Both the position numbers and the translations under genes were made by a program. From NCBI GenBank assembly GCA_017475005.1, contig JAFVGI010000008.1, positions 1 to 62,222 of the forward strand: a DNA stretch of 62,222 bases, in the 5' to 3' direction. The notes under the pieces are model-generated. The model was given only the letters and a program-made list of their open reading frames with translations. It had not been told where the DNA came from and made no database searches. Below, piece by piece: positions 1-62,222 of the stretch. The DNA comes from Prevotella sp. (GTDB lineage Bacteria > Bacteroidota > Bacteroidia > Bacteroidales > Bacteroidaceae). How positions within the stretch are numbered: position 1 is the first letter of the stretch; each line of letters opens with the position of its first letter.

Positions 1-129
1 AAGCTCGCTTTTAAGGAAAAAGAATTTGCTTATAACTTAAAAGGACAAAGTCCTAAACATACTCGGAGGGGTTTTTATGGTTTTTGTCAAAAGAAAAAGA
101 GAAAAAAAATTAACTCTAGTTATAACAAT

Positions 130-3100
130 ATGAAGAAGATTACCCTTTTGGCTGCATGCTGCATGCTGCTGCCGCTTTCGCAGAAGGCTGTGGCACAGAG
201 CGAGATTTATCCGCAGCACTTTAACCTCAGCGAGGTAAACGTTACAAGTGGTCCACTGAAGGTGGCACAGGATTTGAACTTTAAGACACTGCTGGCATAC
301 GATGTTGACAGGCTGTTGACACCTTTCGTAAGACAGGCAGGCCTCAACACTGGCGAATATGCCAACTGGACTACCCTACACCCCAACTTCGAGAACTGGG
401 GCTCTGGCAATTTCCGCCTCGACGGACATGTGGGAGGACACTATCTCACAGCATTGGCGCTGGCTTATGCTGCCTGCCATGAGAGCGAGACAAAGGCACA
501 GCTGAAGAGCCGCATGGACTATATGCTGAAAGTGATGAAAGACTGTCAGGATGTCTTCGACAGCAACACAGCAGGACTGTATGGCTACATAGGCGGCTAT
601 CCCAGCAACACCCTGTGGACAGACATGTATGCAGGCAATATGACAGAATTCAACAAAGCCAGAGGAAATGTGCCTTTGTATGTGCAGCATAAGGTGATGG
701 CTGGTCTCAGAGATGCATACCTTTATGGCGACGGAGAGACAGCAACAACAGCAAAGGCGATGTATTTAAAGATGTGTGACTGGGCCATAAACCTCGTTGC
801 AAAATTCAACACATCGACGATGCAGGATATTCTGAATACAGAACATGGTGGAGTAAATGAGGTATTGGCTGATGCCTATAAGATTACAGGTCAGGCAAAA
901 TATCTCGACGCAGCAAAGAAATACAGCCATACCACTATGATAAACGGTATGCAGACAGTCAGCACCTCCTTCCTGGATAACAGACATGCCAATACACAGG
1001 TGCCAAAATACATAGGTTTTGAGAGAGTAGCACAGGAGGATGCTACGATGACGAACTACGCCACAGCAGCAAGGAATTTCTGGACAGATGTGACAAGCAA
1101 CCGTACTGTCTGCATTGGCGGTAATTCCATGAATGAATGGTTTATGGCAGCATCAGCAGCAAACAGATATGTCAACGAGTGTAACGGACCAGAGAGCTGT
1201 AACTCGAACAATATGCTGAAACTCTCAGAGAGCCTCTTTGATGCCACTCATGACAGCAAATATGCGGACTTCTATGAGGGTACGATGTATAACCACATTC
1301 TCTCTACTATAGACCCTGTAACAGGAGGATACGTATATTTCACACCTTTACGCCCGCAGGCGTACCGTATATATAGTAAGGTGAATCAGGATATGTGGTG
1401 CTGCGTGGGAACAGGTATGGAGAATCACTCAAAGTACGGACACTTCATCTACACACATGATGGCAGCAATACTCTGTATGTGAACCTCTTCACACCATCA
1501 ACACTGGAGAATACAAACTTTGCCCTGACACAGGAGACGAATTTCCCTTATGAGCAGCAGACAAAGCTGACAATAGACAAGGGGGCTACCTACACCATCG
1601 CTATCAGAAAGCCATCATGGGTAGGCGAAGGATTTGCCATCAGCCTCAACGGCACACCGATAGCTGTTGCAAATATGACGGTAAAGAATGGTTACTGCTT
1701 TATCAGCAACACATGGAAGAAGGGTGATGTGATAACCGTCAACCTGCCTATGACACTGAGATACGAGCAATGTCCTAACCTGAAGGAATACATCGCCTTC
1801 AAATATGGCCCTATCCTCTTGGGAGCGCCTACAACATCAAGCAATCCAGGGGATGCTGATTATGAGGCTCTGAAACACGAATATGCAGAAGGAGAACGCA
1901 TGGGACATGCTGAGGACAGCTATACCACGACAAAGTCTCTGGCTACTGCCCCACTCCTCATTGGAGACAGAGCAGAGGTGCTGAAAAAGATTACTCCGAA
2001 GGGAGACCTCACCTTCACCATTGACGCAAGCAGAGAGGGTTCCACATGGGAAAAACTGACCTTGGAGCCTTACTTCGCTATACACCACTGCAGAGTGATG
2101 AACTACTGGTATCAGGCAACGCAGGAGGAGTATGACAACAGCGACTGGGCAAAGGCTGAGAAGGCAAAGGAAGAACTGGAGAAACGCACCATCGACTTCA
2201 TCCGCACAGGAGAACAGCAGTCAGAAGCTGGAGTAACGAGTTATTCTGCAGGTTCTACCGTCGGTACCTTCAGGGATGAGGTATATCGCGATGCTCAGGC
2301 AGGTGGATGGATTCAGTATATCCTCACCAACCACGACAATGTAAAGGAAAACGTAGGTCTTGTATGCCGTTTCCAGACAGCAGACGCAGGACGTAAGGCT
2401 ACGATATATATTGAAGGAAAGCTGATTGACACCTATACTATCCCTTCTTCTTTCAGCACACAGGATGGCAGCGGTTTCTTCAATAAGGAATGGGCTGTGC
2501 CACAGTCAATACTGCTGAACAACGACGGAACACCAAAGAAAACTCTGACCTTCCGCATACAGGCTGACCAGGGTACCATATGCCCAGGCATCTATTACCT
2601 GAGACTCACAAAGGACTGCAAAGAGGTTGATAAGGAGAATCTTGGTGCTGACGTAACAACAACATACATAAAGAACCCATCCTTTGAGGCTGACGGCAAC
2701 ACATCAAACGTTGTGAAAGTTCCGAAGTCATGGTCTCTCAGTACGACATCTCTGGCATGGTACGGCATCAATGTTAAGAATACATGGGATGACAATCCTA
2801 CTGACGGCACACGCATCTTTGGCGTATGGAACGGAAGTAGCGTACCTGTGGCACTCTCCCAAAATGTTACCCTGCCACAGGGGAAATATGTGCTAAGCGT
2901 AGATATGCATGCTTCAAACCGCAGCAATGCAACACGTCTGGGAAACCAGCGTGTCTTTGCCAAGGACTGTAACGGATATTTCAAGGATCAGTGTATTGCC
3001 GGTGTGGGAGATGACTACCCTCTGCAGACAATATACGTAACCTTCACCGTTGAAGACGAGAGTGAGACGATGGACTTAGGTGTTGCCACCTCCGATGCTC

Positions 3101-3291
3101 CAGCAGAGACATGGTTTAAGATTGACAACTTCAGACTATACCAGAATGCGCTGCCAACATCTGTAAAGATGGCACATCACAAAGTAATGGGTAAGAATTC
3201 CGACGGAACATTCTATGACCTTTCTGGGAAACGTACTAATGCCAAGGCAAAAGGTATCAAAATAAATCAGGGAAAAAAGTACGCAGACTAA
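130..3291 (+). CDS. GH127-type beta-L-arabinofuranosidase (DUF1680), secreted, with C-terminal accessory domains
   Basis: Probably releases L-arabinofuranose from plant arabinan-type glycans in the periplasm or at the surface. A signal peptide occupies residues 1-22 and ends in AVAQ. The (alpha/alpha)6-type DUF1680 core covers about residues 30-620. It keeps the zinc and nucleophile set known from characterised GH127: an E-x-C at E355/C357 (GPESCNSNN) and C424-C425 (MWCCVGTGMENHS). Residues about 700-850 and 860-1010 look like beta-sandwich accessory domains. The C-terminus has the YDLSGK/KGI tail usual for exported Bacteroidales proteins. At 1053 aa it is longer than single-domain members because of these additions. 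GH146 is a related alternative. The 3' end overlaps the convergent HAD gene by 35 bases. Confidence 0.85.
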   Translation: MKKITLLAACCMLLPLSQKAVAQSEIYPQHFNLSEVNVTSGPLKVAQDLNFKTLLAYDVDRLLTPFVRQAGLNTGEYANWTTLHPNFENWGSGNFRLDGHVGGHYLTALALAYAACHESETKAQLKSRMDYMLKVMKDCQDVFDSNTAGLYGYIGGYPSNTLWTDMYAGNMTEFNKARGNVPLYVQHKVMAGLRDAYLYGDGETATTAKAMYLKMCDWAINLVAKFNTSTMQDILNTEHGGVNEVLADAYKITGQAKYLDAAKKYSHTTMINGMQTVSTSFLDNRHANTQVPKYIGFERVAQEDATMTNYATAARNFWTDVTSNRTVCIGGNSMNEWFMAASAANRYVNECNGPESCNSNNMLKLSESLFDATHDSKYADFYEGTMYNHILSTIDPVTGGYVYFTPLRPQAYRIYSKVNQDMWCCVGTGMENHSKYGHFIYTHDGSNTLYVNLFTPSTLENTNFALTQETNFPYEQQTKLTIDKGATYTIAIRKPSWVGEGFAISLNGTPIAVANMTVKNGYCFISNTWKKGDVITVNLPMTLRYEQCPNLKEYIAFKYGPILLGAPTTSSNPGDADYEALKHEYAEGERMGHAEDSYTTTKSLATAPLLIGDRAEVLKKITPKGDLTFTIDASREGSTWEKLTLEPYFAIHHCRVMNYWYQATQEEYDNSDWAKAEKAKEELEKRTIDFIRTGEQQSEAGVTSYSAGSTVGTFRDEVYRDAQAGGWIQYILTNHDNVKENVGLVCRFQTADAGRKATIYIEGKLIDTYTIPSSFSTQDGSGFFNKEWAVPQSILLNNDGTPKKTLTFRIQADQGTICPGIYYLRLTKDCKEVDKENLGADVTTTYIKNPSFEADGNTSNVVKVPKSWSLSTTSLAWYGINVKNTWDDNPTDGTRIFGVWNGSSVPVALSQNVTLPQGKYVLSVDMHASNRSNATRLGNQRVFAKDCNGYFKDQCIAGVGDDYPLQTIYVTFTVEDESETMDLGVATSDAPAETWFKIDNFRLYQNALPTSVKMAHHKVMGKNSDGTFYDLSGKRTNAKAKGIKINQGKKYAD

Positions 3292-4078
3292 GTGCTATCC
3301 CGTCATCGTTATTAGAAGCTGTGGTATAATCTGCCACAGCTTTTATGCTTTCTTCAGCATTACCCATAGCGACACCGATGCCTGCCTTCTCCATCATATC
3401 GACATCATTATTACTGTCGCCAAAGGCTATGACATCCTGCATAGGAATACCCAAATGGGTAGCAAGGTCTTTCAAAGCAGAACCCTTGTCGATACCAGAC
3501 GGCAGACATTCTATGAAATAAGGAGTAGAATGACAGATATACATATTCTTGAGGGAAGCCTGCATCTGCTCTTCTAAAGCAAGGCGAGCCTCCGGAGGGC
3601 CTACCATAAGGCATTTATGAAGAGGGCGAGGGGTATCAGCAACAAAATCTTTAATACCCTGCACCTTCATATTGTTATTTCGTGACGAAATAGCCACATA
3701 GGGATTATCAGGATGTTCCGTATAAATGGTATCCTCATAATATGTCATTAGGGTAAAGCCCGACTTATCCTGAAAGGCCTTCAGCTGAGGAATAACCTCT
3801 TCCTGAAGCGTTTTCTCAACCAACACTTCCGGAGTACCATCAACACCAACAGCAGGAACCTCTATATAGCCTCCATTATAGCACAGCAGCAGCACCTCGC
3901 CACCTATCTCACGTGCCAAGGGACGCATACCGAAAGGAGGACGCCCAGAAGCCAAGCATAACTTTACACCATGCTGCTGCACTGTACGCAAGGCCTCCAT
4001 AGTGAGAGGGGTGATTACCTTATCGTCATTTGTCAGAGTACCATCAAGGTCAAAAGCGACTAACTTTATATTGAACAT
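3257..4078 (-). CDS. Cof-type HAD hydrolase (sugar-phosphate or FMN phosphatase class)
   Basis: Cytoplasmic HAD-superfamily phosphatase of the Cof/YidA group, acting on small phosphorylated metabolites; the substrate cannot be read from sequence. Motif I is DLDGTLT near the N-terminus, motif II is the ASGRPP segment around residue 43, and motif IV is GDSNNDVDM near residue 219. The length of 273 aa fits the family with a type IIB cap. Its 3' end runs 35 bases into the convergent GH127 gene. The start codon lies inside a four-unit heptamer array (4071-4098), so the repeat supplies both the ATG and the next codons. A TAnnTTTG box lies about 26 bases upstream. Confidence 0.88.
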   Translation of the reverse strand: MFNIKLVAFDLDGTLTNDDKVITPLTMEALRTVQQHGVKLCLASGRPPFGMRPLAREIGGEVLLLCYNGGYIEVPAVGVDGTPEVLVEKTLQEEVIPQLKAFQDKSGFTLMTYYEDTIYTEHPDNPYVAISSRNNNMKVQGIKDFVADTPRPLHKCLMVGPPEARLALEEQMQASLKNMYICHSTPYFIECLPSGIDKGSALKDLATHLGIPMQDVIAFGDSNNDVDMMEKAGIGVAMGNAEESIKAVADYTTASNNDDGIALSLRTFFPDLF

Positions 4079-4098
4079 TGAAGATTGAAAATTGAAAC
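4071..4098 (-). repeat. Heptamer array spanning a start codon
   Basis: Read on the minus strand this is four units of the form NTTCAAT. The ATG of the HAD gene (4078-4076) is created at the junction of the last two units. It belongs to the same class of arrays found throughout the window. Confidence 0.8.
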
Positions 4099-4103
4099 TG
4101 CTG

Positions 4104-4111
4104 CAAAGGTA
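4104..4111 (-). promoter_or_regulatory. Bacteroidetes -7 box for the HAD gene
   Basis: CAAAGGTA on the plus strand is TACCTTTG on the minus strand, matching TAnnTTTG, about 26 bases before the start at 4078. Confidence 0.6.
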
Positions 4112-4208
4112 CTATTTTTTTTCGAAAACTTTACACAGAATATATTCATAAATACTAAAGATATGTCAAGAAAAAAACATTTTACTTCTATGTTTCGTAC
4201 ATTTTTTG

Positions 4209-4216
4209 TAACTTTG
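4209..4216 (+). promoter_or_regulatory. Bacteroidetes -7 box directly before the outer-membrane protein gene
   Basis: TAACTTTG ends only ten bases before the ATG at 4227. With initiation a few bases past the box, the leader would be about 5-6 bases, too short for a ribosome binding site. Confidence 0.65.
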
Positions 4217-4226
4217 CACGCAATTT

Positions 4227-5960
4227 ATGAAAGATAACATAAAAATAATACTGCTCTTAGCCTTTGTTTTCCTTTGCAACATCACAGCAAAAGCAGATGA
4301 CGAAGTTTTCTCATATGAGGGTGACCACTACATCATCAACGTAGAGGCTCTGCATCCTGACAGCGAGATGACGCTGATGGATGTACTGTTGGTATGTCCT
4401 GATTTCGTTACTACTGACGGCAGGAATTTTGTCGGGAAATACGAATTGTGCGTAGATAATGTCACCCACGTTATGGACATTGAGACATTTACGCAAAATG
4501 TCAAGGCATCCGAGCTGAAAGAGGTGCATGTATATAACTTTGGCTCTGTCTCACAGGGAAGCAATGGACTGTATGGAGTTGTTGATGTGTATTATAAAAA
4601 ACCAACATCACCTGGTACCAGCGGAAAAGTAGCAGTAGAAGGTAGCACATACGGCAACGGAAAGCTATATGCAGACGTTACGACAAGTAGCGAGAATGTA
4701 GAAATAAAGGGATATGCCCTTACCAGTCTGAAATATGGCAAGGCAACGACAGACGACGTAGATTACTTCCGCTCCAGACGGGCTACCGAGAATGCACACT
4801 TTAGCCTAAAATGGGATATCACCTCAAAAGATAACCTGATGATAAAGGCTTATCAGCAGTTCTATGACTATAAGGAACGCTTCCACAACATTGAAGAGGA
4901 CGAGAATAGCACTATCCCCATACTTGAACGATACGGAGACTTCGTAGCGAAATACACTAGGGCACTCAGCGACAATGGTGCAGAATTCCTTGCTGAGGTT
5001 GGAGCAGACTATCTCAACCTGAAAGAAGGAGAGATGAAGGTACGTGATACATACCCATACTGCTATGCAGAATTCGATTTCCCACTCTTTACAGAAGACC
5101 TGCAAGTGATGGCCGGATGGGAAATGGACTATGACAACTACTGGGTAAAAGGCTATAACCGTCAGCAGTATCTAGAGAACCAGTTATATCTGCAGCTTAA
5201 CTACACCCACGGGCCGTGGCTCATTACATTAGGAGACCGACTTAATCACCTTAATCATTGGAGTCACTCATTCCACCCAGGTGATGAAGAATACCGCACC
5301 TCGAACACGAAAAATATCAACTGCTTTCACGCCAGTGTAGGATACAAAGCCAACAGACATTTCGTACAGGGGTCGTTCAGCCGCGATTTCTATCTCCCAA
5401 GTGCTGATGAGTTCTATGCTGACATCCTTGCTTTTGAAAGACGCAATTTCTATCCAAAGACCAACACTATCTGGAACACGGAAGCCATGTACTCCTACCA
5501 ACACAAGAACATCGTTTCTGCATCCAGTATGTACTATTCATGGATGGATGACTCTTTTCTGGCAAAAGAGCAAAAGGTTGGTTTTCGCACTTCTGTGACA
5601 TGGAGGGCAGGAATCCTCCGATTGACAGCGGGGGCTGACTACTATCATGTAATTACACAGATAGGGGAGCCGGAGAAAGACATACACAACAACTGCATCA
5701 ACCTGAAACTGGCTCCTACCCTATTGCTGGGGCATGGTTTTAGGGTTTCATCGGTATTGCTTTACAACAATAAGCAGTCTTTTTCCCTCATCCCATCACA
5801 TCTCTTTGCTTCAGTAAAGGTAAACAAAGACTTCGGAAAGCATCTCAATGTATATGCTGACTTCCGCGATATTGCCGGCATGCCGTCTTTCCCTCTCCTC
5901 AACCTGCAAGAGAACTATTACAACCGTGCACTTACCTTAGGTATGACATATAGATTTTGA
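4227..5960 (+). CDS. TonB-dependent-receptor-like outer-membrane protein
   Basis: Predicted outer-membrane beta-barrel with a signal peptide (residues 1-23, ending ITAKA). Residues about 35-130 resemble a TonB plug: a short 'LMDVLLVCPDF' segment, then 'YELCVDNV' and 'SNGLYGVVDVYYKK', like the carboxypeptidase-free plug of small Bacteroidetes receptors. The rest has the alternating aromatic strands of a barrel and ends in an aromatic residue (MTYRF). At 577 aa it is shorter than typical SusC receptors (about 1000 aa), and no SusD partner is adjacent. The ligand is unknown. It sits just upstream of a formate/nitrite-type channel gene. The leader is extremely short. Confidence 0.7.
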   Translation: MKDNIKIILLLAFVFLCNITAKADDEVFSYEGDHYIINVEALHPDSEMTLMDVLLVCPDFVTTDGRNFVGKYELCVDNVTHVMDIETFTQNVKASELKEVHVYNFGSVSQGSNGLYGVVDVYYKKPTSPGTSGKVAVEGSTYGNGKLYADVTTSSENVEIKGYALTSLKYGKATTDDVDYFRSRRATENAHFSLKWDITSKDNLMIKAYQQFYDYKERFHNIEEDENSTIPILERYGDFVAKYTRALSDNGAEFLAEVGADYLNLKEGEMKVRDTYPYCYAEFDFPLFTEDLQVMAGWEMDYDNYWVKGYNRQQYLENQLYLQLNYTHGPWLITLGDRLNHLNHWSHSFHPGDEEYRTSNTKNINCFHASVGYKANRHFVQGSFSRDFYLPSADEFYADILAFERRNFYPKTNTIWNTEAMYSYQHKNIVSASSMYYSWMDDSFLAKEQKVGFRTSVTWRAGILRLTAGADYYHVITQIGEPEKDIHNNCINLKLAPTLLLGHGFRVSSVLLYNNKQSFSLIPSHLFASVKVNKDFGKHLNVYADFRDIAGMPSFPLLNLQENYYNRALTLGMTYRF

Positions 5961-5992
5961 TATATAAGCAAAAACAGACGAAAAAAAACATT

Positions 5993-6583
5993 ATGACTAT
6001 CAATCAGCTTCTCCGTTCATCATTCCTTGCCGGTGTCTGCATCGGCATTGCCGGCTTTGGCTATCTGGCTTCTAAAGATATCATAGGAGCAGTGCTTTTT
6101 GCCTTCGGACTTCTCACAGTTGTTCACTATGCCCTGAAACTATATACCGGCACTGCAGGATTTATTGTAAAGGGTGAGGTAGGACAGCTGTTCCTTATTC
6201 TCTTTGGCAATCTGCTGGGTTGTTTGTTTGTAGCACTTATTGCACGTTGCTCTCCAATGCCGTTGCAAGAAACAGCACAGGCTGTTCTGTCTGGACGACT
6301 GGCAACAGGTCCTCTGAAAGGTGGTATCCTGGCTATAGGATGCGGATTTATCATGACAACAGCGGTCACCTTTGGAAGAAAGCAGCAGAACCTGCCACTG
6401 CTGTTCGGTGTGCCACTCTTCATTACCTGTGGCTTTCCGCACTGTGTAGCAGATGCTTTCTACTATATGTGCGTACCTGTAGAATTCCTGTCGGAACATG
6501 CCGTAGAGGTGCTGATATTCTATGTCAGCATCGTGATAGGAAACTTCGTCGGGTGTAATTTGTATAGAGCAGTAATAAAATAA
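5993..6583 (+). CDS. Formate/nitrite transporter (FNT) family channel
   Basis: Inner-membrane channel for a small monovalent anion such as formate or nitrite. Six hydrophobic segments are apparent over about 196 residues, shorter than the usual 260-280 aa. The 'CGFPHCVADAFYY' segment near the C-terminus corresponds to the conserved FNT 'GFEHCVANMF' region, but E is replaced by P. The ATG at 5993 was chosen over an in-frame TTG at 5957 that would overlap the previous stop, because 5993 begins a normal hydrophobic N-terminus. It is 32 bases downstream of the outer-membrane protein gene and probably co-transcribed. Family membership is fairly clear; the substrate is not. Confidence 0.75.
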   Translation: MTINQLLRSSFLAGVCIGIAGFGYLASKDIIGAVLFAFGLLTVVHYALKLYTGTAGFIVKGEVGQLFLILFGNLLGCLFVALIARCSPMPLQETAQAVLSGRLATGPLKGGILAIGCGFIMTTAVTFGRKQQNLPLLFGVPLFITCGFPHCVADAFYYMCVPVEFLSEHAVEVLIFYVSIVIGNFVGCNLYRAVIK

Positions 6584-6662
6584 AAAAATTAGAGGATGGG
6601 AAAGCCCCATCCTCTTTCTTTTTACCTAAAAGGATTATACCTGGAATAAAACCTACTAAATT

Positions 6663-7130
6663 CTATTTTTTGTTATCCTTTTTATTTTTCTTATTATCTT
6701 TCTTTGGATCTTTGTCGCATTCTTTTTTTTCTTTGCAATCAGGGGCTTTGAATCCCTCCCCTGGACACTGGCCACGGAAATCGTGATGCATCATAGGATG
6801 ACGACGCTGTGACCACTGGCCCTTTCTACGTCCATTCATTTTCTTATGCATAGCACGATGATGCTGCATATATACCCTTGCCTCAAGATACTGAATGTAC
6901 TTCTCATCACCAAGGGTCTGACGGAGTTCCTTGCGGAAATTCTCATGATACTTCTTTCTCAACTCCATCACAGTCTTCATAGTAGTTGAGTCAATGCCAC
7001 AGCCCATATTTTTACAGCACATCTGCTGACAGCACATTGGTTTGTCACACTTCTGGTTATCCTTCTGTGGCTGAGCCATTGCTGCCACACTTACTGTTAC
7101 GCACATCAGTGCAATGATAATCTTTTTCAT
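6663..7130 (-). CDS. Secreted Cys/Met/His-rich protein with lysine-rich tail
   Basis: Unrecognised small periplasmic or surface protein of 155 aa with a signal peptide (cleavage after AMA, before QPQ). The mature N-terminus is rich in thiols: CDKPMCCQQMCCKNMGC. A helical middle (residues 48-80, 'RKKYHENFRKELRQTLGDE') resembles the helices of the Spy/CpxP or DUF4890 type. It is followed by a His/Met stretch (MQHHRAMHKKMNG, RRHPMMHHD) and a C-terminal Lys/Asp/Asn-rich tail. The mix of Cys, Met and His suggests binding of copper or another soft metal; this is inference. It is divergent from the His-rich secreted protein at 7435. Confidence 0.6.
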   Translation of the reverse strand: MKKIIIALMCVTVSVAAMAQPQKDNQKCDKPMCCQQMCCKNMGCGIDSTTMKTVMELRKKYHENFRKELRQTLGDEKYIQYLEARVYMQHHRAMHKKMNGRRKGQWSQRRHPMMHHDFRGQCPGEGFKAPDCKEKKECDKDPKKDNKKNKKDNKK

Positions 7131-7158
7131 TTTATCTAATAGTTTTTGTTGAACTCAC

Positions 7159-7171
7159 TTATGTGACGTAA
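7159..7171. promoter_or_regulatory. Possible operator, TTATGTGACGTAA
   Basis: A near-palindromic 13-base motif about 30 bases upstream of the Cys/Met/His-rich gene start. A second copy with one change (TTATGTGACATAA) lies at 7966-7978. The shared sequence at both ends of the divergent metal-ligand-rich pair suggests one regulator. Confidence 0.3.
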
Positions 7172-7268
7172 AAATATAAAAAGGGTTTATTCGGGTTTTT
7201 CCTATTATGAGTAGGTATTTTCCCAAAAGGAGTAGGAAAAAATACTTTCAAAATCCCTTTTCTCGCCG

Positions 7269-7276
7269 TATCTTTG
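7269..7276 (+). promoter_or_regulatory. Bacteroidetes -7 box for the His-rich protein
   Basis: TATCTTTG, followed by GC. This implies a leader of about 155 bases before the ATG at 7435. The rest of 7131-7434 holds no gene: only this box, the operator-like motif at 7159 and the CTCG element at 7304. Confidence 0.55.
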
Positions 7277-7303
7277 CAGCGTGAAAAAGAAATTGTTGCT
7301 CAC

Positions 7304-7357
7304 GCTCGGCATAAAGAAAACGAGCTTTCCTTCTGCCCTCGCTTAACCGCAACATTG
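7304..7357 (+). repeat. CTCG-flanked hairpin element, copy 1
   Basis: Starts GCTCGGCATAAAG and ends CCCTCGCTTAACCG followed by CAACATTGC. It shares its plan (CTCG, A-rich arm, T-rich arm, CTCG, then a TTTGC-like box) with 12996-13057 and 27710-27783. Confidence 0.4.
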
Positions 7358-7434
7358 CACAGGAAAAAGAAACATTAGCCCCATAGGCTTATTAGACTTA
7401 TATTAATAATAAATGTATAGAAAGGAGAAAAGTT

Positions 7435-7905
7435 ATGAAAAAGATGTTATTTAGCCTCATTGTTATTTCAATATTAGGCACAGGCACAGCATTAGCACAG
7501 CGTCGTAGCAGTCACAATGTACAGGGTGGTCATCGCGATGCAGTTCGCACAGAGGCACCCGGAAATTATGGCAGAGGTCATCACAGCACCCATGCAAGGG
7601 AATACAACTATGGTCACAGAGGACCTGTAGCCCACGTTGTTCACCATGGGCCGGCAGTTCATCATGCTCCCGTTGTTCACCATCATCACCCAATGCCCGT
7701 ACATCACAGGCATCACGTGTATCACAGGCATCACGTGTATCACGAGAGAGTAATCGTAACACCAGCACCGGTAGTCTATTCTTCCCCCTGCCCTCCTCCA
7801 CCAGCACCGGTAGTAGTTGTTGAGCCAGCACATCCAGCAATCTCTATAGGAGCACTGGCCGGAGCACTCATCGGTGGCACCATCGCCGCCGCAGCATGTA
7901 GATAA
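7435..7905 (+). CDS. Secreted histidine-rich protein
   Basis: Unrecognised protein of 156 aa with a signal peptide (residues 1-21, ending ALAQ). Residues about 55-103 are packed with histidine (HHAPVVHHHHPMPVHHRHH, then two copies of HHVYH). A proline-rich piece (PCPPPPAP) follows, and a small-residue hydrophobic C-terminus (AISIGALAGALIGGTIAAA) resembles a glycine-zipper membrane segment. Likely binds zinc, nickel or copper in the envelope; this is inference from composition. An AAAGGAG ribosome binding site stands 8 bases before the ATG, unusually good for this genome. It is divergent from the Cys/Met/His-rich gene and followed by a clear terminator. Confidence 0.65.
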   Translation: MKKMLFSLIVISILGTGTALAQRRSSHNVQGGHRDAVRTEAPGNYGRGHHSTHAREYNYGHRGPVAHVVHHGPAVHHAPVVHHHHPMPVHHRHHVYHRHHVYHERVIVTPAPVVYSSPCPPPPAPVVVVEPAHPAISIGALAGALIGGTIAAAACR

Positions 7906-7929
7906 ATATTGCAAAAAAGCCAAATTGAG

Positions 7930-7963
7930 GTTTCGCAAGTGTTTTTCACCTGCGAAACTTTTA
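7930..7963 (+). terminator. Intrinsic terminator after the His-rich gene
   Basis: A 12-bp stem with one mismatch (GTTTCGCAAGTG against CACCTGCGAAAC), a TTTTT loop, then a T-rich run. Confidence 0.7.
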
Positions 7964-7981
7964 CTTTATGTGACATAAAGT
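7963..7981. promoter_or_regulatory. 19-base near-perfect palindrome, possible operator
   Basis: ACTTTATGTGACATAAAGT reads the same on both strands except at its centre. Its core matches the motif at 7159-7171. It lies about 75 bases before the -7 box of the gene at 8109. Confidence 0.35.
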
Positions 7982-8055
7982 GATTAAAATGACACTAAAG
8001 AACCCCTGAAATCGTTTTTTTTTTGCAAAAAATTTGCATTTTAAGAAAAAAACAC

Positions 8056-8063
8056 TAATTTTG
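8056..8063 (+). promoter_or_regulatory. Bacteroidetes -7 box
   Basis: TAATTTTG followed by CA, 46 bases before the ATG at 8109. Confidence 0.65.
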
Positions 8064-8108
8064 CACCAAAACAAACCTAATTAAAAAAATTCAATTTCTA
8101 TAACCATT

Positions 8109-9551
8109 ATGAGAAAGAACATTTTCTCTTTAGTGATTCTGCTGTCTTTATGCTTATTCAGCAGTTCAATCTATGCCCAAACAGACTTATCAGGTGTAGA
8201 AGTGACAGTCGATCCATCATCATTCGACTATGACGGTAATCCTAAAACGCCTAAAGTCAAAAATTTTCTTAATAAGCGACGTCCTGTTAACCCTACTCCT
8301 GTTGAGGGGACAGATTACGACCTTACCTATGAAGACAACATTCATGCAGGAACAGCAAAGGTTATCATAACTTTCAAAGGTAGTAAATACAAAGGAACAG
8401 CAAGTTTTAATTTTGAGATTAACGCTATAGATATAAGCAAGGAAGTAACACTTGCATTGGATAAAGATAAATTTGATTACGATGGCACCGCCAGAGAGCC
8501 TGCCGTATCGGATTTATACTATGGTGGTACACTTTTGATTAAAGGCAATGATTATAACCTATCATACAAGAACAACACCAATCCGGGAATGGCGACTGTC
8601 ACAGCCACATTCATAGGGGATTATAAAGGCACCGCAACAACAAATTTTGAAATCATTGATAATGGATCTGTACCACCTTCTTCACTTATGGTGAACTATT
8701 ACGACGGAAGTATGGCAAACCCAAAGGTGGAGAGAGAGATGACCTACTCTGAATTCCTGACACTGTTGGGAAATTTCCCAAATGCTATTGCTATAGCACC
8801 ACAGGGTTTTGACAAATGGCCTCTAGATAAGAAACATATTGTTGTTGAAGGTAAAAACGAACTTAATAACATTTGTAACAGTTTCACTTTGACTGACAAG
8901 GAGGATTTCTATACTTCCGTTTCTTTTACAGCAAGCACTTTCTCTTATACTCGCAACCTTGTTGAGGGGTATAACACCGTGTGCCTTCCTGTCGGAATCG
9001 GTGAAGTTGATATCCCTGAGGGGGCAGGAATATATCAGTATTTTGGAACAAATGAAGAAGAAAATCAAATTTATTTCATAAAATTCCAGGAAATGAGCGC
9101 TGGCTATCCATGGCTGATGAAAACCCAAGAAGCATGCGAATGGAAAGTAGATTTATCCAATGCAAGAATAGAAAAGAATGCGATAGAAGATGCTTATAGT
9201 ACTGTTGGTGGTTTGAAGTATGAAGGTTTTATGTCTGGTACCTACACACTTACATCAAAATACAAATATGACGAAAATCATCCTTACTATGGTTTACGCA
9301 ACTACGACAATAAGTTTGCACCTTTGGCAAATACATTGTCACCATTCCGTGCATGTATCTCGATTCACGACATCAATGTCTCGGAGGCTAAGGCATTTAG
9401 AATATCTACGTTCGACTCTATTACTGAAATAGAAAATGTGAAGGCACAGAATAAAAAAGTGTTGTCGAATGGTAAATTTGTTAAAGAAGGACAGATTGTC
9501 ATTGTCAAGAACGGCAAGACGTATAATATCTCTGGCGCAGAAATAAAATAA
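8109..9551 (+). CDS. Surface protein with two tandem YDG/MBG-like repeats
   Basis: Secreted protein of 480 aa, function unknown. A signal peptide (residues 1-24, ending IYAQ) precedes two tandem Ig-like repeats at about residues 28-107 and 111-187. Each carries an 'FDYDG(N/T)', a 'DY(D/N)L(T/S)Y' and a 'KGTA(S/T)FNFEI' motif, as in MBG/YDG domains of bacterial adhesins. The rest is an unassigned beta-rich region. The C-terminus (GQIVIVKNGKTYNISGAEIK) is the short conserved tail of many exported Prevotella proteins. A lipoprotein gene follows 26 bases later, and both end at one terminator. Confidence 0.6.
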   Translation: MRKNIFSLVILLSLCLFSSSIYAQTDLSGVEVTVDPSSFDYDGNPKTPKVKNFLNKRRPVNPTPVEGTDYDLTYEDNIHAGTAKVIITFKGSKYKGTASFNFEINAIDISKEVTLALDKDKFDYDGTAREPAVSDLYYGGTLLIKGNDYNLSYKNNTNPGMATVTATFIGDYKGTATTNFEIIDNGSVPPSSLMVNYYDGSMANPKVEREMTYSEFLTLLGNFPNAIAIAPQGFDKWPLDKKHIVVEGKNELNNICNSFTLTDKEDFYTSVSFTASTFSYTRNLVEGYNTVCLPVGIGEVDIPEGAGIYQYFGTNEEENQIYFIKFQEMSAGYPWLMKTQEACEWKVDLSNARIEKNAIEDAYSTVGGLKYEGFMSGTYTLTSKYKYDENHPYYGLRNYDNKFAPLANTLSPFRACISIHDINVSEAKAFRISTFDSITEIENVKAQNKKVLSNGKFVKEGQIVIVKNGKTYNISGAEIK

Positions 9552-9577
9552 AACGAAAAATCAAGGAGAACCAACAT

Positions 9578-10360
9578 ATGAAAAATATATTTCCATTTGT
9601 TTGCACAGCCCTGATAGCTTTTGGGTTTGTAACCAGTTGTGGTAGCGATGATGATTCCGCTACTGATATTAGTGAAATCACATCCTACGATGCACGACAC
9701 AACATTCTAAATGCTAACAAACTAGAGGAAAATGGCTTGCTAACCTTCAGTGAAGATTTCACTTCTGCGATAGCAAAATTTACTGCCAACAATGCAGAAA
9801 GCTTAAAATTAGCAATGGTTCTTGCTGGTGCTAACGGCAAGAAAATTGCTGAATTTCCAGCCCTCTATTCAGAGAGTGACAACATGTATCATGTAAACCT
9901 CACGAACCTTACACCAGGAAACATCTATTTTTACCACATCATAGCCTATGATGCTGATGGTAATTACGTCAGCCGTGCTAACGAAGGCTCGTTCACATTA
10001 CCACAGTTAAAAGGTCCTGCTGCGCTTACAGGTCTCGTTGGACATGCACCAACAAATATTGCAAATGCATATTATTCTGAAGGAAAACTATATGGAAATC
10101 CTACTGGATATATCACGGGCGATAACATTACTCCTAAGGTAGAGTATTCTATTGATGGCGGAGAATTATGGGAAAGCGCTACCGAAAATGGTATAATAGA
10201 AGGTCTTCCAGTAGGAAAAGTCCTCGTACGTATAGCAGCAACGACAACAACTATGGCGGGAGAATCTGTGGAAATCACTATCCCTGGTAATAGTGACATT
10301 AGCGGTGAAGGAGGCTATGCAGAAGGTGAGAATGCAAGAAAAGCTTCTCTAACTAGATAA
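9578..10360 (+). CDS. Lipoprotein with fibronectin type III-like region
   Basis: Unrecognised lipoprotein of 260 aa. The N-terminus carries a lipobox (FVTSC) followed by GSDDDSA, the acidic stretch typical of surface-exported Bacteroidetes lipoproteins. Residues about 55-140 (ending 'YFYHIIAYDADGNYVSRAN') resemble a fibronectin type III fold. Residues 150-235 form a second beta-rich region. It is co-transcribed with the MBG-repeat protein, so the two may form one surface assembly; this is inference. Confidence 0.55.
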   Translation: MKNIFPFVCTALIAFGFVTSCGSDDDSATDISEITSYDARHNILNANKLEENGLLTFSEDFTSAIAKFTANNAESLKLAMVLAGANGKKIAEFPALYSESDNMYHVNLTNLTPGNIYFYHIIAYDADGNYVSRANEGSFTLPQLKGPAALTGLVGHAPTNIANAYYSEGKLYGNPTGYITGDNITPKVEYSIDGGELWESATENGIIEGLPVGKVLVRIAATTTTMAGESVEITIPGNSDISGEGGYAEGENARKASLTR

Positions 10361-10379
10361 AAGAACAAACAACATATTC

Positions 10380-10416
10380 AAATCCCCTAACTGACACAAC
10401 GGTTGGGGGATTTTTT
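10380..10416 (+). terminator. Intrinsic terminator for the 8109-10360 unit
   Basis: AATCCCCTAAC pairs with GTTGGGGGATT (one G-T pair), followed by TTTTTT. The T-run overlaps the stop codon of the convergent gene. Confidence 0.75.
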
Positions 10417-12436
10417 ATAATATCACCTGTAGTTGGGCTTCTATAAGCGTTTTTGTAGCGGATCTATTCTTTGATGTTATAGAGGTGTAGGTGGTACTAA
10501 CTTTACCTATTGCCGTAAGCCATTTCGTCAATTGCCCTTTCACCATCAGCACACCATGCACACCTCTGCCCCAATATGACGGATAACTGGGATTATACAT
10601 CAGGCTTTGCTCATAGGCATACATACGACTACTATACCCATCAGTATTGAAGTATGCTCCCATACCATAGATATTCCATCGTTCAGACATCTTATAACCA
10701 GCGCTACTGGAAACAATAATGCCATTACTGCGTTCCTTGGAATTTCCAACTACATTCCCTTCTACATGGCTTCTCAACTGCCACCTTACCCCCGTATAAT
10801 TAGCTATTACACGTATTTTATGAGTGTCATCGTCCTTCGTCTTGAATCTATAACGAGTTGACAATGTCCAGTTTTTTCCCATATCCACGGTTGCCTGTAT
10901 ACAATTGTCCCATGAATAGGTTCCTGGCCCATGTTGATATCTGTACCATGCAAAATAGGCATAGTCGGTATAAAGATCTATCGCCAGATTACGCAACGGC
11001 TCATAATGTAAGCCACCATATATTCCGCTTTCGTTTGTAACCGTTGAATTCTCACCAAAGGCTTTTCCGTAAAAGGCTTGATACCGATATGAATAATACC
11101 GTTGTACCGCAGTCATAGTAACCTTCCCACTCGTACGCCATATTAAGCTGTTAAGGGTCGCTATCGGTGCGCCATTACCCTTTGAGTTTCCATATCGTGT
11201 ATTGTCAGACCGCCCAGAATAAGCAGTCTCTCCTATTAGTGAGAGTGAACGCCATCTCACACGATAGTCAACACCAATATTATAGGTACTGTTGCCACTC
11301 GGATAATAAAACCGGTATAACTGCGAGGCAGAAAGGGCAGACTTCTTTGTATAAATAGGATTCAGAAGATTTGAAAAACGAGTATAAACAACTGAAGTGC
11401 CTACACTCCAATCGAAATCACCACCAACAATCCTACTATATCTCACATGTCCTCCTGTAGTGAAGATATTAATGTTGTTTTTCTTCGCTATCTCAGTTTT
11501 TGTCCTGTGATAACCTGTCGTTAATATCGTAGAAATCGAATTATCTGCATTCAGCGTTGCATCAGCAGCACGATAGGAGACAAACGTGGATATAGTGAGA
11601 TTACATGGTAGTTGAAGAGCTACAGCACCACCTTGAAAGTATTTATCGTCAGAGGTACCGCTGTATGGGCTGAAAACGCTACTTATACGCCCTATTGCAG
11701 ACAACATATTCTGTTTACTTAGCGTGTAAGTATTGTTCATAGTGAGCCCCATACCGAACTGACCACGAAATGTTCCAAGTATTATCTGCTTGAAAATACC
11801 CAACTGACGAATTGACAGATTATAGGTATATGAGTCATAACCCCATCGGTTATTTTGCGTAAAGAAATGTTCACCGACACTCTTGCCTCCAGTAATATTA
11901 AACTTCACTTTTTCGCCCATTCCAACGGAATATCTTAGGCTATGTTTGGTATTATCACCCAGATAAGTTTCATCTTTTGCATAGGTCGGGAAACTGCCTG
12001 TAAGAAGAATACGATGCTTCAAATGGCGTATGCCATATTTTAATGCTTCGCGACTATACCATTTACGCGGTTCCACCTCAGCTACATACAGGAAAGAGAA
12101 CAAATAATCCCGCAATCTGTCGTCTATGGAAGGAATCAGTGACAGCTCATGAATATCCTTGAGGCTACCATATTTTTCACGATATTCAATGATATCACTT
12201 ATTTGGTTGATATTCAGACCCGGAATCTGAATAAAATCTTCCGTTTCTGCAGTATTCACATCTAAGGGTTGGGACGCCAACTCACTCAGCAAGCTATAAG
12301 CCTCTTGAAATGAAACAGCAGAACTCTCGCTGTTTTCGTATAAATATTCAAGATAATCCTCCCACGACGCTTTATTTTGCGCCGCTATCGGTATGACAAA
12401 AAGTAATAAAACAAATAGAAGCAGATTATTCTTCAA
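10415..12436 (-). CDS. Outer-membrane protein with N-terminal helix-hairpin-helix domain
   Basis: Exported protein of 673 aa (signal peptide residues 1-19, ending IAAQ). Residues about 55-110 (PLDVNTAETEDFIQIPGL, then a second 'LKDIHELSLIPSI') are two helix-hairpin-helix repeats of the ComEA type. The remainder alternates aromatic and polar residues like a beta-barrel and ends in a hydrophobic residue. Such ComEA-like/barrel fusions are conserved in Bacteroidetes without a settled function; a role in DNA handling at the outer membrane is only a guess from the HhH domain. The start overlaps the upstream gene by 11 bases, and its stop overlaps the terminator of the convergent unit. Confidence 0.6.
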   Translation of the reverse strand: MKNNLLLFVLLLFVIPIAAQNKASWEDYLEYLYENSESSAVSFQEAYSLLSELASQPLDVNTAETEDFIQIPGLNINQISDIIEYREKYGSLKDIHELSLIPSIDDRLRDYLFSFLYVAEVEPRKWYSREALKYGIRHLKHRILLTGSFPTYAKDETYLGDNTKHSLRYSVGMGEKVKFNITGGKSVGEHFFTQNNRWGYDSYTYNLSIRQLGIFKQIILGTFRGQFGMGLTMNNTYTLSKQNMLSAIGRISSVFSPYSGTSDDKYFQGGAVALQLPCNLTISTFVSYRAADATLNADNSISTILTTGYHRTKTEIAKKNNINIFTTGGHVRYSRIVGGDFDWSVGTSVVYTRFSNLLNPIYTKKSALSASQLYRFYYPSGNSTYNIGVDYRVRWRSLSLIGETAYSGRSDNTRYGNSKGNGAPIATLNSLIWRTSGKVTMTAVQRYYSYRYQAFYGKAFGENSTVTNESGIYGGLHYEPLRNLAIDLYTDYAYFAWYRYQHGPGTYSWDNCIQATVDMGKNWTLSTRYRFKTKDDDTHKIRVIANYTGVRWQLRSHVEGNVVGNSKERSNGIIVSSSAGYKMSERWNIYGMGAYFNTDGYSSRMYAYEQSLMYNPSYPSYWGRGVHGVLMVKGQLTKWLTAIGKVSTTYTSITSKNRSATKTLIEAQLQVIL

Positions 12437-12887
12437 TGTATTTCTTCAATGCCTTAGCTACTCCATTAGCCCATGTATCGATACCACCATCCATTTCCAT
12501 TGAGGACACCAGTTTTACGACATTTTCAAGCGGCATTCCATAACGCAGGATACCACTTATAAGTTTGGCATAATTCCAATATTCTGGATTAAATTTCTCA
12601 GAGAGACCTTCTACTGTCGTCTTATATCCACGTCTGTTCTCAAATTGGAAATCATAGCGTTTGGTACCATCCTCATTGATATGACGAATAATCTTGCCGG
12701 CATTTACTGACTTAGGCAGTATTATACCTTCATCATCATCCTGCAAACCCGTAAAAATCTCATAGGGCTTACCATCAAGCAGGCCAACAAAAGCGACCCA
12801 CTTGTCTTTTGCATTTTGGAAACGAACGACATCACATTCTAACACCTCTGGGCGTTTGCGATAGCTGCCTAAAAAATCTTCTGCCAT
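12426..12887 (-). CDS. Free-standing C-terminal module of B12-dependent (class II) ribonucleotide reductase
   Basis: A 153-aa protein whose whole length resembles the segment near the C-terminus of Bacteroidetes NrdJ ('RPEVLECDVVRFQN', 'WVAFVGLLDGKPYEIFTGL', 'LISGILRYGMPLENVV'). The catalytic barrel and the terminal zinc ribbon of full-length NrdJ are both missing. It has its own promoter box and start, with no upstream remnant of the catalytic part, so it looks like an independent gene rather than fresh decay. It might be a regulatory or accessory subunit, or a relic. The 3' end overlaps the helix-hairpin-helix protein start by 11 bases. The homology is from memory of NrdJ. Confidence 0.65.
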   Translation of the reverse strand: MAEDFLGSYRKRPEVLECDVVRFQNAKDKWVAFVGLLDGKPYEIFTGLQDDDEGIILPKSVNAGKIIRHINEDGTKRYDFQFENRRGYKTTVEGLSEKFNPEYWNYAKLISGILRYGMPLENVVKLVSSMEMDGGIDTWANGVAKALKKYIEE

Positions 12888-12913
12888 ATTGATATATCTT
12901 TACATTTTGGCAG

Positions 12914-12921
12914 CAAAGTTA
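12914..12921 (-). promoter_or_regulatory. Bacteroidetes -7 box for the NrdJ-like gene
   Basis: CAAAGTTA on the plus strand is TAACTTTG on the minus strand, 26 bases before the start at 12887. Confidence 0.65.
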
Positions 12922-12963
12922 CAAAAAAATGTCAATAATCACATATTTTGGAGATTTTTTTTG

Positions 12964-12971
12964 TAACTTTG
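12964..12971 (+). promoter_or_regulatory. Upstream Bacteroidetes -7 box of the AICAR transformylase gene
   Basis: TAACTTTG followed by CAG, a second plus-strand box 85 bases before the one at 13049. Confidence 0.45.
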
Positions 12972-12995
12972 CAGTAGAAAATCGCGAACTTACTG

Positions 12996-13057
12996 GCACT
13001 CGACATAAAAAATAAATGAATTTATTTTGTTCTGTGCTCGTTTTTTTGTAACTTTGC
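12996..13057 (+). repeat. CTCG-flanked hairpin element, copy 2, with promoter box
   Basis: GCACTCGACATAAAAAAT pairs in part with ATTTATTTTGTTCTGTGCTC around a TGA centre, and is followed at once by TAACTTTGC. Same plan as 7304-7357 and 27710-27783. Confidence 0.45.
13049..13056 (+). promoter_or_regulatory. Bacteroidetes -7 box for the AICAR transformylase gene
   Basis: TAACTTTG, 30 bases before the chosen start at 13087. Confidence 0.65.
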
Positions 13058-13086
13058 CCGCAAAAATCAAAAAAAACGTTTCATTA

Positions 13087-14283
13087 ATGAAAGAATTAAC
13101 ACTTAAGTATGGCTGTAATCCTAATCAGAAGCCATCACGCATCTTTATGGCAGAAGGCTCTGCCAATGGTGGAGAATTGCCTATAGAAGTTCTTAATGGC
13201 CGCCCCGGCTACATCAATTTCCTTGACGCTTTGAACTCTTGGCAGTTAGTAAAAGAACTGAAAGAAGCAACAGGTCTTCCTGCTGCAGCATCTTTCAAGC
13301 ACGTCTCTCCCGCTGGCGCCGCAGTAGGTCTGCCATTGAGTGACACACTGAAGAAGATTTACTTTGTTGATGACATTAAACTACCATTGAGTCCCATTGC
13401 CTGCGCTTACGCAAGAGCACGCGGAGCTGACAGAATGTCTTCGTATGGTGATTTCATTGCCCTTAGCGATGAGTGCGATGCCGCTACTGCTACTATCATA
13501 AAGCGCGAAGTAAGTGATGGTATCATAGCACCTGGTTTCAGCGAAGAGGCCTTGCAGATTCTGCGCGAAAAGCGTAAAGGGACATATAACGTCATAAAGA
13601 TTGATCCAAGCTATAAGCCTGATCCAGTTGAGACAAAGCAGTGCTTTGGAATAACCTTTGAACAGGGAAGAAATGAGATAAAACTTAATGACCCAGCTCT
13701 ATTTGAGAACATTCCAACAAAGCAGAAGACATTCACTGAAGATGCAAAACGTGACCTGATGATTGCCCTGATAACACTGAAATACACTCAGAGTAATAGC
13801 GTTTGTTACGTAAAGGACGGTCAGGCAATTGGCATTGGTGCTGGCCAGCAAAGTCGTATCCACTGCACTCGTTTGGCAGGCAACAAAGCTGATATATGGT
13901 GGCTGCGCCAGTCTCCAAAAGTAATGAACCTGCCTTTCAAAAAGGATATCCGTAGAGCTGACAGAGACAACACCATCGATGTTTACATCTCTGACGACTA
14001 TGAGGACGTTCTCGCAGATGGCACATGGCAGATGTTCTTCACAGAAAAGCCAGAACCAATGACACGCGAAGAGAAAAAGGCATGGATAGCAAAGAATACC
14101 GATGTAGCACTCGGTTCTGATGCTTTCTTCCCATTCGGTGACAATATTGAGAGAGCACACCGTAGCGGCGTAAAATACATAGCTCAAGCAGGCGGCTCTG
14201 TACGTGATGATAATGTCATCGATACCTGCGACAAGTATAACATCACAATGGCATTTACAGGAGTAAGACTATTCCACCATTAA
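13087..14283 (+). CDS. Stand-alone AICAR transformylase (phosphoribosylaminoimidazolecarboxamide formyltransferase)
   Basis: Purine synthesis: formylates AICAR to FAICAR with 10-formyl-THF. Only the C-terminal domain of bifunctional PurH is present; the IMP cyclohydrolase domain is absent, so that step must be encoded elsewhere. The catalytic Lys-His pair is visible in 'ASFKHVSPAGAAVG', and the substrate-binding 'GIGAGQQSR' and 'DAFFPFGD' segments are intact. The ATG at 13087 gives MKELTLKYGCNPNQ and 398 aa, near the roughly 390 aa of stand-alone members. The longer reading frame from 13027 would include the promoter box. The stop overlaps the next start as TAATG. Confidence 0.9.
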   Translation: MKELTLKYGCNPNQKPSRIFMAEGSANGGELPIEVLNGRPGYINFLDALNSWQLVKELKEATGLPAAASFKHVSPAGAAVGLPLSDTLKKIYFVDDIKLPLSPIACAYARARGADRMSSYGDFIALSDECDAATATIIKREVSDGIIAPGFSEEALQILREKRKGTYNVIKIDPSYKPDPVETKQCFGITFEQGRNEIKLNDPALFENIPTKQKTFTEDAKRDLMIALITLKYTQSNSVCYVKDGQAIGIGAGQQSRIHCTRLAGNKADIWWLRQSPKVMNLPFKKDIRRADRDNTIDVYISDDYEDVLADGTWQMFFTEKPEPMTREEKKAWIAKNTDVALGSDAFFPFGDNIERAHRSGVKYIAQAGGSVRDDNVIDTCDKYNITMAFTGVRLFHH

Positions 14284-14468
14284 TGGACGATTTTCAACTC
14301 ATACTCGAAAACGGCATCAACTTTGGACGCGGAGGTGACAAACCCAAAAGGGAAGAAAAGATAAAAACCAAAGCGAAGAAGAAGAAATACATCACTGGTG
14401 CTCACGGTTCAGGCTCTGCAAAACAGAAAGCAAAATACCGTGAGCAGCGGGCCAATAGGCATAAATGA
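14283..14468 (+). CDS. Small basic protein of unknown function
   Basis: 61 aa, strongly basic (K/R-rich, 'EEKIKTKAKKKKYITGAHG'), with no signal peptide or membrane segment. Both its ends are coupled to neighbours: its ATG overlaps the AICAR transformylase stop (TAATG) and its stop overlaps the LptF/G start (ATGA). That coupling is good evidence that it is translated. Not recognised; nucleic acid or ribosome binding is possible from its charge. Confidence 0.6.
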   Translation: MDDFQLILENGINFGRGGDKPKREEKIKTKAKKKKYITGAHGSGSAKQKAKYREQRANRHK

Positions 14469-16285
14469 GGGGCTTAAAGAAACTTGACATATTCATGGTG
14501 CGACAGTTTCTGTTGCTCTTCATAGGCACGTTTTGTATAAGTCTATTCGTGCTGATGATGCAGTTTCTTTGGCGCTATGTTGACGAACTGATTGGCAAAG
14601 GCCTGTCACTGGAGGTGTTAGGCAAGTTCTTTTGGTACATGGGACTTATGCTCGTACCACAGGCTTTGCCTCTCGCAGTTCTCCTATCCTCCCTCATCAC
14701 AATGGGTAATCTTGGTGAGAGTAGTGAGCTGACAGCTATCAAAGCTGCTGGAATATCACTACTGAAGAGTCTCAGGGGACTAATTGTTTTCGTTGTACTT
14801 ATTGCTACCGCATCTTTCTTCTTCCAGAACGATATCGGACCGCAGTCGAATGTCAATCTGAGGCAGCTGCTACTGTCGATGAAGCAAAAAAGCCCAGAAT
14901 TGGAAATTCCTGAAGAAATCTTCTACTCCGGTATTCCTAACTGCAACCTGTACGTGCAGAAGAAAGACCTCGAAACGGGAATGCTTTATGGCATCATGAT
15001 ATACAGAATGACACAAAGTTTTGAAGATGCCGCCATAATACTTGCAGATTCCGGGAAATTGCAGTCAACCGCTGAAAAGCAGCACTTGCTTCTCACTCTG
15101 TACAACGGAGAATGGTTTGAAAACATGCGGTCACAGGAACTAGCAGGTAATGCAAATGTTCCCTATCGTCGAGAGAGTTTTTCTGAAAAGCAGATAGTGT
15201 TGGATTTCGATAACGGATTCAACCTGGCGGAGGCATCAGGCATATCCCAGTCAGCCACTGCACAGAGTATAAAACAGCTGCTACATCATATCGACTCTCT
15301 GACATTATACCAGGATAGCGTGGGCAAAGAGGTTCGCAACGAACTTCGTACAATGGCATTCAATACACCGCAAGTCAAGAAGGCTGACAGCATTGCTGCC
15401 ATCAAATATGAAGAAAAGGGAAAAGCCTCTGTTGACTCTATCTTTCAGAAGTTGTCTCCAGAAAAGCAACTTAATCTCATGCAGCAGCTGAGAAGCCGCG
15501 TGAACAATGCAAATATACAAACAGAATTCCGTAGTTTCGCAGCAGGGAACAATTTCAAGATGGTGCGAGAGGACTGGATAGAGCTGGTGAACAAGTTCAC
15601 ATTATCGCTCATGGTAATCGTATTCTTCTTCATCGGAGCATCACTTGGTGCCATCATACGGAAAGGCGGCTTGGGAGTACCTGTCATTATCTCCGTCATA
15701 GTGTTCATCCTTTTCTACATTCTTGACAACACAGGCTTCCGCATGGCGAGACAGGCATCATGGTCCATAGCCTTCGGAAAAGGACTTGCGCCAGCAGTTC
15801 TGATACCATTGGCTACATGGGTGACATATAAAGCAAATAAAGACTCTGTGGTATTCAACATGGATGCCTATAGGCTCTTCTTCATACGAGTATTTGGATT
15901 ACGTGTCAAGAGAAACATCACCTCCAAGGAGGTTATCATTAATGATCCTAACTACTTCGATGATGTCAGAAAGTTGTCACTCCTTACCGATAGCGTCAGG
16001 AAGTACTCAAGGAAGTATAAACTGAAATACCTCTTCAACTCCATCGCAGCCTCTATCAGGTATAAACCTGACCCTGAGCTCGATAACATCATAGCTGATT
16101 TGGAAGCAATTGTCGATGATCTCAGCAACACCCGCGACCGCTTCATACTATCATATCTCAACAAATATCCTATAATAGCAGAAAAGGGATTGGGACGTTT
16201 AAGATTATACCGAGAACTCAAACAAATACGTAAGGTCAACGACCTCATGATAACGCGAATAGAACAATTAACCAAAAATATATAA
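14465..16285 (+). CDS. LptF/LptG-family permease (lipopolysaccharide export)
   Basis: Inner-membrane subunit of the Lpt ABC exporter that lifts LPS to the outer membrane. The YjgP/YjgQ pattern is clear: TM segments at about 15-40, 60-90 and 100-120 ('GTFCISLFVLMMQFLWRYVD'), a periplasmic jellyroll region, then TM segments at about 380-400, 405-425 and 430-455. At 606 aa it is longer than proteobacterial members (about 360), with an extra C-terminal helical region as is usual in Bacteroidetes. Translation is coupled by ATGA to the small basic protein. Sequence alone does not decide LptF versus LptG. Confidence 0.85.
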   Translation: MRGLKKLDIFMVRQFLLLFIGTFCISLFVLMMQFLWRYVDELIGKGLSLEVLGKFFWYMGLMLVPQALPLAVLLSSLITMGNLGESSELTAIKAAGISLLKSLRGLIVFVVLIATASFFFQNDIGPQSNVNLRQLLLSMKQKSPELEIPEEIFYSGIPNCNLYVQKKDLETGMLYGIMIYRMTQSFEDAAIILADSGKLQSTAEKQHLLLTLYNGEWFENMRSQELAGNANVPYRRESFSEKQIVLDFDNGFNLAEASGISQSATAQSIKQLLHHIDSLTLYQDSVGKEVRNELRTMAFNTPQVKKADSIAAIKYEEKGKASVDSIFQKLSPEKQLNLMQQLRSRVNNANIQTEFRSFAAGNNFKMVREDWIELVNKFTLSLMVIVFFFIGASLGAIIRKGGLGVPVIISVIVFILFYILDNTGFRMARQASWSIAFGKGLAPAVLIPLATWVTYKANKDSVVFNMDAYRLFFIRVFGLRVKRNITSKEVIINDPNYFDDVRKLSLLTDSVRKYSRKYKLKYLFNSIAASIRYKPDPELDNIIADLEAIVDDLSNTRDRFILSYLNKYPIIAEKGLGRLRLYRELKQIRKVNDLMITRIEQLTKNI

Positions 16286-16291
16286 AAAACA

Positions 16292-17482
16292 ATGCATTTA
16301 TCAAGTAGATTAAACAGATTAGCGCCTTCTGCTACCCTTGCGATGTCGCAAAAGAGTAGCGAAATGAAGGCTGCAGGAATTGATGTAATTAACCTTAGCG
16401 TCGGTGAACCGGATTTCAATACACCAGACCATATCAAGACTTCTGCAAAAAAAGCTATTGATGACAACTGGTCACGTTATTCTCCTGTCCCAGGATATGC
16501 TGACCTCCGCGAGGCTATCGTCGCAAAACTGAAGAACGAAAACGGTCTGGATTACAAAACCAGCGAAATACTCGTAAGCAATGGTGCAAAACAGGCTGTA
16601 TGTAATGCTATCATGGCTCTTGTTGATGATGGTGAGGAGGTTATAATTCCTACACCATACTGGGTTTCATATCCACAGATGGTACTCCTTGCTGGCGGTA
16701 CACCAGTACATATTCCAGCCGGCTTCGACCAGAATTTCAAGATTACTCCTGCACAACTCGAAGCAGCCATCACTCCAAAGACTCGCATGCTCATCCTTTG
16801 CTCTCCAAGCAATCCGACAGGTTCTGTATATAGCAAGGCAGAGTTGCAGGCACTTGCTGAAGTTATAAAAAAACATCCTGAAGTATATGTCCTTGCCGAT
16901 GAGATCTATGAGCACATCAATTATGTCGGAAAACATGAGAGTATCGCTCAGTTCCCCGGCATGAAGGAACAAAGCATCATTATCAATGGCGTTTCTAAGG
17001 CCTATGCAATGACAGGATGGCGCATAGGATACATGGCAGCTCCAGAATGGATTGTCAAAGGATGTAACAAACTACAGGGACAGTACACCTCCGGACCATG
17101 CTCCGTCTCTCAAAAAGCAGCCCTTGAGGCATATACCGCTTCACAGGCTTGTGTAGAGGAAATGCGTCAGGCTTTCGAACGCCGTAAGAATCTTATCGTA
17201 GGTCTCGTTAAGGAAATTCCTGGCTTAGAGGTGAATTCACCTGACGGAGCTTTCTATGTATTCCCAAAATGCAAGAGTTACCTCGGTAAAACAGACGGAC
17301 AACGCGTTATCAAAGATACTAACGACTTCGCCATGTATCTCCTAGAAGTAGGTCATGTAGCAACTGTAGGTGGTGATGCCTTTGGAGATCCAGAATGTTT
17401 CCGCATGAGTTATGCAACAAGTGATGAGAACATCGTAGAGGCAATGCGTCGTATCAAGGAATGCTGCGCAAAATTGCACTAA
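16292..17482 (+). CDS. aspC: PLP-dependent class I aminotransferase (aspartate aminotransferase type)
   Basis: Cytoplasmic fold-type I aminotransferase of 396 aa, most like the prokaryotic aspartate aminotransferase Ib group. The PLP lysine is in 'NGVSKAYAMTGWRIGY', with 'CSPSNPTG' and 'LADEIYE' as the other cofactor motifs and 'NLSVGEPDFNTP' at the N-terminus. It follows the LptF/G gene by 6 bases and ends before a strong terminator, closing the operon from 13087. Other 2-oxo acid specificities are possible. Confidence 0.88.
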   Translation: MHLSSRLNRLAPSATLAMSQKSSEMKAAGIDVINLSVGEPDFNTPDHIKTSAKKAIDDNWSRYSPVPGYADLREAIVAKLKNENGLDYKTSEILVSNGAKQAVCNAIMALVDDGEEVIIPTPYWVSYPQMVLLAGGTPVHIPAGFDQNFKITPAQLEAAITPKTRMLILCSPSNPTGSVYSKAELQALAEVIKKHPEVYVLADEIYEHINYVGKHESIAQFPGMKEQSIIINGVSKAYAMTGWRIGYMAAPEWIVKGCNKLQGQYTSGPCSVSQKAALEAYTASQACVEEMRQAFERRKNLIVGLVKEIPGLEVNSPDGAFYVFPKCKSYLGKTDGQRVIKDTNDFAMYLLEVGHVATVGGDAFGDPECFRMSYATSDENIVEAMRRIKECCAKLH

Positions 17483-17504
17483 TTTTTCCATAAATATTGG
17501 TTTG

Positions 17505-17537
17505 AAAAGAGTCGCGCCCACGCGTGGCTCTTTTTTA
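17505..17537 (+). terminator. Intrinsic terminator after the aminotransferase gene
   Basis: AAAAGAG pairs with CTCTTTT around an inner CGCG/CGCG stem, followed by T-rich sequence. The rest of 17483-17810 holds no gene; it contains only the ExbB promoter and leader. Confidence 0.7.
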
Positions 17538-17712
17538 TTTATCACAAATTATCATTATTTACTTTGTTTTTCAAAATAAAACTAACGAAATCGCGTTATG
17601 ATTATAAACCACCTCGTACAGTGTTTGTCCCATAATGATAGCTAAAGGCTACAAAAGACGGGATTTTCATGTTAAAAGTTCTTAATTCTTGTCCGATATC
17701 AAGAAAATTTAA

Positions 17713-17720
17713 TACCTTTG
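17713..17720 (+). promoter_or_regulatory. Bacteroidetes -7 box for the exbB-tonB operon
   Basis: TACCTTTG followed by CTG, with a TTG upstream at a -33-like distance. The leader to exbB is about 85-90 bases, AT-rich, with no obvious riboswitch fold. Confidence 0.6.
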
Positions 17721-17810
17721 CTGCGAAATCACAATCTAACCGTGCATTCAAGTAAATTAAACTTAACATATCAATTTTAAATTTTTTATTAATCTAACTA
17801 AACAAAAATT

Positions 17811-18647
17811 ATGGCAGACGTTAAAAAACCAGCCGCTCAGAAGAAAGCCTCAGCAGGTTTTCAGGGTGTTCGTAATGCAATTTGGATTATTTGCGCAATG
17901 TTCGTCATTGCAGTATGTATCTACAAGTTCGTCCTCGGTGACCCAGCCAATTTCGTAGGTGGCGATCCAGATGGAGAAGTTCTTAATGGTAACATGCTCG
18001 GTACCATCTATAAAGGTGGTGTCGTTGTGCCTGTCCTGATTACCTTGATTCTTACTGTGCTTTGTCTTTCTATTGAGCGTATGCTCGCACAGCGTACAGC
18101 ATTCGGTAAGATGGCTACAACAAAGTTCGTTGTTGAAATCAAGGCAGCCCTCAAGCAGAATGACTTCGTTAAGGCTCAGGAACTTTGCAAGAAGCAAAGT
18201 GGTACTATCGCAAACGTTGTTGGCGCTTCTCTGAAGATGTACCAGGAGATGGAAAAAGACAGCAACCTCAAGAAGGCTCAGAAGATTGCTAAGATTCAGC
18301 AGGCTCACGAAGAGGCAGTACAGCTTGAGATGCCTACTCTGCAGATGAACATGCCTATGCTTGCTACTCTCGTAACACTGGGTACCCTTACCGCTCTGTT
18401 CGGTACTGTAACGGGTATGATCAAGTCATTCGCAGCCCTCGCATCTGGTGGTGGTGGTGACTCTGTTGCTCTTTCAACCGGTATCTCTGAGGCCCTCATC
18501 AATACCGCCCTCGGTATCTTGACATCATGGCTCGCTGTGATATCTTACAACTTCTTCTCTAACCGTATCGATAAGCTTACATACGCTCTTGATGAGGTAG
18601 GTTACACAATTGCTCAGACTTACGAGGCAAACCACGACGAAGCTTAA
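17811..18647 (+). CDS. exbB: ExbB/TolQ/MotA-family proton channel
   Basis: Inner-membrane subunit that uses the proton gradient to energise TonB. One TM segment lies at about residues 22-42, a second at about 67-88, and the paired long TM helices at about 178-205 ('LATLVTLGTLTALFGTVTGM') and 225-250. The 'GTVTGMIKSFAAL' segment is the conserved MotA_ExbB signature. It is 278 aa with a Bacteroidetes-type N-terminal extension. First gene of exbB-exbD-exbD-tonB. Confidence 0.9.
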   Translation: MADVKKPAAQKKASAGFQGVRNAIWIICAMFVIAVCIYKFVLGDPANFVGGDPDGEVLNGNMLGTIYKGGVVVPVLITLILTVLCLSIERMLAQRTAFGKMATTKFVVEIKAALKQNDFVKAQELCKKQSGTIANVVGASLKMYQEMEKDSNLKKAQKIAKIQQAHEEAVQLEMPTLQMNMPMLATLVTLGTLTALFGTVTGMIKSFAALASGGGGDSVALSTGISEALINTALGILTSWLAVISYNFFSNRIDKLTYALDEVGYTIAQTYEANHDEA

Positions 18648-18681
18648 TTTTTACTTCTAACCCTTTAAAACTTTTATCGCT

Positions 18682-19293
18682 ATGGGTAAAGTAAAACTTA
18701 AGAAACAAGACATCTGGATCGACATGACGCCTATGTCGGACGTGATGACGCTGCTTCTGTGCTTCTTCATGTTGACATCAACATTCGTGAAGCCTGAACC
18801 AGTGAAGGTGGTAACACCATCATCAGTGTCTGAGATTAAGGTGCCTGAGAAAGATGTTCTCAACATCCTTGTCGATAAGACTGGCAAGGTGTTCATGAGC
18901 ATGGATAACCAGATTTACCTTGAGCAGGCAGTTCTTGAAGTGACCGGCAATTTCAATATCGACTTGAACGGTGCACAACTTGCTGCCTTCAAATCAGATC
19001 CAATGTTTGGTACTCCTCTGAATGTTCTTAAAGAATATCTCAATAAGGATGAGTCAGAGCGTGCTAAAGCACTGAAGGAACTGGGTATCCCAACGGATAG
19101 TATAGATGGTGGTCTTTCTGAATTCCAAGAGTGGGTAAAGGCAGCACGTTCTGCTAATCCAGACTTGAAGGTTGCCCTGAAGGCAGACTCAGATACACCA
19201 TACAAGACGATTAAAACTATTATGTCGGAGTTGCAAGATATTAACGAGAACCGTTATTATCTGATCACATCACTCAAAACATCGGAGGATTAA
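18682..19293 (+). CDS. exbD: ExbD/TolR-family biopolymer transport protein, first copy
   Basis: A single N-terminal TM segment (residues about 15-35) carries the proton-relay aspartate in 'DMTPMSDVMTLLLCFFMLT', followed by a periplasmic domain of about 165 residues. Working partner of ExbB. 34 bases after exbB and 2 bases before the second exbD. Confidence 0.88.
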   Translation: MGKVKLKKQDIWIDMTPMSDVMTLLLCFFMLTSTFVKPEPVKVVTPSSVSEIKVPEKDVLNILVDKTGKVFMSMDNQIYLEQAVLEVTGNFNIDLNGAQLAAFKSDPMFGTPLNVLKEYLNKDESERAKALKELGIPTDSIDGGLSEFQEWVKAARSANPDLKVALKADSDTPYKTIKTIMSELQDINENRYYLITSLKTSED

Positions 19294-19295
19294 GA

Positions 19296-19943
19296 ATGGC
19301 TAAACAGAAAAAAAGCAGACAGAAAAAGTCTCAAACCAGGGTGGACTTTACACCTATGGTGGATATGATGATGCTTCTTATCACATTCTTCATGCTCTGT
19401 ACCTCTCTGGCTAAGCCACAGACAATGGAATTGAGTATGCCGACTAATGATAAGAACTTGGAAGACCAGGATAAGTCCGTTACCAAGGCTTCATACACTA
19501 TCACTATTTATGTGACAGCAGACAACCAGATACATTATGTAGAAGGTCTGCCAAAGTATGATGACCCTACATGTCTGAAGAAGACTACATGGGGTAAGGA
19601 CGGTATCCGTAAGGTCCTAATCACTCACGTGACCGAAGACAACACCCAGCCAATACAGCAGGTTATGCTGGCAAAGGCTAAACTTGACAAGAAAAAGCAC
19701 GAGAACCCGAAGTTCACACAGCAGATGTATGACGACGAGCTCCGTAAAATCAAGTCAGGTGAAATCGACGGTAATAAGATTCAGACAATGACAATCATCA
19801 TCAAAGCTACCGACAACGCTTCTTACCTTAACGTTATCGATGCACTTGATGAGATGCAGATTTGTTCTGTTGGTAAGTATGTCATCGACAAGATTACTCC
19901 AGATGATCTCAAGCTTCTTGAAGAGGCTAAGGTTAAGGAATAA
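19296..19943 (+). CDS. exbD: ExbD/TolR-family biopolymer transport protein, second copy
   Basis: Paralogue of the gene just upstream, 215 aa. The TM segment has the same signature ('DFTPMVDMMMLLITFFMLC') with the key aspartate. A basic N-terminus precedes it. The periplasmic part is larger and diverged, so the two proteins may form a mixed dimer in the ExbB pore. Two-ExbD operons are common in Bacteroidetes. Confidence 0.88.
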   Translation: MAKQKKSRQKKSQTRVDFTPMVDMMMLLITFFMLCTSLAKPQTMELSMPTNDKNLEDQDKSVTKASYTITIYVTADNQIHYVEGLPKYDDPTCLKKTTWGKDGIRKVLITHVTEDNTQPIQQVMLAKAKLDKKKHENPKFTQQMYDDELRKIKSGEIDGNKIQTMTIIIKATDNASYLNVIDALDEMQICSVGKYVIDKITPDDLKLLEEAKVKE

Positions 19944-19985
19944 GTCTATGCGCGTAACACTTTAACTTAAGAAAGGAAAAGAAAA

Positions 19986-20828
19986 ATGGCACAAATAGAT
20001 CTTATATCCAACGAATGGTCGGACATGATGTTCGAAAATCGTAACAAGGAATACGGGGCATACGTACTTCGCAGACAAACAGGACGCCGTAACGTTATCT
20101 CTATGATTGCTGTATTACTGCTCTTTGCTGCAGTCATGATTTTCATGATAGCAAAGAATGCTTATGAAGCATATCAGAAGGAACATGCCGTTATGGACCA
20201 GGTTACCGAGCTTTCTGCGCTGACACAGCAGAAGAAGAAGGAAGCTAAGGTAGAACGTAAGGAGATTCCTGTAAAACAAGAGCAGCAGCAGGTCGTAGAG
20301 AAGGTTAAGAGCTCTGTGAAGTTTACTGCTCCTGTCATCAAGAAGGATGATGAAGTAAAGCCTGAAGATGAATTGAAGTCACAGGATGAAATCATGAACT
20401 CAAAAGTTGCTATCGGCGCTTTGAACGTTGTTGGTAATGATGAGAGTGGTGAGGTGCTGAAGGCTAAGGAAGTCATCGCTACAGAGCCAGTAAAACCAAA
20501 GGAAGAAGAAAACAAGGTGTTCGACGTAGTAGAACAGATGCCTTCTTATCCTGGCGGTATGAGTGCTCTGATGCAATACCTGTCTTCAAACATCAAGTAT
20601 CCTGTAATTGCTGAAGAAAATGGCATCCAGGGACGTGTAATCTGTACTTTCGTCGTAGAGCGCGATGGTTCTATCACAGACGTTAAAATTGCAAAGTCTG
20701 TTGACCCATCACTCGACAAGGAAGCTATGCGCGTAGTATCCAAGATGCCTAAGTGGATTCCTGGTAAGCAGAATGGTTCTGCAGTACGTGTAAAATACAC
20801 ACTGCCTGTAACATTCCGCCTACAGTAG
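19986..20828 (+). CDS. tonB: TonB-family energy transducer
   Basis: 280 aa. An N-terminal cytoplasmic piece (LISNEWSDMMFENRNKEYGA) is the Bacteroidetes TonB start. It is followed by a TM helix at about 38-58, a Lys/Glu/Val-rich spacer (residues 75-185), and a TonB C-terminal domain (about 190-280: 'MPSYPGGMSALMQYLSS', 'IQGRVICTFVVERDGSITDV'). It spans the periplasm and delivers energy to outer-membrane receptors. A terminator follows directly. Confidence 0.88.
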   Translation: MAQIDLISNEWSDMMFENRNKEYGAYVLRRQTGRRNVISMIAVLLLFAAVMIFMIAKNAYEAYQKEHAVMDQVTELSALTQQKKKEAKVERKEIPVKQEQQQVVEKVKSSVKFTAPVIKKDDEVKPEDELKSQDEIMNSKVAIGALNVVGNDESGEVLKAKEVIATEPVKPKEEENKVFDVVEQMPSYPGGMSALMQYLSSNIKYPVIAEENGIQGRVICTFVVERDGSITDVKIAKSVDPSLDKEAMRVVSKMPKWIPGKQNGSAVRVKYTLPVTFRLQ

Positions 20829-20846
20829 AATAACCGATAAATTCTC

Positions 20847-20883
20847 AAAGAGGCCAGAAGGGCATTCCTTTTGGCCTCTTTTT
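20847..20883 (+). terminator. Intrinsic terminator between tonB and the PstS-like gene
   Basis: A 15-bp stem with one mismatch (AAAGAGGCCAGAAGG against CCTTTTGGCCTCTTT), loop GCATT, then a T-run. It ends 11 bases before the next start, so read-through would control the two downstream genes. Confidence 0.75.
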
Positions 20884-20894
20884 CAAAACACAGT

Positions 20895-21854
20895 ATGAAA
20901 CACATAACGTTCCTTATCGTTGCAATACTCGCATTATGTATCAGTACTTCCTGCTCACGCACGAAGAATCCTAATGCGCGTACTGACACGTACTCCAGCG
21001 GTTCCATAACATTCGGTGCCGACGAGAGCTTCGCTCCTATTATCGAAGAAGAACTTGACGTGTTCCATTCCATCTATGTCCAGGCTCACTGTACCCCCAA
21101 GTACATGACTGAGTCAGAGGGCATGAACCTGTTGTTGGCAAACAAGCTGTTGATGATGTTCACCTCACGCGACTTCAAAAAGTCTGAGTATGACAACCTC
21201 ATCGCACGCGATCGCAAACCTTATACTGTACACGTGGGTTACGATGGCTTGGCACTTATCACCAACAGGGAGAATACCGACTCCTGCATGTCGGTGAAAG
21301 ACGTGAAGCGCATCCTTTCAGGAGAGGCTAAGACATGGAAAGAGGTCGGCACCAAGACACGCTCCGGCGAAATTATCGTATGCTTCGACAACGCCACATC
21401 AAGTGCCGTACATTATGTGGAGGATTCTATCCTCAACGGAAAACCTATAACAGCCGAGAATGCCTTTGCCACAAAGAAGACGGCAGAAGTCATTGACTAT
21501 GTTGAGAAGACTCCCAATGCCATCGGTATCATCGGTAGTAACTGGCTTAACGACAAGCGCGATAGCACCAATCTCACGTGGAACAAGAACATCCGTGTGC
21601 TCGCCATCTCCCGCAGTGACGATGCCACACCCGAAAATTCCTATAAACCCTATCAGGGCTACATCTATAACGATTTTTATCCCTTCATACGCAGGATATA
21701 CGCCCTCCTCAACGACGAGCGCGGAAAATACGGTCTGCCGTGGGGATTCGCACAGTTCGTAGCAGCCCCAAAGGGACAGATGATAATCTTTAAGGCAGGA
21801 CTGCTCCCCGCCTATGGCAATATTTCAATACGAGAAGTTAAGATAAACGATTAA
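20895..21854 (+). CDS. PstS-like substrate-binding lipoprotein
   Basis: Periplasmic binding-protein fold of the phosphate-binding (PBP-like 2) group, anchored by a lipobox (LCISTSC). 'GSITFGADESFAPIIEE' marks the first lobe, and 'FDNATSSAVHYVEDSI' and 'PNAIGIIGSNWL' lie in the second. No Pst permease genes are adjacent; it sits between tonB and a TPR protein, an arrangement I associate with Bacteroidales TonB loci. The ATG at 20895 (MKHITFL) was chosen because the longer frame from 20871 starts inside the terminator. The ligand is unknown. Confidence 0.75.
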   Translation: MKHITFLIVAILALCISTSCSRTKNPNARTDTYSSGSITFGADESFAPIIEEELDVFHSIYVQAHCTPKYMTESEGMNLLLANKLLMMFTSRDFKKSEYDNLIARDRKPYTVHVGYDGLALITNRENTDSCMSVKDVKRILSGEAKTWKEVGTKTRSGEIIVCFDNATSSAVHYVEDSILNGKPITAENAFATKKTAEVIDYVEKTPNAIGIIGSNWLNDKRDSTNLTWNKNIRVLAISRSDDATPENSYKPYQGYIYNDFYPFIRRIYALLNDERGKYGLPWGFAQFVAAPKGQMIIFKAGLLPAYGNISIREVKIND

Positions 21855-21872
21855 ACAAATTAAAGAAATAAT

Positions 21873-23315
21873 ATGAAACTAAGAAACATTATTATCGGAG
21901 CACTGATGACAGTCATCGCAGCTCCTGTACTGGCTCAGGACAATCAGTCCGACCAGATTATGCAGCAAGTAGCAACAATACTCAAGAGCGGTTCAGCCGA
22001 TGCCCAGAAGCAGATAGCTGACATTGCTAAGACCTACAAGAAGGATGTCAACGGTCTCGTAAGCATCGGCCGTGCATATCTCTCTGTCAAGGACTATGCC
22101 AAAGCAAAGGAATATGCCCAGAAGGCTGTTGAACTCCTGAAGGGCAAGCAGGGCAATGCAGCTCCTTACCTTCTTCTCGGCAATATTGCTGTTGGTGAAG
22201 ACAATGGTGGTGAGGCTGCCACTCAGTTCCAGCAGGCTATGTATGCCGACCCAAAGAATCCTGACGGATACCGTCGCTATGCACAGATAATGAGTAAGAT
22301 AGACCCTAATGGTGCAGTGGAAACTCTGGAGGCACTGAAGAGGGAACTGCCAAACTACCCTGTTGATCTCATCGCAGCAGAGATATACTCAAGTGCTGGT
22401 AAAATGAATATGGCGATAGAGTATTATAATAAGGTGAGCGTTAACGACATGAAGGACTATCAGCTTTCTGACTACGCTACTAACGTATTCCTCTCTCAGG
22501 ATTATCAGAAGTCACTGTCACTCGCTAATCAGGGACACGCTAAGTTCCCACGCAATGCGTCCTTTAACCGTCTTATTATGTTCAACAATACCGAACTGAA
22601 GAACTTTGACGACGCCCTCGCTGGTGCTAATGACCTCTTCAACAACTCTGACTCTCTCAAGGCTTCTTCCTTCGACTATGGTTACTATGCACGCGCTCTT
22701 AAGGGTGCCGACAAATACACAGAGGCTATTGAGCAGTATCAGAAGCTCCAGACACTCGACAACGTTGACGCTGCAACCAAAGCAGAGGCCAACAAGAACA
22801 TCTCTGACTGCTACAAGAAGCTCTCTGACTATATCAAGGCCGGTGAATACCTCGACAAGTACGTCAAGGCACAGCCACAGCAGTCATTCACACTTCAGGA
22901 GACTGTAGCATCACTCTATGCTGATCAGCTCGCTGATGATAAGACATCTGCTGCCGACAAGCAGAAGGCATACGAGATGGCCGATAAGATTTATGCTGAA
23001 CTGGCAGAGAAATATCCTGATAACGCCGCTTACGTAGCAAACAAGCGCTCCACCCTCCCCTTCTCATTGCCTATCGACCAGAAGGAGCAGGTTAAGCTCG
23101 CAGGTCCTCATTACGCTACCTTTACAAGCATCTTAGGTGCTAAGGCTGACCGTTCTGCTGGTGAGAACAAGATGCTTGCTGCTGCATACGCAACTCTCCT
23201 ATACTACTATGTAAACTGCATCGATGATATGGAGAAGGGTAAAGAAGTGGCAGCAAAGCTGTTAGAACTTGACCCAGAAAACGAAGGTGCTAAGGCCGTT
23301 ATGGAAATGAAGTAA
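21873..23315 (+). CDS. Exported TPR protein
   Basis: 480 aa with a signal peptide (residues 1-21, ending VLAQ) and tetratricopeptide-like helical pairs through most of its length, for example 'AKAKEYAQKAVELLKGK', 'AATQFQQAMYADPKNPDGY', 'MAIEYYNKVSV' and 'YTEAIEQYQKLQTL'. Presumably a periplasmic scaffold. It lies 18 bases after the PstS-like gene and ends the locus, before a bidirectional terminator shared with the tRNA. Confidence 0.75.
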   Translation: MKLRNIIIGALMTVIAAPVLAQDNQSDQIMQQVATILKSGSADAQKQIADIAKTYKKDVNGLVSIGRAYLSVKDYAKAKEYAQKAVELLKGKQGNAAPYLLLGNIAVGEDNGGEAATQFQQAMYADPKNPDGYRRYAQIMSKIDPNGAVETLEALKRELPNYPVDLIAAEIYSSAGKMNMAIEYYNKVSVNDMKDYQLSDYATNVFLSQDYQKSLSLANQGHAKFPRNASFNRLIMFNNTELKNFDDALAGANDLFNNSDSLKASSFDYGYYARALKGADKYTEAIEQYQKLQTLDNVDAATKAEANKNISDCYKKLSDYIKAGEYLDKYVKAQPQQSFTLQETVASLYADQLADDKTSAADKQKAYEMADKIYAELAEKYPDNAAYVANKRSTLPFSLPIDQKEQVKLAGPHYATFTSILGAKADRSAGENKMLAAAYATLLYYYVNCIDDMEKGKEVAAKLLELDPENEGAKAVMEMK

Positions 23316-23340
23316 GAAAAGCTATAAGTATAGATAAAGA

Positions 23341-23374
23341 AAAATGAGTTACGCGAAATACGTAACTCATTTTC
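23341..23374. terminator. Bidirectional terminator between the TPR gene and the tRNA
   Basis: A perfect 13-bp stem (AAAATGAGTTACG / CGTAACTCATTTT) with a 7-base loop and runs of T on both strands. It can stop the TPR gene from the left and the tRNA from the right. Confidence 0.8.
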
Positions 23375-23387
23375 TTTTCCTTTAATG

Positions 23388-23461
23388 TAGCGGGAGGGGG
23401 CCACGATCCCCCGACCTCCGGATTATGAATCCGACGCTCTAACCAACTGAGCTATCCCGCC
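23388..23461 (-). tRNA. tRNA with anticodon CAU (elongator Met or, if modified, Ile2)
   Basis: The minus strand folds as a full 74-nt cloverleaf: acceptor GGCGGGA/TCCCGCT, D stem GCTC/GAGC, anticodon stem TCGGA/TCCGG with loop TTCATAA, T stem GGGGG/CCCCC. CCA is not encoded. The T loop reads ATCGTGG instead of the usual TTCRANY, so positions 54 and 58 are A and U rather than T and A. The lack of initiator features (no three G-C pairs below the anticodon loop) argues against tRNA-fMet. Confidence 0.9.
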
Positions 23462-23492
23462 ATTAAGAGGTCGTTTTTCAAATTTACGGCTG

Positions 23493-23500
23493 CAAAGGTA
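23493..23500 (-). promoter_or_regulatory. Bacteroidetes -7 box for the tRNA
   Basis: CAAAGGTA on the plus strand is TACCTTTG on the minus strand, about 32 bases before the tRNA 5' end. Confidence 0.6.
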
Positions 23501-23660
23501 ATAAGAAAAAATGAGATGTGCAAATTTTTAGCCACAAAATTTGAAAATATATGTTCATTCCTTGATTAAAACAATAAAAAAGTACCCTCCGAATTACTTA
23601 TATAGAACAAACATTTCCCGCTAATCACTAACCACTAATCACTAAAGTACACACTAAAGC

Positions 23661-24119
23661 ATGGCTTGGAAAAACGACATAGGCAGATGGGGTGAAGACT
23701 GTGCTGCGGAATATATGGAACAGCACGGATGGTATATACGCCACCGCAACTGGCAGAAGAAACACCATGAGTTAGACCTCGTTTGTATTGATGAAGACTC
23801 CACCATACTTCTGTTCATTGAGGTAAAGACAAGAGCATCTGAGATATGGGGCGCGCCAGATGAAGCCATCGATTTGGATAAGAAGAACAATACCATCAAA
23901 GCCGCAAGGGCATACATCTCTGATTTCCATCTACAACATCTGGAGATACGCTATGATACCATCAGTGTTATAGGAACTCCCGAAACAGGACATGAAATAA
24001 TACATAAAGAAAATGCATTTGATGTAGAGTCACAGTACGAGCACTACAAAACATGGGATAAAAATAAAAAAACTCAGAAAAGATTCTGGAACATAGGAGT
24101 ATGGAAGAAATATCCTTAG
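23661..24119 (+). CDS. yraN: YraN family (UPF0102) endonuclease-like protein
   Basis: Small cytoplasmic protein of 152 aa with the restriction-endonuclease-like motif of UPF0102: 'GRWGEDCAAEYMEQHG' at the N-terminus, then 'HELDLVCID' and 'FIEVKTR', giving the D...ExK metal site. The family's biological role is not settled; Holliday-junction or DNA-repair roles have been proposed. The C-terminus is longer than usual and basic. It stands alone, facing away from the tRNA. Confidence 0.85.
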   Translation: MAWKNDIGRWGEDCAAEYMEQHGWYIRHRNWQKKHHELDLVCIDEDSTILLFIEVKTRASEIWGAPDEAIDLDKKNNTIKAARAYISDFHLQHLEIRYDTISVIGTPETGHEIIHKENAFDVESQYEHYKTWDKNKKTQKRFWNIGVWKKYP

Positions 24120-24416
24120 AGTCTTTTCGCCCGACAGCGCCGGCGGCTGAAAATATCTTTACAAGGTATCGCTATGTAAAATACAGAAAAAAAAGAAAAA
24201 CTATAGCATACTGAAAGTATACTTTCGTCTGTACTCACTTATTCTCAGATTTTACCGATTTTGTCCATCTAACCTCTGGAGTTGTGCGGAAGTTTAAAAT
24301 CGCAGCAGCGGTGTTATCCTTTCCATTGTTTTGGCATCGAAGGATGGAAGCTGTATGTTGGGTAAGAACCGACACCCCAAATAGTGGCAATAGTTAAAAG
24401 TAGCTTGTTGGTTAGT
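24120..24416. other. Intergenic stretch with no recognisable feature
   Basis: About 300 bases between the YraN gene and the convergent GH2 gene. I see no gene, strong hairpin or repeat array here. Confidence 0.5.
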
Positions 24417-27400
24417 TTATTCATTAAATTCTATCTCGATGATGCTGAGCTTGTTGCTCTTGGCTGCCTTAGTGCTGACATTTTTCTTTGCTGCCAGTTC
24501 CGTCATGGAACCAAAGGCTTCCTTCACCGTAGCCGGTCCGAGCATGCGAATCTTGTATGTAGCACTTTTAACAGGCTTTTCTATGTTAAGGCATACGTTA
24601 CCGAGTCCCTTAGGGGTATATCCTGTCCAGATGACGGTGCCGTCGGCAGTGGTAATCTCTAACGGATAGCTGTTCTTGCGGAAGTCGAGCAGACGAACTG
24701 AGATTTGCTTAATAGTAGCAGGACGCTCCAGCTGGAATGTCACCCATGCATTCTCAAGATGCCCGTCACTCTGCCATTGTGACTTCTCGTTGTCATCATA
24801 CATATTAGCAACGTCTGCTGCGGCACTGCCAGCCTCAACGCTCTTGATGGCAACGCCCTTCAGGGCTTGCTTGTAAGAAGCGGTCAGAGGTGTCTCACCA
24901 CGACTCAGGTCTGCAGGTAACTCTTCCTGCCATGCTGCCTCAATAGCCTTACCCTGTGCATCCACATAGAAGCCGTCCTTGACAGGAACAGCGGTGGTGG
25001 TTGCTGTGAGCGATGCGGTCTTATAGCCGTTGGATTCGGCTGTGAGAGTGATGTTGCCGGCTGTTGTGGTAGAACGTACCATAACACGGATGACACCGGC
25101 TTCGAGCATTAGTTCCTTGGAGAGCACGCCGTTGGTGTCCTTGCTGTGTCCGCCTTCGGATGTTATCTCACCCTCGGTAGCCGGTTGAGCTGCTGCGTTC
25201 ATAGCCTTCTCTTCTTCGCTGACAACACCGCTGATACCACCCAGATACTCACCATTACCAGTAACATTAAAAGTCACCATATCATGAGCCAACGGATGAC
25301 GCTGACCATTCTTATCGACAGCCTCAATCTCGGCAATGCGGATATCACTGCCATCGGCACGGAAGGTCTCAGGAGCCTCTACCCAATGCATCTTCAGGGC
25401 TACTGGCTTGCCGACAGTCTCGATAGCATAGCGACTGACTTCCTTGCCGCCCTTGCGGCTAATGGCCTCAAGTTTGCCTGGCTGATATTGTATATTCTCA
25501 AAAGTGAACAGGAAAGTGTCGCTCTGCTTGCCCTTGCCCAGACTCTTGCCGTTAAGGAAAAGCTCGACTTCATCACCTGTAGAAACTACATAGACGGGCT
25601 TCACAACAGGAGTCTTAGCAGCAGATTCTTCACTCTTCACTCTTAACTCTTCACTTCCATAGTTCCAATGACCTACGATGTAAGTGTGGTCTTTCTCGGT
25701 ATCTACCCAGCCGTCCCACATTACCTGATGTGCGAAATAAGAGTCCTTCGGTATGCGCATAGCATCAACATCACCGCTGGTGCGGTAGTTTTTCTCGCCA
25801 CGAGCATGGGTGTTGGAATCAGAGAAAATAATCTTCGCTCCACCGCTATTGACACGCTTACCCTGTCCGGGGCGTGCAATCCAGTATTCATTCCAGCGAA
25901 CGACGTTCTCAACTGCGAGACCGTCCTGATTGTGGTTGTATGCTACAGCACGTTCACCGCGATAAAGCGGTCCTTCACCCTCCTTGTGGTAAGGATATGA
26001 CCACTCGTCCCAATAGCGACGGATACCCTCGTCACGATTGTACTCCATCTGCCACATGGGCTTGCCAGCCGACTTGTTGACATAGAGCATCTCACCGCCA
26101 TATTCTGCCACCTTCGAGTCGAGCATATTTCGCGAGCCAATAGCACGTCCGCCGTTGGGGTCGTATTGGTTACGTATCTGCTTCATCTCTGCCATATGCT
26201 CTTCAGAGATTTGGTTATTGCCACACTCATAGAAGAGGATTGACGGGTTGTTGCGATTATATATGATAGCATCGCGCATCACTTCGGTGCGCTGCTCCCA
26301 GCGACGGTCATCAACATCTTTCTCGGCATCACCGGCAGGCATAGCCTGGATAAGACCCAAACGGTCGAACGATTCGATATCCTGTTTCATCGGTGTAACA
26401 TGCATCCATCGGAAGAAATTGCCGTTACAGCCAAGTACGAGACGATTAGAGTAGTCGCTAATCCATGCTGGTACGGAGATGCCTACTGCCGGCCACTCGT
26501 TGGTACTACGTTGTGCAAAGCCCTTCAGCTGGAGTACGCGGTCGTTAAGATATACCATACCGTCCTTGAAGTCAGTCTTGCGGAAACCTGTAGTGGTGGT
26601 TACTTCATCAATGCACTTGCCATCAACCATGAGTTGGGTCGTTACATCATAGAGATAGCCATACCCCCATGACCAGAAATGCAGGCCTGAGACTTTCTGG
26701 GAAGCCTTGCAAATAGCAGTCTTGCCAGGCTCAATCGTTACAGACTCTCCTGAAAAACTTGCTACTTGCTTGCCTCCTCTTTCATTAACCTTTACTATGT
26801 ATGAAACGTTCTTTTGCGTATCTGATTCATTCTTCACTTCCGACTCGGCATTGATGACAGCCGTGTGTCCTTTGACGTCATGTTGTGTAGCATAGATATA
26901 GACACCTGTCGTCTTCAGGTTGCTGTAAAGAGGCAGTGTCTGATATACGTCATTCTGCATCACATGCAACCATACATTTTTGTTGATTCCACCGTAATTG
27001 CAGAAGAAATTCTTGTCATTCCACTGAAAGCCGCTACGGGTTTCTTTTTGATATTTTTCGCTCCAAGTATTGATATGTTCCTTGTAGCGCCAGTCGTTGT
27101 CAACATATACGGCGAGGATATTCTCTCCGTTCCTTTTTATATAAGGTGTAAGGTCGAAGCCGAATGCCATAATGCCGTTTTCTCCCCATCCAAGTTCCTT
27201 GCCGTTAAGGAAACAGCGGGCTCCAAAGCGCACGCCTTCGAACTCGATGAAGAATTTCTTGGCATTGCGCATATTCTCAGGCAATATGAAATGCTTACGA
27301 TACCATGCTACAGTATCAGTCAGCTCGGCTATGTGTTTGCCAAAGGCCTCTGTCTGGTTGAACGAGTAAGGTAGTGTCACCTTCTGCCACACGGCATCGT

Positions 27401-27542
27401 CGCAATGAGTACCGGAGGCTTTAGGTTCCTTGCCAACCTTCACCAGCCAACCGCTATTAAAGTTATAGCGGTCGCCCGCAAAAGAGGCAATACTAACTAA
27501 CAAAAAAACTTTTATGATGAAAAAACTATATAATCTATACAT
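24417..27542 (-). CDS. Glycoside hydrolase family 2 enzyme with discoidin-like C-terminus
   Basis: Exported GH2 enzyme of 1041 aa; beta-galactosidase-like or related. Order: signal peptide (1-22), sugar-binding jellyroll (about 25-190), Ig-like domain (about 200-310), TIM barrel (about 320-600), further Ig-like/DUF4982-type domain (about 640-730), Big-type domain (about 740-860) and an F5/8 type C-like domain (about 880-1041). Candidate catalytic residues are the Glu in 'ILFYECGNN' and the Glu in 'PMWQMEYN'. The first differs from the usual 'GNE' motif. Residues around 640-655 (GSEELRVKSEES) are encoded by a heptamer array at 25627-25654. No SusC/D pair is adjacent. Confidence 0.82.
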   Translation of the reverse strand: MYRLYSFFIIKVFLLVSIASFAGDRYNFNSGWLVKVGKEPKASGTHCDDAVWQKVTLPYSFNQTEAFGKHIAELTDTVAWYRKHFILPENMRNAKKFFIEFEGVRFGARCFLNGKELGWGENGIMAFGFDLTPYIKRNGENILAVYVDNDWRYKEHINTWSEKYQKETRSGFQWNDKNFFCNYGGINKNVWLHVMQNDVYQTLPLYSNLKTTGVYIYATQHDVKGHTAVINAESEVKNESDTQKNVSYIVKVNERGGKQVASFSGESVTIEPGKTAICKASQKVSGLHFWSWGYGYLYDVTTQLMVDGKCIDEVTTTTGFRKTDFKDGMVYLNDRVLQLKGFAQRSTNEWPAVGISVPAWISDYSNRLVLGCNGNFFRWMHVTPMKQDIESFDRLGLIQAMPAGDAEKDVDDRRWEQRTEVMRDAIIYNRNNPSILFYECGNNQISEEHMAEMKQIRNQYDPNGGRAIGSRNMLDSKVAEYGGEMLYVNKSAGKPMWQMEYNRDEGIRRYWDEWSYPYHKEGEGPLYRGERAVAYNHNQDGLAVENVVRWNEYWIARPGQGKRVNSGGAKIIFSDSNTHARGEKNYRTSGDVDAMRIPKDSYFAHQVMWDGWVDTEKDHTYIVGHWNYGSEELRVKSEESAAKTPVVKPVYVVSTGDEVELFLNGKSLGKGKQSDTFLFTFENIQYQPGKLEAISRKGGKEVSRYAIETVGKPVALKMHWVEAPETFRADGSDIRIAEIEAVDKNGQRHPLAHDMVTFNVTGNGEYLGGISGVVSEEEKAMNAAAQPATEGEITSEGGHSKDTNGVLSKELMLEAGVIRVMVRSTTTAGNITLTAESNGYKTASLTATTTAVPVKDGFYVDAQGKAIEAAWQEELPADLSRGETPLTASYKQALKGVAIKSVEAGSAAADVANMYDDNEKSQWQSDGHLENAWVTFQLERPATIKQISVRLLDFRKNSYPLEITTADGTVIWTGYTPKGLGNVCLNIEKPVKSATYKIRMLGPATVKEAFGSMTELAAKKNVSTKAAKSNKLSIIEIEFNE
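25627..25654 (-). repeat. In-frame heptamer array inside the GH2 gene
   Basis: Four 7-base units of the form TCTTCAC/TCTTAAC on the plus strand, which are AGAGTGA-type units on the coding strand. The same unit family occurs at 52413-52440 and 32281-32301. Confidence 0.8.
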
Positions 27543-27553
27543 ACCGTTATGAT

Positions 27554-27580
27554 AGGTTTAAGAGTTTAAGTAGTTTAAGA
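27554..27580 (-). repeat. 9-base repeat array in the GH2 leader
   Basis: Three units: AGGTTTAAG, AGTTTAAGT, AGTTTAAGA. The same unit family is found inside the LytTR regulator gene at 41886-41939. Confidence 0.7.
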
Positions 27581-27596
27581 GTTCATGCGGCAGCCG

Positions 27597-27604
27597 CAAA
27601 AGTA
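27597..27604 (-). promoter_or_regulatory. Bacteroidetes -7 box for the GH2 gene
   Basis: CAAAAGTA on the plus strand is TACTTTTG on the minus strand, about 55 bases before the start at 27542. Confidence 0.6.
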
Positions 27605-27709
27605 ATCAAAAGAACCCAAATTACCAAATTATACTATGTTAATCTGAGTTAAAGTCATTTTCGGCCGATTACATAACTTAATCGCACTCTGACTTCGTCG
27701 AAGATACTC

Positions 27710-27783
27710 ACGCTCGAAAATACAAGCAAAAAGAAAAAGTTTCCCTTTTGTTTGGTATTTTGCTCACTTAATCGTATCTTTGC
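27710..27783 (+). repeat. CTCG-flanked hairpin element, copy 3, with promoter box
   Basis: CGCTCGAAAATACAAGCAAA pairs imperfectly with CTTTTGTTTGGTATTTTGCTC. It is followed by ATCG and the box TATCTTTG. Same plan as copies 1 and 2. Confidence 0.5.
27775..27782 (+). promoter_or_regulatory. Bacteroidetes -7 box
   Basis: TATCTTTG, 23 bases before the ATG at 27806. Confidence 0.65.
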
Positions 27784-27805
27784 AAACGGAAATAGAGAAT
27801 AGGAA

Positions 27806-28705
27806 ATGAAAGATAACATCACGTGGCAGGAGCTGATGGCATCGATGGATTCGGCAAAAGCGCATCCTACGGATACTGCATGGGACATATACTGGTACCT
27901 CAAAAACAACTACCAGGAATGTGGCTCGGAACAAACTCGTATGCTGCTGTTTGCATACACGAAGATTCCATTGGAGCGACCTTCCCTACTCCACTCATGC
28001 ATCTTACAGCTGGCGCTGAAGATTTCCGAGCAGTATGATGACTTTAACTTGCTCAACTTCATTCGCATCTGGGGATATAATCAGTTCCTGCGTCCTGAGG
28101 ATAAAGAAGGGCGCACCACAGAGGACGGGAAATACTTCATCTCCTTAGAAGACAGGACTGAACGCACCGTAAGGGAATACCTAAATCGTCATCCCGAACA
28201 CTGTCCTTTAAAGAGAGACCCAGAACTTCCAATGATACTGCCGCCCATTATAGGATATGTGAACAGCTATGACGCCAAGAACGACTTCTTCCATATCTTC
28301 GACAACGCCTCACGACACTTTGTTGCCAAGAGTCCCAAAGTCCTTCCCCTCATAGGCGAATATGTATGGTTCACACCTATCATCCCTGCCAACAGTCGTT
28401 TCAAGTCGGCCGTGATAATAAAGCAGGAAGAGCATATTGCCGGTCGTGAGACCTTTGGCACCCTCGATGCCGTCTATCAACAAACTGACACCGAGAAAAA
28501 GACTTTCCGCTACAAGATAACGAGTCCCCTACCCGATGCTGACGGAGGCACCATGGTGGCAGAGGGAAATGCGAGTCTCAAGCTGCTCAACTGTCCAAAG
28601 GGAAAGTATCCAGAAGAAGGTACACATCTGAAGCTGGTCGTATTCCTCGTCAGAGGCAGCGACGGCACAAAGTATAACCATGTAGCAGAAGCGGTCCTTA
28701 ATTAA
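27806..28705 (+). CDS. Conserved-looking protein of unknown function
   Basis: 299 aa, no signal peptide. I do not recognise it. Residues 1-115 are helical and TPR-like, in the style 'TAWDIYWYLKNNYQECG' and 'LQLALKISEQYDDFNLLNF'. Residues 130-215 are beta-rich with a possible OB-like or SH3-like fold ('IIGYVNSYDAKNDFFHIFD', 'YVWFTPIIP'). The C-terminus is beta-rich again. It has its own promoter with a CTCG hairpin element, and no operon partner. Confidence 0.65.
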   Translation: MKDNITWQELMASMDSAKAHPTDTAWDIYWYLKNNYQECGSEQTRMLLFAYTKIPLERPSLLHSCILQLALKISEQYDDFNLLNFIRIWGYNQFLRPEDKEGRTTEDGKYFISLEDRTERTVREYLNRHPEHCPLKRDPELPMILPPIIGYVNSYDAKNDFFHIFDNASRHFVAKSPKVLPLIGEYVWFTPIIPANSRFKSAVIIKQEEHIAGRETFGTLDAVYQQTDTEKKTFRYKITSPLPDADGGTMVAEGNASLKLLNCPKGKYPEEGTHLKLVVFLVRGSDGTKYNHVAEAVLN

Positions 28706-28915
28706 TAATGCATAATTAAGAATTATGAGGTAGGAGGTACGATGAGTCGCTGACGCGAGTACTAAGTATAAAGTACGAAGTCACTTCAACCTTTCAACAT
28801 CAAACATCCAACTCGGCGGATGCCGACACATCTTAATTCAAAATTCTTACACCTAAAGGTATAAGCGACAAAGCCGATTACATAATGCATAATTATCAGG
28901 TTTCAAGTTTCAAAG
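28706..28915. repeat. Intergenic zone of several short tandem arrays
   Basis: Between the unknown gene and the Fur gene. It holds AATAATGCATAATTAAG-type sequence at both ends, AGTACTA/AGTATAA/AGTACGA heptamers at about 28757-28780, and TTTCAAC/ATCAAAC/ATCCAAC heptamers at about 28792-28812. No promoter box for the Fur gene is clear. Confidence 0.55.
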
Positions 28916-29380
28916 ATGAATAAGATATACGAAGATATTCTAAACAATGCGGAGATTAGGATTACCGCTAATCGTCTGCTGATTCTAAAAACTATCCACG
29001 AAGACATTCACGGCGTTTTCTCTCTCCTTGATGTTGAGAGTAAGATGCCTACGATGGATTCGTCCTCCATCTTCCGGACACTGACACTATTTGCGGAGAA
29101 ACAACTACTGCATCTAATCGATGACGGTTCGGGAATGCAGAAATACTGCGTTTGCCACTGCCTGCATGATGATGACGACACTCATCACGGAAACCACCAT
29201 AAACATCAGGGCCACGTACACCTCACATGCATCAAGTGTCACGAGACGATATGCCTTGAGGACGTTCCCATACCGCTTGTCCCCATACCAGAGGGGTATG
29301 ATATCCTCGAATCGGAATATGTCATCAAAGGCATCTGCCCGAAATGCCAGAAGATGCAAGAAGTAAGATGTAAGATATAA
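28916..29380 (+). CDS. Fur-family metal- or peroxide-responsive regulator with His-rich insert
   Basis: 154 aa. Winged helix at about residues 10-80 ('SSIFRTLTLFAEKQLLHLI'), then a dimerisation domain with the structural zinc cysteines in CIKC and CPKC. Between them is an unusual Asp/His-rich loop (DDDDTHHGNHHKHQGHVH). This could fit a Zur- or Fur-type sensor; the neighbouring ZIP transporter and ferritin-like genes are compatible with either. The final residues (KMQEVRCKI) and the stop codon are encoded by a heptamer array, so the C-terminal tail is probably not conserved. Confidence 0.85.
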   Translation: MNKIYEDILNNAEIRITANRLLILKTIHEDIHGVFSLLDVESKMPTMDSSSIFRTLTLFAEKQLLHLIDDGSGMQKYCVCHCLHDDDDTHHGNHHKHQGHVHLTCIKCHETICLEDVPIPLVPIPEGYDILESEYVIKGICPKCQKMQEVRCKI

Positions 29381-29413
29381 GATGTAAGATGTAAGAGGTA
29401 AGATGTGAGAGGG
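29351..29413 (+). repeat. Heptamer array forming the 3' end of the Fur gene
   Basis: Nine consecutive units of the type AAGATGT (AAGATGC, AAGAAGT, AAGATGT, AAGATAT, AAGATGT, AAGATGT, AAGAGGT, AAGATGT, GAGAGGG). The stop TAA falls inside the fourth-fifth units. Confidence 0.88.
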
Positions 29414-29452
29414 ACTCCGAGCTTGCTCGCCTGAGCCCCCACGGAGCGCAAG

Positions 29453-29570
29453 AAGAGGTGAGAGGTAAAAAAACAAAATAAAAAAACTTTTAAACAGAAA
29501 AACTATGAAGAAATTACTGACTATCTGCCTGTTGGCTATTGCAAGTGTGCTGAATGTATCGGCGCAGGGT
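29453..29570 (+). repeat. Duplicated leader and signal-peptide module, copy A
   Basis: Two AAGAGGT-type heptamers, an A-rich leader and the first 22 codons of the exported glutathione peroxidase. From 29470 through the first five codons it is identical for 46 bases to 39377-39422. The signal peptides match at 19 of 22 residues. Confidence 0.88.
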
Positions 29571-30116
29571 ATCTATGATTTCAAGGTAAAGAACGACTTA
29601 GGCCAGGAGGTGTCACTCTCTGACTACAAGGGCAAGGTATTGCTCATTGTGAACACCGCAACACGCTGTGGATTTACACCACAGTACAAGGAGTTGGAAG
29701 CTCTGTATGAAAAGTACCGCAGCGAGGGTCTGGAGATTCTGGACTTCCCCTGCAACCAGTTCGGGCAGCAGGCTCCTGGCACCATTCAGGAGATTCACCA
29801 GTTCTGCACGGCGAACTTCGACATCCAGTTTCCTCAATTTGACAAGATTGATGTAAACGGCGAGAATGCCCATCCGCTCTATGTATGGCTGAAGTCACAA
29901 AAAGGCTTTGGCGGCTTTGATGTCAACGACAAACGCGGAAAGATGATGGACGATATGCTTCGCAAAAAAGACGCCGACTACGACAAGAAGAGCGACATTA
30001 AGTGGAACTTCACCAAGTTCCTCATATCACGTGACGGACGCGTATTGAAACGCTACGAGCCTACGGACAAGATGTCTGACATAGAGAACGACATCAGTCT
30101 CGCAATGCCTCAATAA
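29505..30116 (+). CDS. Exported glutathione peroxidase-family protein
   Basis: Thiol peroxidase of the GPx family, 203 aa, with a signal peptide (MKKLLTICLLAIASVLNVSA) that places it in the periplasm. The peroxidatic Cys is in 'NTATRCGFTPQY'; Gln/Asn/Trp partners are in 'FPCNQFG' and 'IKWNFTKFL'. It contains cysteine, not selenocysteine. A second, cytoplasmic GPx lies at 32925, and the two clearly share ancestry. Its leader and signal peptide are nearly copied in the nitroreductase gene at 39412. Confidence 0.9.
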   Translation: MKKLLTICLLAIASVLNVSAQGIYDFKVKNDLGQEVSLSDYKGKVLLIVNTATRCGFTPQYKELEALYEKYRSEGLEILDFPCNQFGQQAPGTIQEIHQFCTANFDIQFPQFDKIDVNGENAHPLYVWLKSQKGFGGFDVNDKRGKMMDDMLRKKDADYDKKSDIKWNFTKFLISRDGRVLKRYEPTDKMSDIENDISLAMPQ

Positions 30117-30134
30117 TTTTTCGGCAATATAACG

Positions 30135-30929
30135 ATGAAATGGACTGTTTTATCAGATAATCGCACTAATAATGCCCTGTTGGAGACGGAGCATGGCTTG
30201 TCTATCCTATTAGAGACGGACAAGCACCGCATCCTGCTCGATACGGGATCCAGCGATATGTTTATCCGCAATGCTAAGCGCTTAGGCATTGACCTCAGCA
30301 CGGTGGATTATGTGTTTATCTCTCACGGGCATAGCGACCATGCAGGTGGACTTAGGCATTTTATGAAAATTAATGATAAAGCCAAGGTTATTGTTTCGCC
30401 TGACGCTATGAGTGGTAAGTATTTTTCCCAACGAGGGAATCTTCACAGTATTACTGCGGAGTGGCCACAAGGGGAAGAAGAGAGGATTATCCTGATAGAC
30501 CATACACAAGAGGTTGCAGACGATATTCACGTTATCGCCCATATCCCACAGAAACATCCAATGCCCAAAGGGAACACACATTTATTTGTAGAGAATGGTG
30601 AGGGTAACTATGTGAACGATGATTTCCGTCACGAGCTGGCCCTGTATGTCGATGGCCTGCTGTTTACGGGCTGTGCCCATAGCGGTTTGGAGAACATTCT
30701 GGCTGCCTGCCCGTGTCCTGTCCATACCGTTGTAGGAGGTTTTCATCTGCTCGATGGTCACGAGACAGAAGAAGAGCTGGCGGCTTTAGCTCAAAGACTT
30801 AAAGCAAAATATCCCGAAACCCACTTCTACACCAGCCATTGTACGGGTGACAGCGTTTATGAGGTAATGAAAAGCGTAATGGGCGACCAGCTACAGTCCT
30901 TCAGCTGTGGCACAGTGACAGAAATCTAA
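30135..30929 (+). CDS. MBL-fold metallohydrolase
   Basis: 264 aa, cytoplasmic. The metal motif HxHxDH is intact ('ISHGHSDHAGG', about residues 58-68), with later ligands in 'GCAHSGLENI' and 'GGFHLLDGH'. The overall pattern, with MKWTVLSDN at the start, matches the group related to the ribofuranosylaminobenzene phosphate synthase family, whose bacterial substrates are uncertain. 18 bases after the exported GPx and probably co-transcribed. Confidence 0.82.
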   Translation: MKWTVLSDNRTNNALLETEHGLSILLETDKHRILLDTGSSDMFIRNAKRLGIDLSTVDYVFISHGHSDHAGGLRHFMKINDKAKVIVSPDAMSGKYFSQRGNLHSITAEWPQGEEERIILIDHTQEVADDIHVIAHIPQKHPMPKGNTHLFVENGEGNYVNDDFRHELALYVDGLLFTGCAHSGLENILAACPCPVHTVVGGFHLLDGHETEEELAALAQRLKAKYPETHFYTSHCTGDSVYEVMKSVMGDQLQSFSCGTVTEI

Positions 30930-31026
30930 AGATTAGTAATACTGCCCACATTGGCGGTTTACAAATACACGAAAGAATAAGGCTCACTTGCATAACGCTG
31001 TGTTTCGAGTTTCAAGCCCCATTTTT

Positions 31027-31287
31027 CTCACACTGATTTCACTGATTTCACAGATATTTATAGAACATCGAAAAATACGAAACATCTAAAGTCTAAGGAA
31101 TCAAGGAACTTACTACTCTGAATGACTATACACAGCAAGTCTTGACTGCGGTAAGGGTAATAGCAGGACTGTCACTCTGAAAATATATTTTCAAGATGAC
31201 CGTTATGCTATTTCCCTGCGGCATGGTGCATTGCACTATGCCTTAGTCATTCAGAATAATCTGTGTTATCCGTGCCATCCGTGTGAG
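31027..31287. repeat. Nested inverted repeats, MITE-like or structured element
   Basis: This fills most of a 440-base gene-free stretch. An outer pair of 29-base arms (31027-31055 and 31259-31287, pattern ATCTGTGnnATCnGTGnnATC) is inverted with about 23 matches. Inside, 31118-31254 is a 137-base imperfect palindrome with perfect 11-base ends (CTGAATGACTA / TAGTCATTCAG) and a GAAAATATATTTTC centre. A sub-hairpin lies at about 31220-31242 (GGCATGGTGCA / TGCACTATGCC). No coding capacity. Confidence 0.65.
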
Positions 31288-31373
31288 GCTTTTATTCCGT
31301 GTCTTTATATGTTCCCTTATTCCTTAAATAAAGGATAAAATCAAACACAGAATAAACTAGGGATTGCAAACAG

Positions 31374-32252
31374 TCATCCCTTTCTGTATTCCCTTGGTGT
31401 CATGCCTTTCATTCTGAGAAAGAACTTGCTGAAGGATGGGGTGTCGGCAAAGTGGAGATGGTCGGCAATCTGGGTGATGCTCAGTTTGGAAGTTTGCAAC
31501 AAGAAGGTTGCTTCCATGAGAAGCATCTGATTGATATAGTCGATGACAGTGCGCCCTGCGACCTGACGGACCACTCGAGAGAGATAGACGGGAGAGATAT
31601 GGAGTTGGTCGGCATAGAACGGGATGTCGTGATGTTCGGCAAAGTGAGTGGGCAGCAGGCGAATAAAGCCGATGAATATCTCCTCCACACGTTGCGGAGT
31701 CTGTCGATGTACGATGGCACTATTTTGGGCATTCTGCAGGTCAAGCAGGAATATGGAATAGAGCATCCGCAATACCTCACCTTTATATATATGGTCAGAA
31801 TGAAGATAGCTGATGATTTCGCGCATTTTCACAATCAGATGCTGGGCGGCATCTGCGGCCAGTGTCTGTTTCGGCTCATGCAGCTGCACGATGGGCAGGT
31901 AGGCCAGATGTACGAGGTCGCGGATGGATGGTGCCTCGATGGTGACATGCTCATCGGCCATCAGGCAATAGCCGTGAAAATCGTCAGAGGTGGCGATAAC
32001 GGTGACAGGAAGGCCTGGCGAATAGGTGTACAGGTCGTTGGGATAAAATGTCAGCTCTCTCCCGTTATAACGAATCGTCATCCACCCTTTGTCTACCAGC
32101 GTAAAGGCAAAGCAGGAAAGAAATCCCTGCGTCTCATTGGTACGAAAGGCAGTCACCGCATTTGTTTCTATGCAGTACATCCCATCATCCCAGCCTTTTT
32201 CGGGCAGCCTGTCGCCAACAAATATGGGTAAAGCTTCATTCAGTGTGTACAT
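31374..32252 (-). CDS. AraC-family transcriptional regulator
   Basis: 292 aa. The N-terminal half is a cupin-like sensor domain. The C-terminal 100 residues hold two helix-turn-helix units ('FYADQLHISPVYLSRVVRQ' and 'ITQIADHLHFADTPSFSKF') with the family ending 'MTPREYRKG'. A TACTTTTG box stands 8 bases before the ATG, giving a nearly leaderless transcript; an in-frame ATG at 32180 is an alternative start. It is divergent from the ferritin-like gene, which it may regulate. Confidence 0.9.
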   Translation of the reverse strand: MYTLNEALPIFVGDRLPEKGWDDGMYCIETNAVTAFRTNETQGFLSCFAFTLVDKGWMTIRYNGRELTFYPNDLYTYSPGLPVTVIATSDDFHGYCLMADEHVTIEAPSIRDLVHLAYLPIVQLHEPKQTLAADAAQHLIVKMREIISYLHSDHIYKGEVLRMLYSIFLLDLQNAQNSAIVHRQTPQRVEEIFIGFIRLLPTHFAEHHDIPFYADQLHISPVYLSRVVRQVAGRTVIDYINQMLLMEATFLLQTSKLSITQIADHLHFADTPSFSKFFLRMKGMTPREYRKG

Positions 32253-32260
32253 ATCGGGGG

Positions 32261-32268
32261 CAAAAGTA
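32261..32268 (-). promoter_or_regulatory. Bacteroidetes -7 box immediately before the AraC gene
   Basis: CAAAAGTA on the plus strand is TACTTTTG on the minus strand, ending 8 bases from the start at 32252. Confidence 0.55.
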
Positions 32269-32280
32269 CAAAAAAAAATG

Positions 32281-32301
32281 AAAAGAGAAAAGTGAAAAGT
32301 G
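32281..32301. repeat. Short AAAAGTG heptamer array
   Basis: Units AAAAGAG, AAAAGTG, AAAAGTG between the divergent AraC and ferritin-like genes. Same family as 52413-52440. Confidence 0.6.
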
Positions 32302-32367
32302 AAAAAATTGTATCGTTTCAGACAATTTTTGTATTGTTTCAGATTTGGTCACATGCAAAAAACTCCG

Positions 32368-32375
32368 TAATTTTG
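32368..32375 (+). promoter_or_regulatory. Bacteroidetes -7 box for the ferritin-like gene
   Basis: TAATTTTG followed by CAA; leader of about 70 bases to 32450. Confidence 0.6.
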
Positions 32376-32449
32376 CAACCGAAATAACATTCAACCGCGA
32401 AATAGCAAACAAATAACTAAATCGTTTAACAATTAAAACAAAATGTATT

Positions 32450-32905
32450 ATGGACAAGCAGAAATCTATTGAAGCATTACAGTTTTTCGTAACTCATCTG
32501 GCAGAAGGTGCTATGGTTCACAAGCAGCAGGGCATGATTTTCAATGCTCAGGGCTTCACAAAGCTCGGTCAGAAGTATGTTGACCACTTTAACGAGGAGA
32601 TGGGCTGGGTAGAGAAGTTTACAGAGCGTATACTCGACCTTGGTGGAGACGTTAAGTTCGAAGGCATGAAGAGCCGCGACTTTATCTGCGACCCTATCGA
32701 GTATGTAAAGGCTGACCTTGCTATTCAGGAGCCAGGCGTTGAACTGCTGATGAAGTGTATGGAGAGCGTTAAGGACGATCCTTCAACCTACGACATCCTC
32801 AAGGACTATCTGAAGGACGAAGAGGAGGATCTGTACTGGAGCCAGGGCGCAATGGAACTTATCGAGAAGATTGGCGCACAGAACTGGCTGATAACACAGT
32901 TATAA
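32450..32905 (+). CDS. Ferritin-like (bacterioferritin/Dps-like) protein
   Basis: 151 aa, four-helix bundle of the ferritin superfamily. Carboxylate and histidine positions suited to a di-iron centre are visible: 'HLAEGAMVHKQQG', 'HFNEEMGWVEKF', 'AIQEPGVELLMKC' and 'DEEEDLYWSQG'. Likely stores iron or detoxifies peroxide in the cytoplasm. It is followed 19 bases later by a glutathione peroxidase gene, supporting an oxidative-stress unit. It might equal the Dps-like protein type known in Bacteroides; I cannot confirm this by eye. Confidence 0.72.
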   Translation: MDKQKSIEALQFFVTHLAEGAMVHKQQGMIFNAQGFTKLGQKYVDHFNEEMGWVEKFTERILDLGGDVKFEGMKSRDFICDPIEYVKADLAIQEPGVELLMKCMESVKDDPSTYDILKDYLKDEEEDLYWSQGAMELIEKIGAQNWLITQL

Positions 32906-32924
32906 TTCCTAAAACATTACTATT

Positions 32925-33485
32925 ATGGCAAGTATATTCGATTTCAAAGCCCTTACCAGCAAAGGTAAGGAACTTGATTTCTCGGAGTTCAAGGGTAAGG
33001 TGCTGCTGATTGTCAACACTGCTAGCAAGTGTGGTTTTACACCTCAGTTCGCTGGTCTTGAGGAACTGAACCAGAAGTACAAGGACAAAGGTCTGGTCAT
33101 CATCGGCTTCCCCTGCAATCAGTTCAAGGAGCAAGACCCAGGCTCTGACAGACAGATAGCAGAATTCTGCCAGCTGAACTACGGCGTGACATTCCAGATA
33201 ATGAAGAAGACGGATGTTAACGGTCCTGCGGCAGAACCTATCTTCGAGTATCTGAAGACTCAGGCTCCGACAGAGGAATACAGCGGCCTGAAGGCTAAAG
33301 CAGCCAAGGCACTCTTCAAGGCTATCAGCAAGAGTGTGGAGAAGGACAGCGACATAAAGTGGAACTTCACCAAATTCCTGATTTCCAAGGATGGCGAAAC
33401 CATCAAACGCTATGCTCCCACCACAGAGCCGAAGGACTTTGAAAAGGACATAGAGGCAATGCTGTTTTCAAACCTCAACGCATAA
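32925..33485 (+). CDS. Cytoplasmic glutathione peroxidase-family protein
   Basis: 186 aa, no signal peptide. The catalytic Cys lies in 'NTASKCGFTPQF', with 'FPCNQFKEQ' and 'IKWNFTKFLISKDG'. It shares these blocks with the exported enzyme at 29505. Probably reduces peroxides with thioredoxin, as in other bacteria. Co-transcribed with the ferritin-like gene. Confidence 0.9.
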   Translation: MASIFDFKALTSKGKELDFSEFKGKVLLIVNTASKCGFTPQFAGLEELNQKYKDKGLVIIGFPCNQFKEQDPGSDRQIAEFCQLNYGVTFQIMKKTDVNGPAAEPIFEYLKTQAPTEEYSGLKAKAAKALFKAISKSVEKDSDIKWNFTKFLISKDGETIKRYAPTTEPKDFEKDIEAMLFSNLNA

Positions 33486-33572
33486 AATACTTCTTGTTCA
33501 TGGGACGGTGTAGCCGGAGTGACTGTTCTACGGATTCAGACACCACGCAAAGCCGTCCTTTCATTTTCAATA

Positions 33573-35072
33573 ATGGCACTCTCTTTTCATCCTTTGACGT
33601 TGTCTGACCGCGAAGCGATGCAAGCAGTTACGCTTACCTCAGGTAGGCGTAACTGTAACTACAATTTTGCCAACCTTATAGGATGGAAGTTTCTGTTCGG
33701 TACCGAGGTGTGCGTGCTTGAAAACGCTGTGGTGCTGCGCTATACCTTCGATGGCCAGCAAGCGTATATGGTTTGTACTTCAGAAGCATTGTCGCTGGAA
33801 CTTATTGAGGCATTACTTGATGATAGCAATGGAGATTTGACACTGATTGGGCTTGAAGACTCGCAAGTAACACAATTGTCAATTATCAATTATCAACTGT
33901 CAATTAACATCGAGCCACTTCGTGACCGATACGATTACATCTATCGTCGCACTGATCTCGCAACGCTTCACGGCAGACATCTGGACGCCAAGCGCAATCA
34001 CATCAATCGTTTCCGTGCAGAGCATCCAGACTTTGAATATCGTCCTCTTACGCCGGAACTCTTTGACGAATGTCGTCGAGTTACGGAAATATGGCAGAAT
34101 AACAAAAACGAAAACAAAAACGAAAACAAAAACGAAAAGGCTGCGATTAAGCGAGAGCAGAGTGATGCTCACATCGACTCTGCTGAGCGTGAGCAGGCTC
34201 GAACGAAGTTCAACCAAAACGAAAACGAAAACAGGAATGAGACTATCAATGCCGAGCATTGCGTGATGGAGACCATATTCTCGAATTGGGACGATCTCGG
34301 CATGATAGGCGGAAGCATCTTCGTGGACGGTCGTATGGTAGCTTTCACATATGGCTCCGCTGTTACAACCGACACCTTTGATGTCTGTGTGGAGAAAGCC
34401 GATCGACGTGTGGAGGGTGCATTTGCCATCATCAACCAGCAGTTCGCCGAGCATCTGCCTGAGCAATATATCTATCTTAACCGTGAAGAAGATATGGGAA
34501 TCCCTGGTCTTCGCAAAGCGAAATTGTCGTATCACCCTGAAATACTGTTAAGCTACAATGCAGTAAAGGTAACCTCTCACCTTTCACCTTTCACCTTTCA
34601 CCTCACAAGGATGACCTCCGAAGATGCTCCACTTACCGTTGACTGGATGGTGAGACAATACGGTTTTGACCACGTTGAGGTGGAGTCGTGGGTGCAAAGC
34701 CTGCATTTCAACTGGCCGTTGAGTGTCAAGGCCTTAGATGAAAACGGCAATGTAATCGGGCTGCTCAATATGAGTGATTATCGAATTGAGGAGGAAACGC
34801 CGCAGATTCTGAAAGACAAGCCGGAGCTGATAAAAAGCCTGAACGCTCAGCGTTATATCGCTGTCTTTTCATTCATTGTAGCTGAAAAATATCGTGGTAC
34901 CCGATTGAACTACGACATGCTGATGTCAATCATGCCCGAGTTGAAAAACAACTACGATTTCATCTTCATTCCTGTACTTCATCGCCTCAAGACTCATCAA
35001 TACTGGCAACGCTGGGGTGCAAAAGAGTTTTACCGCGATGCGGATTGTGTGTATTACAAATTGGAAGTTTAA
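33573..35072 (+). CDS. DUF2156 domain fused to a GNAT acetyltransferase, with repeat-coded linkers
   Basis: 499 aa from the ATG at 33573 (MALSFHPLTLSDREAM); a GTG frame extends 54 bases upstream. Residues about 1-335 resemble DUF2156, the aminoacyl-phosphatidylglycerol synthase C-terminal fold ('RRNCNYNFANLIGWKFLFG', 'YIYRRTDLATLHGRHLDAK', 'SIFVDGRMVAFTYGS'). Residues about 350-499 are a GNAT domain ('VFSFIVAEKYRGTRLNYDM', 'YWQRWGAKEFYRDAD'). Four low-complexity tracts interrupt it in frame: 'QLSIINYQLSI', 'NKNENKNENKNEK', 'NQNENENRNE' and 'TSHLSPFTFHLT'. The last lies at the domain junction. Function unknown. Confidence 0.72.
   Translation: MALSFHPLTLSDREAMQAVTLTSGRRNCNYNFANLIGWKFLFGTEVCVLENAVVLRYTFDGQQAYMVCTSEALSLELIEALLDDSNGDLTLIGLEDSQVTQLSIINYQLSINIEPLRDRYDYIYRRTDLATLHGRHLDAKRNHINRFRAEHPDFEYRPLTPELFDECRRVTEIWQNNKNENKNENKNEKAAIKREQSDAHIDSAEREQARTKFNQNENENRNETINAEHCVMETIFSNWDDLGMIGGSIFVDGRMVAFTYGSAVTTDTFDVCVEKADRRVEGAFAIINQQFAEHLPEQYIYLNREEDMGIPGLRKAKLSYHPEILLSYNAVKVTSHLSPFTFHLTRMTSEDAPLTVDWMVRQYGFDHVEVESWVQSLHFNWPLSVKALDENGNVIGLLNMSDYRIEEETPQILKDKPELIKSLNAQRYIAVFSFIVAEKYRGTRLNYDMLMSIMPELKNNYDFIFIPVLHRLKTHQYWQRWGAKEFYRDADCVYYKLEV
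33876..33910 (+). repeat. In-frame heptamer array (TTATCAA family)
   Basis: TTGTCAA, TTATCAA, TTATCAA, CTGTCAA, TTAACAT within the DUF2156 domain. Confidence 0.8.
34101..34136 (+). repeat. In-frame 12-base repeat in the DUF2156 domain
   Basis: Three perfect copies of AACAAAAACGAA encoding Asn-Lys-Asn-Glu repeats. A related AAAACG tract lies at 34212-34236. Confidence 0.85.
34574..34601 (+). repeat. In-frame heptamer array at the DUF2156-GNAT junction
   Basis: CTCTCAC followed by three copies of CTTTCAC. It codes for the linker TSHLSPFTFHLT between the two domains. Confidence 0.85.
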
Positions 35073-35092
35073 TCTAATTCATAATTCTAACT

Positions 35093-35281
35093 ATGGCACA
35101 TCAATGTGAAAACTGCAAATTGCGAGCTAATTACGACAGAAAGCCGAAATCGCTGATGGGACGCTTCTGGCGTTGGCACATCAACTTCTGTCCGGGCTGG
35201 AAAGCCTATTTCACCTCTCTCCCTGCTGATCAGCAGCAGGCACTACGCGAAAAATATCAGTTTACAAAGTACCAAGAATAG
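35093..35281 (+). CDS. Small conserved-looking protein with CxxC
   Basis: 62 aa, starting MAHQCENCKLRANYDRKPKS and rich in aromatic and basic residues ('GRFWRWHINFCPGWKAYFTS'). It has three cysteines, and the CxxC could bind metal. I recall similar short hypothetical proteins in Bacteroidales but no function. It lies 20 bases after the fusion gene and 3 bases before the ZIP transporter gene, which supports translation within one operon. Confidence 0.65.
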   Translation: MAHQCENCKLRANYDRKPKSLMGRFWRWHINFCPGWKAYFTSLPADQQQALREKYQFTKYQE

Positions 35282-35284
35282 CCT

Positions 35285-36088
35285 ATGACACTACTCATCG
35301 GCTTACTACTCCCCCTTTTGGGAACTATGCTCGGAGCAGCATTCGTCTTTCTTATGAAGGACGAAATGCCGCTACGTCTGCAAAAGACGCTGTTGGGCTT
35401 TGCATCAGGCGTGATGGTGGCAGCATCGATATGGTCGCTACTCATTCCATCTATGGAGATGTCAAGCACTTCCAATTTTCAATTGTCAATTTTCAATTCT
35501 CAATTAAACGAAGTTCTTCCTGCTGCCGTTGGATTCCTGTTAGGTATTGGTTTCCTGCTGATGATTGACGAGCTGACGCCACACCTGCATATCGGAACTG
35601 ACAAACCCGAGGGCATGCGGTCGCATCTCTCCAAGACAGCAATGCTGGCCCTGGCCGTCACCATCCACAACCTGCCAGAAGGCATGGCTGTTGGTGTGGT
35701 CTTTGCAGGAGCGGAAAGCAGCATCTCTAACATCTCACTGGCCAGTGCCATCGCCGTTTCTTTGGGTATTGCCATCCAGAATGTGCCTGAGGGAGCCATT
35801 ATCTCCATGCCCATGCGAGCAGCCGGCAATTCCAAGTGGAAGTCATTCGTCATCGGTTCCTTGAGCGGTGCCGTGGAGCCCGTCGGAGCCGTTGCCGTCT
35901 TGCTGTTGGCTTCGCTGCTGATGCCTGTCCTACCCTATATGCTGGCCTTTGCCGCCGGAGCAATGTTCTATGTCGTTGTCGAGGAACTTATTCCTGAAGC
36001 CTCCAACGGTCAACACAGCAATCTCAGCACTATCGGTTTTGCTATCGGCTTCGTGCTGATGATGGTACTCGATGTGGTGATGGGATGA
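35285..36088 (+). CDS. ZIP-family divalent metal transporter (ZupT-like)
   Basis: 267 aa inner-membrane importer of zinc or other divalent metals, with about eight TM segments. The binuclear metal centre motifs are present: 'HNLPEGMAVG' in TM4 and 'QNVPEGAIIS' in TM5. A loop between TM2 and TM3 (residues about 61-76, SSTSNFQLSIFNSQLNEV) is encoded by a heptamer array at 35471-35505, in place of the usual His-rich loop. Expression with the upstream small protein is likely. Confidence 0.88.
   Translation: MTLLIGLLLPLLGTMLGAAFVFLMKDEMPLRLQKTLLGFASGVMVAASIWSLLIPSMEMSSTSNFQLSIFNSQLNEVLPAAVGFLLGIGFLLMIDELTPHLHIGTDKPEGMRSHLSKTAMLALAVTIHNLPEGMAVGVVFAGAESSISNISLASAIAVSLGIAIQNVPEGAIISMPMRAAGNSKWKSFVIGSLSGAVEPVGAVAVLLLASLLMPVLPYMLAFAAGAMFYVVVEELIPEASNGQHSNLSTIGFAIGFVLMMVLDVVMG
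35471..35505 (+). repeat. In-frame heptamer array in the ZIP transporter gene
   Basis: Five units NTCAATT (TCCAATT, TTCAATT, GTCAATT, TTCAATT, CTCAATT) that code for a loop between membrane helices. Confidence 0.88.
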
Positions 36089-36093
36089 CTGTT

Positions 36094-36128
36094 AACAGTT
36101 GATAGTTGATAGTTTATAGTTAAAAGTG
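36094..36128. repeat. Heptamer array after the ZIP gene
   Basis: ACAGTTG, ATAGTTG, ATAGTTT, ATAGTTA, AAAGTGA, starting 6 bases after the ZIP stop codon. Confidence 0.8.
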
Positions 36129-36192
36129 AGAGTTCTAATTAATAATTAAAATTGAAATTCTGGTAAACCCGCACACTAAAACAAATACAATT

Positions 36193-36708
36193 ATGAAGGT
36201 TCTTATTTTACAAGGCTCTCCAAGAGCAAACGGAAACACTGCCTGGATGGCAGAGGAGTACAAGAAGGCTGCTGAGGCAGCAGGTCATGAGGTGACACTG
36301 GTGAATGTGTCGAAAAAGAAGATTGCAGGCTGTCTGGCTTGTGAGTATTGCCACAATAAGGGCAATGGTGCTTGCATTCAGAAGGATGATATGCAGGAAC
36401 TCTATCCGCTGATGAATGAGGCAGAGGCACTGGTGCTGGCTGCGCCCATCTACTATTTTACTCTTTGCGCTCAGATTCAGGCTCCCATCCAGCGAATGTA
36501 CTGCGTTAATGCACCTGCAAAGGTCAAGAAGATGGCCCTGCTGATGTCATCCTATTCGCCAGGAGTCTATGATGGTGCCACGGCAGAGTTCCGCGACATC
36601 TGCAACTACTGGAAAGTAGAGAATATGGGTGCCGTCACTGCCAAGCTCGACGAACAGAAGACCGACGAGACCAAGCAGAAAATCCAGGAATTAGTAGGTC
36701 GCCTGTAA
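36193..36708 (+). CDS. NADPH-dependent FMN reductase/flavodoxin-fold protein
   Basis: 171 aa. The FMN phosphate loop is 'LQGSPRANGNT', and 'AAPIYYFTLCAQIQAPIQR' is the second flavin-contact segment. A CxxC-type cluster ('GCLACEYCHNKGNGAC') suggests an iron-sulfur flavoprotein or a redox-active thiol. Cytoplasmic reductase of quinones, flavins or similar; exact substrate unknown. A terminator follows it. A related protein is at 37369. Confidence 0.85.
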   Translation: MKVLILQGSPRANGNTAWMAEEYKKAAEAAGHEVTLVNVSKKKIAGCLACEYCHNKGNGACIQKDDMQELYPLMNEAEALVLAAPIYYFTLCAQIQAPIQRMYCVNAPAKVKKMALLMSSYSPGVYDGATAEFRDICNYWKVENMGAVTAKLDEQKTDETKQKIQELVGRL

Positions 36709-36723
36709 TTCTAAAATTATCAT

Positions 36724-36764
36724 AAAAAAATCCTCCGTATCGCGATGATATGGGGGATTTTTTT
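36724..36764 (+). terminator. Intrinsic terminator, copy 1 of a repeated cassette
   Basis: AAAAAATCCTCCGTATC pairs with GATATGGGGGATTTTTT around GCGAT. The same hairpin recurs at 39272-39310, and both are followed at once by a promoter-like box. Confidence 0.8.
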
Positions 36765-36772
36765 TATTTTTG
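36765..36772 (+). promoter_or_regulatory. Bacteroidetes -7 box for the carbonic anhydrase gene
   Basis: TATTTTTG followed by CAC, directly abutting the terminator T-run; 40 bases before 36813. Confidence 0.6.
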
Positions 36773-36812
36773 CACAAAAATATGGAACCACTAAATCTAT
36801 GATACAAATCAA

Positions 36813-37355
36813 ATGATAGATCAGATTCTAACCTACAACAAGTCCTTCGTAGAACAGAAGGGCTACGAGAAGTATTTAACGGATAAGTACCCCGACAAGA
36901 AACTGGCGGTACTGTCGTGTATGGACACCAGACTCACGGAACTGCTCCCAGCTGCCCTCGCCCTGAAGAATGGTGATGCCAAGATTATCAAGAACGCGGG
37001 AGGTTTGGTTATATCTGCCTTCGACTCGGCTATGCGAAGTCTCATTGTCGCTATTTATGAGCTTGGCGTGGAGGAAATAATGGTGGTGGCTCACTCGCAC
37101 TGTGGGGCCTGCCACATGAGCTACGACCACTTCCACCATGAGATGATAGCCCGTGGCGTGACTGACGAAACGCTTGACACCATTCAAAAGTGTGGAATCG
37201 ACCTGCATCACTGGTTGGAGGGATTCAAGGACACGCCCGAATCAGTACGTAAAACCGTTGAGACTATTAAGACCCATCCACTCGTTCCAAAGGATATTGT
37301 TGTTAGAGGCTTTATTATCGATTCTGAGACTGGAGCATTGGAAGAAATCTGCTAA
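36813..37355 (+). CDS. Beta-class carbonic anhydrase
   Basis: Interconverts carbon dioxide and bicarbonate. 180 aa. The zinc ligands are visible: Cys with the Asp-Arg dyad in 'LSCMDTRL', and His and Cys in 'HSHCGAC'. The sequence order matches the small bacterial beta-CA type ('AGGLVISAFDSAMRSL'). The next gene, a flavin reductase, starts 13 bases after its stop. Confidence 0.9.
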   Translation: MIDQILTYNKSFVEQKGYEKYLTDKYPDKKLAVLSCMDTRLTELLPAALALKNGDAKIIKNAGGLVISAFDSAMRSLIVAIYELGVEEIMVVAHSHCGACHMSYDHFHHEMIARGVTDETLDTIQKCGIDLHHWLEGFKDTPESVRKTVETIKTHPLVPKDIVVRGFIIDSETGALEEIC

Positions 37356-37368
37356 AACATATAAGATT

Positions 37369-38010
37369 ATGAAGAAAATAATTATTATCGACGGAGGCCC
37401 GCGAAAGAATTTCAATACGGCCTCTATGTTACAGAAATTTGCAGAAGGTGCAATGTCTGTAAGTAGTGATATTGAAGTAAAGACGGTACGATTGTACGAC
37501 CTTGATTACAAGGGTTGTATGTCATGTATGGCTTGCAAAATCAAAGACAAGGCATCGAACGTTTGCAAGTTCAAGGATTCGCTGACTTCCATTTTAGAAG
37601 AGATAGCTCAAGCAGATGGCTTGGTATTAGGTTCACCGATATACTTCGGTCAGATTACAGGCCAGATGCAAGCCTTCCTGGAACGTTTGGCTTTCCCCTG
37701 GCTTTCGTACAACGACTACAGCCTGACGGCTCCCAAGAAGATGCTGGTAGTGCTGATGGAAACTATGAACGGACTGCCTGACAATAACAATAGTCAGGGC
37801 TACGGATCATTAGAATACTGCATCACCAATGCCCTCGGCGAGCCAGAACACATCAATGCCTACAACACCTATCAGGTGAAAAGCTACGACCGCTTCGAAC
37901 TGGCTGGTTTCTCCGAAGAAGCCAAGCGGCAGTATCGTGAGGAGCATTGGGAACAGGACCTGCAAAAAGCCTACGATGCTGGCAAACAGATGGCTGAAAA
38001 GATTTCGTAA
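37369..38010 (+). CDS. FMN reductase/iron-sulfur-flavoprotein-like protein
   Basis: 213 aa from the ATG at 37369 (MKKIIIIDGGPRKNFNT); the frame is open further upstream, but only antisense to no known domain and across the carbonic anhydrase gene. The N-terminus is a flavodoxin-type FMN site. 'GCMSCMACKIKDKASNVC' is a cysteine cluster like that of iron-sulfur flavoproteins, and 'GSPIYFGQITGQMQAFLER' follows. Paralogue of the gene at 36193. Confidence 0.82.
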   Translation: MKKIIIIDGGPRKNFNTASMLQKFAEGAMSVSSDIEVKTVRLYDLDYKGCMSCMACKIKDKASNVCKFKDSLTSILEEIAQADGLVLGSPIYFGQITGQMQAFLERLAFPWLSYNDYSLTAPKKMLVVLMETMNGLPDNNNSQGYGSLEYCITNALGEPEHINAYNTYQVKSYDRFELAGFSEEAKRQYREEHWEQDLQKAYDAGKQMAEKIS

Positions 38011-38088
38011 GATCTCTCCAAAAAAGCCAAGCGTTTTTAAATGCGTATTGAAATAAGGATTCTCTTGACCTGACAGGAACAGATACCG

Positions 38089-38553
38089 TCAGGTCAATCT
38101 TACCTCCATTGTTGTTTTCTGCACTTGCATACCCATATTGCGATAGAAACGCAAGGCAGGCTCATTACCCTCCCACACATTCAGGGTTATGTTGTTACAG
38201 CCTATGGACTTCGCATAGTCACGAACGTATTCATACAACGCTTTTCCCACGTGTTTGCCTCGTGCATTTTCATCCACGCAGATATCGTCGATATATATAG
38301 TCTTTATGTCCTCTAACAGTTGGTTATTCCTAATCTCAGAGACCTGACAGAAGGCATACCCTTGCACCTCACCGTCATCAAAGACAAAAACAGGCTTGCT
38401 CTCATCATTGAGCATCACTTCCAGTTCCTGCTCATTATATTTTGTCGTGTGGGGCCTAAATAGGTCAGGGCGTATCACATGATGCACCATGTTCACCTGA
38501 TGCAGCAGTTCTATGATACGCTTAATATCACCTTTATTTGCCTTTCTAATCAT
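38089..38553 (-). CDS. GNAT-family N-acetyltransferase
   Basis: 154 aa, a complete single GNAT domain: 'IDDICVDENARGKHVGKAL' is the acetyl-CoA pyrophosphate loop (motif A) and 'NVWEGNEPALRFYRNMGM' is motif B. Substrate unknown. It stands alone and its 5' side faces the repeat-rich gene-free zone. Confidence 0.88.
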   Translation of the reverse strand: MIRKANKGDIKRIIELLHQVNMVHHVIRPDLFRPHTTKYNEQELEVMLNDESKPVFVFDDGEVQGYAFCQVSEIRNNQLLEDIKTIYIDDICVDENARGKHVGKALYEYVRDYAKSIGCNNITLNVWEGNEPALRFYRNMGMQVQKTTMEVRLT

Positions 38554-38586
38554 ACTTCATCCTTTGAATATTCTTGTTTTTGAGTG

Positions 38587-38594
38587 CAAAATTA
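38587..38594 (-). promoter_or_regulatory. Bacteroidetes -7 box for the GNAT gene
   Basis: CAAAATTA on the plus strand is TAATTTTG on the minus strand, 34 bases before 38553. Confidence 0.6.
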
Positions 38595-38699
38595 TGAAGA
38601 ACCTTTGAGAAATGCAAGAAAACGCTAGATTTTTTGTTTGGAGGGTCTCTTTTAACTCATAAGACATCATCATTTTTTAAAGTTTATTCGATTTTCATT

Positions 38700-38984
38700 G
38701 AGACCTAACATTGGCAATCTTCAAGTGATTGATATTAAGACCGTTATAGCTTAAAGACAGGCTTTGACACCTAACATAAGAGGTAACAAAGACCTAACAC
38801 AGAGGTAACATGAGAGGTAAAATCCGAAGTGGCTCCAGAGAACCAATAAAACAATAATCGATGTTAGGTTTTATGTTAGGTCTATGTTACCTCTTTGTTA
38901 CCTTTCATGTTACCTCTTGAAGGCTTCAAAAACGCTCGAATTGCCCATAAATAGGGACTTCATCGAAAAATCATGTTAGGTCTC
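38700..38984. repeat. Inverted array of 11-12-base units (WTGTTASSTCT)
   Basis: About five tandem units at 38769-38820 face about five units at 38861-38917 in the opposite orientation. Single flanking units at 38700-38711 (GAGACCTAACAT) and 38973-38984 (ATGTTAGGTCTC) are an exact inverted pair. Units exist in two forms that differ only at the centre, ATGTTAGGTCT and ATGTTACCTCT. No coding capacity. Confidence 0.75.
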
Positions 38985-39007
38985 GGCGTAAATGGCTTCT
39001 ATTTTTC

Positions 39008-39218
39008 AATAACCCACGCTTATTTTCCAATAAGGCTGCCTTATTATGCAATAACCTTGCGTTATTGAACGGCAAGCGATCCCGCCGAAATTTGATTCCC
39101 TTACTGGGAATAAAGTATTCCCGCCTTGGGAATAAAACGCTACGGCGGACGGACGTTCACGATACGGCGTATCGAGGGGGACGAAACGACGTTTCAAGGG
39201 TCACGATATGGCGTATCG
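39008..39218. repeat. Chain of about ten short palindromes
   Basis: Consecutive small inverted repeats with different words: AATAAGGCTGCCTTATT (39029), CAATAAC/GTTATTG (39049-39067), ATTCCC/GGGAAT (39095-39111), GGGAATA/TATTCCC (39106-39122), TATTCCC/GGGAATA (39116-39134), CGATACGGCGTATCG (39160), GAAACGACGTTTC (39183) and CGATATGGCGTATCG (39204). Weaker pairs at 39008 and 39070 complete the chain. The intervals are short and some palindromes share arms. Confidence 0.8.
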
Positions 39219-39271
39219 CAAAAATGTTGTTTGTGGTTATGCCAAGACCGCGATTTCTCATAAATTATCAT

Positions 39272-39310
39272 AAAAAATCCCCCTTATCGCGATGGTATGG
39301 GGGATTTTTT
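39272..39310 (+). terminator. Intrinsic terminator, copy 2 of a repeated cassette
   Basis: AAAAAATCCCCCTTATC pairs with GGTATGGGGGATTTTTT around GCGAT. It is followed by TAACTTCG, one base off a -7 box. No gene ends just upstream, so this copy has no obvious transcript to stop. Confidence 0.7.
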
Positions 39311-39341
39311 GTAACTTCGCACCCGAACTGCCAAAAGAAAT

Positions 39342-39477
39342 AAGAGGTGAGAGGTGAGAGGTAAGAAGTAAGAGGTAAAACAAAATAAAAAAACTTTTAA
39401 ACAGAAAAACTATGAAGAAATTGATGACTATCTGCCTATTGGCAGTTGCAAGTGTGCTGGGTGTTTCAGCGCAGGGT
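39342..39477 (+). repeat. Heptamer array plus duplicated leader and signal-peptide module, copy B
   Basis: Five heptamers (AAGAGGT, GAGAGGT, GAGAGGT, AAGAAGT, AAGAGGT) at 39342-39376, then the leader and signal-peptide codons shared with 29470-29570. Confidence 0.88.
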
Positions 39478-40035
39478 GAGAACAGTTCGAATGATGCGAT
39501 TAAGAATATCATGACGCGTACCAGTATCCGCAAATACACAGAGCAGCCTGTGTCGAAGGCTGATGTGGAGACGCTGCTACGTGCTGGTATGGCGGCTCCT
39601 ACCGCTGTCAACAAACAGCCCTGGCACTTCGTTGTGGTTACCGACCGCGAACAGCTGAATGCCCTTGCAGCAGCCAATCGTGGTACGAATATGGCAGCAA
39701 GAGCTCCATTGGCTATCGTTGTATGCGGCAACATGCAGAAGACTCTTTCTGGTGTGGGTCAAGGTTTCTGGGTACAGGATTGTTCTGCAGCCACAGAAAA
39801 CATTCTGCTGGCAGCCAACGCTCTCGGACTTGGTGGCGTATGGACAGGTCTCTATCCCAATGAAGAGCGTGCAAAGGCTGTCCGCGACGTAGTGAAAGCC
39901 CCAGAGCATATCGTGCCTCTTTGCACCATCGTTATCGGTCACCCCGCAGAGAATCCTACTCCGAAGGACAAATGGAAACCGGAGAATGTATCGTATAACG
40001 AGTTTGGGAGGATTGTTTTTATAAAAGGGGAGTAA
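39412..40035 (+). CDS. Exported nitroreductase-family protein
   Basis: 207 aa. A signal peptide (MKKLMTICLLAVASVLGVSA) is attached to a complete nitroreductase domain: 'TRTSIRKYTEQPVSKADVE' for FMN phosphate binding, 'AAPTAVNKQPWHFVVV' and 'ALGLGGVWTGLYP'. FMN enzymes of this family are normally cytoplasmic, so export is unusual; the flavin would need to be loaded before or after export. The leader and signal peptide nearly equal those of the exported GPx. Its stop codon falls in the first unit of a G-rich repeat array. Confidence 0.85.
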   Translation: MKKLMTICLLAVASVLGVSAQGENSSNDAIKNIMTRTSIRKYTEQPVSKADVETLLRAGMAAPTAVNKQPWHFVVVTDREQLNALAAANRGTNMAARAPLAIVVCGNMQKTLSGVGQGFWVQDCSAATENILLAANALGLGGVWTGLYPNEERAKAVRDVVKAPEHIVPLCTIVIGHPAENPTPKDKWKPENVSYNEFGRIVFIKGE

Positions 40036-40160
40036 AAAAGGGGAGTGAAAGAGGAGTGAAAGAGGAGTGAGAGGGGAGTGAGAGGGGAGTGAGAGGGGAG
40101 TGAGAGGGGAGTGAGAGGGGAGTGAGAGAGGAGCGGAATAAGGGGAGTGAAAAGGGAGTT
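40026..40160 (+). repeat. 11-base repeat array (GGGGAGTGAGA family)
   Basis: About ten units of an 11-base word such as GAGTGAGAGGG, beginning within the last codons of the nitroreductase gene (Gly-Glu-stop) and running about 120 bases downstream. The same word recurs at 43481-43525. Confidence 0.88.
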
Positions 40161-40183
40161 AGTTAAATAAAGCACAAAAGAAA

Positions 40184-40219
40184 TGCCGCAATAGGATTTA
40201 CGTCCCGTTGCGGCAATTT
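40184..40219. terminator. Probable terminator between convergent genes
   Basis: TGCCGCAA pairs with TTGCGGCA (8 bp) with a 16-base loop and a short TTTA tail. It would serve the nitroreductase gene, the lipoprotein gene, or both. Confidence 0.45.
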
Positions 40220-40249
40220 AATATTAGAATATGAGAGTGTCAGATTATA

Positions 40250-40915
40250 TTAGTGTGCCTTTGCGGTTTTAACCTCACCACTCTCGGCGTCAACAAATAC
40301 TATGGTATTGTTAACAATTCCATTAAACAGATAGATAATATCTCCATCAGCATATGGAACGGCTGGTTTGATTAGGTACACGTCTTTTGTTGGTGGCACT
40401 GAAACATTAGATTCTTTTACCCGCTTGATGGCATGCTCCAAAGAGATTATCTTATCCAGATTCTCAATGATGTCAACATCCAGAGGATATCCTGGTGCAA
40501 CAGTTGTCTGATAAGTCATTTCAGCTTCTAATTCCTTTGTGAAGTCTCTGGTAGCTACCAAGATATGTTGCTCTTCTCCTTTTTGTGTAATTGAAGTGTA
40601 GTCAAAGCCGTATTGTACATAATTCGCTTTCAGGTCGGCAATTGGAGTGGTTGACACGTCTCCATTGAGTTTGTAATAAACCTGACGGAGATATCCGAAT
40701 GGATAGTCGTTTTTGCTCTCCTTTTTAAATTCCGGATACGCAGTCAAAATTGTATTGACATCCTGCTTCAGTACCTGAAGATAGGTTACACTTGGTGCTG
40801 GAGATGGAGGTGTTGGACCATCAGAGTTATCATCATCACTGGAACATGAAGTAAATACAAAACCTGTGCAGAATGCTAACAGCATTGCCCACATCAAAAT
40901 AGATTTCTGTTTCAT
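40250..40915 (-). CDS. Lipoprotein of unknown function
   Basis: 221 aa. A lipobox (FTSC) is followed by SSDDDNSDG and a proline-rich tether (PTPPSPAP), as in surface-exposed Bacteroidetes lipoproteins. The rest is mixed alpha/beta with no recognised domain. Its own promoter is at 40958. No clear operon partner. Confidence 0.65.
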   Translation of the reverse strand: MKQKSILMWAMLLAFCTGFVFTSCSSDDDNSDGPTPPSPAPSVTYLQVLKQDVNTILTAYPEFKKESKNDYPFGYLRQVYYKLNGDVSTTPIADLKANYVQYGFDYTSITQKGEEQHILVATRDFTKELEAEMTYQTTVAPGYPLDVDIIENLDKIISLEHAIKRVKESNVSVPPTKDVYLIKPAVPYADGDIIYLFNGIVNNTIVFVDAESGEVKTAKAH

Positions 40916-40957
40916 AACTGTGTTTGTTTTTGGTTAGAAAATAATGTTTATGCGCTG

Positions 40958-40965
40958 CAAAAATA
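40958..40965 (-). promoter_or_regulatory. Bacteroidetes -7 box for the lipoprotein gene
   Basis: CAAAAATA on the plus strand is TATTTTTG on the minus strand, 43 bases before 40915. Confidence 0.55.
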
Positions 40966-41099
40966 AGAAATTTCATATTTCCAAACAAAATGACAAAAAA
41001 AATGACACAAAATCATGTTTAGTGTAAAATATCTGCCGATTTTGTATAAATTGTAAAGCTGTTTAACGTCACTTCTGCAGTTATGTCGTAGAAAATTTG

Positions 41100-41107
41100 T
41101 ATCTTTG
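41100..41107 (+). promoter_or_regulatory. Bacteroidetes -7 box for the YjbR-family gene
   Basis: TATCTTTG followed by CAA, 52 bases before 41160. Confidence 0.65.
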
Positions 41108-41159
41108 CAACTGATTTAATAACAACTACCATGCAAGGAAACATAATAAACAAAGGACT

Positions 41160-41528
41160 ATGAACATTGAGCAAGTAAGGGAATACACATTATCACTCCT
41201 TGGTGTGACCGAAGACCAGCCGTTTGGCGATGATATTCTCACCTTCCGACTGGAAGGAAATATCTTCGTTTGCCTTTGGTTAGGCGGCGGCAAATATGAT
41301 ATGAAAGACTCTGAACCAAGACTCGCGTTGAAATTGTCACCAGACAGAAATGATGAATTGAGAGCTCAGTATTCGGCAGTGACACCCGCTTATCATTGGA
41401 ACAAAAAGCACTGGAGCGATGTGTATTACGAGCAGATAGAAGACTCGCAAGTCAAGGAGTGGATTAAGGAGTCATATCGTCTCGTAGCATTGAAACTCCC
41501 TAAGATAGTCCGACAAAAGTATATATAA
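41160..41528 (+). CDS. MmcQ/YjbR-family protein
   Basis: 122 aa, a single YjbR fold. Typical segments are 'VTEDQPFGDDILTFRLEGN', 'LALKLSPDRNDELRAQY' and 'AYHWNKKHWSDVYYE'. A double-wing DNA-binding-like fold is known for the family, but the function is not settled. Stands alone, convergent with the LytTR regulator. Confidence 0.85.
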   Translation: MNIEQVREYTLSLLGVTEDQPFGDDILTFRLEGNIFVCLWLGGGKYDMKDSEPRLALKLSPDRNDELRAQYSAVTPAYHWNKKHWSDVYYEQIEDSQVKEWIKESYRLVALKLPKIVRQKYI

Positions 41529-41555
41529 TAAAGGCTGATAAAGAGAACATTATAG

Positions 41556-42305
41556 TTATTTGCCCAGAAACCTTGTGTCAAGATATTTCTGGAAGGCATC
41601 TTTGTAGATGTCGCCTATCGGCAGATATGTGTCGGCATCAAGAATGACACGATTTTTATTGACCTCGCGGATGTCATCAAGGTTTACAATATAGGAGCGG
41701 TGTATGCGCATGAAGTTGTGCGGTAGCCGCTCTTCTATTTTTTTCATTGACAGAAGTGTAATAATCGGTTTCTGCTCATTTCGCAGATGCACCTTGAGGT
41801 ATTCGCTCATTGCCTCAACATAGCGTATATTGCTGACAGAGACCTTTACGATGCGATATTCTGTCTTAAGAAAAAGATCCTCATCACCTGAACCTTTTAA
41901 ACTACTTAAACTATTTGAACCTCTTAAGCTATTTATCCCTCTCCCCTCTCCTTCCAGCCTCTCCTTGATACGATTGGCTGCACGCAAGAAATCCTGCATA
42001 CCGAAGGGCTTGAGCAGATAATCGACAGCGTTGACCTTGAAGCCTTCTACGGCATATTCGGCATAGGCAGTAGTGAAGACAATGAGTGGCGGCATCGTCA
42101 GCGACTTCACAAAGTCCATGCCGTTGAGGTCGGGCATATTGATGTCGCAGAAGATGGCATCTACGGTGTCATTTTCCAGAAACTGGCGTGCCTCAATGGC
42201 ACTCTGGCACTGTGCCGCCAGTTCCAGAAAGGGTACCTTGCCTATGTAAGCTGTTATCTGCTGCAAAGCCAGCGGCTCATCATCTATCGCCATGCATCGT
42301 ATCAT
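41556..42305 (-). CDS. LytTR-family response regulator
   Basis: 249 aa. Receiver domain at residues 1-115 with the phospho-acceptor Asp in 'FCDINMPDLNG' and Lys in 'VDYLLKPFG'. LytTR DNA-binding domain at about 145-245 ('VEAMSEYLKVHL', 'FMRIHRSYIVNLDDI'). The linker (residues 123-139, INSLRGSNSLSSLKGSG) is coded by a 9-base repeat array at 41886-41939. The start overlaps the kinase stop by 4 bases, a translationally coupled pair. Confidence 0.9.
   Translation of the reverse strand: MIRCMAIDDEPLALQQITAYIGKVPFLELAAQCQSAIEARQFLENDTVDAIFCDINMPDLNGMDFVKSLTMPPLIVFTTAYAEYAVEGFKVNAVDYLLKPFGMQDFLRAANRIKERLEGEGRGINSLRGSNSLSSLKGSGDEDLFLKTEYRIVKVSVSNIRYVEAMSEYLKVHLRNEQKPIITLLSMKKIEERLPHNFMRIHRSYIVNLDDIREVNKNRVILDADTYLPIGDIYKDAFQKYLDTRFLGK
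41886..41939 (-). repeat. In-frame 9-base repeat array in the LytTR regulator linker
   Basis: Six units on the plus strand: ACCTGAACC, TTTTAAACT, ACTTAAACT, ATTTGAACC, TCTTAAGCT, ATTTATCCC. Each codes for three residues of the interdomain linker. Same word family as 27554-27580. Confidence 0.85.
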
Positions 42306-43447
42306 AGTGGTATCGTTAGTTCTACGTTATAACTATCGGGATTATCCTGTATGTGCAGCGTAAAATTGCTGCCATATAGCAGTTGCAGTCTTTGCTTGAC
42401 ATTGGCGAGTCCTATGCCGCCCTTCTCTTCATTAGGCTTGTCTGCCTTCGAATTATGACAGGTGAAGTGCAACAACTGACCCTTCACCACCTCCATAGTG
42501 ATATTGATGAACGAGTCGCGCTGATAGCTTATGCCGTGTTTGAAGGCATTCTCAATGAAGCTGATGAGCATTAATGGCGGCACCGTCTTGTCGGGCAGTT
42601 CCTCAGGCAGGTTGAGACTTATCTGCACCTTGTCGGTATATCGCAACTGCATCAGCGCGATATAGGTGCGTATGAATTCGCATTCGCGAGTCAGTGGCAC
42701 GTCGTTCTTGTCACCCTCATAGAGAATGAAGCGCATCATCTTCGATAGTTCCACGATGGTGCTCTTGGCCTTCTCAGGATCTATATCCACCAGAGCGTGG
42801 ATATTGTTGAGGGTATTCATGAAAAAGTGCGGATTAATCTGATACCTCAGGTACTCCAGCTGATGCTCCAGATTCTTCTTTTCCAGCAATGCCATCCTGC
42901 GCTCATCATGGCGGTGCCTGAAATAACTCTTGATGCCCAGATTGGCACCAAACATCAGTATCAGGATGACCACCGAAATGATGTCATGCTCACCGATGAT
43001 GGCTGGTGGACCCTGATGCGGGCCTTCATGGCGAGGTTTCTGCGGCGGCTCATGGTGCTCCGCCAGCGGTTCTTTCTCATGTCCTATCCGTTGCTCCATA
43101 GGTGGAGGATTCCTCTTGAAGCCGTCAGGTCTTGTATTGCACTGATACACAGTAAACAATGCCACGAAGCATAGCGTGCTGCAGAAGTATAGTGTGCGTT
43201 TTTGTCCATAGACAACCAGCGGTGCCAATAAGAAGTTGTGCACCATGAAAAGCAGGAAGAACAAGGTGAACTTAGGCCATATCTTCCACAGCTCATGCCA
43301 CTGGAAGTACAGGCTGTCGCCATTCAGAAAACGCACATAAAGACTCAGTATTGGAGCCATGAAAAGCATGGCCCACAATACCAAGTATATGATGTTTTCT
43401 TGTCTTGACTGGTATCTCATCCATTTAAAAAACGGATATTTCTGCAT
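42302..43447 (-). CDS. LytS/YehU-type sensor histidine kinase
   Basis: 381 aa. Four N-terminal TM segments (about 15-35, 48-68, 75-95 and 150-172), then the His_kinase domain with the phosphorylated His in 'RYQINPHFFMNTLNNIHAL' and an ATPase domain (about 280-381). The loop before the last TM segment is extremely Pro/His-rich ('HHEPPQKPRHEGPHQGPP') and might be a metal or pH sensor. No periplasmic sensor domain is otherwise present. The downstream LytTR regulator is coupled by a 4-base overlap. Confidence 0.88.
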   Translation of the reverse strand: MQKYPFFKWMRYQSRQENIIYLVLWAMLFMAPILSLYVRFLNGDSLYFQWHELWKIWPKFTLFFLLFMVHNFLLAPLVVYGQKRTLYFCSTLCFVALFTVYQCNTRPDGFKRNPPPMEQRIGHEKEPLAEHHEPPQKPRHEGPHQGPPAIIGEHDIISVVILILMFGANLGIKSYFRHRHDERRMALLEKKNLEHQLEYLRYQINPHFFMNTLNNIHALVDIDPEKAKSTIVELSKMMRFILYEGDKNDVPLTRECEFIRTYIALMQLRYTDKVQISLNLPEELPDKTVPPLMLISFIENAFKHGISYQRDSFINITMEVVKGQLLHFTCHNSKADKPNEEKGGIGLANVKQRLQLLYGSNFTLHIQDNPDSYNVELTIPL

Positions 43448-43480
43448 TTTAGTCTATGTTATGAATGTTTTTTTATTATA

Positions 43481-43525
43481 AGGGGAGTGAGAGAGGAGTG
43501 AGAGGGGAGTGAGAGGGGAGTGAGG
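43481..43525. repeat. 11-base repeat array, second locus
   Basis: Four units of GGGGAGTGAGA type between the kinase and the beta-helix protein gene. Same word as 40026-40160, about 3.4 kb away. Confidence 0.85.
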
Positions 43526-43533
43526 CTTAACCC

Positions 43534-45579
43534 TCAATGACGACCGCCGCCACCAGGACCACTGTTGCCACCACTATAATTATTCAGCGTTACTGATGAG
43601 CCGCCAGTGACGTTGCCGCCAACATTGGCCATACCATTAAAGTACTCTGTGCCATCACTGACAGTGACTCCTGACTTTAGGCTTGGGGTGGATGTGGTAT
43701 AGACAACGAGTTGCTGACTGCTACCGCCTCCAGGTTGACCACCAGGACCGCCTTGATTGCCGCCAGAAGATGACTGGGTTGGTGTCTTGAAAGCCAAAGC
43801 GAGGTCGCTACCGTTATAGAGCGCATACCAGCTGTTGGATGTCCAAGATGAAGTGTACTTGCAGGTGCCGCCAGAGATGCTGGCTCCGCTCTCCAAACCG
43901 CCTACGGCGATGATAGTGCCGCCAGTGATGTATAGTTTCTTCTGCTCCTCGCTGTTGGCATCGATAGCCACCTCCGGCGAAGAAGCACCTATGGCATAAA
44001 CCACACCGCCCTGGATATATACGTTACCGTTAGCGTCGATACCGTCGTTACCGCTTGATCTTGCATATACATAACCTCCGCTGATAGTGAGGTTGCCGGC
44101 ATAACTCAGGCTCTTGGTATCGTCGTTATATGAAGCATTGATGGCATCGTCGGATGCATCTACAGTGGTCTGTCCGCCTGTGATGTCAATCTTTGTCTTC
44201 GACTCTATGCCTTCACCGCCTGCACCTGTCGTGGTGACATTGATAACGGCATTATCACTGATGGTGATGGCTCCACCCACCTTGATGCCCTTGGGCGATG
44301 ACTTGTAGTCAGAGTCGTATTTGTCGAGCTGTTGTGATGAGTTCACTACAGACAGCGTGCCCGTTGACGATGCCACTACAGCATTACCGGAAGTGCTTAT
44401 GGTCATTGTGCCACCGCTGACAGTCAGCGCACCATCGACGTTAATGCCCTTGCCACCGGCACCTGTGCTGGTGAGATTCAGTGTACCTCCGCTGATAGTC
44501 ATATTGCCATCGGCACCCAGACAGGCTGATGCCTTTGTCTTCACCTTGTCAGCGTCCCATACTCCACCGCCGCTAGTAGTGACAGTAACGGTTCCTTCGG
44601 TGATAATCATGTCTCCCTCGCTCTTGAGGCCCTTGCAGGCGTCGCCTGTGACGCTGACATTGATGGTTCCACCATTTATGTATATGCTACCTGTATCCTC
44701 GTCCTCATGACCGCCCTCGGCAGCATCGGTAGCAGCGATAGGAGTGCCTTCATCGTTGTCGATGTCACACTGTATGCCGTCGTCGCCCACACCGCTGATA
44801 TTCAGCGTACCGCTCTCCATGAGGAAGTATTCGTTACATGACAATCCGTCCTTTGTGGCAGCGAGAATATTCACTGTGCAGTTCTTCATCTCTGTGTAGT
44901 CACTGCTCTTTATACCGTGGGCCTTGCTGCCGTAGGCATAAACGTTGAGTACGCCCTTGCCCTTCAATTCCAGATGTCCCTGACAGTAGAGACAGCCTTT
45001 GGCGCTGCTGGCGGTGCCGTCCTTCAGCGTATTCTCCGTACCCTTCTTCACACTCATGTCAATGCGCTTGCTGTTAGTGATGTTTATCGGGGCGCCGTTG
45101 GGATTTGTCAGCGCCAGACCATTCAGCGTCACTGTGCACTTGGCACTTCCTCCGAGTGTCAGCGAACCGTCGTCAGAGGTTCCGTAGAGGTTATATGTTA
45201 TCTCCTCCATAGTGCCATCGTTGATGAGGTCGTTGGTAACGGCATCGCTCTGTGTTATGGTTACGTGCGCTCCACTTACGGTGACGTCAACATACTGTGC
45301 TATGTTGCCTGCTACAAACACCAGGGCTCCTGTACCATTATAGGTGACGTTGACCTCGTTGTCGCTGACCTTGCTGTTGTCAGTAAACATCGAAGTGATG
45401 CTACCAAGGGAGAAGGTTCTGCCCATTACCGTCATCGCTGAACCCTCAGAAAAGGTCACCTTACCGGTTTGTGCTGCAGGAAACTGGTATGTGGCGCCAC
45501 CAGTGGTTACATTCAGCGTCTGTGCCATCGCTGCTGCTATCGTCAGCATTGCGGCTATAGTACATAATATCTTTTTCAT
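43534..45579 (-). CDS. Large secreted beta-helix-like protein (DUF4353-type carbohydrate-binding)
   Basis: 681 aa with a signal peptide (ending AAMAQ). Residues about 95-560 consist of many short repeats around 'ISGGT', 'TTTSGxGGxGI' and 'DGIxxNGN' words, the pattern of a right-handed beta-helix and of proteins annotated DUF4353/carbohydrate-binding. The C-terminal region is Gly/Pro-rich (GGNQGGPGGQPGGG) and ends GGNSGPGGGGRH. Probably a surface protein that binds or organises polysaccharide. Its start overlaps the stop of the small upstream exported protein by 4 bases, so the two are coupled. Confidence 0.7.
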   Translation of the reverse strand: MKKILCTIAAMLTIAAAMAQTLNVTTGGATYQFPAAQTGKVTFSEGSAMTVMGRTFSLGSITSMFTDNSKVSDNEVNVTYNGTGALVFVAGNIAQYVDVTVSGAHVTITQSDAVTNDLINDGTMEEITYNLYGTSDDGSLTLGGSAKCTVTLNGLALTNPNGAPINITNSKRIDMSVKKGTENTLKDGTASSAKGCLYCQGHLELKGKGVLNVYAYGSKAHGIKSSDYTEMKNCTVNILAATKDGLSCNEYFLMESGTLNISGVGDDGIQCDIDNDEGTPIAATDAAEGGHEDEDTGSIYINGGTINVSVTGDACKGLKSEGDMIITEGTVTVTTSGGGVWDADKVKTKASACLGADGNMTISGGTLNLTSTGAGGKGINVDGALTVSGGTMTISTSGNAVVASSTGTLSVVNSSQQLDKYDSDYKSSPKGIKVGGAITISDNAVINVTTTGAGGEGIESKTKIDITGGQTTVDASDDAINASYNDDTKSLSYAGNLTISGGYVYARSSGNDGIDANGNVYIQGGVVYAIGASSPEVAIDANSEEQKKLYITGGTIIAVGGLESGASISGGTCKYTSSWTSNSWYALYNGSDLALAFKTPTQSSSGGNQGGPGGQPGGGSSQQLVVYTTSTPSLKSGVTVSDGTEYFNGMANVGGNVTGGSSVTLNNYSGGNSGPGGGGRH

Positions 45580-45995
45580 CTGATGTTCACTTTAATGGTT
45601 CTGTTACTGTTCTTTACGATATATGTGCCCTTTGGCAGCGTAGAGCCTTGTGGCATCATGCGTCCCTGCATATCATAGATGGAGGTATTGGAGTCGGTAA
45701 TGATGCTGTTGACATCAAAAACAGCGGTTCCATCGGCACCAACATTGTTTATTGCCGTTATGTCATCTGTAGAAAACTCCATGCTCGTCAGTGTGGCGAG
45801 GGATATGGTGGCCAGTGTCTCATTGCCGCTGGCAGCCACGAGGTTGTCACCTGTGAATGTGAAGGTAAGGTCTGTGGCTGTAATTGCCTGTGTTGACCCG
45901 TCGTTCAGCGTAAACACAAGGTACTGATAGTCTGCAGCTCGCATCGACAAAATGCTTGTGATGCAGAGCAGTGTTAGGATAATAGTTTTTTTCAT
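45576..45995 (-). CDS. Small exported protein with Bacteroidales C-terminal tail
   Basis: 139 aa from the ATG at 45995 (MKKTIILTLLCITSILSM); the frame is open to 46064, but that longer start lacks a signal peptide and crosses the promoter box. The mature part is one small beta domain ('YLVFTLNDGSTQAITATDL', 'LATLTSMEFS') followed by 'IYDMQGRMMPQGSTLPKGTY', the common exported-protein tail. The following beta-helix protein has a similar N-terminal motif. The pair probably acts together at the cell surface. Confidence 0.65.
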   Translation of the reverse strand: MKKTIILTLLCITSILSMRAADYQYLVFTLNDGSTQAITATDLTFTFTGDNLVAASGNETLATISLATLTSMEFSTDDITAINNVGADGTAVFDVNSIITDSNTSIYDMQGRMMPQGSTLPKGTYIVKNSNRTIKVNIR

Positions 45996-46037
45996 GCTTA
46001 ATACTTTTGAGTTGAACATAATACTTGCTTTCTGCTG

Positions 46038-46045
46038 CAAAAATA
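46038..46045 (-). promoter_or_regulatory. Bacteroidetes -7 box
   Basis: CAAAAATA on the plus strand is TATTTTTG on the minus strand, 43 bases before 45995. It follows directly on the terminator of the upstream gene. Confidence 0.55.
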
Positions 46046-46048
46046 AAG

Positions 46049-46087
46049 AAAAAAGCCTGTTCACCGAAAATTATTCAGCGAACAGGC
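46049..46087 (-). terminator. Intrinsic terminator for the nucleoside-recognition gene
   Basis: On the minus strand GCCTGTTCGCTGAA pairs with TTCGGTGAACAGGC, then TTTTTT. Its tail runs into the next promoter box. Confidence 0.75.
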
Positions 46088-46108
46088 ATATTCTTTCAAC
46101 GAACAATA

Positions 46109-47035
46109 TTAATCTTTAACCGTTAACCGTTTAATTCCCTTCCGGCCCCATACAAGCAGGAGGGCGAACAGTATTCGGGTGGAGAGAATCCATACGGCAG
46201 AGACGCCGGCAGTGGCGAAGACCATTGTGTCCTCCAGCATCGAATGGTTCATAATGAGGTGATAGTTTACCTCGTTGGCCTCCTCCTTCGTTATCTGTCC
46301 CGACTCCTCAAGGCTTATCATCATTGCTGAGCCATAACTGATACCCAGCACATTACCCACAAGCCATAGATATGCTGCATTACGCGGCAGACCGAAGAAC
46401 CTCATCAGAGGCTGTATCGGACGTACCAGCTGATACATTAAGCCCAGGTCATCCATCATACGCTGCACAACGGTCAGCGAATAGATGATGCCCATTATCA
46501 TTATCACCAGTTTCACCGATGAAATGAGCCATTCCTGCAACACGCCCCCCAAAGTGATGACGACATCCGATGCCGCCACATGTCCGAAGGGAGTATTCAT
46601 CTCAGGTAACACCATATTAAGATACAGCGCCGCCATGAAAGCCCCCGCTATGCGTATCAATCCCATGCGGAAAGGCTTTGAGCCAACCTTTTTCACTACG
46701 GCACATTCCAACGGCAGGGCATGACATATCAACACCATGATAGCGATGATCGTTGCCTGCCGCATGGTGAGTGCCATTGACATCATCACGGCCAGGCAGG
46801 CGTATGTCGTTACGGAAGCTCCCGTAAGGAAAGCTATTGCAGACGCCCCAGGCAGTCCGAGATACTGAAAAACGGGGTTCAGCCACTGTGCGCACCATTC
46901 TATCACGCCGTAATACTGCAGCAGACGAACTGCCAGAGATATCGGCAGCATTATCTTCAACAGCCACCACGACATCTTCAGCGACGGCCGCACAGCAGTC
47001 ACGAAACACTCTTTTATGATTGTTATCTTCTCCAA
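46109..47035 (-). CDS. Membrane protein with nucleoside-recognition (gate) domains
   Basis: 308 aa with about seven or eight TM segments. Two related halves each carry a Gate/nucleoside-recognition motif ('LPGASAIAFLTGASVTTYA' and 'LPRNAAYLWLVGNVLGISYG'), as in SpmA/SpmB- and YjiH-like proteins. Inner-membrane transporter-like; substrate unknown. It lies 19 bases after the nitroreductase gene and ends before a strong terminator, so the unit runs 47698 to 46109. Confidence 0.8.
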   Translation of the reverse strand: MEKITIIKECFVTAVRPSLKMSWWLLKIMLPISLAVRLLQYYGVIEWCAQWLNPVFQYLGLPGASAIAFLTGASVTTYACLAVMMSMALTMRQATIIAIMVLICHALPLECAVVKKVGSKPFRMGLIRIAGAFMAALYLNMVLPEMNTPFGHVAASDVVITLGGVLQEWLISSVKLVIMIMGIIYSLTVVQRMMDDLGLMYQLVRPIQPLMRFFGLPRNAAYLWLVGNVLGISYGSAMMISLEESGQITKEEANEVNYHLIMNHSMLEDTMVFATAGVSAVWILSTRILFALLLVWGRKGIKRLTVKD

Positions 47036-47054
47036 GACTAATGCTATCGAAGGT

Positions 47055-47552
47055 TTAGTGCATTATCTCATCTATCGCCTTGCGATTCTTCTCCTTTGGC
47101 TCGTCTGCAGCATAGCCGATAGGAATCAATACGGCAGGTTCTTCATTGTCAGAAATTGCAAAGAACTGCTTGCATTTCTCTGCATCAAAGTTACAAACCC
47201 AGCAGGTTGCCAGTCCTTGCTCTGTTGCAGCAAGACAAAGATGCTCTACGGCGATAGCAATGTCGATGTTTCCATGATGCTTACCATCAGAACGTACCCA
47301 CTCCTCATCATGGAGGATGCTGCAGATGATGTACATGGGAGCCGTCTGAAACCACTCACGATTGTAACACTCCTGCAACTTTGCCTTATCAGCTTCGTTC
47401 TTTACTATGCGGAACATCCATGGCTGCTTGTTCACTGCCGAAGGTGCAAAACGGACACACTCCATTATGTAGTCCAGTTTCTCCTGTTCCACACTCTTAT
47501 CCTGGTAGCTTCTGCAGCTATACCTTTGCTTTACTAAATCTAAAAACTCCAT
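47055..47552 (-). CDS. Cytoplasmic nitroreductase-family protein
   Basis: 165 aa from the ATG at 47552 (MEFLDLVKQRYSCRSY); a TTG at 47561 is possible but overlaps the small gene upstream. FMN-binding segments: 'KQRYSCRSYQDKSVEQEKL', 'FAPSAVNKQPWMFRIV' and 'EQGLATCWVCNFD'. Reduces flavin, quinone or nitro compounds with NAD(P)H. It is a distant relative of the exported nitroreductase at 39412. Confidence 0.85.
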   Translation of the reverse strand: MEFLDLVKQRYSCRSYQDKSVEQEKLDYIMECVRFAPSAVNKQPWMFRIVKNEADKAKLQECYNREWFQTAPMYIICSILHDEEWVRSDGKHHGNIDIAIAVEHLCLAATEQGLATCWVCNFDAEKCKQFFAISDNEEPAVLIPIGYAADEPKEKNRKAIDEIMH

Positions 47553-47557
47553 ATCAT

Positions 47558-47698
47558 TCAATCATTTATGTACGACTTTGTTGTCATGTCATAATACAAC
47601 GCCTCTAACTCCGGTAATGTCAGTTTCTCGACAGAATGCTCTATCATGCGGATTAGCTCATCGCGTCTGAATTCCTCTGATTGTGTAAATCTGTTCAT
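47558..47698 (-). CDS. 46-residue protein of unknown function
   Basis: Short open frame that starts MNRFTQSEEFRRDELIRM and ends 5 bases before the nitroreductase ATG. It is amphipathic and helical ('SVEKLTLPELEALYYDM'), with no membrane segment. The tight spacing and helix-like composition make translation plausible. Not recognised. Confidence 0.5.
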   Translation of the reverse strand: MNRFTQSEEFRRDELIRMIEHSVEKLTLPELEALYYDMTTKSYIND

Positions 47699-47734
47699 GT
47701 ATGTATCTTATGTTTTTTATTATTTCCTACGGAA

Positions 47735-48043
47735 TCAATCATAATACTCTATCTTTAACTCTTCACTGACATCGAAGTCATCGTGAAAGCCGTCATCATA
47801 TTTATATATTATACGCAAACCGCGATAGGCTGAGGGGACTTTCAATACTTCGAGCAAATGCCATTTGGGACGTCCGAAGTCATAGGATTCCCTGTCAAGG
47901 ATGATGCGGTTGGAGACATAGTCAAAGCGGTAATAGCCTCCACCGATACACTGATCACCAGGCTTCAGTAGGCTCCTGTGTTGATTCACCATACCGAGGC
48001 GAAAAACACCATCCATCGTAACTATAAATTTGGGAAGAAGCAT
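47735..48043 (-). CDS. Small protein of unknown function
   Basis: 102 aa, no signal peptide, rich in aromatic and charged residues ('GGGYYRFDYVSNRIILDRES', 'YKYDDGFHDDFDVSEELK'). Predicted beta-rich. A second ATG nine codons in is an alternative start. It lies 23 bases after the DUF1294 gene on the same strand, which suggests an operon. I do not recognise it. Confidence 0.55.
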   Translation of the reverse strand: MLLPKFIVTMDGVFRLGMVNQHRSLLKPGDQCIGGGYYRFDYVSNRIILDRESYDFGRPKWHLLEVLKVPSAYRGLRIIYKYDDGFHDDFDVSEELKIEYYD

Positions 48044-48066
48044 GCTATTCTCCTATTATTCTTGTG

Positions 48067-48363
48067 CTATTGTAATATTCCTACTTTCAGTGCTATATAA
48101 ACTATTATCGCTATTTGCAGAATGATAATTGCCGGCACACCATATTTGAACTTTTTGTGCATCGTCTTATGATGCCAGATTTTTATGCCCAGCCACGCCC
48201 CAATACTGCCACCGACAACCGCCATCCACAATAGTGTCGCTTCTGATATTCTCCACTTAGAGCGCTTTGCTTTCCATTTGTCGATGCCATACATGAAAAA
48301 TGTAACTACATTGATGGCAACGAAGTATATAATGGCTATATGCAAAAAATCTTGGTAAAGCAT
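48067..48363 (-). CDS. DUF1294-family membrane protein
   Basis: 98 aa with two or three TM segments. The DUF1294 signature 'FFMYGIDKWKAKRSKWRISE' and 'GGSIGAWLGIKIWHHKT' are both present. Function unknown for the family. It lies 7 bases after the pectate lyase stop. Confidence 0.85.
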   Translation of the reverse strand: MLYQDFLHIAIIYFVAINVVTFFMYGIDKWKAKRSKWRISEATLLWMAVVGGSIGAWLGIKIWHHKTMHKKFKYGVPAIIILQIAIIVYIALKVGILQ

Positions 48364-48370
48364 AGGATCT

Positions 48371-49585
48371 TTAATATTTTAGCGTAGTCCCAGCATTCTT
48401 CCTTACTACCTCAGGTACTTCGCTGCATGGAGCGACACTGTAGGAATAGGGCACCTCGATAGGCTCGCCAAAGGAAGACGGAAGGCTTCTGGATTCTGCA
48501 ATAAAGTTGTCGTTCCTCCACGCCACAGATATTGCATCTATTTGACTATAGAAATTCTTGATGCCCTTTTCAATATAATTTCCCTCAATGAGGAACTCCG
48601 AATTCTTACGAGGATTAATGCAATTTATGGCCTTTGTGCAGGTATAATAGTTATTCAGCACATGAACCTTCGCGGCCCTCGCCATAGGCATACGCGCCTT
48701 ACATCCTTCTCCCCACCAGTTAAAAGCATATGTAATGCTCAGGAAGCCCCTGGTTTCATTATCACTGTAACCAACCAAATTTGTATTCTGATGCATGTAA
48801 GAGCGGTTTGTATAACAGAATGTACACCAACTAATGGTGATAAAATCCGACCTTGAAGTGATATCGAAGTTGCCGTCCATGCCATCTTCGAACGAGCAAT
48901 GATCCACCCAGCAATTCCTGGTACCATTCACAAATGACAGCAAATCATTTCCACCGACATCAATAGAACCTGGTCCCACAAAGGATATATTGCGTATGAT
49001 GATATTCCGACAGTCGTTCAGCGTCATGATGCCTGCATGGCGGTACTCCTCTTTATTGTCGCCTGTCATCTCCATTATAATCCTTCGTGTGTTATATTCA
49101 GCCTCCTCCCGCACTCTCATTTTATTAGGCAGTATGCCGCCTCCTCGGCTTGTACTCATGGCAGGGACGCCAGCCGCATCCAGTGTTTCCTTTAGCTCTG
49201 CCGTCAAATACCATTCTGTGCATAAGCGGGCATTATTAATGCCCAATAGCGTTATATCTGAAACCTTCTGCAAGAAGATGCTACTGGAAATAAAGAAATC
49301 ACCCTTCGAACCGTCAAATACAATCACCTGATTGTTTTTTACTGCATCCTCTATCTCATTTCTCATATCCCTGCCTATTGACTGCAACACTACCACCTTG
49401 CCGTCAAAATCTTCTGGTATGGGATATGAGTAGCATCCTCCGCCCTTTATATCAAACGTCTTGGTAGCATCAGTACAATGAGAAAGAGTACAATACCCAA
49501 AAGGCTTATCCAAGTCATAGCCATTATGGGCTAGTACTTGGAAACATCCTAAAGCGGCTAACATTATGGAGAAAAAGGGCCTCAT
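48371..49585 (-). CDS. Pectate lyase family 1 (PL1)-type polysaccharide lyase
   Basis: 404 aa with a signal peptide (ending VLAH). The parallel beta-helix and calcium-site signature of PL1 is visible: 'NCWVDHCSFEDGMDGNFDIT' and 'ISWCTFCYTNRSYM'. Cuts homogalacturonan by beta-elimination in the periplasm or outside the cell. It is divergent from an esterase-GH43 pair (49741-52427), which makes a small pectin/arabinan-degrading group. No SusC/D genes are next to it. Confidence 0.82.
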   Translation of the reverse strand: MRPFFSIMLAALGCFQVLAHNGYDLDKPFGYCTLSHCTDATKTFDIKGGGCYSYPIPEDFDGKVVVLQSIGRDMRNEIEDAVKNNQVIVFDGSKGDFFISSSIFLQKVSDITLLGINNARLCTEWYLTAELKETLDAAGVPAMSTSRGGGILPNKMRVREEAEYNTRRIIMEMTGDNKEEYRHAGIMTLNDCRNIIIRNISFVGPGSIDVGGNDLLSFVNGTRNCWVDHCSFEDGMDGNFDITSRSDFITISWCTFCYTNRSYMHQNTNLVGYSDNETRGFLSITYAFNWWGEGCKARMPMARAAKVHVLNNYYTCTKAINCINPRKNSEFLIEGNYIEKGIKNFYSQIDAISVAWRNDNFIAESRSLPSSFGEPIEVPYSYSVAPCSEVPEVVRKNAGTTLKY

Positions 49586-49620
49586 AACTTTTTTTGTTTG
49601 TATTGTTTATTCTCTGTTTG

Positions 49621-49628
49621 CAAAGTTA
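49621..49628 (-). promoter_or_regulatory. Bacteroidetes -7 box for the pectate lyase gene
   Basis: CAAAGTTA on the plus strand is TAACTTTG on the minus strand, 36 bases before 49585. Confidence 0.65.
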
Positions 49629-49701
49629 CAAAAACTTATAATATTTGCAAACTATTCTGTAATATATTACAGTACTGCGATGATTATTAAACATTTTTTG
49701 C

Positions 49702-49709
49702 TACCTTTG
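49702..49709 (+). promoter_or_regulatory. Bacteroidetes -7 box for the esterase-GH43 unit
   Basis: TACCTTTG followed by TAG, 31 bases before 49741. Confidence 0.65.
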
Positions 49710-49740
49710 TAGCACATTTATTAAACACAAATAACAAAAT

Positions 49741-51366
49741 ATGAGAATTAAATTTATTTGCCTTGCATGGTGTCTGGTAATGACACTTGCATCAAAGGCA
49801 CAAACAGAACGTCAGATTTCAGTAACTGAGAACATCGCATACAGAACCGATGTAGGATCAAGTACTGTACTCGACCTTGCACAGCCACAATTCGGGCCAC
49901 AGCAGAATCGTCCAGCCATTCTCATCATCCATGGTGGAGGATGGAGCGCAGGTTCGAAGAACGACGCAGTATATCGTGCACTGATGGTGGACTATGCCAT
50001 GAAGGGTTATGTAGTTTGCAACATGAACTATCGCCTAGTTCAGGAGGCTGAGCCACCTGCTTGCATTGAGGATGTTCGCTGTGCCATCAGATGGATGAAG
50101 GCAAATGCACAAAAACTTGGCATCGACCCAAACCGCATTGGCACGTTTGGTCACTCAGCAGGAGGCCATCTGTCGCTGATGGCTGGTGTGGCAACTGATA
50201 GCAAGATTTTCAACGATGATGCCGACCCTTGGAAGCAATATGACTGCTCTGTTGCATGTACTGTAGGCGGTGCTGCAGTTACAGAACTTGGAAGGCCAGG
50301 AATTCCTTGGGGTGACAAAAAAGAATATTGGCCTATCGGATATATTGGCAAAAGCAAGACTCCTTTTCTCGTATTGCAAGGTGGGGAAGATCCTGTGGTA
50401 AAACCAAATCTGACAGAGGATTGGGTGAAGCAGATGCAACAAGCTGGCGCATCAGTAGATTATGTAAAGGTGCATGGACAGCATGGAGTGGCCTATGACC
50501 AGCAGTTGGAATTCACCCGTCCTGCAATGGATGCCTTCTTTGCCCGCTATCTAAAGCATGAAGACCCTTCTGTCAGCTTTGAGCAGATGAAGGTTGTGGA
50601 ATATGGTGGAACCGGTCGCCACAAAGCTATTGCAGTACGAGAAAAATCCCTCCCTGATTTTGTAGTATATCGCCCCCTAAGAATGAGAGGCAAAATGCCT
50701 GTACTGGTATTCTGCAACGGAGGCTGCATGGATACCAGCATTGGCTACGAGAATATGCTCAGCGACATCGCTTCATACGGCTACGTAGTGGTTGCAGTAG
50801 GAGAAATGCAGATGTTTGCTCAGCATGATAAAGACCAGCATACCCCTTCTTCTATTGTAAAGAAAGCCCTCGACTGGATTAGCCAGCAAGCTGCTGACCC
50901 TGCTGCTCCTTATTATAATAAGGTAGATGCTGACAAAATTGCTGCAGCAGGACACTCTTGCGGAGGAGCACAGGTATTGGCTAATGCTGCCGATACCCGC
51001 CTGAAGACATATATCATTCTGAATGCAGGAATGGGTAAGATGACGATGGCGGATGCCAGTGCAAAGTCTTTGAAGAATCTCCATGCTCCTATCCTCTATC
51101 TTGTTGGCGGAACATCGGATGTAGCATGGAAGAATGCCCAAATGGATTATGATGCAATCAAGAAAAATCCAGTAGTATTGGCAGACAACACACAAAGTGG
51201 TCATGGAGGCACTTATGAACAGCCAAATGGCGGAGCAAACTCTCGCATGGTTCGCGCTTGGCTCGACTGGCAACTGAAGGACATGCAGGAAAACAAAAGT
51301 CTATTCATTAATGGCGACCTCACTGGCTACGATAACTTTACTATTAAACATAAGAACATCAAATAA
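49741..51366 (+). CDS. Double alpha/beta-hydrolase esterase
   Basis: 541 aa exported protein (signal peptide ends ASKAQ) with two complete alpha/beta-hydrolase domains. Domain 1 (about 25-275) has an 'IHGGGW' oxyanion motif and the nucleophile 'GHSAGG', as in BD-FAE-type carbohydrate esterases. Domain 2 (about 285-530) has the nucleophile 'GHSCGG' and a dienelactone hydrolase/PET-hydrolase-like layout. Beside pectate lyase and GH43, it probably removes acetyl or feruloyl groups from pectin or arabinan. Each domain could act on a different ester. It lies 11 bases before the GH43 gene. Confidence 0.78.
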   Translation: MRIKFICLAWCLVMTLASKAQTERQISVTENIAYRTDVGSSTVLDLAQPQFGPQQNRPAILIIHGGGWSAGSKNDAVYRALMVDYAMKGYVVCNMNYRLVQEAEPPACIEDVRCAIRWMKANAQKLGIDPNRIGTFGHSAGGHLSLMAGVATDSKIFNDDADPWKQYDCSVACTVGGAAVTELGRPGIPWGDKKEYWPIGYIGKSKTPFLVLQGGEDPVVKPNLTEDWVKQMQQAGASVDYVKVHGQHGVAYDQQLEFTRPAMDAFFARYLKHEDPSVSFEQMKVVEYGGTGRHKAIAVREKSLPDFVVYRPLRMRGKMPVLVFCNGGCMDTSIGYENMLSDIASYGYVVVAVGEMQMFAQHDKDQHTPSSIVKKALDWISQQAADPAAPYYNKVDADKIAAAGHSCGGAQVLANAADTRLKTYIILNAGMGKMTMADASAKSLKNLHAPILYLVGGTSDVAWKNAQMDYDAIKKNPVVLADNTQSGHGGTYEQPNGGANSRMVRAWLDWQLKDMQENKSLFINGDLTGYDNFTIKHKNIK

Positions 51367-51377
51367 ACGACACAAAC

Positions 51378-52427
51378 ATGAAAGCATTACTTGCCTCAGC
51401 ACTTCTGCTGGTTAGTGCCCTCACAGTAACGGGACAGGGACAACGTCGCGGATTTCCAAGAGAAGCGTTTACTACAGATACTCCAATGGTTCACGACCCT
51501 GTGATGGCCAAGGACGGTGACACCTATTACATCTTCTCCACAGGCAGAGGCATCCAGCAGATGACATCCAAGGACCGCAAAACGTGGACGGTGCTTCCAC
51601 AGCCTGTTATGACTGTTATCCCTGGTTGGACGACCGACTCTGTACCTGGTTTTGAGAGCCATGTTTGGGCACCCGATGTCATCAAGTGGCACGGACGCTG
51701 GTGGATGGCCTACAGTTGCTCCACCTTCGGTAAGAACGGCTCTGCCATCGGTCTGCTCAGCAGTCGCTCGCTGCGCTCTAATATATGGAAAGACGAAGGC
51801 TGCATCGTGACCTCCCACGACTGGAAGAAGAATGCTGATGGCTCTACATCCGGCGACAACTGGAATGCCATAGATCCCAATTTTGTAATCGACGACAATG
51901 ATACCCCTTGGCTCGTATGGGGATCGTTCTGGGACGGCATACAACTGGCACGTCTCGACACTACCATGCATCTGGCTTCCAAGCCAGTTACCATTGCCCG
52001 TCGCCATCGTCCGGGAGACCCTAATGCTGCAGAGAATCCCACCTCACGCTTCGCAGGACGCAATGCCATCGAGGCACCATTTATCTTCAAGCACAACGGT
52101 TGGTACTATCTCTTCGTATCGTGGGATTACTGCTGCCGTGGAGCCAAGAGCAACTATCGCGTTGCCATAGGTCGCAGCAAGAGCGTTGAAGGCCCTTATC
52201 TAGACCGCGAAGGCAAGGATATGCTGAACGGTGGGGGCACCATATTCATTGAGGGTGACAAGAAGGAATGGGAAGCCGCAGGCCACTGCGCTGCCTATAC
52301 TTTCGACGGAGAAGATATCTTCATCTGTCACGGCTATAGCGCCACCCGCAACGGCGTCGCATTGCTTATCCAACGTCCCATCACATGGACTACCGAAGGA
52401 TGGCCGGAGGTAAAAAGTGAAAAGTGA
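51378..52427 (+). CDS. GH43-type glycosidase (arabinanase-like)
   Basis: 349 aa, signal peptide (ending TVTGQ), five-bladed propeller family. The three acidic catalytic positions are visible in 'VHDPVMAKDG', 'NAIDPNFVID' and 'NAIEAPFIFKHN'. The pattern is closest to endo-arabinanase/arabinosidase members. The last codons (VKSEK) and the stop come from a heptamer array (52413-52440), so the native C-terminus may have been altered. Operon partner of the double esterase. Confidence 0.85.
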   Translation: MKALLASALLLVSALTVTGQGQRRGFPREAFTTDTPMVHDPVMAKDGDTYYIFSTGRGIQQMTSKDRKTWTVLPQPVMTVIPGWTTDSVPGFESHVWAPDVIKWHGRWWMAYSCSTFGKNGSAIGLLSSRSLRSNIWKDEGCIVTSHDWKKNADGSTSGDNWNAIDPNFVIDDNDTPWLVWGSFWDGIQLARLDTTMHLASKPVTIARRHRPGDPNAAENPTSRFAGRNAIEAPFIFKHNGWYYLFVSWDYCCRGAKSNYRVAIGRSKSVEGPYLDREGKDMLNGGGTIFIEGDKKEWEAAGHCAAYTFDGEDIFICHGYSATRNGVALLIQRPITWTTEGWPEVKSEK

Positions 52428-52440
52428 AGAGTGAAGAATT
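52413..52440 (+). repeat. Heptamer array at the GH43/phosphatase junction
   Basis: AAAAGTG, AAAAGTG, AAGAGTG, AAGAATT. It provides the GH43 stop codon at 52425-52427 and the bases up to the next start. Confidence 0.85.
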
Positions 52441-52444
52441 AAAT

Positions 52445-53251
52445 ATGAGCACCACATTACAAGACATAAAAGAGGCTGCCGTCAGGATGGCACTTCATTG
52501 CGGTAAGATACAACTGGAGTCTTTCCGCACAAGCAATATAGGCATAGATACCAAGAGTAATATCTATGACGTAGTAACAAAGGTTGACAAGGCTTGTGAA
52601 GATTATCTCCTCACAGAGATTTCACGCCTCTACCCTACCCACTCAGTAATAGGAGAAGAGACAGGACAACACTTGCATGCCGACAGCGAATGGGCTTGGG
52701 TGGTTGATCCTCTTGATGGTACAAACAGCTACTCACAGGGACTGCCGGTTTTCTGCGTTAGCATCGGCATCACATATAAGGGAGAATGTGTTGTTGGAGT
52801 TGTCTATGCCCCTTACCTCAACGAACTCTTTACCGCTGTTAAGGGCGAAGGAGCATGGTATGGGAAAGCAGGAAATATGGATACCACCAAGTTACATGTT
52901 TCTTCCAAAGATTCTTTGAAAGAATGTGTTGTAGCATCTGGTTTCCCTTATGACAAGGCTACCCACCCCATAAATAATATACGAGAGGTAAGCATTGTCA
53001 TACCACAGGTGCGTGGTTTCCGAAGAATGGGGAGTGCAGCATACGACCTATGCTGTACTGCCATGGGAACCATTGATGCTTACTGGGAGTATAACCTCAA
53101 TCTGTGGGACGTATGCGCCGGTCAGCTTATTGTACAGGAGGCCGGTGGCATCATCATTCCGCTATGCGACGACCGCAAGATAAGCATCATCGCAGGACCA
53201 AAAAATTTGGTCAAGGAACTGCAAGGAGTCCTTGACCAAATCAGCAAATAA
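52445..53251 (+). CDS. Inositol-monophosphatase-family phosphatase
   Basis: 268 aa from the ATG at 52445 (MSTTLQDI); an in-frame ATG at 52424 lies in the repeat array and is less likely. Metal-site motifs: 'GEETG', 'WVVDPLDGTNSYSQG' and 'LWDVCAGQLIVQEAGG'. Acts on inositol phosphates or 3'-phosphoadenosine-type substrates; SuhB- or CysQ-like function cannot be separated here. The end of the coding region doubles as the transcription terminator of the convergent NRPS gene. Confidence 0.88.
   Translation: MSTTLQDIKEAAVRMALHCGKIQLESFRTSNIGIDTKSNIYDVVTKVDKACEDYLLTEISRLYPTHSVIGEETGQHLHADSEWAWVVDPLDGTNSYSQGLPVFCVSIGITYKGECVVGVVYAPYLNELFTAVKGEGAWYGKAGNMDTTKLHVSSKDSLKECVVASGFPYDKATHPINNIREVSIVIPQVRGFRRMGSAAYDLCCTAMGTIDAYWEYNLNLWDVCAGQLIVQEAGGIIIPLCDDRKISIIAGPKNLVKELQGVLDQISK
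53200..53241 (-). terminator. NRPS terminator embedded in a convergent coding sequence
   Basis: On the minus strand ATTTGGTCAAGGA and TCCTTGACCAAAT form a perfect 13-bp stem followed by TTTTT. The hairpin lies within the last 17 codons of the phosphatase gene. On the plus strand there is no T-run, so it is directional. Confidence 0.75.
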
Positions 53252-53255
53252 CTAA

Positions 53256-56200
53256 TTATTCGAAGAATCCGAAGGCGGCTATCTGGCGGAGCATCTGGAT
53301 GATGTATTCGCTAGATGTGTCGCTCCAGTGGAATCCCAGACGGTGCAGCACGCTACAAGTGTAATGGTTATCGCGTTCGATAATCGAAGTCTTCTGTCCG
53401 TGAGCCACATCCTGATAAGCCACAAGGGCAGCAAGAAGTTTGGCCTTCTCCGGATCTTGTCCGGCAACAGCAATGGTCTGCTCGAATTCGTCAGCCTCAA
53501 CGAAACGCATATCCTTACCCACTTTCTCCATGAGCCGCAGCACATCACCCAGCAACTCAGTGTGGTTGTTGAAGGGCTGGAATACAGTACATTCCTTCGG
53601 CGTTGAAGCGAGGAGCACCACAGCCTTGGCTGTCTCATCGATAGGCGACATCTCTGTGTATTCGTCATAACCGTCGTAAGGACAGCAACCCAGCGTATAG
53701 AACACTTTAAGGCGTCCCATGTAGCTGTTGCTGTTGAAGTTAGCCTGGAACTCACCGTCGGCACTGCGCGGTGCCAAATTACCCACACGCATTACCTTGG
53801 CACTCAGACCATGATGAACTACTGCATCCAATATCAGACGCTCAGCGAGGAACTTGGAGTGGATATAACGATTGTCCAGGAACTGACCGAACCATAGTTT
53901 GCGCTCATCAAGCATAGGCACCTGACCGCCGTCACCGCGATCTATCCATATCTCAGCCACCGATGTCGTGGAGATGTGCACTAGGCGAGCACCATTCTTC
54001 AGACAGAACTCCACACAACGCTGTGCACCACCGATATTAACGTCTTCTATGTCCGTTCCCTTGGAGAAATGCTTCACGTTGGCGGCACAGTTAAAGACGG
54101 TGTCAATAGAGAAGTGAGAGGTCTGAGTTGAGAGGTCTGAGAGGTTTGAGAAATCCTGAGTTACATCACCGTTGACTACGAAGAGTCTGCTGCCAAAGAG
54201 GTTTGCGTATGACTTCTCGTAATAATAGAAGAGCAGATTCTTGAGACGGTGCTCAGCTGAAGCCTGATCTTTACCACGAACAAGGCACGTAATAGTCTGA
54301 GCATCAGATTCAATGAGCTCACGCAGCACATGGATGCCCAGATAGCCGGTAGCACCAGTCAGGAGAACATTACCCAACTGCTGTCTCTCGCCCTTCAGGA
54401 ACATATCAATATTATTGTGCTGCAAGATGGCATCAATTCCCGAATAGTCGAAGTCCTCAATCTCGGTATCGGTCATATCTACCGGTGCTGCGCCTCCTAC
54501 GAACTGCGCCAACAGACGCGGTGTAGGATGGTCGAAGACATCGCCATAAGCTACATGATGCCCAGCCTTATCGGCCTCGATGACAACTTTGGTAACCATC
54601 AACGACGTACCGCCCATCTCGAAGAAATTATCGGTAGCACCTACCTTTTCCAAAGACAGGATGTCAGCAAAGATGTCGCAGAACAGTGTCTCCACATCTC
54701 CTACCGGAGCCACGAACTCGCGTTCCTCTACTTGTATCTGCGGTGCGGGCAGAGCGCGGCGGTTCACCTTCTGGTTCTGGTTAAGCGGAATATTATCTAT
54801 CTGCATCGTTGCTGCAGGCACCATGTAAGGCGGCTTGCGGTCACGTATGAAGGCATTCAGCGTCTGGATGTCGATTTGTTGGTCACTCACCACGTAAGCA
54901 GCAATATATTTACCACCATTGGGGTAGTCGAAAGGCTGCACAGTAGCATCCTTGATGCCAGGGAACTCACGAATCACCGATTCCACCTCTTTCAGTTCTA
55001 TGCGGAAGCCACGAATCTTTACCTGACCGTCACTGCGTCCCACAAACTGTATATTGCCGTCAGCCAGATAACGCACCACGTCACCTGTGCGGTAGCAACG
55101 CTTGCCGTTCCATTGTATATATGTTTCGGCAGTCTTCTCAGGAAGATTAAGGTATCCTCGGCTCACCTGCGGACCAGTTACCAACATCTCACCGGCAGCC
55201 CCCAATGGAAGACGATTCATATCCTTATCTACAATGTATAGCTGCAGATTGTCAAGCGGTTTGCCGATAGGAGCATTCTGCTCGTACTCCGTCTGCACAT
55301 AAGTGGTCGTGAAGATGGTACACTCCGTAGGTCCGTAGGCATTATGGAGTTTATAACCCTTAGGTGGAGTAAGCGGCAGAATCTTTTCGCCTCCGACAGA
55401 AAGGTGATGCAGTGAGTGGTTTTCACAGTTCATCGCAAACTGACATCCCACCTGTGTTGTCATGAACGAATGGGTCACACCTTCCTTGTCAAAATATGCA
55501 TTCAAATCCGGAAGGTTCAAACGAATATCGTCGCCCACAATCACTACGGCAGCGCCAGTAGTCAAAGCCGGATACATATCCATCATGCAAGCATCAAAGC
55601 CATAGCTGGCGTAGGCAGCCACCTTGTCGCCAGGTTTGAGGTCGTAATAGCGCTGATACCAATGACAGAAGCATACAAGGTTTCCGTGCTCCAACTGACA
55701 ACCTTTTGGCTTTCCCGTAGAACCGGAGGTGTAAAGCAGTATGAAGAGACTTGAGGGGGAAATCTGAGCATTCAGAGTAATCGGAGTATTCGGAGCAACT
55801 GGAAGAGCCGCAAGATCTTTTGTCAACAGCACAGGACCTTGATATTCACCCACCTTCTCTAAAAGCGCTTCTTCAGCAATCAGCAACTTAGCATCAGCAT
55901 CCTGCATCATGAAGTTCAGGCGCTCGGATGGGTAACTTGGATCAAGCGGTTGGTATGCACATCCAGCTTTCAGCACTCCTAACGATGCCAGCACCATCCA
56001 CTCGCTACGGCCAATGAGAATGGAAACAACATTCTCCTTGCCACCCTCAACCTTCGAGTTGACAAGTGCTGCGATGGCATCAGTCTTTTCATCCACCTCT
56101 TTGTATGTGAGGCGCACGTCGTGATAGATAACAGCCAGATTATCCGGTGTCTCTTTTACCTGACGGCGGAACAACGACAATATAGTTTGAGTATCATCAT

Positions 56201-59200
56201 ACTCCACCGCTGTCTGGTTAAAGGAATCCAGAAGGGTTACGCCAGCGGTATCCATGAGTGAGATGCTACGCAGCGGCTTATCGGCAGCGGCAGCAAAGGC
56301 ACTCACGGCATTGCTCACACTCTGTGCAAGACTCTGCATCATAGCCTCACTGTACTGTCCGTTGTCGTATTCAATGGCAACACCAGGTTCCCCGGGCTCA
56401 TCCGTAATATAAAAGGCAATTTTGAACTTAGGCACATTCAACTCCATCGTCTCGTCAGCCAGTACCTTCTTTCCGTCTATGCGGTAATCGCTCAGCACAC
56501 CCATCTGATAGGCAAACATAATGTCAGCCTTGAGACCGTAGTCGGCAGCGACACGTGCGAACGGATAGTTCTCGTGAGCAAGGGTTTGCTCAAATGTTTC
56601 CTCACTCTCATGAAGGAAATCCTTCACACTCTGCGAACCTATCTTAGAGGAAAGCGCAAGGGTGTTCACGAACATACCCATCGTATTTGCCACTTTCAAG
56701 TTATTGCGACCGTTGGAAATGGTGGTGATGCAGATATGGTCGTTTCCGGAGAAACGTGAGAGGCAGTAGAATACGGCACTCAGCAGTACAGCTGATGGCT
56801 TCACGCCCTGTTGCTTTGCAAGCTGTTCGGCATCATTCCATACAATTGGAGCCCATACGCGACCGTTCTCACCTTGCGGACGAGGATTGGTAAGGTCGGG
56901 AGCTAGCTCCGTCACTTCCTCCACATCACCAAGACGCTGTTTGAAGAACTCGGCAGCTTCGGCAAAGGCCGCATCTTTCTCTGCTGCCTTCTGATCCACG
57001 ACAAACTGCATGTAGCTGCACATCTCAGGCTCTATCTCCTCACCATTCATAAGACTGCATATCTCATGAATGAACAGGTCATAGGAATATCCGTCGCACA
57101 CGAGATGATGAATGTCGCAGTACAGATATAGCGCCTTATCAGTATGGATGGTGGCTAAGCGGAACAGTCTGTCTTTGCCCAGGTTGAACGGACGCACGAA
57201 TCCGTGACGGAAAGCAAGCGCCTCCTCTTCGCTCATGGTATAGTCTTCAATATCCACTGGTGTCTCTCGGTCGCCCATCACCTGCACTACCCCACTCTCA
57301 TCAGTCGTAAACTGCACGAAGAGAGCCGGATGGTTCTCCACAGCCTGAAGCGTAGCCTTCTTCAGTGCTTCGACATCAGTTTCTACTGGGAAGGTTAAGC
57401 ATACCGGGGTGTTATACAACGTTGAGGTAGGATTCTTCATGCAGTCGAAATAGACACCCGTCTGAGCATAACTCAGCGGAGCAGAAGTCAACGGGTCTGT
57501 CGTACTATCCGTATTAGCAGTACCCGTAGCACCTCCAGAGAGGAAGGCATCCAGGATAGCATTTTCTACCGTCTGGATATTAGCACCCTTAGTGAGAAGC
57601 TGGGCATCCAACTGTACACCGAAACGCTTGTATATCTGCGTAGCAACCTTTATTGCCAAAATGGAGGTAAGACCAACGTAGCGGAGGTCTGTGGTGATTC
57701 CGAAGGCATCGGTATTCAATACTTCTGCCACTATTTCCTTCAGCTTCTGCTCAAGGATATTAAGTGGTGCAGCAGATTCTTCCTCTGTTTCAGCGGCTGC
57801 ACCGAAGACAGGCTCAGGCAGAGCGCGGCGGTTCACCTTCTGATTCTGGTTAAGCGGAATGGAATCTATCTGCATCGTTGCAGCAGGAACCATATAAGGC
57901 GGTTTCTGGTCCATTATGAAGCTGTTCAATGCCTTGACGTCAATCTGCTCATCGGCAACGATATATGCAGCAATGTATTTTCCGCCAGTAGGATAGTCAA
58001 AGGCCTGAACGGTAGCATCCTTGATGCCAGGGAACTGTCGGATAACAGCCTCCACCTCCTTGAGTTCGATGCGGAAACCGCGAATCTTTACCTGACCATC
58101 CTTTCGGCCTACGAATTCGATATCTCCATTGTCACGATAACGCACGATATCACCGGTGCGATAGATACGTTTTCCACCCCACTCTACGAAGGCTGCTGCT
58201 GTCTTCTCGGGCTGATTCAGATAACCGATACCCACCTGTGGACCAGCAATAATCAGTTCGCCGCAGCATCCCCAAGGCACCTGTTTCCCAAAACGGTTCA
58301 CAATATACATTTCCACAGTATCGTTCGGTTTGCCGATAGGGATATTAGGCTCATTCTTATCCACATAATGGCTGCATACATAGCAGGTAGTCTCCGTAGG
58401 TCCATAGGCATTGAGCAGATGGTAGGAAGGCGGATCAAGACTCATTAGCTTCTCGCCGCCCGTTCCCAGATACTGGAGTTGAGCTATTTCGGGATATGAA
58501 AGAGCCATCTGCGTGGCCATCTGCGTGGTCATGAAACAGTGGGTCATACTCTCCTTGGTCAGGTATTCGTATAAAGCCTCTAAATTGAACCGTATGTCAT
58601 CTTGTATGATATACATGGTAGCACCAGCCCACACGCAGGCCCACAGGTCGTGCTGGTAAGCATCGAAGCCGTAACCGGCGTAAGTGGCATAGCGCGAGCC
58701 AGCTTTCAAACCTATATGCTTAACATGGAAATTTGTGAAGACGCGGAAATTCTCTTCGCTCAGCATTACACCCTTCGGCGTGCCTGTAGTACCGCTGGTG
58801 TAAAGCAACACCAAAGCATCGGTGCCATCGTAGGCCGCTGCATCCTTCTTCATAAATTCTAATCGCTCCTCGGGATAGCTGCTGTCAAGCGGCAGTTGTG
58901 TGAGACCCGCCTTTGCAATAGCCAGAGGAGCCAGCACCATCTTTTCGTCACGGGGGACAGAGAAGCCTACTACACGTTCTCCACAGCGAACCGTATATGA
59001 AGGGTCTATGGTATCAGTGAGCTTATCTACCTCAGCAAAGGTGAGCCGTTTGTCACCTGCCACGCAGAAGATATCATTAGGCCGTTCTGCCACATGTTGT
59101 TTGAAGCGCTCCACCAACGTCGGGAGGCCGGCAGATGATTTGATGTCAGGATTGAGACTATTCAACCATTTAACCTGTTCCGATGTAGCATATTCCAGTT

Positions 59201-60443
59201 CCTTCACTTTATTGGCTGTAACCATCGAGCGAAGGATTGCGCTGTAGCAGGCCGCCAGTTCTGTCATGAATGCATCAGAAAAGTCGGTACTGCTATAACC
59301 CAGTTTCAAGGAATAAGAACCTTCTTTCTCAAATAGCTCAGCCACCAACTTCCATCCAGGTATCTGTTTCCTCAGATCGTGGTAGGCTACCTTACTGTTT
59401 CCGAAATGTAACTCTTCATTGGTGTTGAGCACTGAGCCATGATATACAAACATTACCTGATTACTCAACCCCATATCTTTCACGGCATCCTGATATGCAT
59501 AGTATTGCAGACGCTCCGTAGTAGCCTTTTGCTCAGCCAGGGAAGCAAACATTTCCTCCATTGATTCTTCACTTTGGAACTGGACAAACACAGGCAATGT
59601 ATGCACCATCATCGTCACAGTAGAACGTGTACGACGGTCTCCCCGACCAAAATACAGGGTACAATACGATGCCTTGTCTTCAGCTCCATATGCAGCCAAC
59701 AGTAATGCCCATGCAGCATTCATCAAGGTTCCCTCCTTAACGCCGAAACGTTTCATGACGGCCTGTACATCATCTTTTGTAATGCTCAGCGGATAATGCT
59801 TAAGACACATCTCAGCAGGGGCATCACCAAGCGTATTTTCCGGTATCGGCAGGGAATCGGTTTCTGCAGCATCGCAGAAGGTCTTGCCATACCACTCACG
59901 CGCCTCGGTCATCTTGGTCTCATCAGCACGGAGAGTCTCTTCTTCCTGAGCGATAATGCTGCCGTCTATTTCTTCTCCGACAGGCTCTTTGCCATTGAAA
60001 CAGCGCTCAATATCCCGCAGTATCAATACTACAGAGAATCCATCAGCAATGACATGGTGGAAGTCAAGATACAGCCACGCCTTCCCTTCTGTCGTCTGAT
60101 AGAGTTCGCAGCGGTATAACTTGTCTCCATAGATATCCATTGTTCTGGCAAAGCTGGATTTCGCTTCCTCTATTGAACCTACCGACATTAGCGGCACTGC
60201 TTTCTCTATTTCAGGGAATTCACCACTTTCCACCTTTGGCACACCATCTTCACCAAGTACGATACGTGAAGCAATATATGGATGGGCACAGAGAGCCTCA
60301 TAAACTGCTTTGCGCACCTGTTCCACATTAGCATCCTTCGGAATATCCAACAATACTGGATTCTGATAATTAGTAAGCTCGTCATTGTTCGTGACGCATG
60401 CATAATAGACGCCTAACTGGCTTTGACTTAATGATGACCTCAT
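53256..60443 (-). CDS. Dimodular non-ribosomal peptide synthetase, C-A-T-C-A-T-R
   Basis: 2395 aa from the ATG at 60443; a TTG frame extends to 60467. Domains: condensation 1 (about 1-420, HHVIADG near 128), adenylation 1 (about 440-880, LLYTSGTTGTPKG near 551), carrier 1 (Ser in GLTS near 925), condensation 2 (about 990-1400, HHLVCDG near 1111), adenylation 2 (about 1420-1895, LLYTSGSTGKPKG near 1573), carrier 2 (GGTSL near 1944) and a thioester reductase (about 2025-2395, LLTGATGYLG). Predicted to release a dipeptide aldehyde, possibly N-acylated because a condensation domain comes first. Adenylation 1 is shortened. My reading of the specificity positions (DAHFGGACYK and DAMFSGAIFK) hints at hydrophobic substrates but is weak. 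It lies 1 base after the symporter stop. Confidence 0.9.
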   Translation of the reverse strand: MRSSLSQSQLGVYYACVTNNDELTNYQNPVLLDIPKDANVEQVRKAVYEALCAHPYIASRIVLGEDGVPKVESGEFPEIEKAVPLMSVGSIEEAKSSFARTMDIYGDKLYRCELYQTTEGKAWLYLDFHHVIADGFSVVLILRDIERCFNGKEPVGEEIDGSIIAQEEETLRADETKMTEAREWYGKTFCDAAETDSLPIPENTLGDAPAEMCLKHYPLSITKDDVQAVMKRFGVKEGTLMNAAWALLLAAYGAEDKASYCTLYFGRGDRRTRSTVTMMVHTLPVFVQFQSEESMEEMFASLAEQKATTERLQYYAYQDAVKDMGLSNQVMFVYHGSVLNTNEELHFGNSKVAYHDLRKQIPGWKLVAELFEKEGSYSLKLGYSSTDFSDAFMTELAACYSAILRSMVTANKVKELEYATSEQVKWLNSLNPDIKSSAGLPTLVERFKQHVAERPNDIFCVAGDKRLTFAEVDKLTDTIDPSYTVRCGERVVGFSVPRDEKMVLAPLAIAKAGLTQLPLDSSYPEERLEFMKKDAAAYDGTDALVLLYTSGTTGTPKGVMLSEENFRVFTNFHVKHIGLKAGSRYATYAGYGFDAYQHDLWACVWAGATMYIIQDDIRFNLEALYEYLTKESMTHCFMTTQMATQMALSYPEIAQLQYLGTGGEKLMSLDPPSYHLLNAYGPTETTCYVCSHYVDKNEPNIPIGKPNDTVEMYIVNRFGKQVPWGCCGELIIAGPQVGIGYLNQPEKTAAAFVEWGGKRIYRTGDIVRYRDNGDIEFVGRKDGQVKIRGFRIELKEVEAVIRQFPGIKDATVQAFDYPTGGKYIAAYIVADEQIDVKALNSFIMDQKPPYMVPAATMQIDSIPLNQNQKVNRRALPEPVFGAAAETEEESAAPLNILEQKLKEIVAEVLNTDAFGITTDLRYVGLTSILAIKVATQIYKRFGVQLDAQLLTKGANIQTVENAILDAFLSGGATGTANTDSTTDPLTSAPLSYAQTGVYFDCMKNPTSTLYNTPVCLTFPVETDVEALKKATLQAVENHPALFVQFTTDESGVVQVMGDRETPVDIEDYTMSEEEALAFRHGFVRPFNLGKDRLFRLATIHTDKALYLYCDIHHLVCDGYSYDLFIHEICSLMNGEEIEPEMCSYMQFVVDQKAAEKDAAFAEAAEFFKQRLGDVEEVTELAPDLTNPRPQGENGRVWAPIVWNDAEQLAKQQGVKPSAVLLSAVFYCLSRFSGNDHICITTISNGRNNLKVANTMGMFVNTLALSSKIGSQSVKDFLHESEETFEQTLAHENYPFARVAADYGLKADIMFAYQMGVLSDYRIDGKKVLADETMELNVPKFKIAFYITDEPGEPGVAIEYDNGQYSEAMMQSLAQSVSNAVSAFAAAADKPLRSISLMDTAGVTLLDSFNQTAVEYDDTQTILSLFRRQVKETPDNLAVIYHDVRLTYKEVDEKTDAIAALVNSKVEGGKENVVSILIGRSEWMVLASLGVLKAGCAYQPLDPSYPSERLNFMMQDADAKLLIAEEALLEKVGEYQGPVLLTKDLAALPVAPNTPITLNAQISPSSLFILLYTSGSTGKPKGCQLEHGNLVCFCHWYQRYYDLKPGDKVAAYASYGFDACMMDMYPALTTGAAVVIVGDDIRLNLPDLNAYFDKEGVTHSFMTTQVGCQFAMNCENHSLHHLSVGGEKILPLTPPKGYKLHNAYGPTECTIFTTTYVQTEYEQNAPIGKPLDNLQLYIVDKDMNRLPLGAAGEMLVTGPQVSRGYLNLPEKTAETYIQWNGKRCYRTGDVVRYLADGNIQFVGRSDGQVKIRGFRIELKEVESVIREFPGIKDATVQPFDYPNGGKYIAAYVVSDQQIDIQTLNAFIRDRKPPYMVPAATMQIDNIPLNQNQKVNRRALPAPQIQVEEREFVAPVGDVETLFCDIFADILSLEKVGATDNFFEMGGTSLMVTKVVIEADKAGHHVAYGDVFDHPTPRLLAQFVGGAAPVDMTDTEIEDFDYSGIDAILQHNNIDMFLKGERQQLGNVLLTGATGYLGIHVLRELIESDAQTITCLVRGKDQASAEHRLKNLLFYYYEKSYANLFGSRLFVVNGDVTQDFSNLSDLSTQTSHFSIDTVFNCAANVKHFSKGTDIEDVNIGGAQRCVEFCLKNGARLVHISTTSVAEIWIDRGDGGQVPMLDERKLWFGQFLDNRYIHSKFLAERLILDAVVHHGLSAKVMRVGNLAPRSADGEFQANFNSNSYMGRLKVFYTLGCCPYDGYDEYTEMSPIDETAKAVVLLASTPKECTVFQPFNNHTELLGDVLRLMEKVGKDMRFVEADEFEQTIAVAGQDPEKAKLLAALVAYQDVAHGQKTSIIERDNHYTCSVLHRLGFHWSDTSSEYIIQMLRQIAAFGFFE
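54111..54152 (-). repeat. In-frame 9-base repeat array in the NRPS reductase domain
   Basis: Plus-strand units AGGTCTGAG (54119), AGGTCTGAG (54133) and AGGTTTGAG (54142) with a 5-base interruption. They code for the NLSDLSTQTS stretch of the reductase, just before 'IDTVFNCAANVKHFS'. Confidence 0.75.
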
Positions 60444-60444
60444 A

Positions 60445-61776
60445 TTATATGATATTAAGTGATTCAAGGAAAATAATGACGATGGCTAGGGGAACTATCC
60501 AGCGCAGAATCACCAGATAGACGAGAGAAGCTACTCTCGAACCCTGATATCTAGCCTTCGGTACGAACCATCCTGTGAACAATGCCGCTCCCAATGCTCC
60601 GACAGGTATCAGGATATTGTTGGCAAAATTGTTAGCGGAATCGAACATGTTCTGTCCCATCACCGTGAGCCATTCTGCATGACCTGTCATTGACAAGATG
60701 CACAACGTATTTGTGATAACCTGTATCACGGCGACGAGTATGACGCTCTGATGTCTGTTGAGCGGCCATCTGGTATCTGCCGTTGCCTCACAGAAGAAAG
60801 CTACCATTACCTCCATCAGAGAGATGGTAGAAGTGAGGGCTGCGACACACATCAAAGCAAAGAAAGCCACGCTGGTCACCGTCGGACTGAACATGTGCTG
60901 GAACACAGCCGGCAGTGTGACAAAGGTCAGTTGCGGTCCCTCAGACGGACTGAATCCGTAAGCGAACACAGCAGGAAATATTATCATACCCGCCAGCAAC
61001 GATACTATCAAGACCAGAATAATCATTTGTGCCGACGTTGATGTGACATTCTGCTCCTTAGGCATATAGCCACCATACGTGATTAGAGCGCCAACACCTA
61101 CGGATAAGGTGAAAAAGCTGAGTCCCATCGCCTGCAACACCGCATTAGAATCTATTTTCGAGAAGTCAGGCTTGAACAGATAATGTAATCCGGTGCTGCC
61201 GCCATCGAGGAAGACCATGTGGACAGCCATAATAATCAGCATCAGGAACAATAGTGGCATAAGAATTTTGCTCAAGCGCTCGATGCCCTTGTTGACGTCG
61301 AACCACAATACCGATGCAGTCATGATAATGGCAATGATGGCATAGATTATCATCACGGGAGCATGCCCTTCGAAAGTCCTGAAGTGCTCAGTCAGCGCCT
61401 CCGCATCCATTCCTGCGAACGTGTTCGACGCAGCTTCTACCATGTAGTAGATGCACCATCCTGTAACCACAAAATAGAAGCTCATGATGGCCATCACGCA
61501 CAGCAGGTTTGTCCATGCGAGCCACTGCCACCGGTTTGTACCGCATATCTCGCGGTAAGCACCATAAGTACTCTTGCCCGACAGTTTGCCTATCATGAAT
61601 TCGTTCATCACCAAGGGGAGTCCGAAGAGTAGCGAACACAAAACATACAATATGATGAACGCGCCACCGCCGTTCTCACCCACGACATAAGGGAACTTCC
61701 ATATACTCCCCAATCCTACGGCGCTGCCTGCAGCAGCCAACAGCACACCTATTTTAGATGAAAAAGACTTCTCCAT
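60445..61776 (-). CDS. Sodium:neurotransmitter symporter (NSS)-family transporter
   Basis: 443 aa, 11-12 TM segments of the LeuT fold. TM1 carries the sodium-site motif 'AAAGSAVGLGSIWKFPYVVG' and TM6 'LSFFTLSVGVGALITYGGY'. Prokaryotic members import amino acids (tryptophan, leucine, tyrosine). The stop codon is 1 base from the NRPS start and 42 bases separate it from the STAS gene, so it belongs to the NRPS unit. It could supply an amino acid substrate to the NRPS or take up its product; that link is inference. Confidence 0.88.
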   Translation of the reverse strand: MEKSFSSKIGVLLAAAGSAVGLGSIWKFPYVVGENGGGAFIILYVLCSLLFGLPLVMNEFMIGKLSGKSTYGAYREICGTNRWQWLAWTNLLCVMAIMSFYFVVTGWCIYYMVEAASNTFAGMDAEALTEHFRTFEGHAPVMIIYAIIAIIMTASVLWFDVNKGIERLSKILMPLLFLMLIIMAVHMVFLDGGSTGLHYLFKPDFSKIDSNAVLQAMGLSFFTLSVGVGALITYGGYMPKEQNVTSTSAQMIILVLIVSLLAGMIIFPAVFAYGFSPSEGPQLTFVTLPAVFQHMFSPTVTSVAFFALMCVAALTSTISLMEVMVAFFCEATADTRWPLNRHQSVILVAVIQVITNTLCILSMTGHAEWLTVMGQNMFDSANNFANNILIPVGALGAALFTGWFVPKARYQGSRVASLVYLVILRWIVPLAIVIIFLESLNII

Positions 61777-61818
61777 AGTTATCTGTCCAAGATTATTTTG
61801 TCACGACAGACCTAATCT

Positions 61819-62124
61819 TTAATCTTCAAACTCAAAGATACTGATGAATCCTGTCAGTTGGAACACGCTCTTGATGTCGTCGTTCATTCCCTTCATCACG
61901 ACACGGCTGCCACTGGCTTTAGCACCCTTCAGTATTCCCAACAGGATACGCAGACCGCTGGAAGCAATATACTCCAGATTAGTGCAGTCGATAATTACAT
62001 CTTTGCCATTACTTTGATAGAGTGGCTTCAACACTTCCTCTGCCTCCACTGCTGCTGCTGTATCCATTTCTCCTTCTAATGTGGCAACAAACTTGCCTTC
62101 GATTTCTTCAATTTTTGCTTTCAT
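61819..62124 (-). CDS. STAS-domain anti-anti-sigma-factor-like protein
   Basis: 101 aa, a single STAS domain of the SpoIIAA/RsbV type. The conserved phosphorylation region reads 'DCTNLEYIASSGLRILLGIL', with the Ser-Ser-Gly as in RsbV/SpoIIAA. The upstream partial gene looks like its kinase. Position ahead of symporter and NRPS suggests that a partner-switching module is co-transcribed with them. Confidence 0.88.
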   Translation of the reverse strand: MKAKIEEIEGKFVATLEGEMDTAAAVEAEEVLKPLYQSNGKDVIIDCTNLEYIASSGLRILLGILKGAKASGSRVVMKGMNDDIKSVFQLTGFISIFEFED

Positions 62125-62138
62125 GATTTTTTGCGTTA

Positions 62139-62222
62139 TTATGTCTTTTCAATATTCTTCACCAGCGACAGTACATTCTTTCCATCCATGCGTTCGTAGT
62201 TTATGCTGTCCATCAGCTCGCG
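62139..62222 (-). CDS. C-terminal end of a probable RsbW-like ATPase/kinase (cut by the window edge)
   Basis: Only the last 27 residues are in the window (ending YERMDGKNVLSLVKNIEKT). 'LMDSINYERMDGKNVLSL' resembles the final strand and helix of RsbW/SpoIIAB-type histidine-kinase-fold ATPases, and the next gene is a STAS protein. The gap to that gene is 14 bases. Confidence in the family is moderate because so little is visible. Confidence 0.5.
   Translation of the reverse strand, partial: RELMDSINYERMDGKNVLSLVKNIEKT

Follow-up and report, generated by a model that had tools for sequence, protein, structure and literature searches.

The four minus-strand genes at the end of the window, i.e., the entire 62,222-nucleotide contig C68 of a Prevotella sp. 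draft genome (81% complete), probably form a secondary-metabolite operon of rumen Bacteroidales that is under the control of a sensor. The gene order is SWITCH-STAS-NSS-NRPS, and the NRPS has the domain order C-A-T-C-A-T-R. The SWITCH sensor would read a periplasmic ligand and set the balance of phosphorylation and dephosphorylation on the STAS protein, a PPTase encoded elsewhere would prime the NRPS, which would build an N-acylated dipeptide to be freed as an aldehyde by the R domain, and the transporters would carry substrate or product. No description of this gene set was found in a literature search that covered few subscription journals.

The window contains only the last 27 codons and the stop codon of SWITCH (62139-62222, minus strand, as all features given below). 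The final 141 bases of the window are identical to the first 141 bases of contig C10, and because of this exact overlap the cut gene could be completed by joining the two contigs, yielding a protein of 734 aa (L061:58-2262(-), contig C10). MCP-like_PDC_1, SpoIIE, and HATPase_c_2 scored over their Pfam cut-offs, and dCache_1 scored under its own. Judged from these matches, SWITCH is a PDC-type sensor, a PP2C phosphatase, and an RsbW-type kinase in one chain. The earlier note had described four minus-strand genes in a row, which is correct, and an RsbW-type fourth gene; a free RsbW was ruled out because joining the contigs and scanning the full protein with Pfam revealed the fused chain. The next gene, after a gap of 14 bp, encodes a STAS-only protein of 101 aa of the anti-sigma-antagonist type (61819-62124; Pfam PF01740/PF13466, and TIGR00377 over cut-off), the only STAS-only protein found in the 81% complete genome. 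Another 42 bp separate it from the gene for an NSS sodium symporter of 443 aa (60445-61776; PF00209 with 160.6 bits and NF037979 with 113.5 bits, both over cut-off). As noted earlier, a single base lies between the symporter stop and the ATG of the NRPS at 60443 (53256-60443, 2395 aa from the ATG); the open frame itself starts at TTG 60467.

The predicted parts of a partner switch are thus all present: a PP2C phosphatase, an RsbW-type kinase, and a STAS protein with a conserved serine. D392, D409, D527, and D579/D580 are invariant among 17 aligned SWITCH proteins, E639/E640/N644 are kept in at least 90% of them, and S55, S56, and G57 of STAS, which include the SSG serine motif (S55, S56), are invariant in 15 of 15 aligned sequences. 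These conserved residues look catalytic. When the SWITCH profile was compared with the PDB, the matches were structures of Rv1364c (the best match), RsbW, and PctA. The set resembles RsbU-RsbW-RsbV, SpoIIE-SpoIIAB-SpoIIAA, and Rv1364c in its combination of PP2C phosphatase, RsbW-type kinase, and STAS. However, in contrast to the SigB and SigF switches, phosphatase and kinase sit in one membrane sensor, and a SigB/SigF-type target was not found in the 81%-complete genome. A further likeness is to SypE of Vibrio fischeri, which according to the accessible text is both kinase and phosphatase for the STAS-only protein SypA, the target of which is unknown (PMC8256260). SypE governs biofilm formation, whereas the sensor here is of the PDC type and the operon encodes an NRPS.

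The series of genes is more than chance, because it was found again in many other genomes. A scan seeded on SWITCH alone retained 80 named Bacteroidota loci, 68 of which had at least 3 kb downstream. STAS is present in 56 of these 68, and a same-strand NRPS lies within 5 kb downstream in 34, all of which have STAS, while none has a downstream NRPS on the opposite strand. Therefore, the link of the NRPS to a partner switch, as proposed in the earlier note, is supported, and from the gene order for which that note had suggested a clustered search STAS stood. NSS did not: this slot is variable and holds an NSS gene in 4 of the 68 loci, in one of them as a 98-aa remnant, and the exact order of the window recurred in three named loci. 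When regions were chosen by their NRPS, SWITCH was found upstream in 19 of 32, versus none of eight one-module C-A-T-R controls. Gaps of at most 50 bp were found for 70 of 78 SWITCH-STAS pairs, 23 of 29 pairs of an outer-membrane-like gene and the NRPS, and 21 of 26 NRPS-MATE pairs. The outer-membrane-like protein had no relative in the PDB, and its only matches were to Alginate_exp, at or under cut-off.

Could the genes be neighbors by convenience only? SWITCH and STAS, often with the outer-membrane-like gene, would then be a general sensing cassette beside varied cargo, and would not act on the NRPS product. This is rather unlikely in our view. It would fit that half of the SWITCH-seeded loci (34 of 68) lack a downstream NRPS (STAS is present in 22 of the 34), and that a Na/H exchanger (L094) and CitMHS transporters (L101, L133) occur as other neighbors of SWITCH-STAS. 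It would also fit that SWITCH and STAS distances co-vary (rho 0.57), and SWITCH and NRPS distances far less (rho 0.23-0.28); distances of STAS and the R domain were not correlated. Tight co-evolution of NRPS and switch was set aside, as the distance correlation is weak. However, the NRPS keeps its place in the order, its strand, and its short gaps across distinct genera and families (by record titles), and an NRPS accompanies 51 of 78 SWITCH genes outside one 19-row clade, NRPS-chosen loci counted in. Both points argue against mere convenience.

The NRPS consists of two modules and closes with a NAD_binding_4 reductase, fitting the reductase-released dimodular type. Pfam yielded Condensation, AMP-binding, PP-binding, and NAD_binding_4 and listed no thioesterase, in agreement with the earlier view of a dimodular enzyme with a reductase in its place. 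By domain limits, a leading C domain with the motif HHVIADG (59151-60443) is followed by a compact A1 domain (57774-59123, code DAHFGGACYK), T1 (57528-57785), an internal C domain with HHLVCDG (56214-57503), A2 (54735-56198, code DAMFSGAIFK), T2 (54504-54728), and the terminal R domain (53259-54458, NAD_binding_4 with 120.6 bits); the A-codes, with positions numbered as in GrsA, led to no substrate assignment. The earlier note had proposed looking for a PPTase beyond the window edge, and a PPTase-superfamily gene is indeed encoded elsewhere in the genome.

The best NCBIfam match of the NRPS is the aureusimine synthetase AusA (NF047350), which likewise has two modules and a terminal reductase. 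Membership in this equivalog was rejected because the score of 1026.5 bits is under the cut-off of 2500 and because the domain order differs. A free dipeptide aldehyde that cyclizes to a pyrazinone as with AusA, one of the products suggested in the earlier note, nevertheless has the best match and the R domain in its favor, as well as the relatives L039 and L042, which have A-T-C-A-T-R and lack the leading C domain. In addition, gut dipeptide aldehydes were isolated in pyrazinone form, according to the accessible text of PMC12327764. Against it, the order of AusA is A1-T1-C-A2-T2-R, without the leading C domain of the window NRPS, as far as the accessible text of PMC12153313 describes it; a partner switch, as in the window operon, is not mentioned in the accessible parts of the AusA literature. 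The HHxxxDG motif is present in 60 of 66 leading and all 71 internal C domains. Counting against our main reading, HHIIADA stands in the leading domain of L018, the closest relative. In a tree without reference starter domains, the leading C domains are separated from most internal ones, in a group with 99% local support that also holds two internal and two C-A-T-R rows. A capped amine would, by its chemistry, be unable to cyclize to a pyrazinone in this way. The leading C domain, with its HHxxxDG motif and its place apart from most internal domains, leads us to infer that an N-acyl dipeptide aldehyde is favored and that the pyrazinone is distinctly unlikely; of the earlier proposal, N-capping thus gains and cyclization loses. 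The rup NRPS also carries a leading C domain. Its product in Ruminococcus bromii, ruminopeptin, is described in the accessible text as an N-acylated Leu-Glu aldehyde (PMC8518294), and together with the gut dipeptide-aldehyde NRPS family (PMC12327764) it represents the type of product predicted here, although rup belongs to another phylum and the likeness is by product description. The predicted peptide aldehyde would likely act as a protease inhibitor.

What does the switch act on? In conventional partner switching the kinase would be an anti-sigma factor, and the operon and other genes would be transcribed via a sigma factor encoded elsewhere. This is a possible, though not a probable, explanation. 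The parts are those of SigB/SigF switches, and the genome has two RpoD-like region-3 factors (89% identical to each other), eight region-2 matches in all, and ECF-like factors. However, the profile search of the 81%-complete genome did not find a SigB/SigF-type factor, as two sigma matches reached 111 and 90 bits with TIGR02980 versus a cut-off of 234. A SigB/SigF-type output is therefore not supported, nor is a SigB-type route for the stress or growth control proposed earlier, yet ECF-like factors exist.

Kinase domains without an obvious sigma role are borne by MATE exporters, which also argues against the conventional scheme. Such exporters, in which Pfam predicts an RsbW-type kinase domain at the C-terminus, are new here; no description was found at the title and abstract level of the literature. 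Their transport part is an ordinary MatE (PF01554), to which, in contrast to ordinary MATE exporters, a C-terminal HATPase_c_2 is added (43-49 bits, cut-off 27.4), and nothing in the PDB, solved RsbW structures included, matched these tails at E 0.01. Both domains are over cut-off in one protein in L035, L070, L084, and L065 of the window's own genome. This genome carries two fusions, both away from the operon, and the one on contig C9 is 76% identical to the fusion in the L084 operon. In L084, the kinase domain is missing from SWITCH but present on the MATE of the operon, in L035 and L070 both proteins have it, and L020, L030, and L044 have a shortened SWITCH in NRPS regions and no exporter with a kinase. 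Six of 21 fusions in a genus sample adjoin an NRPS or stand one gene away; the other 15 have none nearby. The kinase on the exporter makes direct control of export by the switch plausible. Tentatively, the output of STAS may be RsbW-type kinase domains, including the MATE-fused ones, and not a sigma factor, so that production or export would be switched post-translationally. It is somewhat doubtful, but conceivable, that STAS docks on such domains and thereby gates the peptide exporter, perhaps along with synthesis, with export instead of transcription as the output. Against it stand the doubled kinase domains of L035 and L070, the absence of an exporter kinase in L020, L030, and L044, the 15 fusions with no NRPS close by, the distance of the two own fusions from the operon, and the tails that found no match in the PDB. 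Fusions and STAS occur together in 18 of 18 genomes, but ancestry may explain this because all eight C-A-T-R control genomes have STAS as well. Genome-level co-occurrence of STAS with either NRPS or fusion was therefore discarded as confounded; in the table, G066 (NRPS fragments only) stood outside the dimodular group and G101 entered the MATE-kinase group by virtue of a short frame.

Action of the STAS/kinase module on MATE exporters, should it occur, would give partner switching direct membrane targets and make the targets of STAS-only systems testable. Few triggers are known for NRPS clusters, although rumen genomes hold many of them. Because the operon links a predicted peptide-aldehyde synthetase family to a sensor and switch of a defined type, a trigger can be sought. 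The accessible text of one survey gives 5,346 rumen NRPS clusters in 8,160 genomes (PMC8241843). Protease inhibitors of rumen origin could affect the breakdown of feed protein.

The four genes of the operon lie on the minus strand at the right end of the window, which is the entire contig C68 of the Prevotella sp. draft genome (2.36 Mb, 81% complete). In the order of transcription they are the 3' end of SWITCH, the gene for a fused sensor, phosphatase and kinase (62139-62222), a gene for a STAS-only protein (61819-62124), an NSS symporter gene (60445-61776), and the NRPS gene (53256-60443). The coordinates bear out that a single base separates the stop codon of NSS from the ATG of the NRPS, and the domain order C-A-T-C-A-T-R, with a terminal reductase and no thioesterase among the Pfam matches, is likewise as previously read. 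In contrast, the free RsbW that the earlier note had counted as the fourth gene was not borne out. The window ends in 141 bases identical to the opening 141 of contig C10, an overlap of the type presumably left by a k=141 assembly graph, and SWITCH read through this join encodes one chain of 734 aa with an MCP-like_PDC_1 sensor, a SpoIIE-type PP2C phosphatase, and a HATPase_c_2 kinase (Pfam; dCache_1 under the cut-off). In the PDB, the SWITCH profile has matches to Rv1364c, RsbW, and PctA. Polysaccharide genes flank the operon on both sides (49741-53251 and, on contig C10, L061:2483-11088): one flank encodes a BD-FAE-type esterase and GH43, the other a rhamnogalacturonan lyase plus a GH2 enzyme; an ArsP-type permease faces SWITCH.

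An NRPS search of a 150-genome sample of the genus yielded matches in 63 genomes at E 1e-30, own genome counted, and 32 regions that hold all or part of a large NRPS gene were taken (L018-L049; L021 is a partial duplicate of L020, and a single genome supplied both contigs L048 and L049). SWITCH was present on the same strand, at most 6 kb upstream, in 19 of the 32 regions, compared to none of eight one-module C-A-T-R control loci; upstream sequence was shorter than 1.6 kb in four of the 13 regions without SWITCH and in one of the eight controls. Because these regions had been selected by their NRPS, named genomes were also scanned with the SWITCH alignment alone, and the best 80 of at least 591 relatives were kept, all of them Bacteroidota to judge by title, with ruminant stomachs as the source of many. 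Among these best 80, 68 loci had at least 3 kb of downstream sequence, and within 5 kb downstream 56 of them contained STAS, 34 an NRPS, 31 an outer-membrane-like protein, and three a MATE exporter; an NRPS on the opposite strand was found in none of the 68. The rough chance rate of a downstream NRPS is about 0.2% by our estimate, assuming one such NRPS per 3-Mb genome. Of the two genes whose conservation beside homologous NRPS genes the earlier note asked for, STAS is present in all 34 loci with an NRPS, and NSS is variable, found in four of the 68 loci (one a 98-aa remnant). The 34 loci without an NRPS contain STAS in 22 cases and the outer-membrane-like protein in eight. Locus L140 has an additional NRPS, upstream and divergent. 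Some SWITCH genes without an NRPS adjoin transporters with TrkA_C, a Na/H exchanger in L094 and CitMHS transporters in L101 and L133, and in L114 a PPTase-superfamily gene (13960-14517) follows 53 bp after a SWITCH-STAS-outer-membrane-like run without an NRPS.

In the 34 named STAS-to-NRPS runs, again from the best 80 of at least 591 relatives, the slot between the two genes holds an outer-membrane-like protein (22), nothing (six), NSS (three), MATE (two), or an outer-membrane-like protein with an NSS remnant (one). The exact order of the window recurs in L066, L071, and L079. Outside these 34 runs, SDH_alpha occupies the slot in L022 and MFS in L042. A MATE gene often follows the NRPS (26 pairs). 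NSS copies near the NRPS genes of relatives are 73-86% identical to that of the window; the symporter is thus a real but replaceable part. Short NSS pieces directly precede the NRPS in L018, L023, and L069 (52-63 aa aligned, 71-94% identical), as if the symporter were in the course of being lost or the assembly were broken locally. The outer-membrane label is putative: the protein starts with a signal-like stretch and ends in W or F in six of six sequences examined, its Alginate_exp match is at the cut-off in L138 (25.2 bits) and under it in other loci, and no relative was found in the PDB.

SWITCH and STAS are a stable pair, beneath which NRPS genes are swapped. Over 33 dereplicated loci, SWITCH distances correlated with those of STAS (rho 0.57) and the full NRPS (rho 0.28), with none of 2000 permutations as high in either case, less with those of R (rho 0.23, 3/2000) and A1 (rho 0.10, 183/2000), and STAS distances were uncorrelated with those of R (rho about 0, 1014/2000). 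A tree was built from 97 SWITCH genes, including those selected by their NRPS. In it, one clade of 19 shows no NRPS (16 without, three cut), and the remaining 78 have one in 51, lack it in 18, and are cut in nine. On starred branches the NRPS label switches 18 times or more, which indicates frequent gain or loss. The SWITCH proteins of L034 and L122 are identical and represent a single locus in two collections.

A C-terminal HATPase_c_2 domain was found on MATE exporters in L035, L070, L084, and L065 of the own genome. In L084 the operon runs SWITCH-STAS-MATE-NRPS, and SWITCH stops after SpoIIE: at E 0.1 no kinase domain was matched in it, and MATE has one. L035 and L070 carry a kinase domain on both proteins. 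All three loci have three-module A-T-C-A-T-C-A-T-R NRPS genes, as L043 and L141 do without the fusion. The own genome contains two MATE-kinase fusions (contigs C9 and C26), both distant from the operon, and the C9 protein shares 76% identity with the L084 fusion. Among the 150 genomes of the genus sample, 18 had a match (23 matches, 21 long frames); of the long frames, 20 were fetched and all encode MATE plus kinase, the other being L035. Six of the 21 lie beside an NRPS (L162, L163, L164, L165, L176, and, one gene away, L035) and 15 do not. A STAS-only homologue is present in all 18 of these genomes, compared to 72 of the 132 others, but also in all eight control genomes, so that shared ancestry may explain the co-occurrence. 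The window STAS is the sole STAS-only protein found in the own genome; the other STAS match is part of a frame of 586 aa that probably encodes a SulP transporter.

In the own genome, 81% complete, no SigB/SigF/SigG-type factor was found, scores being far under the cut-off. Sigma-70 region 3 gave two matches, both RpoD-like (L146:1285-1962 and L147:1243-2115, 89% identical over 225 aa; the latter is short at its N-terminus). Region 2 gave eight matches, and ECF-like factors therefore exist. It is possible that SWITCH-STAS acts through a sigma target other than a SigB-type factor.

The adenylation codes of the window, at positions which we take to be numbered after GrsA, are DAHFGGACYK (A1) and DAMFSGAIFK (A2). 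In dimodular relatives DAMFSGVIFK is commonest for A1 (13/59) and DAQSRGCVAK for A2 (21/60), and A2 codes fall into several dissimilar classes. As A2 would define the residue adjacent to the aldehyde, such variety would suit inhibitors against different proteases. The leading condensation domain of the window has the HHxxxDG motif, which is kept in 60 of 66 leading domains and in 71 of 71 internal ones; L018, the closest relative, reads HHIIADA. Leading domains group separately in the tree, yet with two internal and two C-A-T-R rows among them. An N-acyl dipeptide aldehyde is the favoured predicted product. The A1 domain (57774-59123) is compact, as in L066, L018, L077, and L019 (444-450 aa versus 483-502 in the other A domains compared), without about 40 residues ahead of the core ATP-binding motif, and four of these five loci fall in one long-branched clade of leading domains. 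A PPTase-superfamily protein of 196 aa is encoded on contig C34 of the own genome. A second NRPS of 1843 aa in the own genome (L005, contig C55, 1281-13742 with neighbours) adjoins a Y_Y_Y/HATPase_c sensor, a WD40-like protein, and a TonB-type receptor; a similar set precedes a reductase-terminated NRPS in L041.

Searches of an open-access library listed no account of the gene set. The observed set holds up and recurs in other genomes; its functions as given here are all predicted. The types of its parts are known; new are their combination and the exporters with a fused RsbW-type domain.
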